From Microcaldota archaeon (lineage in GTDB: Archaea; Micrarchaeota; Micrarchaeia; Micrarchaeales; CABMGC01), in the NCBI GenBank assembly GCA_021851065.1, contig JAJZJQ010000015.1, forward strand, positions 1 through 35,242: 35,242 nucleotides of DNA. Reading direction: 5' to 3'. Positions 1 through 35,242 of this stretch are shown piece after piece; position 1 is the stretch's first letter; the number at the start of each line of letters is the position of its first letter. Position numbers and translations under genes: made by a program. Under the pieces are notes generated by a model, which saw only the letters and a list, made by a program, of their open reading frames with translations, ran no database searches and was not told the DNA's origin.

Positions 1-1
1 T

Positions 2-172
2 GTCGAACCTGGTGAATGTCTTTCCTGTGTCCTTGAAGTGCTCTATGGATTTTTCAAGGAGTTTGTTGTAGAGTTGCTTTGCAAGGAACATTTGGCGATT
101 AATCTCAGCCTGATGCCCCTTTGAAGGATATGCACGGAATCTGTATGTTCTTTTCAAGATGACCATATTCAT
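2..172 (-). CDS. tnpB: IS605-family TnpB, N-terminal part (runs off window)
   Basis: A minus-strand reading frame opens with ATG at 172 and is still open at the window edge, giving 57 codons. It begins MNMVILKRTYRFRAYPSK and continues with NRQMFLAKQLYNKLLEK. This is the usual start of OrfB/TnpB of IS200/IS605 elements (basic YRFR.YP stretch, then a helix with the conserved YN). The family comprises RNA-guided nucleases encoded by the transposon. The RuvC-like catalytic residues and the zinc finger lie outside the window, so activity cannot be judged. A branched hairpin lies 20-84 bases upstream. No tnpA is visible in the window. Confidence 0.8.
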   Translation of the reverse strand, partial: MNMVILKRTYRFRAYPSKGHQAEINRQMFLAKQLYNKLLEKSIEHFKDTGKTFTRFD

Positions 173-191
173 TGCACCAGCAAAATTTATC

Positions 192-256
192 TATCTATGT
201 TGCGGCGGGCTCATATCCCGCCCCTGAAGGGCGTGGGGTTTACGCCCACATAGATA
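192..256. repeat. Branched hairpin at the end of an IS605-type element
   Basis: A perfect 9-bp outer stem (TATCTATGT at 192-200 with ACATAGATA at 248-256) encloses two hairpins. These are GGCGGG/CCCGCC (204-209 with 217-222) and GGGCGT/ACGCCC (229-234 with 242-247). An alternative fold pairs CGCCC (219-223) with GGGCG (229-233) around CTGAA. IS200/IS605 ends are recognised as imperfect subterminal hairpins, and omega-RNA scaffolds derive from such ends. It could be the start of the tnpB element at 172, or the right end of a decayed upstream copy: on the minus strand an open frame through the hairpin stops at 193-191, just before the tnpB start. Confidence 0.55.
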
Positions 257-629
257 ACTGTTATGATACTCGTTCAATAATCTGACTGCCTCAAGGCCAA
301 CGGGCATCTCATCTCAAATGCGTCTTCAACTTCAAACTAGACTGCTACTGCGCTCAAAGTCCGGGACACTGCAGCGATTTTTCGGCCAACATCCGGGATG
401 CCATGACCAACTCCGCCAGCAAGCTCTAGCGATCTGGGCCCACTGCCTAAAGGTCAGTCAAAGCGGATGCGGCTGCCAGTCGCTGGCGGGATTGCACCAA
501 CAAGCCGGGTCTGCCAGGTACGCCTGCATCCATATAGCCTTTTAAATATGCCTTTTTATAACAATAATTGTGTCTTCTTGCAGCGTGCTGTGATTTTAAG
601 GCTCTGCAGCCGACGGCAAGTTGAAAAAT
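257..629. other. Intergenic region without a convincing gene; degraded sequence
   Basis: Between the IS605 end and the ATP synthase operon no reading frame looks coding. On the minus strand a frame reading DEMPVGLEAVRLLNEYHN (about 315-262) runs into the hairpin but is preceded by several stop codons. It may be the decayed tail of another tnpB. The rest is GC-rich and does not match a structured RNA I can recognise. Confidence 0.35.
553..561 (+). promoter_or_regulatory. Candidate TATA box of the ATP synthase operon
   Basis: TTTTTATAA lies 69 bases before the likely ATG of atpH (630). A second AT-rich stretch (TTTTAAATAT) lies at about 540-549. An archaeal TATA here would give a leader of roughly 40-45 bases. 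Confidence 0.4.
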
Positions 630-965
630 ATGGGTTTTAGTGTGGAAGGAATCGGAGCTATAAAGGAAGTGCAGGAATCTGAAAAGAAGGCCAAGGAACA
701 CGTTGAACAGGCTAATTCTCAAAAGGCAAAGGCAATAGACGAGGCTCAGGCCATTTCAAAGAAGATAATTGAGCAGGCGCAGGAAAAAGCCGTCAAGCTT
801 AAGTCAGATGCAATATCCGAAAGCGTGGCCCAGGCCGAAAAGGAGAAGAAGAAGGTGCTTGCCGACGCGCAGAAGAAGGCGGCAAGAATACGGGCTGTCA
901 AGGCCGGCTCAAATATGCTCGATCAGGTTGCAAGCAGCATAGTAAAAATGATTACAGGTGGATAG
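630..965 (+). CDS. atpH: A-type ATP synthase subunit H (peripheral stalk)
   Basis: The product is 111 residues, nearly all charged and Ala-rich heptad-like helix (many Lys/Glu with Ala-Gln spacing), beginning MGFSVEGIGAIKEVQESEKK. This is the pattern of subunit H (AhaH/Vma10-like), which forms the right-handed coiled-coil peripheral stalk with subunit E and ties A3B3 to subunit I. It is the first gene of the H-I-K-E-C-F-A-B-D cluster, the standard archaeal order. ATG at 630 is preferred; an in-frame TTG at 621 would add three residues. The next gene starts two bases after its stop codon, so the two are translationally coupled. Confidence 0.85.
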   Translation: MGFSVEGIGAIKEVQESEKKAKEHVEQANSQKAKAIDEAQAISKKIIEQAQEKAVKLKSDAISESVAQAEKEKKKVLADAQKKAARIRAVKAGSNMLDQVASSIVKMITGG

Positions 966-967
966 AT

Positions 968-2851
968 TTGCTCAGCTCGGAGCCAATGCAGAAGGTCAGG
1001 ATAATATTCCTGAAACAGGATAGGGACGGCATTGTGTCTGCGCTGCACGAAATGGGCATCATAGACCTGAGGAAGAGCAGTCTGCAGATAAGCGACGATG
1101 TTCCTGCTGCCGATTTTACCGAAATGAGCGAGGCCCTTGTCAAGGTTGATGGCGCCGTGCGCATACTCTCTCCAAGGCATGTGGACGCATCTGCAAAGCT
1201 GTCAAGGCAGCAGATAAGGGCGCAGCTTGCCGCAAATCTCGATATAGATGGCATATACGCGCTTAATAGCGAGAGGCAGGAGCTTGCAGAGGATAATAAG
1301 CTGCTTGGCTACGCAAAGACTGTGGCAGGGTGCTTCGGGCAGCTAGATGTGGATCTTGGCGCGCTAAGGAGCGAGACGCTGTCGTTTAGGGCTGTTGTTG
1401 CAAATGACAAGGAGCTGGCAAGATTCAGGCACGCCCAGTCCCATGCAAGGAAGAGCGGCGAGGTAGTGGTTCACAGGGCAGGCAAGAACAAGAACCTCAT
1501 ATTCATGGCCTACAAGAAGGGTGACGAGTCTATGGACGAGGCCCTGAAATCCATAAAGTTCACAGAGCTGGATCTTCATGCCAAATACCTTGACTCTACG
1601 CCAGGAGAGATAATTAGGAAAGCTGACAAGGCAATCGCTGGCAACGAAAAACGCACATATGAGATAAACCGGCAGATAGACAAGCTCAGCGATCTGAACT
1701 ACTCGAGGCTATGTGTGCTGCGCGAGTCCCTTGAGATAGAGGCAAGGAGGGGCGAGGCGAGCTCCATGTTCAAGAGCACGCAGAAAGCCATTGCAGTGGA
1801 GGGATGGATACCAAAAAAGAGGCTTGGAGAGCTCAGGAAGAGGGTGGAAGAGGCGAGCGGTGCAAGGTTTGTTTTGGAAGAGCTGAAGACGGATCACGGC
1901 GAGCTTGCCCCTACTCTTGTAAACAGGCCAAAGTTCCTCAAGCCATTCGATTACCTTGTGGAATTCTATTCCATACCAAGGAGCGATGAGCTCGATCCGG
2001 CCTGGATATTCATAATATCCTTCCCCATTTTCTACGGCATCATGGTCTCTGATGTTGGATACGGCATAGCGTCATTCATACTCTCATGGATCATAATAAA
2101 GAAGACGGATCCGGAGGGGCTCATGTGCAACGTAGCCAAGATATGGCGCATGTCTGCCATACCTGCAATAGTGGTTGGATTCCTCTCTGACCAGTACTTC
2201 GGATTCTCGCTAAACAAGTTCTTCGTGCCAGCATTCACAGGGTTCAACTGGTTCAGCGACATAACCTATATAATAGTCCTGACAATATTCTTCGGCATAT
2301 TCCAGGTGTGCCTTGGCCTGCTGTTCGGCTTTTTCAACGAGAGAAGGCATGGCCACACAAAGCTTGCGATAAGCAAACTGACAAGCATACTCACTGTGGT
2401 ATTCGGCACAATAGCCGTGGCAGGCGGTTTCTTCCATGCAACTACCTCGGGAGTGGCAATGGGCTCGGCTGCAGTGGCAGTTGTGATGCTGATAGCAACT
2501 GGCGCGCTAAGCGGCGTAGAGGCGGCAGAGATAACAAACCTCATGACCCACCCTTTAAGCTACGCAAGGCTCATGGGATTTGGTCTTGGCAGCATAATAA
2601 TAGCGCAGCTAATAGACCAGGGATTCACACCGCACTTCACAGGAGGGGCAGTAGGCATAGCAATCGCAGTGGTTTACCTGGTCATATTCATTCTTCTTCA
2701 CTTCCTCAACATGATACTCTCAATCTTCGAGGGGATAGTGCAGGGAGTAAGGCTCAACTTCGTGGAATTCTTCTCGAAGTTCGACAAGGGCAGCGGTGTC
2801 AAGTACCGCCCATTTGAGTACAAGGAGGTTTATACTGAAAAACAAATGTGA
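968..2851 (+). CDS. atpI: A-type ATP synthase subunit I (a-subunit homologue)
   Basis: The product is 627 residues. The first ~330 are cytosolic and helical (stalk-binding). The C-terminal half holds seven or more hydrophobic segments, beginning near AWIFIISFPIFYGIM. The membrane part contains LSYARLMGFGLG, whose arginine is the conserved residue facing the carboxylate of the rotor ring, so the stator half-channels should work. TTG at 968 is chosen because AGGTGGAT (956-963) sits just upstream and the resulting MLSSEPMQKVRII matches the family N-terminus. ATG at 986, with GGAG before it, is the alternative. The downstream atpK starts 4 bases after its stop. Confidence 0.93.
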   Translation: MLSSEPMQKVRIIFLKQDRDGIVSALHEMGIIDLRKSSLQISDDVPAADFTEMSEALVKVDGAVRILSPRHVDASAKLSRQQIRAQLAANLDIDGIYALNSERQELAEDNKLLGYAKTVAGCFGQLDVDLGALRSETLSFRAVVANDKELARFRHAQSHARKSGEVVVHRAGKNKNLIFMAYKKGDESMDEALKSIKFTELDLHAKYLDSTPGEIIRKADKAIAGNEKRTYEINRQIDKLSDLNYSRLCVLRESLEIEARRGEASSMFKSTQKAIAVEGWIPKKRLGELRKRVEEASGARFVLEELKTDHGELAPTLVNRPKFLKPFDYLVEFYSIPRSDELDPAWIFIISFPIFYGIMVSDVGYGIASFILSWIIIKKTDPEGLMCNVAKIWRMSAIPAIVVGFLSDQYFGFSLNKFFVPAFTGFNWFSDITYIIVLTIFFGIFQVCLGLLFGFFNERRHGHTKLAISKLTSILTVVFGTIAVAGGFFHATTSGVAMGSAAVAVVMLIATGALSGVEAAEITNLMTHPLSYARLMGFGLGSIIIAQLIDQGFTPHFTGGAVGIAIAVVYLVIFILLHFLNMILSIFEGIVQGVRLNFVEFFSKFDKGSGVKYRPFEYKEVYTEKQM

Positions 2852-2855
2852 TATA

Positions 2856-3092
2856 ATGGCTTTGGACATGGGAGCTGCAATAGCAGCAATAGGAGCTGGA
2901 ATAGCAATTGCCGGAGGGGCAATAGGTACGGGAGTGGCGCAGAGCGCAATAGGTGCGGCAGGACTTGGCCTTGTGGCAGAGAAGCCTAGCGAGATGGGAA
3001 GAGTGCTACTGTTCCTTGTGCTTCCTGAGACGCTGCTAATATTCGGCTTCGTCATCGCGATACTGATAATGCTATGGTCTGGCATAATATAA
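2856..3092 (+). CDS. atpK: A-type ATP synthase subunit K (proteolipid c-ring)
   Basis: The 78-residue product has two membrane helices joined by a polar loop (VAEKPSEMGR), the single-hairpin c-subunit form. Helix 2 carries the ion-binding carboxylate in LPETLLIFGF. Helix 1 has a glutamine (GVAQS) 29 residues before that Glu, the same spacing as Gln110 and Glu139 in the Enterococcus NtpK sodium site, so a sodium-type site is possible but not shown. The start is ATG 2856, preceded by GTGATATA, a Shine-Dalgarno-like box also seen before atpB and the parvulin gene. A longer frame from 2796 would overlap atpI and is rejected. Confidence 0.93.
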   Translation: MALDMGAAIAAIGAGIAIAGGAIGTGVAQSAIGAAGLGLVAEKPSEMGRVLLFLVLPETLLIFGFVIAILIMLWSGII

Positions 3093-3102
3093 GGGGAGCA
3101 AA

Positions 3103-3672
3103 ATGTCCCTGGAAGAGATAAAGAAGAGGATAGACAGCGAGGCCAGAGCCGATGCCGAGCGGATAAAGGATGAGGGCAAGGCCGAGGCTGAAGCAATTAT
3201 GTCAACATCCCGCAACCAGGCATCCGACATACTGGAAGCTGCAAAGGAGCAGGCAGAGCATGAATCCTCAAGGATGCGCAAAGAGCTTCTTTCTGGAGCC
3301 GAGATAGAAGCCAGCACCATGCTTATTGCTGCAAGAGAATCCGTAATAGAAGGGCATATAGGGGCAGTAAAGAGCCGCGTGGCCCGCATGCTCTCGGACA
3401 GCAAGCAGTGCGGCAAGCTGATTGAAGGCGCTGCCCAGGAGTTTGAGAAACTTGCGGCAAGAAAGGACATGGTTGTCAGGGTTGACAGGAAGTGGCTTGC
3501 TCAAGTGCGCAGGCTTGGCTACGTTGCAGAGGCTGGGTCTGACGGGGAGTTGACAATGGCTACGCGCGATGGGAGCGCGCACCTTGACGCAAGTCCAATG
3601 GCCCTTGCAGAGAAGTACGAGAGGGAGGCAAGGAGCTCCCTGTCGTCAAGGCTTTTTGGCAGCGATAAATGA
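3103..3672 (+). CDS. atpE: A-type ATP synthase subunit E (peripheral stalk)
   Basis: The 189-residue product opens MSLEEIKKRIDSEARADAER. It has a long charged N-terminal helix (to about residue 75), then a mixed alpha/beta C-terminal domain ending in the helix YEREARSSLSSRLFG. Subunit E pairs with H as the peripheral stator stalk, and its C-terminal domain binds the top of subunit B. It sits 10 bases after atpK and 12 before atpC. GGGGAG just upstream (3092-3097) can serve as ribosome binding site. Confidence 0.92.
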   Translation: MSLEEIKKRIDSEARADAERIKDEGKAEAEAIMSTSRNQASDILEAAKEQAEHESSRMRKELLSGAEIEASTMLIAARESVIEGHIGAVKSRVARMLSDSKQCGKLIEGAAQEFEKLAARKDMVVRVDRKWLAQVRRLGYVAEAGSDGELTMATRDGSAHLDASPMALAEKYEREARSSLSSRLFGSDK

Positions 3673-3684
3673 ATGATGATGTAG

Positions 3685-4740
3685 ATGGCAGGAGCAGATG
3701 CGTCAATGTACAGCTACTCAAGCGCCAGGATAAAGGCCATGGAGTCGATGCTTATAGACGGCCCGACAATGCAGCACATAATAAACGCACAGGACATACC
3801 TTCAGCGCTCTCCATACTTTTCCAGACAGGCTTCAAGGACTACCTTAGCAAGTACGGGGGAATGCAGATAAAGGCCAAGCTAATAGACTTCGCCCTCAGC
3901 AAGAACCTTGCCGAGCATGTGAACAAGCTTGTGAGCATAGTTCCCACAACGCAGCGAAAATCAATACGCGCCATAATAGGCAAGTGGGATATATACAACA
4001 TAAGAATTGCCATAGAGGCAAAGGACAGGGGGCAGAGCTACGAGCAGATAGCAATGTATGTGGTGGACACTACGATGTACAACGAGACCGTTATAAGGGA
4101 AGCCATGAGGGAGAGCACGGTGGAGGCCATGCTGTCGAGACTCGCGATAAACTCTCCATATTCCCAGATGATAAAGGACGCATCGTCCGCATATTCAAAG
4201 AGCAGGAACGCACTAGACGCTATATCCGCTCTTGACATAGGGTACTACGACTCAATGGGCAGAGTCCTGCACGAGATAAGCTATGAGCATTATCATTCTG
4301 CCCTGATGATAAAGCACGAGATAGACCTGAAGAACGTGATAACCCTAATAAGGTCAAAGCGAATGGGGCTGAGGTTTGCGCAGATAGAAAATTACCTGAT
4401 AAACAACGGCACTCTTGACAAGAGGGCACTTGAGCAGCTATATTCACAGTCCTCAAGTCTTGAGGAGATGGTGCAGCAGGTAAAGGCATTTGACCTCAAG
4501 GAGGCTCTTGGCGTGTACAACGAGACAGGGCAGCTGCTCTCCTTCGAGATAGCGATGCACAACCACCTCCTTACACACGGGATAAGGCTGCTAAAGCCTG
4601 CGATACTTTCCTTTGGCACCATAATGGCTTATATATACCTCAAGGAGCTTGAAGTTTACACCATAAGGATATCCATAAACAGCAAGATATACGGCCTTTC
4701 TGCACAGGAGGTCTCAAGGCTGATAACATGGCAGAGATAA
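3685..4740 (+). CDS. atpC: A-type ATP synthase subunit C (central stalk, AC39/d family)
   Basis: The 351-residue product begins MAGADASMYSYSSARIKAMES, the N-terminal YSSARIKAM pattern of the AC39/Vma6/NtpC family. It is all-helical, with motifs such as ENYLINNGTLD and the C-terminal YLKELEVYTIRI that recur in this family. Subunit C is a funnel-shaped socket linking the D/F rotor axle to the K ring. Its last 13 bases overlap the start of atpF, which indicates translational coupling. Length is typical. Confidence 0.93.
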   Translation: MAGADASMYSYSSARIKAMESMLIDGPTMQHIINAQDIPSALSILFQTGFKDYLSKYGGMQIKAKLIDFALSKNLAEHVNKLVSIVPTTQRKSIRAIIGKWDIYNIRIAIEAKDRGQSYEQIAMYVVDTTMYNETVIREAMRESTVEAMLSRLAINSPYSQMIKDASSAYSKSRNALDAISALDIGYYDSMGRVLHEISYEHYHSALMIKHEIDLKNVITLIRSKRMGLRFAQIENYLINNGTLDKRALEQLYSQSSSLEEMVQQVKAFDLKEALGVYNETGQLLSFEIAMHNHLLTHGIRLLKPAILSFGTIMAYIYLKELEVYTIRISINSKIYGLSAQEVSRLITWQR

Positions 4741-5081
4741 AGAACTCGTATAGGATAGCGGCAGTGGGAAATCACTCCCTGGAGCTTGGGTTCAGGCTGG
4801 CAGGAGTTAGCGAGTCGAATGTGGCAGAGAGCGCCCAGGAAGCAGAAGAAGAGATAGCAAAGCTGATGCAGCGCGACGATGTAGGCATAATAGTTCTCAC
4901 CTCAGGGATAGCTGCAGGGATAAGGGATAGGAGAATAAAGGAGGCAATGCTAAGCAGCATGAAGCCGCTATTCATAGTGGTATCGGATCCGAACGATAAG
5001 GCTGCGTACGAGGACAACCTTCGCCAGCTGATAATAAGGGCCCTGGGCGTAGACATAATGAAGACAAAGTCACAATCATGA
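4728..5081 (+). CDS. atpF: A-type ATP synthase subunit F (central stalk)
   Basis: The 117-residue product reads IAAVGNHSLELGFRLAGV near its start, a Rossmann-like beta strand and helix typical of subunit F/NtpG, followed by DDVGIIVLTSGIA. Subunit F binds the coiled coil of subunit D in the rotor and modulates catalysis. The gene starts within the last codons of atpC (13-base overlap) and ends 21 bases before the preferred atpA start. Confidence 0.9.
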   Translation: MAEIKNSYRIAAVGNHSLELGFRLAGVSESNVAESAQEAEEEIAKLMQRDDVGIIVLTSGIAAGIRDRRIKEAMLSSMKPLFIVVSDPNDKAAYEDNLRQLIIRALGVDIMKTKSQS

Positions 5082-5102
5082 TTGCATATTTATGGTGAAA
5101 GC

Positions 5103-6860
5103 ATGGGAGCAATAGACAAAGTATCAGGGCCTCTCGTTGTTGCAAGCGATATGCTTGGCAGCAACATGTACGATGTAGTCAAGGTCGGCAAGGACAAGCT
5201 CATAGGCGAGATCATTCAGCTCAAGGGGCCTAACGCTGTAATACAGGTGTACGAAGATACCACTGGCCTTAGGCCTGGGGAGCCGGTAATCACTACCGCA
5301 AAGCCGTTGTCAGTTGACCTTGGCCCAGGCCTCCTAACGAGCATATACGACGGCATACAGAGGCCTCTTGAAGTGCTGCAAAAAAAGAGCGGCTCGTTCA
5401 TAGCAAGGGGCATAGAAGCAACTGCACTGGACACCAAGAAGAAATGGAAGTTCACTTCCGAGAAAGGCATCAGGAAGGGATCACGTGTAAAATCCGGGGA
5501 GATAATAGGCCACGTCCAGGAGACCGATGTAATCAAGCACTACATAATGGTGCCCCTTGGGGTAGATGGCACGATCGAATCCATAAGGGACGGAAGCTAT
5601 ACCATTGATGAGCCAGTGGCAAAGATAAAGAGCGGGAAGAGCTCGGTAAGCATAACCATGAAGCAGGTAAGGCCTGTGAGAAAGCCTGCCCCAGTAAAGA
5701 CCAAGATAAGGTCATCAGTGCCACTCATAACCGGCCAGAGGGTCATAGACACCCTTTTCCCCGTAGCCAAGGGGGGCACGGCAGCCATACCCGGCCCATT
5801 TGGATCCGGTAAAACAGTCACGCAGCAGCAGCTTGCAAAATGGTCCGATGCAGATATAGTGGTATATGTAGGTTGCGGAGAGCGTGGCAATGAGATGACA
5901 GAAGTTCTTACCGAATTTCCAGAGCTTAAGGACCCTAAGTCTGGAAAGCCGCTCATGCAAAGGACACTGCTCATAGCCAACACTAGCAACATGCCTGTTG
6001 CGGCAAGAGAGGCCAGCATATACACTGGCATAACCATAGCCGAATACTTCAGGGATATGGGGTACGATGTTGCAATAATGGCGGACTCTACATCAAGGTG
6101 GGCAGAAGCCATGAGGGAGATATCAGCAAGGCTTGAGGAGCTTCCAGGGGAGGAAGGATATCCGGCATACCTGCCAAAGAGGCTCGCCGAATACTACGAG
6201 CGCAGCGGATCTGTAGAAGCTCTTAGCGGTAAGAAGGGGTCTATAACCATAATCGGTGCAGTCTCTCCTCCTGGGGGAGACATATCGGAGCCGGTTTCGC
6301 AGGGAACTCTAAGGGTAGTCAAGACTTTCTGGGCACTTGACGCATCGCTTGCCAGCGCAAGACACTTCCCTTCCATAAACTGGCTAACCAGCTACTCGTT
6401 GTATTCCGGCGCACTGGAGGAATGGTACCGCAAGAACGTAGGCGAGGGATTCGTAAATGCAAGAAAGGAGGCAATGCAGCTTCTTCAACGGGAGGCCGAG
6501 CTAAAGGACATAGTACAGCTCGTCGGGGAAGATGCGCTGCCTGACCAGGAGAAGATAGTTCTTGACGTAGGTAGGATGATAAGGGAGAGCTATCTAAGGC
6601 AGATTGCCTTCGACGAGGTGGACACGTACACAAGCCTCAGCAAGCAGAGCCTGATGCTGGATGCCATACTGTGCTTCAGGAAGAAGGCCGACGAGGCAGT
6701 GAAGGCGGGGATTCAGTCGGACAAGATAGTCTCGATGAAGGTCAAGACGGACATAGCAAGGCTAAAAGGAGTGAAGGAAGCTGACGTTGAATCTGCAGTA
6801 AAGAAGGTGCGAGAGGACATGGACAGGGAGTTCTCGGCTCTTTCCAAGGATGCAGAGTGA
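5103..6860 (+). CDS. atpA: A-type ATP synthase catalytic subunit A
   Basis: The 585-residue product binds and synthesises or hydrolyses ATP in the A3B3 head. The P-loop GPFGSGKT is at residues 231-238, followed by the catalytic GERGNEM, MADSTSRWAEA and the P-rich SPPGGDISEP. The ~90-residue non-homologous bulge domain that distinguishes A from B/beta subunits precedes the P-loop. No intein interrupts the P-loop, a site where some archaeal atpA genes carry one. ATG 5103 is chosen because GGTGAA lies just upstream (5093-5098) and the N-terminus then reads MGAIDKVSGPLV. A TTG at 5082 is in frame but poorly placed. Confidence 0.97.
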   Translation: MGAIDKVSGPLVVASDMLGSNMYDVVKVGKDKLIGEIIQLKGPNAVIQVYEDTTGLRPGEPVITTAKPLSVDLGPGLLTSIYDGIQRPLEVLQKKSGSFIARGIEATALDTKKKWKFTSEKGIRKGSRVKSGEIIGHVQETDVIKHYIMVPLGVDGTIESIRDGSYTIDEPVAKIKSGKSSVSITMKQVRPVRKPAPVKTKIRSSVPLITGQRVIDTLFPVAKGGTAAIPGPFGSGKTVTQQQLAKWSDADIVVYVGCGERGNEMTEVLTEFPELKDPKSGKPLMQRTLLIANTSNMPVAAREASIYTGITIAEYFRDMGYDVAIMADSTSRWAEAMREISARLEELPGEEGYPAYLPKRLAEYYERSGSVEALSGKKGSITIIGAVSPPGGDISEPVSQGTLRVVKTFWALDASLASARHFPSINWLTSYSLYSGALEEWYRKNVGEGFVNARKEAMQLLQREAELKDIVQLVGEDALPDQEKIVLDVGRMIRESYLRQIAFDEVDTYTSLSKQSLMLDAILCFRKKADEAVKAGIQSDKIVSMKVKTDIARLKGVKEADVESAVKKVREDMDREFSALSKDAE

Positions 6861-6869
6861 TGTGATACA

Positions 6870-8324
6870 ATGAAATTCGAGGTAAACTATAGCACAATAG
6901 AAAGCGTCGCAGGGCCGCTGGTAGTGGTGGGAAAAGTAGGCACGGCGTCGTACAACGAAATCGTCAGGATAAGGCTGCCAAGCGGCGAGTCCAGGCTGGG
7001 CCAGGTTCTTGAGACCACAAGCAGGCATGCGGTAGTCCAAGTGTTCGGTCCTACTGATGGGATAAACATAGACAAGACTTCAGTTAGCTTTCTAGGCGAG
7101 ACCTTCAGGGTAGGCGTAAGCGAGGACATGCTCGGAAGAATATTCGACGGGCAGGGAAGGCCCAGGGATATAAAATCGGAGGTCTCATTCAAGGAGAAGA
7201 GGGATATCAACGGGGAGCCCATAAACCCTGCGGCAAGGGCCATGCCAAACGACTTCATAGAGACAGGCATATCCACTATAGACGGCCTGAATACTCTTGT
7301 GAGGGGCCAGAAGCTTCCGCTGTTCTCAGCCTCGGGTCTCTCGCACAACGAGCTTACTGCGCAGATAACAAGGCAGGCAAAGGTCAAGAAGTCGAACGAG
7401 GGGTTTGCCGTTGTTTTCGCGGGCATAGGGATAACATACGATGATGCCGAGTACTTCATAAACGAGTTCAGGAAGACAGGCGCCCTTAGCAGGACAGCTG
7501 CGTTCATAAACCTTGCAGACGATCCCAGCATAGAGCGTATACTCACCCCAAGGATAGCGCTGACCACTGCCGAGTATCTGGCATATGACAGGGGGATGCA
7601 CGTGCTTGTCATACTTAATGACATGACCAACTATGCAGAGGCTCTCAGGGAGCTTTCAAGCGCAAGGGAGGAGGTTCCAGGAAGAAGAGGATACCCTGGC
7701 TACATGTACACAGACCTTGCCAGCATATATGAGCGGGCCGGTATAATTAAGGGAAGGAAGGGCAGCATAACGCAGCTAAATGTTGTCACCATGCCTGGAG
7801 ACGACGTTACGCACCCTATACCGGACCTGACCGGCTACATAACAGAAGGGCAGATTTTCATGGCAAGGGACTTGCACAACAAGGGAATATATCCCGAAGT
7901 CAATCCACTGGGTTCGCTTTCAAGACTCATGTCAAACGGAATAGGGGACGGAAAGACAAGGGCGGACCACAGCAACGTCAAGGACCAGCTCTTCGGCGCG
8001 TATGCAAGGGCCCAGGATGCCAAGAGCCTAAGCTCCATAGTCGGCGCAGAGGCCCTAAGCGATACGGACAAGCTGTATCTCAAGTTCGGAGACGAATTCG
8101 AGAACCGTTTCATAAAGCAGGGCTTCTACGAGGACAGGACAATAGAGGACACGCTTTCGATAGGATGGGAAATCCTGTCAATACTGCCACAGTCTGAGCT
8201 CACTAGGATCAAGCCTGCCTACATAGAGGAGTACTACGGCGCCAAAGGAAAGGACGCACGGGCGCGCGGGGACGGAAAGGAAACCGGCAAAGAGCACAAA
8301 AACCATCCAAAGCCCAGCAAATAG
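6870..8324 (+). CDS. atpB: A-type ATP synthase regulatory subunit B
   Basis: The 484-residue product begins with the beta-barrel domain ([14 protein letters not shown]). Where A has its P-loop, B reads [15 protein letters not shown], the degenerate nucleotide site that defines subunit B. It also has [11 protein letters not shown], the interface segment [19 protein letters not shown], and [13 protein letters not shown]. It alternates with A in the head and contributes the arginine finger. The last ~25 residues are a Lys/Gly-rich tail. The start at 6870 follows GTGATACA. It lies 9 bases after atpA. Confidence 0.96.
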
Positions 8325-8334
8325 GAGTGAGGCG

Positions 8335-8973
8335 ATGATAAATCCGACGCGAATAAACCTCATAAATACAAGGCGCAGCATAGTAAGGGCGAGAAAAGGG
8401 CACGGCATACTTAAGAAGAAGAGGGAAGTGCTTGTCCTAGAGTTCATGAAGATGATACAGCAATCCACAAAGGACAAGCAGTACCTCTATGAACTGATGC
8501 ACAAGGCTTACAAGACCGTTGGAATAGCCTCAACGTACGTTGGCACGTTCGAGCTCGAGGAGCTTGCCATTCACATGAAGGAAGCAAAGCCCATAAGCAT
8601 AAACGTCAAGAACATAATGGGGGTGCGTGTGCCAGAGATAGGCAGGGCACAGGAGGAGCAGCAGGTAGACTACAGTCTGCTGTCAACCAATGTCTCAGTA
8701 GACGACATACGTGTATCGTTCGCAGGAGTCATAAGCACGATGATAGAGGTAGCTCAGAGGGAGCAGGGGCTTCGAAGGCTTGTTATTGAGATAGAGAAGA
8801 CAAAAAGAAGGGTCAATGCCCTTGACTATGTTGTCATACCAAGGATGCGCGGTCAGGCAAGGTACATATCCATGAGGCTAAGCGAGATGGACAGGGACAT
8901 GTTCTCTGCCCTAAAGCACGTCAAGAAGAAGATTGCCGCAGCCCACGAGGCCGAGTCTGCCCAAATAAACTAA
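8335..8973 (+). CDS. atpD: A-type ATP synthase subunit D (rotor axle)
   Basis: The 212-residue product opens INPTRINLINTRRSIVRARKGHGILKKKR, interrupted here only for length, the hallmark N-terminus of subunit D. Long N- and C-terminal helices (the latter ending ALKHVKKKIAAAHEAE) form the antiparallel coiled coil that turns inside A3B3; the variable middle holds GVRVPEI. It is the last gene of the operon. GGAGTGAGG lies directly upstream (8324-8332). No subunit G gene follows, and a gene for a different function begins 66 bases on. Confidence 0.94.
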   Translation: MINPTRINLINTRRSIVRARKGHGILKKKREVLVLEFMKMIQQSTKDKQYLYELMHKAYKTVGIASTYVGTFELEELAIHMKEAKPISINVKNIMGVRVPEIGRAQEEQQVDYSLLSTNVSVDDIRVSFAGVISTMIEVAQREQGLRRLVIEIEKTKRRVNALDYVVIPRMRGQARYISMRLSEMDRDMFSALKHVKKKIAAAHEAESAQIN

Positions 8974-9039
8974 GCCTTATTAACAGCCCACAGCAAGGTA
9001 TATCCAATATCATGGCCACAACCCAATAGGCGCATCAGA

Positions 9040-9723
9040 ATGGCTAATGCATGCTTGTACAGTGGAGGCAAGGATTCTACGCTAGCTCTGCACAAGGCCG
9101 TAGGCATGGGGATAAAGATAGACCTGCTCATATCCATGATGACAAGCAGCAGGGAGAGCTACATGTTCCATTATCCAAACGTGAGGTTCACCGCGCTCCA
9201 GGCCCAATCAATGGGCATAAAGCAGGTATTTGCACAGACTGAAGGGAAAAAGGAGAAGGAGCTTAAGGACCTCGAGAAAGCCCTTGTGGACAACGATGTT
9301 GATCTGCTAGTCACCGGCGCTACATACAGCAAGTACCAGGGAGACAGAGTCAATGATCTCTCCAGAAAGCTTGGCATAGAGCACCTGGCCCCCCTGTGGC
9401 ATATCGAACCAAGAACCGAGCTGGAGGAGCTTGCAAAAGATTTCGATGCGATAATAACCGCGGTGGCAGCCGAAGGCATGGACGAGTCCATGTTGGGATC
9501 AAGGATAGATGGGCCAATGATCCGCAAGCTCGAGGAGCTGAACAGGAAGCACGGGATAAACATGCTCTTCGAGGGAGGCGAGGCCGAGAGTTTCGTCCTG
9601 GATGCGCCACTTTTCAGCAGAAGCGTATCTATCCTCAAGTCAAGGAAGGAATGGAATGGAAACAGGGGCATGCTCATAATAGAGGATGCAGTGCTTGGCG
9701 GCAAAGGCATGCTTAAAGAGTAA
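9040..9723 (+). CDS. dph6: Dph6-like diphthine-ammonia ligase (PP-loop ATPase)
   Basis: The 227-residue product belongs to the MJ0570/Dph6 family, which amidates diphthine on elongation factor 2 using ATP and ammonium, the last step of diphthamide formation. The PP-loop SGGKDST is at residues 8-14. VTGATYSKYQGDRVNDL and the C-terminal EGGEAESFVLDAPLF are family signatures. Length matches single-domain archaeal members. The gene is separate from the ATP synthase operon by 66 bases and is convergent with the flavin reductase gene. The specific reaction is inferred from family membership; some members are annotated only as PP-loop proteins. Confidence 0.85.
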   Translation: MANACLYSGGKDSTLALHKAVGMGIKIDLLISMMTSSRESYMFHYPNVRFTALQAQSMGIKQVFAQTEGKKEKELKDLEKALVDNDVDLLVTGATYSKYQGDRVNDLSRKLGIEHLAPLWHIEPRTELEELAKDFDAIITAVAAEGMDESMLGSRIDGPMIRKLEELNRKHGINMLFEGGEAESFVLDAPLFSRSVSILKSRKEWNGNRGMLIIEDAVLGGKGMLKE

Positions 9724-9738
9724 GCATCAGGCGCGCCC

Positions 9739-10296
9739 CTATCCGCGCCCAATGCGCCTTGTCCATGCCACAAGAGCCACAAGGAGCTCGCCGATCTTCT
9801 CGCGGGTATGCTCATCAGCCACAGTTCCGTCTTCCCCTATCTTCTGCTGCATGAACGGCACTATGACTTCAGGCTTGTTCAGAAGATGCGCATTTAGGAA
9901 TACGAATACCTGCCTTAGGTGGTACTGTGCTCTCGACCCGCCCAACATTCCGCCTCCGCTCATTATGGCAACAGGCTTATCATCGAATGCGTTATCCGAA
10001 TAGGGCCTTGACACCCAGTCTATAGCATTCTTGAGATACCCTGGTACAGAGTAATTGTACTCTGGCGTGGAGACCAATATCGCATCCGCGCCTTTTATCT
10101 TCTCACGAAATGACTTTACTGCCTGCGGCGGATCTGGCAGAAGGTCTTCATTGAAGACGGGTATGTCCTTTATGTCAAAGATCTCAATTTCCGCATCTTG
10201 CGGTACAAGGTACTTTGCTGCGTTAAGCATGGCTCTTGTATACGATCCTTCCCTAAGGCTGCCCCCAAATCCCAGTATGCTGATTTTGTTTCCCAT
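9739..10296 (-). CDS. NAD(P)H-dependent FMN reductase family protein
   Basis: The 185-residue flavodoxin-like product has the FMN phosphate loop GSLREGSYTRAML near its N-terminus. It also has STPEYNYSVPGYLKNAIDW, the stretch that stacks on the flavin in the FMN_red family (azoreductase, chromate/quinone reductases, ArsH). It probably transfers electrons from NAD(P)H to flavin, quinones or other acceptors; the natural substrate is unknown. ATG 10296 is preferred because GGTG precedes it; ATG 10308 is possible. It ends 15 bases from dph6 in a tail-to-tail arrangement. Confidence 0.88.
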   Translation of the reverse strand: MGNKISILGFGGSLREGSYTRAMLNAAKYLVPQDAEIEIFDIKDIPVFNEDLLPDPPQAVKSFREKIKGADAILVSTPEYNYSVPGYLKNAIDWVSRPYSDNAFDDKPVAIMSGGGMLGGSRAQYHLRQVFVFLNAHLLNKPEVIVPFMQQKIGEDGTVADEHTREKIGELLVALVAWTRRIGRG

Positions 10297-10376
10297 GTGC
10301 TGCACCATTGCTGCGTATCTGCACGTTGCTAACAGTAATAACAGCGTTATAGACTATTGCCATGTCTCAAATAACT

Positions 10377-10387
10377 TTATTAATTCA
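10377..10387 (+). promoter_or_regulatory. Candidate TATA box of the aminotransferase gene
   Basis: The stretch CTTTATTAATT lies about 35 bases before the ATG at 10417, within the 120-base divergent gap shared with the flavin reductase gene. Confidence 0.4.
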
Positions 10388-10416
10388 AGCATTCATCACA
10401 TAACCTTAGGGATGCT

Positions 10417-11637
10417 ATGAAGCTGCTTTCTACTCTCAGCAAGTTCGCAAGGAATCCAGTGGACGAGGATAACCTCGAGGCAGAGTTGCTCATGAAGAAG
10501 GGCAAAAACGTAATACAGCTTAATCGTGGAGATCCTACATTTTATTTTCACACCCCCAAGTACATAGTCGATGCGTATATACGGGCACTTAAGGATGGGC
10601 ACACCAACTACTCAAGCGGCATAGGCATAGAGGAACTAAGGACAGCAGTGTCAAAGCGCTACAAGAGGCTCTATAACGTAAGGATACACCCTGACAACAT
10701 CATAACGACTCAGGCTACTAGTGAGGCCATAATGTTCGTTAACATGGCCCTTGTAGAGAAAGGCGACAGGGCAATACTCTTCAAGCCATATTACCCGTTC
10801 TATCCGCCCAACCTCAAGCTTTTCGGCGGCGAATCCATAATAGAAGAATACGACGAGAAGAGCGGATGGAACATAGACACGCAGAGCCTTGAACGGTCAG
10901 TAAGGCAGGATATGGGGGGCGGCAGGCGCGCCAAGTACATAATGATAACCAACCCAAACAATCCCACTGGAACAGTGCTTGGAAGAAAGACTCTTGAGGA
11001 AATAGTTGATATAGCAAACAATTATGGCATAACCCTGATAAGCGATGAGATATACGATGAGATAATATACAACAATGCAAAATTCACGAGCATTGCAAAC
11101 GTTGCAAAAGGAGTGCCGCACATAATACTCAACGGAGCAGCCAAGGATTTTGATGCAACCGGATTCAAGGTGGGCTTCATAATCATACCAGGCGAGGACA
11201 GGATCTCGCTTGAGATAAGGCGCAGGCTTGTGAAACTGGCAACGCTTAGGATATGCCCAAATACTCCTGCCCAGTATGCAATGGTGGAGGGCATAAATAA
11301 TGTAACCGAGCACAAAAGGGCTCTTAGAGCAATGGTTAAAGGCATAGAGAGGAGGAGCAATATGGTGGTGAGGACGCTCAATGACACGCCTTATTTCGAC
11401 GCAGTGAGGCCAAACAGCGCATTCTACGTATTCCCGAGGATAAACTTCGGGATGCTGAAGCTGAAGACCGATAGGGAGTTTGTAGAAAGGCTCCTCATCG
11501 AGAAGGGCGTGCAGATAGTTCGGGGATCGGTGTTCGGTTCCCCGAGCCATGTAAGGATAGTGGCCCTTGCAGACGAACGCACCATAACCAAGGCGCTAAC
11601 CAATATAAATGAGTTCTGCAAGAAGTACTCACGCTAG
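10417..11637 (+). CDS. Class I/II pyridoxal-phosphate aminotransferase
   Basis: The 406-residue product is of the fold-type I aspartate/alanine aminotransferase family. It shows IQLNRGDPTFYFHTP, the substrate-phase YSSGIGIEELR, NPNNPTGTV and SDEIYDEI. The PLP-binding lysine is K243 in NGAAKDFDATGFKVGF. The usual SxSKxxxxxGxRxG motif is altered: the residue before the lysine is Ala, and the phosphate-binding arginine is Lys (GFKVG). The closest described groups are archaeal alanine and aspartate aminotransferases, but the substrate cannot be fixed from sequence. Its stop codon is six bases before tRNA-Val. Confidence 0.88.
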   Translation: MKLLSTLSKFARNPVDEDNLEAELLMKKGKNVIQLNRGDPTFYFHTPKYIVDAYIRALKDGHTNYSSGIGIEELRTAVSKRYKRLYNVRIHPDNIITTQATSEAIMFVNMALVEKGDRAILFKPYYPFYPPNLKLFGGESIIEEYDEKSGWNIDTQSLERSVRQDMGGGRRAKYIMITNPNNPTGTVLGRKTLEEIVDIANNYGITLISDEIYDEIIYNNAKFTSIANVAKGVPHIILNGAAKDFDATGFKVGFIIIPGEDRISLEIRRRLVKLATLRICPNTPAQYAMVEGINNVTEHKRALRAMVKGIERRSNMVVRTLNDTPYFDAVRPNSAFYVFPRINFGMLKLKTDREFVERLLIEKGVQIVRGSVFGSPSHVRIVALADERTITKALTNINEFCKKYSR

Positions 11638-11643
11638 GAACAA

Positions 11644-11714
11644 GGAGGCATAGTCTAATGGTAGGACGCTACCCTTACACGGTAGAGGTCTGGGTTCGAT
11701 TCCCTGTGCCTCCA
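11644..11714 (+). tRNA. tRNA-Val (anticodon UAC)
   Basis: The 71-nt gene has acceptor GGAGGCA (11644-11650) pairing with TGCCTCC (11707-11713) and discriminator A. The D-arm is GTCT/GGAC, and the anticodon stem CTACC/GGTAG carries loop CTTACAC with TAC at 11676-11678. The T-loop TTCGATT is at 11695-11701. The T-stem CTGGG/CCCTG has one T-T mismatch (11691 with 11705, positions 50:64). No CCA is encoded and there is no intron. The last 12 bases are also the core of repeated sequences downstream, so this gene is the apparent target of site-specific integration. Confidence 0.95.
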
Positions 11715-11762
11715 TACAGTCGTTTACGCCGACAAGTGCGTTAAAACTCCTATTTATTTACT
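11703..11762. repeat. Right-arm repeat, copy A (overlaps tRNA-Val 3' end)
   Basis: This is a 60-bp repeat starting with CCTGTGCCTCC of the tRNA, followed by an inverted repeat GTCG-(7)-CGAC and ending TTATTTACT. It aligns without gaps to 16492-16551 (47 of 60 identical by eye) and 18341-18400 (46 of 60). The stop codon of the minus-strand gene at 11750 lies inside it. I interpret it as an attachment-site arm of an integrated unit. Confidence 0.75.
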
Positions 11763-12244
11763 TGCTCTTGTTCGATCTTATTGTGCCTGTTTTTGACCGC
11801 AGAGATCATTTCCCTGAGCTTCTGCCTTGTTATGTACAGTCCGCCCGAGAGCGCAAGTGCATCAGCTACTATGATTGGTACGGAATGAACCATTGCACCG
11901 TATATGGTCCAGGTAGATGTTGCACTGAGATCCAGGGAGAGCAGCTGTGGCGATATATCCTTTGTAGATCTTGTGTTCCAGGTATGAAGTACCTGTGGTG
12001 CATAAAGCGATGCCGTAGCTGCGGTAGCTATCCCACCAGCAAGGTTTGGATCTCTTGTTACTGCTGCAAATGCGGCACCAGCAATGCTTAGTGCAAGCGG
12101 TACACCAGACGTTACGAATGTGGAGATGGGACTTGCCGTAGAGTTAGACAGTTTCTCATCAAGAGATCTAAGCGAACGCTTTAAAGTCTTTTCATGGTCT
12201 TCTAGCCCTATTGCTTTATGCACCATCAAAATCGCTTCTGGCAT
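11750..12244 (-). CDS. PQ-loop (SemiSWEET-type) membrane protein
   Basis: The 164-residue product has an amphipathic N-terminus and three hydrophobic segments. The PQ-loop signature is SLYAPQVLHTWNTRST, followed by TWTIYGAMVHSVPI. SemiSWEETs are three-helix half-transporters that dimerise to move sugars; the substrate here is unknown. ATG 12244 is chosen because AAGGAG lies 4 bases upstream; a longer frame from 12301 would overlap the acetyltransferase gene by 50 bases. It follows that gene by 7 bases on the same strand, so the two form an operon. Its last codons lie in the right-arm repeat. Confidence 0.75.
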   Translation of the reverse strand: MPEAILMVHKAIGLEDHEKTLKRSLRSLDEKLSNSTASPISTFVTSGVPLALSIAGAAFAAVTRDPNLAGGIATAATASLYAPQVLHTWNTRSTKDISPQLLSLDLSATSTWTIYGAMVHSVPIIVADALALSGGLYITRQKLREMISAVKNRHNKIEQEQVNK

Positions 12245-12251
12245 TGACTCC

Positions 12252-13019
12252 TTATTCCCTTTTCGCTGCAGTAGTATTGTCACGAAGGTAATGCTGTGCA
12301 ACTACCTTTCCATAGTCCTCCCCAGGCATAGATACTGTTGGTATTATTAGCCCTGTTTTCTCATCTACAGCGAAGTCTATACCTTTGCCTGTCGAGCCCA
12401 CTCCTGCGGCCTTATGGAAGTCCAGTGTCTTGAAGATATGACCCATGATGGGATTCACTGTCCATCCCATCACTGCGGTGTTGCCATTTTCATTTGTTAC
12501 TGTGACGCTCTCCTTTATAAGAACATTGCCGAGACCAATGCCCCTGAACCTCTCACCTACGACCACATCGGCTATATATCCTACATTGCCAAGCTGATGA
12601 CCCCTCGAACTCACTATTTTCTCATACTTGGCAAGTATCTTGACTATATCGCCAATGTCTTCTGAAGCCACCATCCTTCCCTGCTGCATTGCAGCGGCAG
12701 GTTCCGTAAACATTGCCATTCCGCATACCACGCTGAAAGCCGCAGGCTTACCGTTAACGTGTATGTTTATAACGCCGCCCATATCATTCCGAAGCACGGC
12801 TTCAGCCAACTTTGCGAACTCCTCTGGTCCTTCCTTTTTTGCTGCTTTTATATTTGCCCAGAACTCATAAACGTGCCATGGCGGTTTTGTGAATCCAATC
12901 CCGAACTGCTTGCCGAACTCATCCATCCTCTTTGTATCATTGAGCATCGCCGATGCGTTATGCGTCCTGAATACCTCAACTACTACTTCTCTATTTGCCT
13001 GCGCTCTATTTGCTAGCAT
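12252..13019 (-). CDS. GNAT-family N-acetyltransferase
   Basis: The 255-residue product carries the acetyl-CoA pyrophosphate loop of GNAT enzymes: ADVVVGERFRGIGLGNVLI (RxxGxG/A motif), followed by a helix and MGWTVNPIMGHIFKTLDF, which resembles the motif B end (N-P...lGF). The first ~110 residues are not recognised and may hold the substrate site. It is the first gene of a two-gene minus-strand operon with the SemiSWEET-like gene, inside the unit 11703-13200. A TATA-like CTTAAATA (minus strand, about 13052-13060) precedes it. The acceptor is unknown. Confidence 0.72.
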   Translation of the reverse strand: MLANRAQANREVVVEVFRTHNASAMLNDTKRMDEFGKQFGIGFTKPPWHVYEFWANIKAAKKEGPEEFAKLAEAVLRNDMGGVINIHVNGKPAAFSVVCGMAMFTEPAAAMQQGRMVASEDIGDIVKILAKYEKIVSSRGHQLGNVGYIADVVVGERFRGIGLGNVLIKESVTVTNENGNTAVMGWTVNPIMGHIFKTLDFHKAAGVGSTGKGIDFAVDEKTGLIIPTVSMPGEDYGKVVAQHYLRDNTTAAKRE

Positions 13020-13140
13020 GTTTTCACAATAAATTGTTGTAGGTTTTCTCCTATTTAAGCTTGCCTAAAAGTAGCAATATATAAACAATATTTGTGGATT
13101 TTGGCACCATCTAAAACCGCATGTGTAATATTCCTACGTT

Positions 13141-13200
13141 GTTTTATTTAAATGATTTGAACTGGCAATCTACTAGAATCAGTAAAGTTCCTGTATCTCT
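13141..13200. repeat. Left-arm repeat, copy 1
   Basis: This 60-bp sequence aligns ungapped to 14269-14328 and 17283-17342. It shares GTTTTATTTAAATGATTT (18 bases) with the second copy and GGCAATCTACT with the third. It ends CTGTATCTCT, a degenerate form of the tRNA-Val 3' end CTGTGCCTCC. With copy A of the right arm it bounds the unit 11703-13200. Confidence 0.7.
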
Positions 13201-13232
13201 GTACGTTCCTGTGTAGTCATGATTTACAAACA

Positions 13233-13259
13233 TTTATATAGTTTGTAGTCATATATGAC
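13233..13259 (+). promoter_or_regulatory. fic promoter with palindromic operator
   Basis: TTTATATA (13233-13240) lies 29 bases before the ATG at 13262, so transcription is probably leaderless. The perfect palindrome GTCATATATGAC (13248-13259) sits between the TATA box and the start. TGTAGTCAT also occurs at 13212-13220 and TGTAGTCATATATG at 13244-13257; the latter recurs exactly at 14218-14231 after the gene. The placement suits repression by occlusion. Confidence 0.6.
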
Positions 13260-13261
13260 TT

Positions 13262-14194
13262 ATGAGCATTGAGATACAGGAAAAGATGGGTATTAAGTAC
13301 TATTACTTAGCGCACTCTTATCGTAAATTTGGAAAAGTCCGAAAGCTAAGGATCTATCTTGGTAGAGACTTGACAAACGATGCACTTGTTAAGAAGCGCG
13401 AAGATGCAGAAGTGCTCATAGAAGAGAGATTATCTAAGATCAAGAAGATAAGAGATCCATATAACGTTGCACTTACTGATTCTGAAATTCTAGAGCTTAA
13501 GAAGCTAACGTCCATTAGAAGGATTAAAATCACACATTTAAGTGATGACGAATGGCTTAAATTTACAGAGGCTTTTACATACGATACGAATGCCATAGAA
13601 GGGTCTACGGTCGAACAGAAGGAAGTCGTAAACATACTTGAGAAAAACAAGTGGCCAGATAAGTCAAAGGAGGAGATATCAGAAACGCTTGGCGTTGCGG
13701 AAGCCGTGAAGTACGTAAGGAAGACGAAGGAAGAATTGTCGATTGGGCTGATAAAAGAATTGCATATGATTGTGTTTAAGAACTCAAAAACATTTGCAGG
13801 TAATTTAAGAAAAATTGGGGAAGAAGTTGCAGTTATAGATTCAAATCGTAACATTGTACACCGTGGTGCACCATCCTCTAGTATTCTTTCGTTGTTGGAG
13901 GAGCTCATTAGGTGGTATAAAGCAAATAAGCGCAAATACCCACCCCTAGTTCTAGCTGCCGTAGTACATAATCAATTCGAAAACATTCATCCGTTTAGGG
14001 ACGGGAACGGCAGGGTCGGTAGGCTGCTTCTCATAAACATACTCTTAAAGCATAACATGCCTCCAGTTAACATAGAGCTAGAGAATAGGTTTGAATATTA
14101 TAAGGCATTGCAAGAATACGAACTAGATGGAAACATACGCCCCACGATTGAACTGTTGTTAAAGGAATATAGACGATTACGGAGAAGCCTTTGA
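13262..14194 (+). CDS. Fic-domain protein (AMPylase-type)
   Basis: The 310-residue product has a complete Fic catalytic motif HPFRDGNGRVGR from residue 243 (pattern HxFx[D/E]GNGRxxR). Enzymes with this motif transfer AMP or related groups from a nucleotide to a target hydroxyl. The inhibitory helix signature [S/T]xxxE[G/N] is TNAIEG at residues 109-114, N-terminal to the Fic domain, so this is a class II, self-inhibited protein. The N-terminal ~60 residues (YYYLAHSYRKFGKVRKLRIYLGR) form a separate basic segment seen in archaeal Fic proteins. The gene stands alone between two left-arm repeats and is AT-rich relative to the backbone, which suggests horizontal acquisition. Confidence 0.9.
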   Translation: MSIEIQEKMGIKYYYLAHSYRKFGKVRKLRIYLGRDLTNDALVKKREDAEVLIEERLSKIKKIRDPYNVALTDSEILELKKLTSIRRIKITHLSDDEWLKFTEAFTYDTNAIEGSTVEQKEVVNILEKNKWPDKSKEEISETLGVAEAVKYVRKTKEELSIGLIKELHMIVFKNSKTFAGNLRKIGEEVAVIDSNRNIVHRGAPSSSILSLLEELIRWYKANKRKYPPLVLAAVVHNQFENIHPFRDGNGRVGRLLLINILLKHNMPPVNIELENRFEYYKALQEYELDGNIRPTIELLLKEYRRLRRSL

Positions 14195-14217
14195 TATATG
14201 TCTACATTTTAGACTTA

Positions 14218-14244
14218 TGTAGTCATATATGCCCATATGGGCAT
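14218..14244. repeat. Direct copy of the fic operator and a 16-bp palindrome
   Basis: TGTAGTCATATATG at 14218-14231 repeats exactly the sequence before fic (13244-13257). It overlaps the perfect palindrome ATGCCCATATGGGCAT at 14229-14244. It starts 24 bases after the fic stop codon. Confidence 0.6.
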
Positions 14245-14268
14245 TACCAGATTGCATAATTCCATACT

Positions 14269-14328
14269 GTTTTATTTAAATGATTTAAACGGGCAATCTT
14301 ACCATTTCAGCATAGTCCCTGTGCCTCC
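14269..14328. repeat. Left-arm repeat, copy 2
   Basis: The second 60-bp left arm ends with an exact copy of the tRNA 3' end (CCCTGTGCCTCC, 14317-14328). The first 18 bases are identical to copy 1 (13141-13158). It closes the unit that carries fic. Confidence 0.75.
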
Positions 14329-14360
14329 ATTGAACCTTATTTTTGAGGGTCTTGTCGCCG

Positions 14361-14406
14361 AGTAATTTCCATAGAAATGGTGTGGGTTCGATTCCCCGAA
14401 ACTCCA
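14361..14406. repeat. tRNA T-arm remnant, copy 1
   Basis: TGGGTTCGATTCCC (14383-14396) is identical to the T-arm of tRNA-Val (11691-11704), and the following ten bases match its acceptor end at six positions, ending CTCCA. The preceding TAATTTCC and the spacing to the T-arm recur at 17383-17419. No acceptor 5' half or proper anticodon stem is visible, so it is not a functional tRNA. Confidence 0.55.
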
Positions 14407-14489
14407 TTAACGCTTTTCGAGAGCATAATGGTGACATTGGAGTATGCAGTAGAAAGATTTAAAGTTAGCATGGCCTATATTCTATTTGT

Positions 14490-15227
14490 ATGCCAGCAAA
14501 GAGTGAAGATATTGATAATAAGGCAAAACCAAGTTTTTTGAAAGATATTTTATACGGTCCTTTTCTAATACTGTTTTTGGGTCTGATTTTCGGATTTTTA
14601 ATGTTAATAGGCTTAAGTGCATTAAATAATATTCCTTCTTGTAGTATTCAATATATCTCTACTATCCAAAAGCTCTCTCCATCTCAGATAAAATTTAATT
14701 CGCTAATAGTAACATTGCTTTGGATTATTTTTCTTTTTGTAGTCCCTATTTTGTCTTATCGGTATATATTTAATAAAGACCGGGGTAAAACATTGTGGCT
14801 CTTTGCACTTTTAGTCTTTGAAGCAGTTATGATTGGCTCTTTTGGCGCAGCCTGCCCTAATCCAAACATTACGCGTTGCATACCTCTAAGCGGATATTAC
14901 TGTTGGAATGCAACATATAGTGCAAGTTCTGGTAATGTTTTGTTAGATGTAGAGCAGGATAGTGGCACCAACTGGTTGACAGCAAATATCTTCTTTGTTC
15001 CTGATGGAATTCCTTCAACTATCCCACCAAATGGTGTTGTAAATGCTTATGGCTATTCGACAGGCGGCCTAGCTAATGGTAAACCAGCACAAATAAAACT
15101 TGGAGTGTCAGAGCCAGGAATAGCTACTGGAACATTGACTGGCGGATCTATATGGGCAGTTGAAACAAACTCGTCAGGAAACCAATATTTTGTACAGATT
15201 GCTCTTATAGAATTAAGGGCGACTTAG
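14490..15227 (+). CDS. Uncharacterised membrane protein with extracytoplasmic domain
   Basis: I do not recognise this 245-residue protein. It has three hydrophobic segments at roughly residues 25-46 (ILFLGLIFGFLMLIGLSAL), 69-90 and 100-118. After the third it reads GAACPNPNITRCIPLSGYYCWNA, with paired cysteines, followed by ~100 polar, Ser/Thr/Gly/Asn-rich residues likely outside the cell. It could be a surface protein or the sensor part of a small system with the AAA ATPase 126 bases downstream. The gene is AT-rich and lies in the tRNA-Val island. Confidence 0.6.
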   Translation: MPAKSEDIDNKAKPSFLKDILYGPFLILFLGLIFGFLMLIGLSALNNIPSCSIQYISTIQKLSPSQIKFNSLIVTLLWIIFLFVVPILSYRYIFNKDRGKTLWLFALLVFEAVMIGSFGAACPNPNITRCIPLSGYYCWNATYSASSGNVLLDVEQDSGTNWLTANIFFVPDGIPSTIPPNGVVNAYGYSTGGLANGKPAQIKLGVSEPGIATGTLTGGSIWAVETNSSGNQYFVQIALIELRAT

Positions 15228-15319
15228 AAGTTTTTATGCCGATTATAGAATTACTACATTTGATATACAAACCCCAATTCTTACCTTAAGACCAAATCTC
15301 TGTGTAAATTACAAAGGCT

Positions 15320-15329
15320 TTTATATATT
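15320..15329 (+). promoter_or_regulatory. TATA box of the AAA ATPase gene
   Basis: TTTATATATT is centred about 29 bases before the ATG at 15353, the distance expected for a leaderless archaeal transcript. No ribosome binding site is visible before the ATG. Confidence 0.6.
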
Positions 15330-15352
15330 ACTGATACTACTATTAGTAACTA

Positions 15353-16417
15353 ATGGGTGTATTAGTGCTCTTTGACCTAAATCCGAAAGAAAACGTTCAT
15401 GACCTATACGATAGGAAAGCGGAGCTAGAATCACTATCATCGTCGCTAAAAAATGGAGAACGTCTGATAATTATATATGGTTTAAGGCGGGTAGGAAAGA
15501 CTAGCCTTATACACTCATTCTTGAATAAGCGAGAATTTCCATACATATTATTGGATATGAAGGAGATTTATCATGTTAGCGGTTCTGTGCCAATGAAGGC
15601 GCTTTACAATACAATCTTAAAGGAATTTACTAAGTTTGCTGAAAAAGTTGGTGAAGATGCAAACATAGATATAGATGATGAATTCAGATTACCAGACTTG
15701 CTTAAAGAGATAAATGAATGGTGCAAATCAAGAAAACTGATTTTTATTATAGCACTGGACGAAGCGCAGTATCTTAGATATGGGGGCAAAGTACGCTATG
15801 ATGGCATAATTGCGTGGGGAGTGGACAATCTCTCAAACATAACCTTTATCCTTACTGGAAGCGAAGCGGGAATGTTAAAAGAGTTCTTGAGATACGAAGA
15901 TGTAGAAGCTCCATTATACGGAAGGTTCAGGAATGAGATATATCTGAAAAGATTTACAAAGGAGGAAAGAGTGGCTTTCCTCAGACAAGGATTTAAAGAA
16001 GCTGGCAAAAATATAAGCAATGACGAATTGGAAGACACGATAAAGAATCTGGATGGGATAAGTGGGTGGCTAACATACTACGGATACTTCAGGACCATAA
16101 AGAATTTGGAACATAAGAAGGCAATCGAGCAGGTGTTTAAGGATGGTTCAGAACTCACTCTAAAAGAAATTGAAACGTTAATAGCGCGTTCTAGAAAGAG
16201 GTACACCTATATACTTAGGGCAATTGTAGAGGGATTTAACACGTGGAGTGTCATTAAAACTTATGTTGAGTCTAAGGCTGGTGGCGTGTCAGACACCGTA
16301 TTAAACTCATTATTGCAGGCTTTACTAAAACTTGGAATTGTGGAAAAAGAGCAAGATGATAGGTACGTTATCTTAGACCCTATAGCGATACATGCCATAA
16401 AGAAACTTAAGCCATAA
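15353..16417 (+). CDS. Archaeal-type AAA ATPase (STAND/MNS-like) with C-terminal winged helix
   Basis: The 354-residue product has Walker A GLRRVGKTS at residues 43-51 and Walker B/DExQ ALDEAQYLR with DE at 136-137. TGSEAGML is the sensor 1 region and LYGRFRNEIYLKRF resembles the arginine-containing segment of this family (Pfam Arch_ATPase type). The C-terminal ~90 residues (from about 265) look like a winged helix (LNSLLQALLKLGIVEKEQDDRYVI). Such ATPases are abundant in archaeal mobile and accessory regions and remain mostly uncharacterised. The membrane-protein gene precedes it, but it has its own promoter. It ends 74 bases before a right-arm repeat. Confidence 0.85.
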   Translation: MGVLVLFDLNPKENVHDLYDRKAELESLSSSLKNGERLIIIYGLRRVGKTSLIHSFLNKREFPYILLDMKEIYHVSGSVPMKALYNTILKEFTKFAEKVGEDANIDIDDEFRLPDLLKEINEWCKSRKLIFIIALDEAQYLRYGGKVRYDGIIAWGVDNLSNITFILTGSEAGMLKEFLRYEDVEAPLYGRFRNEIYLKRFTKEERVAFLRQGFKEAGKNISNDELEDTIKNLDGISGWLTYYGYFRTIKNLEHKKAIEQVFKDGSELTLKEIETLIARSRKRYTYILRAIVEGFNTWSVIKTYVESKAGGVSDTVLNSLLQALLKLGIVEKEQDDRYVILDPIAIHAIKKLKP

Positions 16418-16491
16418 GTATACAAGTCATACAACACCATACAAGCCATACAACGATATACATTGTACAAACTGAACCCATACGAGAATGT

Positions 16492-16551
16492 CCTGTGCCT
16501 CCATACGGTCGCTTACGTCGACAAGGATGTATAGACTCTCGCTTATTTACT
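16492..16551. repeat. Right-arm repeat, copy B
   Basis: The first 15 bases (CCTGTGCCTCCATAC) are identical to the tRNA-Val 3' end and its flank (11703-11717). The inverted repeat GTCG-(7)-CGAC is kept. The stop codon of the minus-strand methyltransferase (16547) lies inside it, as with the gene next to copy A. Confidence 0.75.
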
Positions 16552-17266
16552 GCTTGATTCCAACATACCTGTCTCTTCCCATAATGGCCCCTTTTAGTAA
16601 GATAGGACTGAATCCGACATCCTTTAGTAATCTTATGAACTCTTTTCTTTCCGTAAGTCGTAACTCGCTCTTATCAGCAACATCGGTAACTCCTTTGTTC
16701 TTCTCAGCTATTACATAGTGCTCGTCTAACACAGACATATTTCCGTGTATAGAAGAATAGCCTATCCGTGCAATCTTCAAACCAGCATAGTCATATGCTC
16801 TCATGTGAACAGAGCCGACATGCCAACGTGACTTATCAAACCAAGCGTCTATTATGCAGATGCCACCTGGATTAAGATGTCGATAAAAACCTCCGAAGGT
16901 TCTCTTTAACTGATCAGAAGTCTTGAGATATCCTATGGCACTGAAGAGGCATGTTATAACATCAAATCTTTCGTTTAAGTTAAGATTCATCATATTGCGC
17001 CGCTTGAATTCAACACCCTTTATGTTCTTTCTGGCTATAGCAAGCATTTCTCCATTTAAATCAGTACCAGCACATTTGTACTTCAGCTTCAAATACTGTA
17101 TATGCTTACCTGTTCCACAACCTACATCTAATAGCATATTTCCTTTGCTCTTCTTATACTTGGAAATTAGACGAGTTATATCATTGGATTCTTTCTTATA
17201 ATTCTTAAAGGAGTATATCACATCATAATATTTAGCTAGTTTCCTATAAGCATGTAGTTCGTCCAT
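16547..17266 (-). CDS. Class I SAM-dependent methyltransferase
   Basis: The 239-residue product has motif I LLDVGCGTGKH near residue 45, the acidic strand end CAGTDLNGEML, and FDVITCLFSAIGYL as motif IV. The small domain after residue 150 (WHVGSVHMRAYDY, LDEHYVIAEK) resembles SAM methyltransferases of small molecules. The substrate is unknown. It is the only gene in the unit bounded by right arm B and left arm copy 3. A TATA-like element on the minus strand (CATTTAATAAG, about 17286-17296) falls inside that left arm, about 25 bases before the start. Confidence 0.85.
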   Translation of the reverse strand: MDELHAYRKLAKYYDVIYSFKNYKKESNDITRLISKYKKSKGNMLLDVGCGTGKHIQYLKLKYKCAGTDLNGEMLAIARKNIKGVEFKRRNMMNLNLNERFDVITCLFSAIGYLKTSDQLKRTFGGFYRHLNPGGICIIDAWFDKSRWHVGSVHMRAYDYAGLKIARIGYSSIHGNMSVLDEHYVIAEKNKGVTDVADKSELRLTERKEFIRLLKDVGFSPILLKGAIMGRDRYVGIKQ

Positions 17267-17282
17267 GAAATTATGATGTAGG

Positions 17283-17342
17283 TATCTTATTAAATGTATA
17301 TTTCTGGCAATCTACTCGGTTCAGTAACCTCTCTGTGCCCCC
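17283..17342. repeat. Left-arm repeat, copy 3
   Basis: The third 60-bp left arm, ungapped against 13141-13200, shares GGCAATCTACT and TTCAGTAA-type positions and ends CTGTGCCCCC, one base from the tRNA end. It also supplies the probable promoter of the minus-strand methyltransferase. Confidence 0.65.
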
Positions 17343-17381
17343 GCTACCAGAATTTGTCATCAGATGTACTTTTGAATAAAA

Positions 17382-17419
17382 ACTAATTTCCTCGGCAAAA
17401 TTGCTGGGTTCAATTCCCC
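17382..17419. repeat. tRNA T-arm remnant, copy 2
   Basis: CTGGGTTCAATTCCCC (17404-17419) resembles the tRNA-Val T-arm. TAATTTCC lies upstream at nearly the same distance as in the copy at 14361-14397. It starts about 62 bases after a left-arm repeat, versus about 55 for the other copy. Confidence 0.45.
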
Positions 17420-17439
17420 ACCTTTTCAGTTTAATGGAA

Positions 17440-17631
17440 TCAAACCTGTATTTTCTTTGACCTTCTTTTTTTAGTGTATAAAATATCTAGAAATCTTTTC
17501 TGCCCCCTACTCCAGGTCTTGTTATCTGTCTTTATTACATAAGCAGAATATGCATCGATGTACTTGAAATTGTTTCTAAGATTAACCTCTTTTGCTTCCT
17601 TCAAACCATTTAGAATGCTATTTTGCTTCAT
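17440..17631 (-). CDS. Small basic protein downstream of nucleotidyltransferase
   Basis: The 63-residue product is Lys/Arg-rich (ends YTKKRRSKKIQV) and is not recognised. Its ATG at 17631 overlaps the end of the nucleotidyltransferase gene by 14 bases in another frame, a coupled arrangement that makes it likely to be translated. It could be the partner of a nucleotidyltransferase-type toxin-antitoxin or abortive-infection pair. AT-rich like its neighbour. Confidence 0.5.
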   Translation of the reverse strand: MKQNSILNGLKEAKEVNLRNNFKYIDAYSAYVIKTDNKTWSRGQKRFLDILYTKKRRSKKIQV

Positions 17632-18241
17632 CTAATTCGCCTAATACTTTCCTTACTATCTCTTTCTTTACGCGAAGTTCTGATATAAATCCAGTTAATC
17701 TATCTGTATCAATATACGCCTTAAAAATATTATAAATGTATCGTGCGTCTTCGTAATCCTTATCGCTCCCTAACCACAACTTGAATGCAATTTGTAGTTC
17801 TATTGGGGATGTGTAAATTGAGTATTTGTCGTTAAATGTAACTTTCATCTTGTTGTCCATAGTATGCCTATCAAGAGGCTTCTTGACGAACTTTAGTTCG
17901 AAGTTTGGCGCCCAAGTCCCTTTCTCAGCGTACCTCAGGGACGATCCTTCAGAAAGCAGTTCATATGCCTCTTTAGCATCTTCTACATTATTTACCGGTT
18001 CAAATCCGCTTTTGAGAAGCCTCCAATGTAATTCTTGAATTTGTTTTATGTCCATTTTGTTTAGTAGTATGTCAATGTCTTCCGTGCCTCTTATCCTTCC
18101 GAAAAAGATTGCTATGTAGCCGCTAACTATTACGTAACCAACATCGCCCATAGCCTCGATGAAGTTAATGACTAATTTGTCTAAAGTGGTTATTTCTTTA
18201 TGATTAAGCGTTATGTTGCTTCTGGAGAACCCAATTTCCAT
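17618..18241 (-). CDS. Nucleotidyltransferase-fold protein (AbiEii/MNT-like)
   Basis: The 207-residue product has the nucleotidyltransferase core VSGYIAIFFGRIRGTEDIDIL. The Gly-Tyr pair is at 41-42 and the metal-binding D55xD57 pair is in RGTEDIDIL. This matches the G[GS]-x9-Rx[T]xDxD pattern of DNA polymerase beta-like minimal nucleotidyltransferases, used by AbiEii toxins and MNT antitoxins. The C-terminal half (LQIAFKLWLGSDKDYEDARYIY) resembles the helical region of this group. TATA-like ATTTAATA on the minus strand (about 18265-18272) lies 24-31 bases before the start. It is in the tRNA-Val island and AT-rich. Confidence 0.75.
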   Translation of the reverse strand: MEIGFSRSNITLNHKEITTLDKLVINFIEAMGDVGYVIVSGYIAIFFGRIRGTEDIDILLNKMDIKQIQELHWRLLKSGFEPVNNVEDAKEAYELLSEGSSLRYAEKGTWAPNFELKFVKKPLDRHTMDNKMKVTFNDKYSIYTSPIELQIAFKLWLGSDKDYEDARYIYNIFKAYIDTDRLTGFISELRVKKEIVRKVLGELDEAK

Positions 18242-18340
18242 AATGGACTATAGAAATTATAGATATTAAATACTAGCGGCCATTAAAAACGGTTTTTACC
18301 AGCAAATGTGGGGGTTTTACAGGTGCATTTACATCGGCAT

Positions 18341-18400
18341 CCCCTGCCTCCCTGCAGTAGCTTAAGTCGACAAGGGCATTAAGAATCCTGCTTATTTACT
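18341..18400. repeat. Right-arm repeat, copy C (distal end of island)
   Basis: The third right arm aligns ungapped with copy A at 46 of 60 positions. Its core has drifted to CCCCTGCCTCC and the GTCG inverted repeat to GTAG-(7)-CGAC. No intact minus-strand gene ends in it. It is the last tRNA-derived repeat before the permease gene, so it marks the distal end of the island. Confidence 0.65.
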
Positions 18401-18521
18401 AAAAATTCTAGTGTAATAGGCAACTTGATTACTTAATGTCCCAACCATGTCGACTCTACGCCTGCCATCTCATGCATAAGACTTAATATTAGTTTCCAAT
18501 CAATCATTCTAGGGGCGTTAC

Positions 18522-19829
18522 TTGGGGTACAAACTAAGCAATACTGTGGCAATAGCCTTATGCCTAGGGGCAATAATCAGTGATACGTTATTCGTATTCA
18601 CCGGAGTTCCCATAGCCCAGATCGGCTCCCTTTCTATAGTTGCGTACATACTTGTAGGGGTTTTTGCCATAATAATAGCATTGCAGCTGGGCGAACTTAG
18701 TTCCACAATGCCGCATTCCAAAGGCGGTGCATATTCATATGTCACCAAGTCTTTTGGAAGCGAGCTTGGATTCATAACTGGGGCACTACTATATCTGGCA
18801 TATTGCGCCATGACATCTGTGATAGCGCTGGGCTTCTCAGGATACTTGCTGTCTATGCTTGGGATAAGCAATGAGCCGCTGCAGATTGCCGTTGCTGTTC
18901 TTTCAATAATCGCAATTTCAGTAGTAAACATGTATGGTCTCAGGAAGACATCAGGGCTTACACGGATACTTGTGACTGTTGCTCTTCTTAGTGCTGCGAT
19001 ATTTTGCATTTTTTCATTTTCCTACGGCATCAATAAAGGCACCATAGCAGCAGTCTTGACTTATGCTGGAAACGGCGGCGCAGGCACATTCCTCCAAGCA
19101 ACTACTGCCATAGTATTTGCCTATTCAAGCTTTCAGATAATGGTAACCTTGGCGGACAACATAAAAGAGGATGGAAAGGGAGCCGCGAAGATAATGGCCG
19201 TTTCTATCTTGCTGGGTGCAATTGCATATGTAGCAGTTACCATGGGGCTAATCGCACTCATCGCAGTACCGCACGCGATATCAGCAAACCCGCTTATTTA
19301 TGCACTGAGTTACGTAAACGCACCACGCGTCATCGAGCTTGCCATTGGTGCAGGTATACTCTTTTCAATAGCAGCTGCGCTGATAATGTTGGTATTCACC
19401 TCCTCGAGACTGGTATATGAGATAGGGCATGACAATCTTCTGCCTAGGATATCGAGGCTGTATGACAAAGAGAAGGGCGTTGCAACCAGTGGGATCTGGA
19501 TATCCGCACTTCTGTCAATAACGCTTCTATTCGCTGGGAACATATATGTGATATTGTCAATAAGCAATTTTGGCATAATAGTCTCCTGGGCAATGGCATG
19601 TTTTGCACTTATAAACATGCGAAGAAGAAACATAACGCGGAAATTCAGTTCCCCATATTACCCGTTCCTTAGCATACTGAGCATAGTGGTCTGCATCGTT
19701 CTTCTGTTTGGCCTTCCTGGAAACAGCCTCGCTTTTGGGATAACCATAATTCTTCTGCTCCTTGTGATATATTACATAATAGTTGAGATAAAATACAAGA
19801 AAGTGCCAAGGCTTAAGCTTTTCGATTAA
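18522..19829 (+). CDS. APC-superfamily amino acid permease
   Basis: The 435-residue product has about 12 hydrophobic segments. The first reads VAIALCLGAIISDTLFVFTG, matching the broken TM1 substrate segment of APC transporters, and MPHSKGGAYSYVTKSFG is the conserved TM2-3 loop. It likely imports or exchanges amino acids or amines with protons; the substrate is unknown. The start is TTG 18522: a stop codon lies at 18510-18512 in frame and no other start codon lies between. It is the first backbone gene after the tRNA-Val island. Confidence 0.88.
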   Translation: MGYKLSNTVAIALCLGAIISDTLFVFTGVPIAQIGSLSIVAYILVGVFAIIIALQLGELSSTMPHSKGGAYSYVTKSFGSELGFITGALLYLAYCAMTSVIALGFSGYLLSMLGISNEPLQIAVAVLSIIAISVVNMYGLRKTSGLTRILVTVALLSAAIFCIFSFSYGINKGTIAAVLTYAGNGGAGTFLQATTAIVFAYSSFQIMVTLADNIKEDGKGAAKIMAVSILLGAIAYVAVTMGLIALIAVPHAISANPLIYALSYVNAPRVIELAIGAGILFSIAAALIMLVFTSSRLVYEIGHDNLLPRISRLYDKEKGVATSGIWISALLSITLLFAGNIYVILSISNFGIIVSWAMACFALINMRRRNITRKFSSPYYPFLSILSIVVCIVLLFGLPGNSLAFGITIILLLLVIYYIIVEIKYKKVPRLKLFD

Positions 19830-19833
19830 GGCA

Positions 19834-19888
19834 CTGCGCCATAAAACCGCTGAAACGCGCTAGTCTTATGCCATGCCATTTGGCGCAG
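19834..19888. terminator. Inverted repeat between convergent genes
   Basis: CTGCGCCA (19834-19841) pairs with TGGCGCAG (19881-19888), spanning exactly the gap between the permease stop and the stop codon of the minus-strand gene. It may help end transcription from both sides, but the 39-base loop makes this uncertain. Confidence 0.25.
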
Positions 19889-20683
19889 CTAGGTTAACTG
19901 CGACGACACGCTACTTGCCAGTTCAATGGTGCTCACAGGAGTTGAATTTGTATCGAGGTTTACCATTGCAATCTGGTTGTTTTTTGTACCTATAAGCAGA
20001 ACTATCTGGGATGGTCTTGTTGCATTGGGCTGTTGTGTCAAAAACGATGAATAAGAATAAGTCATGCCATTTGAGGTCTCATTGAACCTCACAGTTATAT
20101 TCCTGTCTACTCCGCTGGCGTTTAGGTGGCTGTAATTGAGTGTAAAGATGCTGTTTGACATGACATATGCTCTGAGTAACAGGGGATATAAGTTTGTAGC
20201 ATTTCTGGCTGCGAGCGCATACTCATTAAGCGCAGAATGATTTGGAGAAGAAATGATATATGACATATTGTTGCCACCTATAAGGCCATAGCGCCCACCT
20301 AGCTCTTCGAGGAAAATCTGCGCCAGTTCTCCTGACTGGTACGCGCCGCCAGGGCCTAACAGCTCTTGCGCCTGGGTTTTTGAGATATAGTTGCTCTTAA
20401 TCACTGTGAACGGCACGGTCGAATTCTGTTCAGCAGAACTCGAATTTTGAGTAGCTGTGGTGGTCTGCAGTGCGGTTGTGGTACCATGCCCGCCCTGTTG
20501 CGCAGTGGTGGGGTTTTGAGTATTGACGGGCTGCAGGCCGCCGTGGATGGCCAGGAAGTAATAACCAGAGCCCACCACAAGTAGGACTATGGCAATTGCA
20601 CCCGCATATGGCAATGCGCTTCTTGGGCTTTCAGGCAAGGGCCCGGAACCAGAAACAGAGATTCTCTGAATATCGTCTCCCAT
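19889..20683 (-). CDS. Anchored extracytoplasmic protein, paralogue 1
   Basis: The 264-residue product has a short cytoplasmic N-terminus and one membrane helix (about 25-47, GAIAIVLLVVGSGYYFLAI). A Thr/Gln-rich linker follows (about 50-95), then an outward domain of ~170 residues with several Asn-x-Ser/Thr sites. The domain starts ISKTQAQELLGPGGAYQ and ends with TYSYSSFL and IELASSVSSQL. These blocks recur in order in the protein encoded divergently at 20834. Function unknown; possibly a surface or adhesion protein. Confidence 0.75.
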   Translation of the reverse strand: MGDDIQRISVSGSGPLPESPRSALPYAGAIAIVLLVVGSGYYFLAIHGGLQPVNTQNPTTAQQGGHGTTTALQTTTATQNSSSAEQNSTVPFTVIKSNYISKTQAQELLGPGGAYQSGELAQIFLEELGGRYGLIGGNNMSYIISSPNHSALNEYALAARNATNLYPLLLRAYVMSNSIFTLNYSHLNASGVDRNITVRFNETSNGMTYSYSSFLTQQPNATRPSQIVLLIGTKNNQIAMVNLDTNSTPVSTIELASSVSSQLT

Positions 20684-20833
20684 ATCTTAATTCTATCAAA
20701 CCGAATTTTTAATAATATGTGGTTTTGGGCTCTGGGGCTACTCTTCACGCACAGCAGTCATCCCAGATCCCCCAACGGCGAAATGAATGAAACGCTTTTT
20801 AACTTAATGCATTAAAGTAAATATGTGTTTTAC
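20684..20833. promoter_or_regulatory. Divergent promoter region of the two paralogous anchored proteins
   Basis: The gap holds AT-rich stretches suited to TATA elements facing both ways: AATTTTTAATAATATG near 20704-20719 for the left gene and CTTTTTAACTTAATG near 20794-20808 for the right gene. No palindrome stands out. Confidence 0.35.
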
Positions 20834-21673
20834 ATGCCAGAGGAAAGCAATAGCGCAGGACATGCACAGCAATCCGCCCATAGCCGTGCGGAATCAGGCA
20901 ATATCCCAAAAGGCCCGATCCGCGTACAGCGAAACATGCTGTTTTTGATTACTGCCTTTGCTGTGGTGGTAATTGTAGCTTTTGTGTCATACAGCTTTGG
21001 TGTTAATGCAGGCTCTAACAGCAAGACTTCTGCTACAACAAGCGTAAATGCACGGAACCTGTCAGTGCTTACCACAACCCCTCCTCCATCGAGCATAAGC
21101 TATGCATACCCTACTCCGATCAATGTTAGCGATTATCATGGTTTCATAACCCCTACTGAGGCAAACAGCCTGCTGGGCCCTTCAAATCATACTGCATATG
21201 CTGCAACAAATAGCTCGCAGCTGAACACTACGCTCTCAGGCCTTATGCCAAACAACATTGGATATACAATTACCTCGGAGCACATAATCTCCTATGATTC
21301 TCATGCAACGGTAAATGTAAGCGGAGTACGCGAATCAACTGGAATATTGCAGGAGCTGCTGCTTGAAAGCAATAGCCCGCAGAAGGTGTACGCCGAAGGG
21401 CTAAACCTCTACAGTGACGTATTCAATCTCACGAGCCTTAGGTCCAACGCCAATCTCTCCGATGTAAATGCGCAGACAAATATTACCCTGTACAACATGA
21501 CCTATTCTTATTCATCGTATGATGCGGCACAGTATGGGACAAATACTATGACCAATTACATAAGGATACTCGGATTCAAAGGCAATACCACCGCATTTGT
21601 GTCAATGGCCCAGCCGCTGGGCAGCAGCTCCAATGCTATAGAGGTAGCGTCAGCAGTAGCCAGCCACATATGA
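20834..21673 (+). CDS. Anchored extracytoplasmic protein, paralogue 2
   Basis: The 279-residue product has a ~35-residue polar N-terminus, one membrane helix (about 39-60, FLITAFAVVVIVAFVSYSFG), a Ser/Thr-rich linker, then an outward domain. ITPTEANSLLGP, NMTYSYSSY and AIEVASAVASHI align in order with paralogue 1, so the pair arose by duplication and inversion, or by divergence of a head-to-head pair. ATG 20834 is preferred over GTG 20825. Function unknown. Confidence 0.72.
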   Translation: MPEESNSAGHAQQSAHSRAESGNIPKGPIRVQRNMLFLITAFAVVVIVAFVSYSFGVNAGSNSKTSATTSVNARNLSVLTTTPPPSSISYAYPTPINVSDYHGFITPTEANSLLGPSNHTAYAATNSSQLNTTLSGLMPNNIGYTITSEHIISYDSHATVNVSGVRESTGILQELLLESNSPQKVYAEGLNLYSDVFNLTSLRSNANLSDVNAQTNITLYNMTYSYSSYDAAQYGTNTMTNYIRILGFKGNTTAFVSMAQPLGSSSNAIEVASAVASHI

Positions 21674-21811
21674 CTGGATAATTAAGGATCGTGTCTACAA
21701 AGGCCGCGGCAGTTGCAGTGATAGCATATGTGCATGTCTGGCATGCGTTCTCCCTGTAACCGAGGCCTGAGAAGGCCTGGTATAACTCGGTAATAAGTTC
21801 TCCAGGCAACC

Positions 21812-21820
21812 TTTATAAAT
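21812..21820 (+). promoter_or_regulatory. Candidate TATA box of the MFS transporter gene
   Basis: TTTATAAAT is the clearest promoter-like element in the 214-base gap before the transporter. It would give a leader of some 65-80 bases. Confidence 0.4.
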
Positions 21821-21920
21821 ACTAGGACATCCTATAATTGTTATTCTTCCCAGTGGCAGCTAATGGCTTGCTACAGTCCAAAGACTATTGCAAATATTTC
21901 TATTGACAATGCTGATTTCC

Positions 21921-23381
21921 ATGGTAGACAAGAAACCCGTGCATGAAAATATCATACTTGCAGTAATACTTGTGGGAGTGCTTATGGCTGCCATAGACTC
22001 CACAATTGTACTGCTGGCATTTCCTTCCATAGTCTCTTCCCTGCATTCAAACCTGGCAACAATAATATGGGTAATACTGATCTACATGCTGGTTAGTGCA
22101 GTTGCCACTACCCAGTTTGGAAAGATAGGCGACATATACGGAAGAAGCAGGATATTCAATGCCGGGCTTGCTGTTTTCACCATAGCCTCTTTCTTGTGCG
22201 GGATAGCTCCCAGCGACGTGCTTCTTATAGTATTTAGGGCCGTGCAAGGCCTTGGAGGCGCCATGATCTCTGCCACAAGCGGCGCCGTAATAGCGGATAC
22301 CTTTGAGCGCCACAGGATAGGTAGGGCGTTCGGCTTCACTGCAATGGCATTCAATGTAGGATCCATACTTGGCATAGTTCTGGGCGGCTTCATAACCACA
22401 TTCATAGGGTGGCAGTATATCTTCTTCATAAACGTCCCCATAGGGATAGTAGCACTCTCCCTTGGCATGCGTTACATAGTTGACAAGCAGAGATACAAGA
22501 CCAAGCTGGACCTGCCTGGCATGCTTGCACTGGCAGCAGCTACGTCTGCGTTGCTCTACGGTGGCATAGACATCGCATCTTCAGGGGTAAGCACATTCGC
22601 CATTGCACTGGTCGTTGTAGGCATAATACTTGGCATAGCCTTCTATCTGATAGAGAAGAAGGTGAAGAGCCCAACCATACATTTCGATATGTTCTCCAAT
22701 CCCGTGTTCAGGAACTCGATGCTCGCATCATTCCTCCAAGGACTAGGCTTCCTCGGAGCGGTATTCATGCTGATCATGTATCTCCAGGGAGTGCGCGGCT
22801 TCACGCCCTTCTACGCATCTTTGCTTCTGATACCTGGATACGTAGTTAGCGGAATAGTCGCCCCGTTCATGGGCAGGAAATCAGACAAGTATGGGGCAAG
22901 GCTTATAGCAACTGCAGGAATAGCCCTGCAGGTACTTGGCATAATTGTGTATATGGCCCTTGGACCATCTTCGTCCATATTCATAGTCATACTAGGATCT
23001 CTTATAACAGGGGTGGGAGGGGCGATGTTCTGGCCTGCCAACAGCAGTGCAGTAATGGCACATACAGAGCAGCAGAGATTTGGAGTGGCTTCAGGATTGC
23101 TGCGTCTCTTCGCAAGCATGGGTATGATGGGCAGCTTCATAGTTGTGTTCGTCGTAGCTTCGCTGTCGATTCCGCGAAGTGAGGCATTCCAGATATTCGT
23201 GGGAACATCAAAGATAATAGGCGGCCTTGCAGGAAGTTTCATAACAGGCATGAAACTGTCATTTGTGGCGATGATAGTGCTGCTGATAATAGCAGGCGTA
23301 GTCTCGTTTACAAGGGGCAAGGAAGACAGGAGGGACTCGCTGCACCAGCCTGCAGCAAGCTCCAATGCAGCCTCTTCGTGA
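21921..23381 (+). CDS. MFS drug-efflux transporter (DHA2, 14-TM type)
   Basis: The 486-residue product begins MVDKKPVHENIILAVILVGVL, and TM1 continues MAAIDSTIVLLAFPSI (motif D1 of the 14-TM DHA2 group). The MFS loop motif is FGKIGDIYGRSRIF, and the motif C region lies around GFTAMAFNVGSILGIVLGG. About 14 membrane segments can be drawn. DHA2 proteins export drugs or lipophilic compounds using the proton gradient. ATG 21921 is preferred; ATG 21909 and TTG 21888 are in frame but would add a hydrophobic stretch not typical of the family. Confidence 0.9.
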   Translation: MVDKKPVHENIILAVILVGVLMAAIDSTIVLLAFPSIVSSLHSNLATIIWVILIYMLVSAVATTQFGKIGDIYGRSRIFNAGLAVFTIASFLCGIAPSDVLLIVFRAVQGLGGAMISATSGAVIADTFERHRIGRAFGFTAMAFNVGSILGIVLGGFITTFIGWQYIFFINVPIGIVALSLGMRYIVDKQRYKTKLDLPGMLALAAATSALLYGGIDIASSGVSTFAIALVVVGIILGIAFYLIEKKVKSPTIHFDMFSNPVFRNSMLASFLQGLGFLGAVFMLIMYLQGVRGFTPFYASLLLIPGYVVSGIVAPFMGRKSDKYGARLIATAGIALQVLGIIVYMALGPSSSIFIVILGSLITGVGGAMFWPANSSAVMAHTEQQRFGVASGLLRLFASMGMMGSFIVVFVVASLSIPRSEAFQIFVGTSKIIGGLAGSFITGMKLSFVAMIVLLIIAGVVSFTRGKEDRRDSLHQPAASSNAASS

Positions 23382-23442
23382 TGATACTGCCTGCGATAAC
23401 AGGAATCGTGGCACTGCAGTTGGATTAGCGAGGCAATAATCC

Positions 23443-25797
23443 TCAGCGCACCAATGTTATCTTAACGTCAGTCTCAGGAACAGAGTCATTCCCGTTCCCT
23501 ATCTTCAGCTCCTTTATATTCATTGAGCCTTTTATGTCTGCTGAAAGGCTTCCTAGGTCCTTGCTAAGCGTGACGCTTTGAAGCTCTGCGTTCAGGGCCA
23601 TCTTATTGTCGTGCTTCCACTGCCTTATGTATGCTATTATCCTGCACGCCTCATCTCCTTTTGCAAGGGAATCGCGGTCTATTCTGGCTTCCTGGGCATC
23701 GGGCCATCTTGAAGCGTGTATTGACACCGCTTTGCCTGGCGCCCTGTAGAGCTGCTGGTATAACTCTTCGGTTACATACGGCATGAACGGCGCCATCATC
23801 TTAAGTATGTCAAGGAATACCGAGTTTAGGGTGCGGTTAGGGCTCTTGTCACCCCGGTACGTCCTGTGTTTTATGAACTCGAGATAGTTATCCGAGAAGA
23901 ACCAGAAGAACTCATCAATCAGCCTCTTGGCACCGGCATAATTGTAATCATCGAACATCTCAGCCGCCGCAGCTGCCGTGGCTATTGCCTTCGATGCTAT
24001 CCATCTGTCAAGCAAATTGCTGCTCTCAGCCTCCTCCTGTTCCCTGTTCTTCTCAACGAATTTTGCAGCATTCCATAGTTTGTTTACAAGCCTTGCTCCG
24101 GTTATGACGTCTTTCTCCTGAAACGATGCATCGTCACCTAGCCTTGACAGGCTTGCCCAATGCCTGAGCGGATCTGCACCATACTGCTCTATCACTACCC
24201 TGGGCTCTATTATGTTGCCTGCTGATTTGTGCATGGGCATGCCCTTCGAATCAAGACCATGGCCTGATATGAGAACATCCTTCCACGGCAGTTTTCCGGT
24301 GTGGAGGTAGCACTTCACGACAGTGGTGAACAACCAGAATGATATGATATCGTGTGCCTGGGGTCTGAGCGCCATTGGATATACGCTATCCATACTGTTT
24401 TCATTGGATGCCCAATTGGCATTTATGAGTGGCGTGAGTGACGATGTAGCCCAGGTGTCAAGTATATCCTCTTCGGGAACTACTTCTGTTCCTGCGCATT
24501 TTGGGCACTTGCCCGAAGGCCTGTGAACAAGAGGATTGACAGGTAGCTGCTCCTGCCGCGCGAATACAGGCTCGTCGCACTGGATGCAGTACCACACCGG
24601 GAAAGGTATTCCGTAATACCTCTGCCTGGATATAGACCAATCCCACTGCAGCCCGTTTACCCAGTTCTCGTACCTTGCTATCATGTGGGCAGGGTGCCAG
24701 TTAAGCTGCCTTCCCAGCTCAAGCAGCTTGCTCTTAAGGTCAAGATACCTTATGAACCACTGCTTCTTCACTATGAACTCTATCTCCGTATTGCACCTTT
24801 CATGTACATTTACTGCATGCTCTATCTCCTTCTCGCCAACGACGTATCCCTTTTCTTTAAGATCAGCTATAACCTGCTCCCTTGCCTCTTTTATCTTCTT
24901 GCCGTGGAAGTATTCTGGCAACATCCTCCCATGATTATCAATAACTACCCTAAGTTCCAGGTGATATGCCTTGTACCATTCTATGTCTGTCAGATCTCCG
25001 AACGTGCAGCACATGACTAACCCTGTTCCCTTCTCCGGGTCCACTCTTCTATCGGCCATTATGCTTACCTGCTGCCCGAAGATTGGCACCCCTACCTTCC
25101 TTCCTACAAGATCCCCTGCACGTTTGTCATCCGGATTTATGAATATGGCAACGCACGCAGGAAGCATCTCGGGCCTTGTGGTGGCTATTACAATGCCTTC
25201 TTCAAATTGTATGTCAACGAACCTGGACTTTAGCGTCTTGTCCTTAAGTTCCATCTGCGAAAGGGCAGTGCTATCCTTCGGGCACCATATCGTTGGGGTT
25301 TCCTTACGGTATGCTCTGCCCATGTTATACAGGTCGATAAATGACTTCTGCGAGATTTTTTGAACATCTGCGCTTATAGTTGTGTAAAGCAGCGACCAGT
25401 CAACAGATATGCCAATGGATTTCCACACCTCCTTGTATATCCCTGCGAGTTTTGCTGTCTCGATCTCAACCATTTTGACGAAGGCATCCCGCCCAACCTT
25501 CTCAGCTGTTGTGTTATTTACCTTCTCCACAAGCAGCTCGGTGGGCAATCCGTTGTTATCGAAGCCGAACGGATAGAAAACCTCAAAACCCTTCATCCTC
25601 TTGTAGCGCGCCACGAAATCTGCCTGGGAGTAAGAGAATGCATGGCCCAGATGTATGAGCCCGGACATTGTTGGAGGAGGGGTATCTATGGCGTAGATGG
25701 GTTTCTTCGAATTGCCGTAGAACTTGTACACCCCCTCCTTCTCCCAGAACTCGCAAAGCCTCTTCTCCGCTTCCCTAAAGTTGAATCGGTCCTCCAT
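23443..25797 (-). CDS. valS: Valyl-tRNA synthetase
   Basis: The 784-residue class I synthetase charges tRNA-Val, whose UAC isoacceptor gene is at 11644. The HIGH motif is HLGH at residues 49-52 (TPPPTMSGLIHLGH). The CP1 editing domain follows (TTRPEMLPACVAIFINP), then a zinc knuckle with CIQC and CPKC, then DILDTWATSSLTPLI. The KMSKS position reads MPMHKSAGN (K524, S525); variants with HKS at this site are known in ValRS. The C-terminal anticodon-binding helices are present, but the coiled-coil tail of bacterial enzymes is absent, giving a compact enzyme. Confidence 0.96.
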   Translation of the reverse strand: MEDRFNFREAEKRLCEFWEKEGVYKFYGNSKKPIYAIDTPPPTMSGLIHLGHAFSYSQADFVARYKRMKGFEVFYPFGFDNNGLPTELLVEKVNNTTAEKVGRDAFVKMVEIETAKLAGIYKEVWKSIGISVDWSLLYTTISADVQKISQKSFIDLYNMGRAYRKETPTIWCPKDSTALSQMELKDKTLKSRFVDIQFEEGIVIATTRPEMLPACVAIFINPDDKRAGDLVGRKVGVPIFGQQVSIMADRRVDPEKGTGLVMCCTFGDLTDIEWYKAYHLELRVVIDNHGRMLPEYFHGKKIKEAREQVIADLKEKGYVVGEKEIEHAVNVHERCNTEIEFIVKKQWFIRYLDLKSKLLELGRQLNWHPAHMIARYENWVNGLQWDWSISRQRYYGIPFPVWYCIQCDEPVFARQEQLPVNPLVHRPSGKCPKCAGTEVVPEEDILDTWATSSLTPLINANWASNENSMDSVYPMALRPQAHDIISFWLFTTVVKCYLHTGKLPWKDVLISGHGLDSKGMPMHKSAGNIIEPRVVIEQYGADPLRHWASLSRLGDDASFQEKDVITGARLVNKLWNAAKFVEKNREQEEAESSNLLDRWIASKAIATAAAAAEMFDDYNYAGAKRLIDEFFWFFSDNYLEFIKHRTYRGDKSPNRTLNSVFLDILKMMAPFMPYVTEELYQQLYRAPGKAVSIHASRWPDAQEARIDRDSLAKGDEACRIIAYIRQWKHDNKMALNAELQSVTLSKDLGSLSADIKGSMNIKELKIGNGNDSVPETDVKITLVR

Positions 25798-25957
25798 GAA
25801 TGGCTAATCTGCGCGCAGATATATAAAACGTATAACATGTCTGGCACATAGATGGGTGCCGACGAAGTAGAATCATTCCAATTGCTTTTTAAGCATAATC
25901 CGTCACCTTTTTATATGACAATGCCCCAGGTAGGATTTATCAAGAGGTCATGCTTAG

Positions 25958-26461
25958 ATGGAAAAGGGGGCAATAATAGCAGTGGTTGTAGCGGTAATAG
26001 CTGCCATTGGTCTAGTGTATTATCTGGGTACGCTTGGGCACCAATCATCGAAGGGCACTACAACTATATACACAGGACCGCATTCCACTGTTCCGGTAAC
26101 AACAACCATCCCGGCAGTAGTGCAGTTCTATGACATAAACGTCCAGTACGTGTTCCAGGGCAGCCAGATACAGAATGGAGTAAACTGCACATATGCATCC
26201 TATACGTATGTTGATGGTAGCCAGTCGAAGATCCTTAATGGCAGCCAGATATTTTATCTCAATTACCCGATTTCGAGCACCATGTGCCCAATGACAGTAA
26301 AAGGAGTGACCGTAAACACACCTGGATTTGCAGTGATGTCCACAGTGCCAAACCTCCCGCTAAGTCTTCCGCCAAATTCGCAGGCAATGCTGCAGATCAA
26401 TATGAGGGCGCCAAACGTGAACTTCTACGGTCCCCTCACCATAACCATATATTACACTTGA
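25958..26461 (+). CDS. Small anchored exported protein
   Basis: The 167-residue product is not recognised. It has an N-terminal membrane helix (IIAVVVAVIAAIGLVYYLG) directly after MEKGA, a Thr-rich linker, then a beta-rich outward domain with two cysteines (near NCTY and STMCPM) that could form a disulfide, and Asn-x-Ser/Thr sites. The architecture matches the paralogues at 19889 and 20834, but no sequence blocks are shared by eye. Confidence 0.68.
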   Translation: MEKGAIIAVVVAVIAAIGLVYYLGTLGHQSSKGTTTIYTGPHSTVPVTTTIPAVVQFYDINVQYVFQGSQIQNGVNCTYASYTYVDGSQSKILNGSQIFYLNYPISSTMCPMTVKGVTVNTPGFAVMSTVPNLPLSLPPNSQAMLQINMRAPNVNFYGPLTITIYYT

Positions 26462-26583
26462 TTTTCCGGCGGCGTGCAGAAATTGACTGGGCATTGCAGG
26501 GCGCGCATCGCATACAGCGCAGCACCAGTTTTGCATTTACACCAGCCTTTATAAAAATACCGTGCCATTACCTATTGTTCATT

Positions 26584-27513
26584 ATGCAGATGCTCACCTG
26601 CAAGCACATATCCAAGAAGTACGAGGGTGACGGATATGCCTTGAGAGATGTCAATTTCTCGGTGCCCGCCGCAGGGATATTTGCACTAATAGGCAGAAAT
26701 GGTGCCGGGAAAACCACTCTTACACGGATACTCGCCACACAGCTCTCCCCAACGTCGGGCTCTGCTAGCATAAACGGAATTGATGTGATGTCGGGAGCAG
26801 GGAGTCTAAGAGAGATTATCGCCTCGGTGCCCCAGGAAGCCAGGGCAATAAACTGGCTCACACCAAGGCAGTTCATATTCTCATATCTTCTATGGCGTGG
26901 CTATGGTCATGGTGACGCCAGGCGCAAAGCGGACGAGGCAGCAAGGAAGCTGGGCATATCAAGATTCATGGATACAGCAAGCAGGAAATTATCGGGCGGC
27001 ACCAAGAGGAAGGTGCTGGTAGCAACCGTTATGGCGTCGGAGGCCAGCGTGATCTTCCTCGATGAGCCAACAACCGGTCTGGATCCGCTTTCAAGGAGCG
27101 AGCTTTGGGATACGCTTTCAAGACTCAAGAAGGACCATTTCATATTCTTAACTACGCACTACCTGGAGGAAGCGGAGCGGCTGGCAGACCGCATAGGGAT
27201 ACTGGAGAACGGCAGACTCATGGCCCTTGGAACCCTTGATGAGTTAAGGGGCAAGGTGAAGTACCCCTACAGCATAAAGATACTATCGGACTACAGCGTG
27301 GCAAAACCGCGCAAAGGCAACATGATAAAGGGAGTCGATGGCTTCCAGCAGATAGTGACTACAGAGGATGAGGCAAACCGCATATCGCGGGAATTGATAA
27401 AGAAAGGCGTGAGGTTCTCCATGAACCCGTTATCCCTTGATGACATATTCTACTACATAGTGAAGAAACCCCTTGAGGAAGAGAGTTATGGCGATGAAAA
27501 GGAGCGGTATTAG
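26584..27513 (+). CDS. ABC-2 type transporter, ATP-binding subunit
   Basis: The 309-residue product has Walker A GRNGAGKTT near residue 40, Q-loop VPQEA, signature LSGGTKRKV, Walker B VIFLDEPTTGLDP and the switch histidine in LTTHYLEEAERL. It powers the permease whose gene starts inside its last codons. This DrrA/NatA-like family exports drugs, lipids or ions. ATG 26584 is used; the longer frame to 26284 overlaps the preceding gene and has no family similarity. Confidence 0.93.
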   Translation: MQMLTCKHISKKYEGDGYALRDVNFSVPAAGIFALIGRNGAGKTTLTRILATQLSPTSGSASINGIDVMSGAGSLREIIASVPQEARAINWLTPRQFIFSYLLWRGYGHGDARRKADEAARKLGISRFMDTASRKLSGGTKRKVLVATVMASEASVIFLDEPTTGLDPLSRSELWDTLSRLKKDHFIFLTTHYLEEAERLADRIGILENGRLMALGTLDELRGKVKYPYSIKILSDYSVAKPRKGNMIKGVDGFQQIVTTEDEANRISRELIKKGVRFSMNPLSLDDIFYYIVKKPLEEESYGDEKERY

Positions 27514-28237
27514 CCAGTTCTGGGCCTCGATCCTTGCCAACTCGATATACGCACTTGGCAACTATCCTGCGATGATGGTTAGCATGTTCCTTACCCCCTT
27601 CTCCATACTTGTAGTCATATTCTTCGTTAGCCACGGGACGCTTCTCACCGTCGCCATAGAGGGAGGGCTCATAATGACTATGATAACAAGCGGTATGAGC
27701 CTGCAGACAGACCTGTCACACCTGAAAAACGACTTCAAGCTGCAGGACATGGTTGTTGCGTCTCCAACAGGCGCCGGCATGTACCTGTTTGGAATGGCCA
27801 TCTCTGAGCTCGTATACTCGATACCGGCAATAGTTGTTCTTGCAGTGCTTGCAATACTATTCACACATCTTACCGCTCTGGCATGGCTGATACTCATAGC
27901 AGTGATGCTGGCAATGTTCGCCTTCTCGACATGCCTTGGATTCTTCATATCCACATTCACCTCAGATGTGATGGAGAGCTGGGCTTACACTAGCATAATA
28001 TCAACAATACTATCTGCGCTTCCCCCGGTCTACTACCCCATAACGTATATACCAATGCCATTTCGCTACGTGGCCTACCTCTCCCCTGCGACCTATGCTG
28101 CAGAGATAATCCAGGGAGCTTCGGGCTTCCTTGAGCTTAGCAGCCTGTCTGCAGCAGCTGACTGGATAGTCGTAATAGCGATAACAATCATCATAGGTTT
28201 TGTAGCCGTTAAGAAGTCAAGATGGAGGGAGGAATAG
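27488..28237 (+). CDS. ABC-2 type transporter, permease subunit
   Basis: The 249-residue product has six hydrophobic segments, a short N-terminal amphipathic part (ISQFWASILANSIYALGNYPAM, shortened by family as the connecting helix) and the late PVYYPITYIPMPFRYVAYLSPATY. That stretch is the ABC-2 membrane signature (LPxxYYP...P...R..A.lnPlTy). It partners the upstream ATPase, with a 26-base gene overlap showing translational coupling. The exported substrate is unknown. ATG 27494 is an equally possible start. Confidence 0.88.
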   Translation: MAMKRSGISQFWASILANSIYALGNYPAMMVSMFLTPFSILVVIFFVSHGTLLTVAIEGGLIMTMITSGMSLQTDLSHLKNDFKLQDMVVASPTGAGMYLFGMAISELVYSIPAIVVLAVLAILFTHLTALAWLILIAVMLAMFAFSTCLGFFISTFTSDVMESWAYTSIISTILSALPPVYYPITYIPMPFRYVAYLSPATYAAEIIQGASGFLELSSLSAAADWIVVIAITIIIGFVAVKKSRWREE

Positions 28238-28251
28238 ATTATAGTGATACA

Positions 28252-28527
28252 ATGTCAAACGAGATAAGATGCGCGCACATACTGGTGCAAAAAGAGTCGC
28301 TTGCCAAGGAGATACTTGCCAAGATACAGGGCGGGGAATCCTTTGCCAAGATGGCAGAGCAGTACTCAATTGACGGATCGAGAAAAAGGGGCGGAGATCT
28401 GGGCTTCTTTAAGAGGGGCGTTATGGTAAAGCCATTTGAGGATGCGGCGTTTGCACTGGAGAAAGGGCACGTATCTGGCCTTGTCAAGACACAGTTCGGC
28501 TATCACATCATAAAGAGGTTGGAATAA
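28252..28527 (+). CDS. Parvulin-type peptidyl-prolyl isomerase
   Basis: The 91-residue product is a single PpiC/parvulin domain: IRCAHILVQKES at the start, GESFAKMAEQYSIDGSRKRGGDLGFF in the middle (given here as the family pattern), and FGYHIIKRLE at the end, with both conserved histidines. It speeds proline isomerisation, here in the cytoplasm since there is no signal peptide. ATG 28252 follows GTGATACA. The last ~40 bases of this gene are repeated three times downstream, and it appears to be the target of repeated insertion that rebuilt its 3' end each time. Confidence 0.92.
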   Translation: MSNEIRCAHILVQKESLAKEILAKIQGGESFAKMAEQYSIDGSRKRGGDLGFFKRGVMVKPFEDAAFALEKGHVSGLVKTQFGYHIIKRLE

Positions 28528-28534
28528 GTGTTTA
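28494..28534 (+). repeat. Parvulin-end repeat R1 (in the gene)
   Basis: The 41-bp sequence covering the last codons, stop and 7 bases beyond is identical at 39 of 41 positions to R2 (29734-29774). Bases 28505-28526 are identical to R4 (30834-30855). Confidence 0.85.
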
Positions 28535-28579
28535 TGAAAATTCAGAAACTTATTGCGCTATACTGTCAGAGTGATAAAG

Positions 28580-28585
28580 TATAAA
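28580..28585 (+). promoter_or_regulatory. TATA box of the P1-family peptidase gene
   Basis: TATAAA starts 29 bases before the ATG at 28609, the spacing of a leaderless archaeal transcript. The cassette thus brings its own promoter. Confidence 0.55.
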
Positions 28586-28608
28586 GCTTTAGTCTTGTAT
28601 TTAGTAGC

Positions 28609-29640
28609 ATGAACAATACACTTACTGCTTTGAAGGGTGTAAGAGTAGGCCATTCAACTCACAAGGATAAGCTTACTGGCTGTACTGTAGTTCTATTTGA
28701 CGATTTATATCCTGTAGCGTACAAGTCTTATGGTGGTGCTCCAGGAACCTTTAGCACTGAGAATATTAGAGCAGGAAAGTCTTGGTCTGCGAGAAATGGA
28801 CTCTTTATAGCTGGTGGTAGTCTCTTGGGATTGGCTTCTGCTTCAGACATAATGAGCTATATGATAGAGCATAAGCTTGGAGCGAAGGATGGTAAAACGA
28901 TAAGGCCAGCCATAAGTGGAGCTATTGTTTATGATCTTGGTATAAGACTTGCCCAGTATGATCCTGCTTACGGGAGAGAAGCTGCTCAGAATGCGACCAA
29001 CAAACCAGTAGAAAGCGGTAATGTAGGTGCTGGAACAGGAACTTCTGTTGGGAAGTTCTCTTACACAAAAGAGTTCAAGATGTTGAATATGAAGGCAGGA
29101 GTCGGTTCATCCAGAGTAGATTTAGGTAATGGTGTAATGGTATGTGCTTTATCCGTAGTAAATGCGCTGGGCAATGTTATACTACAAGATGGAAAAGTAT
29201 TGGCTGGAAATAGACATGACGCTAAGAACCCAAAGTTTCGCAGTTTTGATAAAACATCAGAGGTTTTTACAGGTAGCGAACAGAACACCACTATCTCTAT
29301 TGTTGGCATTAATGTTGATCTTGAAGAATATGCTAATTACGAAACTGTTGCCCATATGGCATCACAGGGACATGTTCGCGCCGTAAGTCCAGTAAATACT
29401 TCATTGGATGGAGATACTGTCTTTGTTTTCTCAACAAAAGAGGTAAAATCACCACTTTCTTCACTCGGGAAGAGTGTAGCTAGGAATGGATGGCCTACTC
29501 TTGCTACTGACATAATTGGGCATGCTGCAGCAAAGGCTGTTCAGGAGAGCATATATGACGCTTGCAGGCAAGCTGAAACTATCACATTAGACGCGGCATA
29601 TGGAAACAAAGTGCCTTCAGTTAAAGCTTATCCAGGTTAA
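28609..29640 (+). CDS. P1-family (DmpA/BapA) aminopeptidase-like hydrolase
   Basis: The 343-residue product is an N-terminal-nucleophile hydrolase of the P1 family (L-aminopeptidase/D-esterase group). It shows ALKGVRVGHST at the start, GNVGAGTGTSVGK, VNALGNVI, and LDGDTVFVFST. The precursor should cleave before T270 in DGDT, freeing the nucleophile Thr; other members use Ser at this site. Substrates in the family range from short peptides to beta-amino acid peptides. The gene is clearly AT-richer than the flanking backbone and lies between repeats R1 and R2, so it is probably imported cargo. Confidence 0.85.
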   Translation: MNNTLTALKGVRVGHSTHKDKLTGCTVVLFDDLYPVAYKSYGGAPGTFSTENIRAGKSWSARNGLFIAGGSLLGLASASDIMSYMIEHKLGAKDGKTIRPAISGAIVYDLGIRLAQYDPAYGREAAQNATNKPVESGNVGAGTGTSVGKFSYTKEFKMLNMKAGVGSSRVDLGNGVMVCALSVVNALGNVILQDGKVLAGNRHDAKNPKFRSFDKTSEVFTGSEQNTTISIVGINVDLEEYANYETVAHMASQGHVRAVSPVNTSLDGDTVFVFSTKEVKSPLSSLGKSVARNGWPTLATDIIGHAAAKAVQESIYDACRQAETITLDAAYGNKVPSVKAYPG

Positions 29641-29733
29641 GCCCAATTTAATAAATCCGATAGTTGATCATTTTATAAATACATAACCGGACAGCAATAT
29701 AGCACTTTTAGCCTTCTACGACGACAAGCTTCT

Positions 29734-29774
29734 GTTCGGCTATCACATCATAAAGAGGCTAGAATAAGTGTTTA
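29734..29774 (+). repeat. Parvulin-end repeat R2
   Basis: This 41-bp copy of the parvulin 3' end is mismatched to R1 only at 29759 and 29761. It would encode the same final residues including the stop codon. It bounds the P1-peptidase unit. Confidence 0.85.
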
Positions 29775-29800
29775 CACTTTCTAGGAAGGCTTTAGACATG

Positions 29801-29841
29801 TTCGCTTATTTGGGGAATAAGAGACTAGAATAAGTTATTTA
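29801..29841 (+). repeat. Parvulin-end repeat R3 (degenerate)
   Basis: It starts TTCG and ends AAGAGACTAGAATAAGTTATTTA, which matches the R2 end apart from three small changes; the middle (TTATTTGGGG) has diverged. Only 26 bases separate it from R2. It lies 24 bases before the NUDIX start. Confidence 0.6.
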
Positions 29842-29865
29842 GTTATTCCTTAGTAATAACCTATT

Positions 29866-30267
29866 ATGGATGAAAAACGCCCGAAAGTAGGAGTTGGTGT
29901 AATTATAATCAGAGATGGCAAGGTATTGTTAGGTAGACGCAAAGGCACACACGCTACCGGAGCATATGCATTTCCTGGAGGACATTTAGAGTTTGGTGAA
30001 TCTTGGGAAAGTTGTGCAAAGAGAGAAGTAGAAGAAGAGACTGGCATGCAAGTATCGCATTCAAAGTTTGTAGCGGTTACTAATGATATTTTCGAGAAAG
30101 AAGGCAAACATTATATAACTATTTTTATGCGTTCTGAATGCGTAGGAGAACCAAAAGTAATGGAACCTACTAAATGCGATGGTTGGGATTGGTACGAATG
30201 GGGCAAACTCCCACAACCACTTATGGTTACTATAACTGATTTAATCAAGCAAGGATACAAACCCTGA
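29866..30267 (+). CDS. NUDIX hydrolase (MutT/NUDT15-like)
   Basis: The 133-residue product has a complete Nudix box: G-x5-E-x7-REVEEETGM, beginning GHLEFGE near residue 45 and containing the metal-binding REVEEE. VGVGVIIIRDGKVLLGRRKG is the N-terminal strand and CDGWDWYEWGKLP a C-terminal block seen in NUDT15/MTH-type members. It likely hydrolyses nucleoside di- or triphosphates, possibly oxidised ones. AT-rich and placed between R3 and R4. Confidence 0.9.
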   Translation: MDEKRPKVGVGVIIIRDGKVLLGRRKGTHATGAYAFPGGHLEFGESWESCAKREVEEETGMQVSHSKFVAVTNDIFEKEGKHYITIFMRSECVGEPKVMEPTKCDGWDWYEWGKLPQPLMVTITDLIKQGYKP

Positions 30268-30274
30268 ATAGCTT

Positions 30275-30529
30275 TCAATAAGCATCGTCATGATGCTCGA
30301 ATCCATCAAAGGTAACTGTAGTACTTCCTATTCTATACGATATAACAAAATGACCAATATGAACTCTTCTTTTGCCCGTAAGTACGTTGCCTAAAGGTTT
30401 TCCTATTTCTGGATTATCTAGTATTTCAGCCAGCTTCTTCATTATTCTATTATACGTTGCCCAATCCTTCTTCTTTCTCCATGCAAGTTAGTCTCTGAAG
30501 TCATCGGTAAAAATAGGTTCGCATGGCAT
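30275..30529 (-). pseudogene. RelE-family toxin with a premature stop
   Basis: From ATG 30529 the frame reads MPCEPIFTDDFRD, then TAA at 30490-30488, then continues without interruption to TGA at 30277-30275. The second part reads DWATYNRIMKKLAEILDNP, GNVLTGKRRVHIGHFVISYRI and FEHHDDAY. That is the RelE/ParE fold pattern: helix pair, then the strand with arginine (KRRVHIGHFVISYRI). One nonsense codon at position 14 breaks an otherwise intact 84-codon toxin gene. It starts 18 bases after the stop of the upstream small gene, as expected for a toxin-antitoxin pair. Confidence 0.75.
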
Positions 30530-30547
30530 CAAACCATCTCTACAGGA

Positions 30548-30772
30548 TTAGCCTAATGTTCTATCAAACGCGGCCAAAATCCTATAATGATGCAGCTTTA
30601 CCTTTCCACTATCTATAGCCTTCCATCTAGCTACAAGCTTCTTCTGTAGAGCAGGACTTACGGCTATGTTCCTTTCATCCAGCTTTTCTAACACTTCATC
30701 GAGGAGTTTAGCAACCTTTTCTAGTTTAACAGTTACCTGTCTCTGTTCAACGTCTAGATCTGCCTTCTTCAT
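30548..30772 (-). CDS. Putative antitoxin of a RelBE-like pair
   Basis: The 74-residue, Lys-rich, helical product begins MKKADLDVEQRQVTVKLEKV. I do not recognise a named family. Its position directly upstream of the broken RelE-like gene, on the same strand with an 18-base gap, and its size suggest the antitoxin. Whether it is kept for silencing related toxins or is simply residual cannot be told. Confidence 0.5.
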   Translation of the reverse strand: MKKADLDVEQRQVTVKLEKVAKLLDEVLEKLDERNIAVSPALQKKLVARWKAIDSGKVKLHHYRILAAFDRTLG

Positions 30773-30833
30773 ACCTTCGCCGCTATATTAATTATACAAC
30801 AAAAATGAATAATCCTTATTCTTGCGTATTGTG

Positions 30834-30855
30834 ACATCATAAAGAGGTTGGAATA
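30834..30855 (+). repeat. Parvulin-end repeat R4 (distal copy)
   Basis: These 22 bases are identical to 28505-28526 inside the parvulin gene, and followed by G they give the same stop position (TAG). This is probably the original chromosomal 3' end of the gene, displaced about 2.3 kb by the inserted units. Confidence 0.75.
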
Positions 30856-30971
30856 GTAGCAATGGCTACCAGATGCAAATTCATAAGCCGATACCGTAGC
30901 GGTCCTAAATACGCTATTGCCGGCGGAGCGCAAAGTGCTTAGTCTGGCATGATGCGGCACTGCGCCTACCC

Positions 30972-32426
30972 TCATCTCCTGTTCCTTTTTTTCTTTCTTC
31001 TAAGCTCAGGGATTGTGAATCTGTTCCATACGATCTTGTACATCTTGAGTTTGTCGGGCAATTCATTGGCGTAAGGTATGAAGGGAAACGCTATGAACAG
31101 TATAAGTGCAATCTCCGCAATAAATCCGCCATCCCTGTCCTGGTTCGGGTCATTGCCGAGCACATATACCTCGAGCCAGTTGTATGCCCCTCCAAGCCAG
31201 ACCCCAGGTGGCCACCAGCTAGTTCCCCCCTTCACTATTCCCCAGTCCTGCGGCAGCAGCTTATCTTTTGCAGCAAGCGCATACATCTCCCCAGTGTCCG
31301 ACAAGAACCTTAGCTGGTATGTGGTGTCGAGATAGCTCCCAGCTTCACCATTAATAACTGAATCGTATGTTCCGCTGCGCGCCATCTTAAGGAGGGAAGA
31401 TACCATCGGTATGAGCGGATTGGTTGCGTTCGCAGTGGTGTTGTATGTGCTGTTGGCTGAGAAGTAGCTGAACGCATCTGCAAGCTGAATGGTCTGGACA
31501 GAACGGGGCTCTTCCAGAAACTGGGCCTCGTAGTTTGTGCCATTGGTGATCTGAAGATATTTGTCGTAAGGGACAGTTACATAAACCTGCCTTGTGCTGT
31601 AATGGTATGGGTCTATGGAATCCATATACGTGGCAGTGCCAGAGCTATAGTTGAATTCGTTTAGAAGTGTTACTGCAACGGCGCTCGAGTTCATAACGGT
31701 TGCCCTCTGGATAGTCATAGGTGCTACGTACTGTGCCCTGAACAGAAATGCAAATGCAAGAATCAGGGCTACAAGCATTATTGCACGCATGTACATCTTT
31801 CGATGGTCAATTTCCACCATGCGATAGGGTATGTCATTTCTATACGGCTTAGATATCCCTTTTGACCTGACCATAAGATAGTGCGTGCCCATAAGCACCA
31901 GGAGAACTATCGGGACTATTGCTATATGCCATCCATATACTGCGCCCCAGTTTATTGGATTTATCCAATAACCAAGATACATCCCGTTCCACAGGTCTGC
32001 AGCGGACAGCGCATTCCACTGCGACACAAAATCGCCTCTGACAACTACACCAAATGCAACCTGAAGGAGGACCAAGAAGAACATCACAGCTCCTAGCATC
32101 CAGATGAGTTTCTTTTTCCTGTATGCCGATGTTGAGACGATGGTAAGGAGATGCAATACGAGTATAACAGTCATTGCCTGGGCTGCCCACAGGTGTATGC
32201 TCCTTATGAATACCCCTGCTGGATTGGTATCCCACCAGAACGGCCCAAAAAATACCATTATAATGCCGGTTACAACAAGAACAGCAAAACAGGTAAGCAG
32301 CAGGAAGCCTAACGAATAGAAAAAACTGTTTCCATAAGATGGAGCCTTTATTATGTAAACAGACTTGACGAATTCCTTTATATCTGCACTGATTCCAGAA
32401 CGCCCAGATCCACTAGCATTAGCCAT
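30972..32426 (-). CDS. Cytochrome b/b6-like membrane protein
   Basis: The 484-residue product binds two b hemes in a four-helix bundle. The ligands are H78 and H92 in IHLWAAQAMTVILVLH, and H167 and H182 in GWHIAIVPIVLLVLMGTH. The second pair is spaced 15 apart, as in cytochrome b6, not 14 as in mitochondrial cytochrome b. After the b6 part comes a fifth helix (about 213-232), a long polar outward region (about 235-430) and one C-terminal helix. The PEWY motif of the quinol-oxidising site is not seen. It likely belongs to a quinol-linked chain; no Rieske gene lies in the window. Confidence 0.85.
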   Translation of the reverse strand: MANASGSGRSGISADIKEFVKSVYIIKAPSYGNSFFYSLGFLLLTCFAVLVVTGIIMVFFGPFWWDTNPAGVFIRSIHLWAAQAMTVILVLHLLTIVSTSAYRKKKLIWMLGAVMFFLVLLQVAFGVVVRGDFVSQWNALSAADLWNGMYLGYWINPINWGAVYGWHIAIVPIVLLVLMGTHYLMVRSKGISKPYRNDIPYRMVEIDHRKMYMRAIMLVALILAFAFLFRAQYVAPMTIQRATVMNSSAVAVTLLNEFNYSSGTATYMDSIDPYHYSTRQVYVTVPYDKYLQITNGTNYEAQFLEEPRSVQTIQLADAFSYFSANSTYNTTANATNPLIPMVSSLLKMARSGTYDSVINGEAGSYLDTTYQLRFLSDTGEMYALAAKDKLLPQDWGIVKGGTSWWPPGVWLGGAYNWLEVYVLGNDPNQDRDGGFIAEIALILFIAFPFIPYANELPDKLKMYKIVWNRFTIPELRRKKKRNRR

Positions 32427-32532
32427 TACTTAAACTCTTTCCCAAAGGTTATTAAAAGTATTCCAAATAGGCAGTGTCATAGTTGATAGTAGCTGCTAGC
32501 CAACTCTGCCGTGGAAGAATCCTGGGCAGAGC

Positions 32533-32880
32533 CTATTGCCGTGACGAATTTTGGTTTGCGCCAATCCATTCGTCGTCATCCGCTTTGAACTGCGGTGAGC
32601 ACACCAGGAAATACTTGAAATTTCCCTTAATATTATAGGGGGTCATCTTGGGCACGAACACCACGTCATCAGGTGACACCGTCTGCTGCTCGCCGGCTAT
32701 GGTAAAAACGCCTTTCCCAGACAGTATTAGATATATCCTGTCCTCATTCTTGCATCTAACTGCGCCGTGCTCGCCGTTTATCGTTACCAGTGCCCCGCTA
32801 AACATCTGCCCCAGCCCATACTCCCTGATCTCCATTGGCCCCACTTTCTTCACGCTGGCCTGTGATGCCTTTATTATCAT
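32533..32880 (-). CDS. Cupin-domain protein
   Basis: The 115-residue product is a single cupin barrel. Motif 1 is degenerate (NGEHGAVRCKNEDRIYLILSGKGVF) with few of the usual histidines; motif 2 is VSPDDVVFVPKMTPYNIKG. The metal-binding histidines are mostly missing, so it may bind a ligand without catalysing a metal-dependent reaction. It lies upstream of the cytochrome b gene on the same strand with a 106-base gap. Confidence 0.72.
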   Translation of the reverse strand: MIIKASQASVKKVGPMEIREYGLGQMFSGALVTINGEHGAVRCKNEDRIYLILSGKGVFTIAGEQQTVSPDDVVFVPKMTPYNIKGNFKYFLVCSPQFKADDDEWIGANQNSSRQ

Positions 32881-32969
32881 TTATTCCTCCCGCCGATCTG
32901 CGTTTTAAGATTTGCTGCCATGGGTGCATAGGCTCAATACGCCCCATGATTACCTAGTATTTGGCAAGA

Positions 32970-32977
32970 TTTATATA
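32970..32977 (+). promoter_or_regulatory. TATA box of alba
   Basis: TTTATATA lies 57 bases before the alba ATG, giving a leader of about 30 bases. The leader ends with GGTGG (33018-33022), a ribosome binding site that selects ATG 33027. Confidence 0.6.
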
Positions 32978-33026
32978 GCCGCAGCGCAAAATAGGCTACG
33001 CATAGCATAAGCAACATGGTGGCAAT

Positions 33027-33353
33027 ATGGAAGAAGAACAGCAATACAATGGCGAACAGGCGGCAGTAGCTGGGAGTGCAATACCTGAGAACGTGGTACT
33101 TGTGGGCAAAAAGCCCCCGATGAACTATGTTCTCGCAGTGGTAACGCAGTTCAACAATGGCGTCAAGAGCGTGAAGATACGTGCCAGAGGCAATTCGATA
33201 TCAAGAGCCGTAGATGTAGCCGAGATTGCTCGAAACAGATTCATCACAGATGCCAGGGTAAACCACATAGCCATAGGTTCTGAGGAAATATCAAACGAAG
33301 ACGGGACGCGGTCCAAGGTAAGCTCAATAGAGATAACACTCGGCAGGCAGTGA
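33027..33353 (+). CDS. alba: Alba chromatin protein
   Basis: The 108-residue product has a short acidic tail (first ~22 residues) then the Alba fold: [15 protein letters not shown], with the two lysines where Sac10b/Alba carries its acetylated lysine, then [24 protein letters not shown] (the DNA/RNA-binding helix) and [11 protein letters not shown]. Alba dimers coat DNA and RNA in archaea. An ATG at 33016 is out of frame. The gene converges on the CBS-domain gene, 6 bases away. Confidence 0.95.
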
Positions 33354-33359
33354 CTTCCC

Positions 33360-33722
33360 CTATTTCTTGTATGCTCTGACCACGTCAGTGGAAGTTATAA
33401 TGCCAACGCAGACCATGCTTGCTTTATCGTAGACCACAGGCAGCCGTGGCATAGCGTACCGGACCATGATGTCAGATACATGTTCAAGGTCGTCGTCCTC
33501 CTGGACGAATACCGGATCCCTCATAATGTGTTTGACCTCGGCTTCCGCGTCGCTGCAGGATGCCAGGTCTTCCTCTACTGCAAGCCCGCACAGAACCTTT
33601 CCATCTAGGACGGGCATCAGACTTACCTTTGCAGTTTTTATTAGCTTTAGCGCAGCATATACGCTGGTTCCCCTGGACACGCCAACTATGCCCCTTTGCA
33701 TGACATCCTTTGCCCGCAGCAC
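33360..33722 (-). CDS. Two-CBS-domain protein
   Basis: The 120-residue product is two CBS domains in tandem: KDVMQRGIVGVSRGTSVYAALKLI with LMPVLDGKVLCGLAVEEDL, then IMRDPVFVQEDDDL with RLPVVYDKASMVCVGIITSTDVV. CBS pairs bind adenine nucleotides and act as energy sensors, here as a stand-alone protein. GTG 33722 is proposed because the only good TATA element (TATAAA on the minus strand, 33758-33753) lies about 35 bases upstream of it. ATG 33767 would place that TATA inside the gene. Confidence 0.82.
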   Translation of the reverse strand: MLRAKDVMQRGIVGVSRGTSVYAALKLIKTAKVSLMPVLDGKVLCGLAVEEDLASCSDAEAEVKHIMRDPVFVQEDDDLEHVSDIMVRYAMPRLPVVYDKASMVCVGIITSTDVVRAYKK

Positions 33723-33750
33723 AATCCCACTGGTATAATGTGGCTGGCAA

Positions 33751-33760
33751 GATTTATAGG
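33751..33760. promoter_or_regulatory. TATA element possibly shared by the CBS gene and aspS
   Basis: The stretch GATTTATAGG reads TTTATA rightward and CCTATAAATC leftward. Rightward it predicts a transcript start near 33780 for aspS; leftward it suits the GTG start of the CBS gene. Confidence 0.45.
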
Positions 33761-33790
33761 CTTTCATGTAGACTCATAATAGGTGTTTTT

Positions 33791-35089
33791 CTGGCAACTT
33801 CATATCGCACGCACTACATATCCGAGCTATCTGCAGAGATGGACGGAAGGCAGGTGGTAATAGCAGGATGGGTGCACGAAGTCCGTAACATAGGCAAGAT
33901 AGTCTTCATACTGCTAAGGGACCACACAGGCATAGCGCAGGTAATGGGCAAGGAAGGATTGTCCTCCGACGAAGTGATAAGGGCCATGGGCATGCCCAAA
34001 GAGAGCGTTGTCATGGTCAGAGGGAAAGTCAGGAAAAATGCACAGAGCAGGGCCGGATTTGAGATAATACCATCGGAGATAGAGAATCTGAACCCCCTAG
34101 AATCCACAATACCGTTCGAGGTAACCGGCAAGGTTCCGGCAGACATGGATGTGAGGCTGGACAATAGGCACATAGACCTCAGGAGACTCGAAACTACATC
34201 AATATTCAACATACAGTCCGCAATACTGAACTCGTTCAGAAATACAATGACCAGAAACGGCTTCGCAGAGATACGCACGCCTTCGCTTGTAGAAGCTGCA
34301 ACAGAAGGGGGAGCGGATCTCTTCCACGTCCAGTATTTCGAGAACGACGCGTTCCTCGCGCAGTCGCCACAGCTATACAAGCAGCTGGCAGTGATAGGCG
34401 GCATGGACAGGGTATTTATGGTTGTGCCTGCATTCAGGGCAGAGAAGCACAACACAGTATATCATCTAAATGAAGTTACGCAGATGGATATTGAGATGGG
34501 TTTTGCCGACCATAACGACGCCATGGATCTTCTCAAGAAGACTGCAACGAGGATAATAGAGGATGTATCGCAGCAAAACGCTGCGGATCTTGAGCGGTTA
34601 GGAATAACGCTAGATACGCCTAAAATAAAGGACATAACGTATAAGGGGGCAGTGGGGCTGCTAAGGGAAGAAGGCCAGGCCATAGAGTTTGGGCAGGATC
34701 TTAGCAGGGAACATGAGGAGAAACTCTGCGGGCTTTTAGGCGATCTTGTGCTGGTCAGGGAGTACCCTGCAAGCGTCAGGGCCTTCTACAGCATGCCAAA
34801 CAGCGACGACCCGAAAGTGTGCAATAGCTACGATTTGCTGTACAAGGGGCTTGAGATATCAAGCGGTGCACAGCGTATACATCTGCCGCATGTTCTCATA
34901 AAATCCATGAAGGAACATGGCTTAAATCCTGCCAAATTCGACTTCTACTTAAATGCATTCAGGCAGGGTGCCCCTCCGCATGCGGGATGGAGCCTTGGTC
35001 TTGAGAGGCTTACCATGAAGCTTGCCGGAATGCCTAATATAAGGGAATGCTGCATGTTCCCAAGAGACAGAGTGCGATTAAAGCCGTGA
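33791..35089 (+). CDS. aspS: Aspartyl-tRNA synthetase, archaeal type, probably non-discriminating
   Basis: The 432-residue class IIb synthetase has an N-terminal OB-fold (VVIAGWVHEVRNIGKIVF), motif 1 around FAEIRTPSLVEAATEGGADLF, motif 2 VPAFRAEKHNTVYHLNE and motif 3 GWSLGLERLTMKLAG. AGWVH places His where Thermococcus kodakarensis AspRS has Trp26; His there marks non-discriminating enzymes that also charge tRNA-Asn. Archaeal AspRS begins a few residues before YRTHY. No ATG, GTG or TTG is in frame between the TATA box and that point, so CTG 33791, with AGGTG just upstream, is proposed. GTG 33740 and TTG 33710 are the canonical alternatives. Confidence 0.93.
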   Translation: MATSYRTHYISELSAEMDGRQVVIAGWVHEVRNIGKIVFILLRDHTGIAQVMGKEGLSSDEVIRAMGMPKESVVMVRGKVRKNAQSRAGFEIIPSEIENLNPLESTIPFEVTGKVPADMDVRLDNRHIDLRRLETTSIFNIQSAILNSFRNTMTRNGFAEIRTPSLVEAATEGGADLFHVQYFENDAFLAQSPQLYKQLAVIGGMDRVFMVVPAFRAEKHNTVYHLNEVTQMDIEMGFADHNDAMDLLKKTATRIIEDVSQQNAADLERLGITLDTPKIKDITYKGAVGLLREEGQAIEFGQDLSREHEEKLCGLLGDLVLVREYPASVRAFYSMPNSDDPKVCNSYDLLYKGLEISSGAQRIHLPHVLIKSMKEHGLNPAKFDFYLNAFRQGAPPHAGWSLGLERLTMKLAGMPNIRECCMFPRDRVRLKP

Positions 35090-35093
35090 TCAC

Positions 35094-35242
35094 ATGGTTG
35101 AGATAAAGATAGTAAAGATTGAGAAGGATGCCGAGACCCAGGTCATGGTGGGCCATGCTGGTTTCATAAAGACTACGGAGGACATATACGAAGCGGTGAT
35201 GGGCGCGGTGCCTGGAATAAAGTTCGGGATTGCAGATCGGAA
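35094..35242 (+). CDS. Adenosine-specific kinase family protein, N-terminal part
   Basis: The 49 codons visible begin MVEIKIVKIEKDAETQVMVG and continue GFIKTTEDIYEAVMGAVPGIKFGIA. This matches the start of the small archaeal/bacterial adenosine-specific kinase family (VKxEKP..N.I.GQSHFIKTVEDLYEA...VPGxKFGIA). The gene runs off the window. It starts 4 bases after the aspS stop and GTGATCAC lies directly before the ATG, so the two genes form an operon. Confidence 0.8.
   Translation, partial: MVEIKIVKIEKDAETQVMVGHAGFIKTTEDIYEAVMGAVPGIKFGIADR

Follow-up and report, generated by a model that had tools for sequence, protein, structure and literature searches.

Tycheposons of Prochlorococcus are tRNA-targeted tyrosine-recombinase elements that bring accessory cargo into a streamlined genome; they are larger than the units described here and carry their own recombinase. 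The ssrA islands of Dehalococcoides stand in tandem behind an RNA gene, between direct repeats of the gene's 3' end, and vary between strains; 15 of them have no integration module, and the authors propose that these are CIMEs moved by accretion (PMC3146451). Their module is a serine recombinase, their target is the tmRNA gene, and they occupy the 100 kb or so downstream of ssrA (PMC3146451). In archaea, elements with tyrosine integrases re-use one tRNA site and thereby form arrays, and some integrated elements have no integrase (PMC6563490, PMC8371274).

The array described here resembles the Dehalococcoides islands in its tandem units behind an RNA gene, its 3'-end repeats and its integrase-less members. 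It differs in using tyrosine integrases and tRNA-Val rather than a serine recombinase and tmRNA, in having units of one or two genes (0.6-2.2 kb) instead of larger islands, in its defined arm families swapped between cargos, and in its archaeal DPANN host. With tycheposons it has the tRNA target and the accessory cargo in common; by their general description, their larger size and own recombinase set them apart. As in integrons, small gene cassettes shuffle in an array behind one site, but here the core is that of a tRNA, each unit has two ends of its own, and there is no integron integrase. Re-use of one tRNA site is shared with archaeal tandem elements, but those are viruses, plasmids and further autonomous elements that have replication genes, or decayed copies of such elements, whereas here mostly accessory cargo alone recurs as intact short units (PMC6563490, PMC8371274). 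Tandem tRNA or tmRNA islands with integrase-less members are already known; the gene-cassette scale, the mix-and-match ends and the DPANN host appear new.

Results

The window analysed is a 35,242-nt stretch of a Candidatus Micrarchaeota MAG (1.13 Mb, 87.5% complete); acid mine drainage is the habitat of these tiny archaea. The single tRNA of the window, tRNA-Val(TAC) at 11644-11714 on the plus strand (ARAGORN; Rfam, 70.7 bits), is the attachment site, and its 3' end gives a 12-nt core, CTGTGCCTCCAT, made up of the tRNA's last 11 nt and one further base (11704-11715). Six plus-strand copies of the core separate the units. Three are exact (11704-11715, 14319-14330 and 16493-16504) and three are degenerate: CTGTATCTCTGT at 13191-13202, CTGTGCCCCCGC at 17333-17344 and CCCTGCCTCCCT at 18342-18353. 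As in tRNA genomic islands, the insertion lies at the 3' end of the tRNA and a direct repeat of that end stands on its far side; an integrase gene was found in none of the units.

Behind the tRNA lie five units, 0.8-2.2 kb long, and a remnant. Unit 1 (11716-13190) has ends LC (11716-11777) and RC (13127-13190) and encodes a SemiSWEET-like ORF (11750-12301) and a GNAT-like ORF (12252-13019), both on the minus strand. Unit 2 (13203-14318) encodes a plus-strand Fic protein with an HPFRDGNGR motif (13262-14194); it has a right end, RC (14255-14318), and no recognisable left end. Unit 3 (14331-16492; LB, 14332-14399; RB, 16444-16492) carries a membrane-like ORF of 245 aa (14490-15227) and an ATPase_2/STAND-like ATPase (15353-16417), both on the plus strand. 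A SAM methyltransferase (16547-17266, minus strand) occupies unit 4 (16505-17332; LC, 16505-16569; RC, 17269-17332). Unit 5, designated type A (17345-18341; LA, 17345-17413; RA, 18280-18341), has a 63-aa ORF (17440-17631) and a nucleotidyltransferase-like ORF of 207 aa (17618-18241), both on the minus strand. Unit 6 is a remnant consisting of the left end LC alone (18354-18420), after which an amino acid permease ORF of the flank begins at 18522. The units are AT-rich, as the earlier note had it: GC content is 36-38% in units 2-5 and 45% in unit 1, against 47-50% in the flanks. The name nucleotidyltransferase is provisional because the best fold matches of the 207-aa protein, MenT-type nucleotidyltransferase toxins, reach a TM of only about 0.3; its predicted structure is of low confidence (pLDDT 66), and it had no sequence match in the PDB.

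A repeat search of the window recovered the three right and three left arms of the earlier note. What that note called right arms (11703, 16492 and 18341) are 60-nt repeats of 77-78% identity, and the left arms (13148, 14276 and 17290) align ungapped and in register over 47 nt at 72-74% identity. Against the whole 1.13-Mb genome, the first right arm matched only itself, the copy at 16492 (E 6.8e-8) and one unrelated tRNA. The note's two families of ends proved too few, as LA and RA surround unit 5 and LB and RB surround unit 3. End models built from other genomes only, with neither window sequence nor core, detected LB (E 1.5e-8) and RB (E 1.5e-6) at unit 3 and LA (E 1.7e-10) and RA (E 5.8e-17) at unit 5 when run on the window. 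Conversely, an LC model made from the window alone matched DBS2.bin41 (E 7.4e-10). The taxon has at least six families of left ends and at least five of right ends, and arms are found recombined around other cargo: LC-RB occurs in G010, DBS2.bin41 and G099, LC-RC and LB-RB in the window.

Left ends contain GTCG/CGAC 3.5 times as often as unit interiors do, and right ends contain TTTAC about 8 times as often. Since the end families are not independent, this enrichment is only a hint that these motifs may be recombinase arm sites. Apart from the tRNA, Rfam found no RNA family in the arms. We also considered, and abandoned, a left end folded like a tRNA. The stretch at 14384 that looks like a T-arm scored 10.9 bits as a tmRNA fragment in Rfam.

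The same kind of array stands at the same tRNA-Val site in related genomes, and every readable array begins right at the tRNA core and has the orientation of the tRNA. Near-identical units occur in permuted order, Fic-RelBE-nucleotidyltransferase in G010 and Fic-nucleotidyltransferase-RelBE in DBS2.bin41, and the unit 2 Fic protein is 78-80% identical (aa) to the Fic units of both. The unit 3 ATPase has 89% aa identity to that of G036, which belongs to another genus; ATPase and nucleotidyltransferase units are held by other genera at 82-89% aa. Type A is also found in G002, G004, G010, G034 and DBS2.bin41; its cargo and ends agree in at least six genomes. Its position varies by genome (first, second or last), and both ends always travel with it. 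Within the genus, the tRNA-Glu core is repeated only in the genome of the window. Chimeric assembly is unlikely, as the same kind of junction appears in many independent MAGs.

These comparisons bear on the proposal of the earlier note that mobile gene cassettes occupy the tRNA 3' end. An old fixed region had been its stated alternative, to be recognised by arms missing from the tRNA-Val loci of relatives or by a conserved gene order; we found the arms at those loci and the order permuted. Mobility of the units, and tRNA-Val as their site, are strongly supported by this comparative pattern.

The array itself has no integrase, as that note had observed: tblastn with recombinases of the genus gave no match in the window, and none of the genome's six Pfam Phage_integrase matches lies on the window's contig. 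All six are at other tRNAs. The MAG is 87.5% complete, and a tRNA-Val integrase could therefore be missing from the assembly yet present in the genome. Six relatives do have a tyrosine integrase inside the tRNA-Val site (G001, G003, G011, G024, G032 and G073). The gene adjoins the site in G003, G024 and G032, is interrupted by a stop codon in G001, and belongs to inserted elements of 5.9-6.5 kb in G011 and G073; in G073 an LC unit that has no integrase comes immediately after the complete integrase element.

Integrase-bearing and integrase-less units have left ends in common. The left end of G011 is shared with G018 and G002 (E 1e-8 and 6e-7), and that of G032 with G023 (E 3e-8). The G003 left end matches that of G010 at 26/28 nt, at equal distance from the core (E 6e-4, pairwise); when G003 was left out of the model no profile match to LC was obtained, and this link stands as a 28-nt pairwise match. 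By sequence, the left-end links to integrases are strong for families D and E and weak for C, the commonest in the window.

An integrated virus or plasmid was rejected as the identity of the array: replication, capsid or plasmid genes, and relatives in virus or plasmid collections, were not found. Searches of IMG/VR gave no match for the type A nucleotidyltransferase, the ATPase or the G003 integrase (protein scans), or for two attP-like patterns, and a distant blastn search with 11703-18400 had no match in phages or plasmids.

Discussion

We consider it probable that integrase-less mini-units are stacked serially at tRNA-Val, where tyrosine integrases specific to this tRNA move them in trans. 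Two observations lead us to infer action in trans: integrases occur at this site in relatives, whereas the window has none, and left ends are common to units with and without an integrase. A complete unit consists of a one- or two-gene cargo between a left and a right arm, each about 50-70 nt. As a circle it would bear an attP in which the right arm, the core and the left arm follow one another. The enzyme, a tyrosine integrase specific to tRNA-Val, would come from an autonomous same-site element in this cell or in passing and would recombine the core of the attP with that of the tRNA or of a junction already present, leaving the tRNA intact and one unit added behind it. Repeated insertion would make the array grow; core mutation and end loss would make it decay. 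Neither an excised circle nor a read across an empty site was observed. Three of the six cores in the window are degenerate and an end is missing from two units, and some units are therefore probably no longer mobile.

Units without an integrase would in this way behave as cis-mobilizable elements at the scale of gene cassettes. As expected of CIMEs, window units have no integrase or transfer genes of their own and are flanked by attachment sites of related mobile elements: other units have the same cores and end families, and integrase-bearing units have left ends of types C, D and E. On comparative grounds, a helper element may excise and move them.

The degenerate cores, the missing left end of unit 2 and the bare left end of unit 6 would suit an array of relics, in which the units are leftovers of autonomous tRNA-Val elements that deleted their own integrase, are now immobile, and differ between genomes through separate histories of insertion and deletion. 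Elements of 5.9-6.5 kb do enter this site, and the stop codon in the G001 integrase fits such decay. We nevertheless regard this as unlikely: independent deletions would need to have spared one and the same short cargo, along with its two ends, across many genomes, type A being alike in at least six, and near-identical units are found in permuted order. The permutation might instead reflect homologous recombination between co-occurring strains, through repeated ends and conserved flanks, with the small units subject to no site-specific recombinase. LC and RC ends are repeated and could pair, and some unit types within one array share ends; however, neighbours are mostly of different end families and have in common only the 12-nt core, a small target for homologous recombination, each readable array begins precisely at the tRNA core in tRNA orientation, and units recur across genera. 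This makes strain-to-strain recombination a distinctly improbable source of the arrays.

Units of one or two genes that follow a fixed site, with an integrase gene beside that site in G003, G024 and G032, recall a classical integron, in which attC cassettes are inserted by an integron integrase. We give that identity almost no credence, as the recombination point is the tRNA 3' end and the G011-type integrase reached 21.6 bits with the integron integrase model TIGR02249, whose cut-off is 265, with the G003 type not among the matches listed. Nor is attC the sole recombination site per cassette, judging by ends that are owned by the unit on both sides and kept whatever the neighbour. The tRNA site may be a gene-swapping shelf, yet it appears to be no classical integron. 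More tentatively, and with more doubt than conviction, one may picture an integron-like cassette system of DPANN's own. Its single-gene units would never have had an integrase and would be taken up between exchangeable arms; a tyrosine integrase specific to the tRNA and encoded beside it would add them, change their order and remove them. Several tRNA genes of a genome would serve in this way (Val, Glu, possibly Phe and Thr).

The integrases, arms and cores behind the probable reading, serial stacking with mobilisation in trans, are defined sufficiently for direct recombination assays. If it is true, integron-like behaviour can arise from ordinary tRNA integration. Micrarchaeota genomes are near 1 Mb, and one tRNA gene serving as a shelf for Fic, toxin-antitoxin-like, methyltransferase, ATPase and transporter cassettes would be a concrete route of gene gain in streamlined archaea.

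Results

Structure of the array behind tRNA-Val

The tRNA-Val(TAC) gene at 11644-11714 is followed by five units and the remnant of a sixth, spaced by copies of a core, CTGTGCCTCCAT, made up of the tRNA's final 11 nt plus one more base. These cores lie in tRNA orientation at 11704, 14319 and 16493 and, in degenerate form, at 13191, 17333 and 18342. The earlier note had described a right arm (60 nt; 11703, 16492 and 18341) and a left arm (13141, 14269 and 17283); both repeats are real (77-78% identity, and 72-74% over 47 nt in register, respectively), with its right arm being the left end of a unit (LC) and its left arm a right end (RC). The copies at 11703 and 16492 matched with E 6.8e-8 in one pairwise comparison across the whole genome, in which the 11703 arm matched nothing else but one unrelated tRNA.

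Unit 1 carries SemiSWEET and GNAT genes between LC and RC; unit 2, without a left end, Fic followed by RC; unit 3 a membrane-like ORF and an ATPase between LB and RB; unit 4 a methyltransferase between LC and RC; unit 5 a 63-aa ORF and a nucleotidyltransferase-like ORF between LA and RA; and unit 6 is LC alone. Cargo functions were assigned from Pfam, NCBIfam and PADLOC, and the Fic and ATPase proteins contain an HPFRDGNGR and a Walker A motif, respectively. The units measure 0.83-2.2 kb, with a GC content of 36-45% versus 47-50% outside. A T-arm-like stretch, GGGTTCRATTCCC, lies 50-65 nt past the core in left ends LB (14384-14407) and LA (17391-17413), followed in LB by a diverged acceptor end (ACTCCAT); it may be an older tRNA end that was displaced, or else a second site of recombination.

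Unit ends and cargo in related genomes

The MAG that contains the window as its contig C10 comprises 1.13 Mb in 36 contigs and is 87.5% complete; we examined the tRNA-Val site across its genus and family. The locus was readable in 11 members of the genus, counting the window's own genome; in these, the sequences directly behind the tRNA differ and belong to several left-end families. Locus reading identified additional downstream cores in G002, G004, G006, G010, G011, G013, G015, G028, G034, G036, G073, G074, G085, G099 and the isolate DBS2.bin41, and likewise in G021 and G030 on contigs ending short of the tRNA. Across 79 family genomes the core 12-mer occurred 90 times versus 6 for the reversed control, many single matches being merely the tRNA itself. 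In G028 (L099), adjoining minus-strand cores at 14317 and 15124 are each followed by 41 identical bases, which suggests that a unit was inserted or duplicated there very recently.

End profiles of 60-70 nt, excluding both core and window, recovered the window's RA (18280-18342, E 5.8e-17), LA (17345-17413, 1.7e-10), LB (14332-14399, 1.5e-8) and RB (16444-16492, 1.5e-6) in a search space of 1.3 Mb that included redundant loci. Conversely, the window's LC matched DBS2.bin41 (7.4e-10), and its RC matched two other genera (G078, 6.7e-8; G097, 4e-7). These matches between genomes rule out that the region is merely old and fixed, with arms that resemble each other by chance.

The order of the cargo varies: tRNA, Fic, RelBE, nucleotidyltransferase in G010, and tRNA, Fic, nucleotidyltransferase, RelBE in DBS2.bin41, the proteins being 78-96% identical. 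In G002 and G004 the nucleotidyltransferase unit comes first, in DBS2.bin41 second, in the window fifth and in G010 last, and it keeps both its own ends at each position. Fic is flanked by LC and RB in G010 and DBS2.bin41 and precedes RC in the window; one two-gene cargo follows LB in G006 but is enclosed by LC and RB in G099 (63 and 81% aa identity); and an 89% relative of the window's ATPase precedes a core in G036, of another genus. These permuted orders, changed contexts and re-paired arms therefore indicate that units move as wholes, with arms and cargo swapped over longer times.

A search with the unit 5 protein found relatives titled Candidatus Micrarchaeota, nearly all of them MAGs. 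In LSA5.bin73 (L134), the unit 5 type (type A) has lost its left end (~7328-8913 of the reverse complement) and has related sequence on both sides, with ORFs carrying NPNARCSSPNTFY; this sequence may be a repeat or a transposable element. The complete genome of Ca. Micrarchaeum sp. A_DKE (L142, NZ_CP060530.1) encodes, adjoining tRNA-Glu, a relative (48%) of the unit 5 protein of 207 aa, and no Val-type core was seen at its ends.

Integrases at tRNA genes

The window contains no integrase. The genome has six Pfam Phage_integrase genes in two groups: group I, with a zinc-ribbon-like C-terminal end, at tRNA-His, Thr, Asp and Asn, and group II at tRNA-Arg and Ala. At tRNA-His, Asp and Asn (L040, L042, L043), the group I integrase is the first gene, beginning right behind or overlapping the tRNA 3' end and thus adjoining its own attachment site.

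Both groups are represented at tRNA-Val in relatives: group I directly 3' of the tRNA in G003, G024 and G032, and group II in G011, G073 and G001 (the last on the reverse strand, with one stop codon). G073 holds a complete element of 5.9 kb that has D-type ends and encodes an integrase; immediately after it comes an LC unit that lacks an integrase, carries a methyltransferase and has an RC-like end. In G074, a 0.7-kb LB unit precedes a D left end, and a second D left end lies at the tRNA. Left ends of integrase-bearing units match those of integrase-less ones: G011 with G018 (E 1e-8) and G002 (6e-7), G032 with G023 (3e-8), and G003 with G010 (26/28 nt, 6e-4); no right end was identified for the G018, G002 and G023 units, which may therefore be incomplete.

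Repeated ends at other tRNA genes

In the window's own genome, 13-nt tRNA ends are repeated downstream of tRNA-Glu, Phe, Thr, Ala and Leu (shuffled ends, ~0.1). Behind tRNA-Glu(TTC) (L159, G000:C19:18000-30900; tRNA at 12643-12717, minus), a second array consists of two units with repeated cores and similar right ends (GGTRGGCACTTAACYGGA) that carry two methyltransferases and an ATPase; genus relatives have a single core there. At tRNA-Phe (L151, G000:C23, 15891-15966, minus), weak 3'-end repeats are spaced by VapBC-like, methyltransferase and RelBE-like genes, a possible third array, and tRNA-Thr has two weak repeats. The Val site is the richest in the genome, but not unique.

Discussion

A tyrosine integrase recombining at the core leaves the tRNA intact and a repeat behind. 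The site, its cores and arms, their recurrence and permutation, and the integrases at the site are all legible in the sequences compared here. We propose that units would pass through circular intermediates and that integrases like the ones in G003, G032 or G073 would act on them in trans, with GTCG/CGAC in left ends and TTTAC in right ends as candidate arm motifs for recombination.

Searches of the open-licence literature turned up no description of such cassettes from DPANN archaea, and a recent study of Micrarchaeota gene transfer makes no mention of integrases or mobile elements (PMC12892359). Arrays formed by integrated elements re-using one site are already known in archaea (PMC6563490). 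The closest precedent comes from Dehalococcoides, where islands stand in tandem behind ssrA; some of them lack an integration module and were proposed to be cis-mobilizable elements (PMC3146451). The window's array works like an integron array; by descent, it is closest to integrase-less tRNA islands.

Follow-up and report, generated by a model that had tools for sequence, protein, structure and literature searches.

Islands that lack an integrase, lie in tandem and are flanked by repeats of their target gene have been described as CIMEs (PMC5704250). Among the islands at the ssrA gene of Dehalococcoides, 15 of 31 are without an integration module (PMC3146451). The paper on Mia14 mentions, for a Micrarchaeon, genomic islands that bear an integrase as well as toxin-antitoxin genes, and says nothing of tRNA (PMC5498576). 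DPANN genomes are very small, and their gene gain is poorly known; in the literature that we searched, which consisted of open-licence papers, we found no description of an array of tRNA islands in Micrarchaeota or DPANN. Herein, we describe such an array and propose, with a probability of roughly 0.7, that it is a stack of integrase-less, att-flanked, CIME-like mini-elements moved in trans by tyrosine recombinases directed at tRNA-Val.

The window, that is, the whole analysed stretch of 35,242 nt, is contig C10 of the Microcaldota archaeon genome G000 (1.13 Mb, 36 contigs, 87.5% complete). This genome and all of the relatives discussed below are metagenome assemblies. The array lies in tandem downstream of tRNA-Val(TAC) and reaches at least position 18400. 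Its core, CTGTGCCTCCA, corresponds to the 3'-terminal 11 nt of the tRNA gene (11704-11714) and is repeated at unit boundaries. The features are as follows:

10417-11637, aminotransferase gene, directly upstream of tRNA-Val
11644-11714, plus strand, tRNA-Val(TAC) found by ARAGORN, the integration target
about 11715-13201, unit U1, with GNAT and SemiSWEET cargo
11715-11762, plus strand, right arm of U1, type A (family D1), one of 8 aligned copies from 6 genomes
11750-12301, minus strand, PQ-loop/SemiSWEET-like protein of U1, with a likelier ATG start near 12244
12252-13019, minus strand, GNAT-like N-acetyltransferase of U1
13140-13190, plus strand, left arm of U1, type D2 (family D2), with copies in genomes G068, G071, G046 and G029
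13191-13201, plus strand, degenerate core CTGTATCTCTG at the U1/U2 boundary, 7/11 matches, read from the sequence
13202-14329, unit U2, Fic/DOC, without a right arm of its own
13262-14194, Fic/DOC protein of U2 (PF02661, 2e-18)
14268-14318, left arm D2 of U2, followed by a perfect core at 14319-14329
14330-16503, unit U3, archaeal ATPase_2 and one ORF without assignment
14330-14410, right arm of U3, type C, holding a tRNA-3'-end-like stretch
14490-15227, the unassigned ORF of U3
15353-16417, archaeal ATPase_2 protein of U3 (PF01637, 4.5e-19)
16444-16492, left arm L3 of U3, followed by a perfect core at 16493-16503
16504-17343, unit U4, methyltransferase, with right arm A, left arm D2 and core CTGTGCCCCCG (9/11)
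16547-17266, minus strand, class I-type SAM methyltransferase of U4 (PF13649, 6.6e-17)
17344-18352, unit U5, with a type B right arm that holds a tRNA-3'-end-like stretch
17440-17631, minus strand, 63-aa ORF of U5
17618-18241, minus strand, nucleotidyltransferase-like (putative) ORF of U5
18290-18341, left arm of U5, followed by a degenerate core at 18342-18352
18353 onwards, unit U6, with a right arm A only; its left end was not found
18353-18400, plus strand, right arm A of U6
18522-19829, amino-acid permease gene following the U6 right arm

Perfect copies of the core start at 11704, 14319 and 16493, and degenerate ones, read from the sequence, at 13191 (7/11), 17333 (9/11) and 18342 (8/11), so that repeats of the target gene flank the units in the manner of attL and attR of CIMEs. 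Taken alone, the core does not reach significance: the window has 3 matches where 0.73 would be expected, a count reached in 2 of 100 shuffles. Its significance comes from its coincidence with the arms and its presence in relatives. A repeat search returned the right arm (family D1, type A) at 11703-11762, 16492-16551 (78%) and 18341-18400 (77%), and the left arm (family D2) at 13148-13194, 14276-14322 (74%) and 17290-17336 (72%); neither arm had a further copy in the rest of this genome. The assignment of the U5 ORF at 17618-18241 as nucleotidyltransferase-like is our own reading of the sequence, which matched no entry in any library searched.

Two side observations concern repeats of other kinds. 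The type B and C right arms (14370-14410 and 17395-17430 in the window, and also loci L102, L110, L128 and L132) hold another stretch, which resembles the T-arm of a tRNA with a degraded 3' end, GGGTTCRATTCCCC...TTTTCA; the T-arm-like stretch is conserved in several genera and might possibly act as a decoy or a secondary attachment site. Elsewhere in the window, a 50-nt stretch is duplicated at 28485-28534 and 29725-29774 (88% identical): it is the 3' end of a gene for a parvulin-like peptidyl-prolyl isomerase and occurs again 1.2 kb downstream, past a peptidase-like gene.

The array, with its small units of one or two genes, their similar ends and, for some of them, a single orientation, recalls the attC cassettes served by IntI, and integrons have been reported in archaea (PMC9668308). 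However, the units adjoin a tRNA gene whose 3' end they repeat, there is no intI with an attI beside it, and the orientation of cargo varies, with the methyltransferase on the plus strand in G029 and G068 and on the minus strand in U4. A profile search found no integrase among the proteins of the array in the window. The anchoring to tRNA and the lack of an integrase in the window lead us to rule out an integron-type cassette array, to which we attach almost no probability.

The sequence-only reading, from which this work started, singled out the unit at 11703-13200 (U1), and what it said of the structure stands. U1 has both arms (repeats at 11703-11762 and 13148-13194), its two genes lie on the minus strand (12252-13019 and 11750-12301), and the stop codon of the last gene (CTA, 11750-11752) falls within the right arm, as does that of U4 (TTA, 16547-16549). 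The SemiSWEET-like protein matches PF04193 (1.5e-8), NF037968 (2.6e-15, below the cut-off of that model) and SemiSWEET chains in PDB (2e-7), while the GNAT-like protein gives a weak match to PF00583 (E 0.0011, just under the Pfam cut-off) and to GNAT chains in PDB (E 0.002). The comparison with the unit at 16492-17342 (U4) was proposed to reveal like ends around unlike cargo, and it does. In local alignments of the 60 nt beside the cores, with 2000 dinucleotide shuffles as the null, the right arms scored 32 and the left arms 38, against best shuffles of 26 and 27, respectively (0/2000 in both cases). The interiors scored 23 against a null mean of 22.8; the cargo of U1 and U4 is therefore unrelated. 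Interchangeable cargo is thus borne out, although this pair of units is not the clearest evidence for it, since relatives support it much more strongly.

To read the site in relatives, we anchored on the upstream aminotransferase gene and the tRNA gene in 79 genomes of the same family. The sequence behind tRNA-Val differs in nearly every species, and CTGTGCCTCCA recurs 0.6-4 kb downstream of the tRNA gene in many relatives from several genera; together, these patterns mark tRNA-Val as a family-wide insertion site. Right arm A was found in 8 copies from 6 genomes and 4 genera (three in the window and one each in G066, G068, G073, G046 and G029), and left arm D2 in 7 copies from 5 genomes (three in the window; the others in G068, G071, G046 and G029). 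Copies of both arms nearly always adjoin the 11-nt core CTGTGCCTCCA. A 25-nt pattern for D2, searched with a tolerance of 3 mismatches, matched just 6 times in 164 genomes, 5 times on contigs with tRNA-Val and once at a contig start, while its reversed control had no match in the same 164 genomes. A short arm A pattern with 2 mismatches was also tried on the 79 genomes and discarded as mostly noise, a control pattern having given similar counts.

What lies between these arms changes from genome to genome. A/D2 arms enclose the GNAT and SemiSWEET genes in U1, a minus-strand methyltransferase gene in U4 and a plus-strand methyltransferase gene in G068 and G029, the last two units being 85% identical over their whole length. 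Combined with left arm L3, arm A encloses a Fic gene (G066) or two small genes (G073). Clustering of all right and left arms against shuffles revealed more arm families, several of them common to genomes with different cargo, and shared arms also flank toxin-antitoxin-like genes. Arms are exchanged around the same cargo as well: the Fic units of G039 and G066, from two genera, are 94-95% identical (94% from position 82 on), while their first 81 nt, the right arms, are unrelated. The window's Fic unit, U2, is homologous to both, beginning just past the U1/U2 boundary, and carries left arm D2 where they have L3. In U3, the ATPase gene has 87% DNA identity in G014, from another genus, and left arm L3 is 81-89% in G039, G066 and G073.

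Whole-unit identity to U5 is 92% in G039, 91% in G066, 85% in G043 and 84% in G041, and in all four the homology starts and stops at cores. In the window this unit takes fifth place; in G039 it comes third, in G066 second, and it heads the array in both G041 and G043. The order of units is Fic, toxin-antitoxin, nucleotidyltransferase in G039 and Fic, nucleotidyltransferase, toxin-antitoxin in G066. At third codon positions, the nucleotidyltransferase gene of the window is 92% identical to that of G039 and 89% to that of G066, against 50.5% for atpB in the comparison with G039 and 50.7% with G067, a congener used since atpB of G066 was not found. Judged by atpB, G041 stands nearest among the relatives compared (92% protein identity), yet its nucleotidyltransferase gene reaches just 70% at third positions. 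The gap between 89-92% and about 50%, the breaks at cores and the differing positions show that units moved horizontally and as units.

These data also bear on the possibility that the units are decayed relics of larger virus- or plasmid-like integrative elements, which lost the integrase in place, kept their arms by descent and stay immobile unless accreted to an intact element. The degenerate cores at 13191, 17333 and 18342, the absence of a right arm from U2 and a pseudogenised integrase at the same tRNA-Val in G040 would all fit such a history, and CIMEs are generally held to arise by tandem accretion and decay (PMC5704250). However, decay in place does not produce a small unit that is intact in several genera, recently diverged and set among different neighbours, and it does not reassort arms and cargo. 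We consider this explanation rather unlikely.

Further copies of the U5 nucleotidyltransferase unit lie on stretches without a tRNA-Val gene, at L170 (G077, contig C19) and L176 (G026, contig C7). Their ends show the core or a near-match to it (CTGTGCCTCCA; CCGTGCCTCCA), which suggests escape to secondary sites. Another peculiar case is G016 (L082), in which a broken 5' half of tRNA-Val directly follows the aminotransferase gene and a complete tRNA-Val with a different T-arm lies about 330 nt further on, an arrangement suggestive of an insertion that replaced the tRNA gene.

The junction behind the tRNA gene is also a place where assemblies break. The contig bearing the aminotransferase gene ends 1, 2 and 5 nt past the tRNA in G066, G038 and G067, respectively, and in each of these genomes another contig begins with exactly that last 127 nt. 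Exact overlaps of this length are what a fork in a de Bruijn graph with k = 127 leaves behind, and the contig record of G066 has SPAdes-type node naming. Two more contigs, in G076 and G047, stop 2 and 10 nt past the tRNA. By a rough estimate, 0.05 contig ends so near the tRNA are expected over 50 genomes. The likeliest reading, drawn from contig ends and overlaps rather than from reads, is that several continuations behind tRNA-Val coexist in those populations.

Might ordinary homologous recombination between arrays, following the uptake of foreign DNA, account for all of this, with the tRNA, the arms and the cargo as homology? Shared arms of 50-60 nt are available at every boundary, and the reassortment of arms and cargo is what such recombination would yield. 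But arms that are this short and 72-90% alike are poor substrates, the homology does not end at variable points but at the 11-nt core, and the populations fork within 1-10 nt of the tRNA end. In our opinion, this scenario is quite improbable.

Mini-elements moved in trans need a recombinase from elsewhere. The array units carry no recombinase or transfer genes of their own, in which they resemble CIMEs, and do not encode the integrase that marks autonomous archaeal tRNA-integrating elements. The relatives G009, G077, G045, G029, G012 and G040 have a tyrosine integrase (in G040 a pseudogene) right at this tRNA-Val, and the tRNA-Val-associated integrases of relatives form at least two sequence groups. 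Elements with and without an integrase are connected through their ends: the G045 integrase element has its right arm in common with the integrase-less Fic unit of G039, and the G029 integrase element with integrase-less positions in G030, G065 and G043. In G029, the integrase element, a perfect core and then the A/D2 methyltransferase unit stand in tandem. Among the elements of relatives, we saw no type A right arm or D2 left arm on an integrase-bearing element, and we therefore do not name a helper for U1. Similarly, IMG/VR contained no exact arm or core pattern and no unit protein, so we name no vector of transfer. A motif resembling GACAA, ACAAG or GCAAG recurs at +16 to +19 after the core across otherwise different arm families, and CGACAA is present in 13 of 74 arms, where 0.35 would be expected; the motif is possibly a recombinase half-site.

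The window's own genome encodes six tyrosine integrases (L114-L119) on contigs C4, C27, C21, C18, C11 and C25, all outside the array contig. The load of tRNA-targeted elements in this small genome looks high. None of these six could be named as the helper, since they adjoin other tRNA genes (His, Thr, Asp, Asn, Arg and Ala) and not tRNA-Val.

The scenario that we favour, integrase-less mini-elements moved in trans, would work as follows. Each unit is a cassette that measures about 0.6-3 kb and bears one or two genes, its right end beginning with an element-specific right arm and its left end formed by an element-specific left arm followed by a repeat of the 11 nt that close tRNA-Val. A tyrosine recombinase specific to tRNA-Val, supplied in trans by integrase-bearing elements that use this tRNA in relatives or, alternatively, by a virus or plasmid passing through, might excise such a unit and then join the 11-nt core of the circularised form with the tRNA 3' end or with a core in the array. 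The new unit would enter behind tRNA-Val, the tRNA end would be restored and the array would grow. Recombination between the cores and arms of neighbouring units could then reassort arms and cargo.

Within this scenario, U1 deserves a separate comment. It had been presented as a complete unit, implying one that can be excised, and this implication is not supported: its left core keeps 7/11 matches, and the shortest segment from the tRNA between two perfect cores is U1 together with U2 (11704-14329). Homologues of its GNAT gene, sought throughout the order, occur in two relatives within the family (39-43%), with no arms nearby, apart from two very weak matches. Relatives lacking the segment do exist, but in a weak sense: the cargo is absent from the site in every other genome of the 164 from the order, several of which have another unit directly behind tRNA-Val. 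As the cargo of U1 was nowhere found as a unit, movement of U1 itself could not be demonstrated, and with its left core degenerate U1 may be fixed. On these two grounds, it looks less mobile than any other well-defined unit; its left core has probably decayed, and U1 probably belongs among the mini-elements. The case for interchangeability rests on the arms of U1 and on the other units.

If mini-elements of this kind are served by foreign recombinases, they offer a testable modular case of hitch-hiking, with one tRNA gene as a common entry site across a whole family. The cargo of several small units consists of genes for Fic, toxin-antitoxin-like, nucleotidyltransferase-like or ATPase proteins. 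Also, tRNA-Val with its arms offers a practical marker for following gene exchange in metagenomes.

Finally, we compare the array with the known systems. It shares with CIMEs and with tRNA accretion of ICESt1-related elements the lack of an integrase, the att-like repeats of a tRNA 3' end and the tandem arrangement (PMC5704250), and, again as with CIMEs, integrase-bearing elements use the same tRNA site in relatives (PMC5704250). Unlike CIMEs, it is archaeal (Micrarchaeota) and cassette-sized, its arm families recur, its units cross genera and positions, and no conjugation genes were seen nearby (PMC5704250). The ssrA islands of Dehalococcoides are likewise in tandem at one RNA gene, bounded by repeats (20 bp in their case) and interchangeable in cargo, but they are larger and bacterial, use a tmRNA gene and depend on a CcrB-like serine recombinase (PMC3146451). 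The integrated elements of Thaumarchaeota, cryptic ones included, are also archaeal and sit at tRNA 3' ends between short direct repeats (down to 8 bp), some of them in tandem; they are defined by carrying a tyrosine integrase, the smallest measures 2.6 kb, and in the part of that account used here shared arms with swapped cargo are not described (PMC6563490). Integron cassettes, archaeal ones included, belong to another machinery; they are small and promiscuous and can be moved by a recombinase acting in trans, whereas the array has no IntI or attI in the window, uses tRNA 3' repeats with element-specific arms and leaves cargo orientation free (PMC9668308). Judged by the literature open to searching, what is new is that the units are of cassette size, that arm families recur around exchanged cargo, and that whole units have spread between genera at one tRNA gene of DPANN archaea. 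It is tempting, if still somewhat doubtful, to go further and propose that Micrarchaeota keep a tRNA-anchored cassette system functionally parallel to the mobile integron, in which many small recombinase-less units with interchangeable arms and cargo would share a single chromosomal entry at tRNA-Val and form a cross-genus pool served by trans-acting, tRNA-Val-directed tyrosine recombinases.
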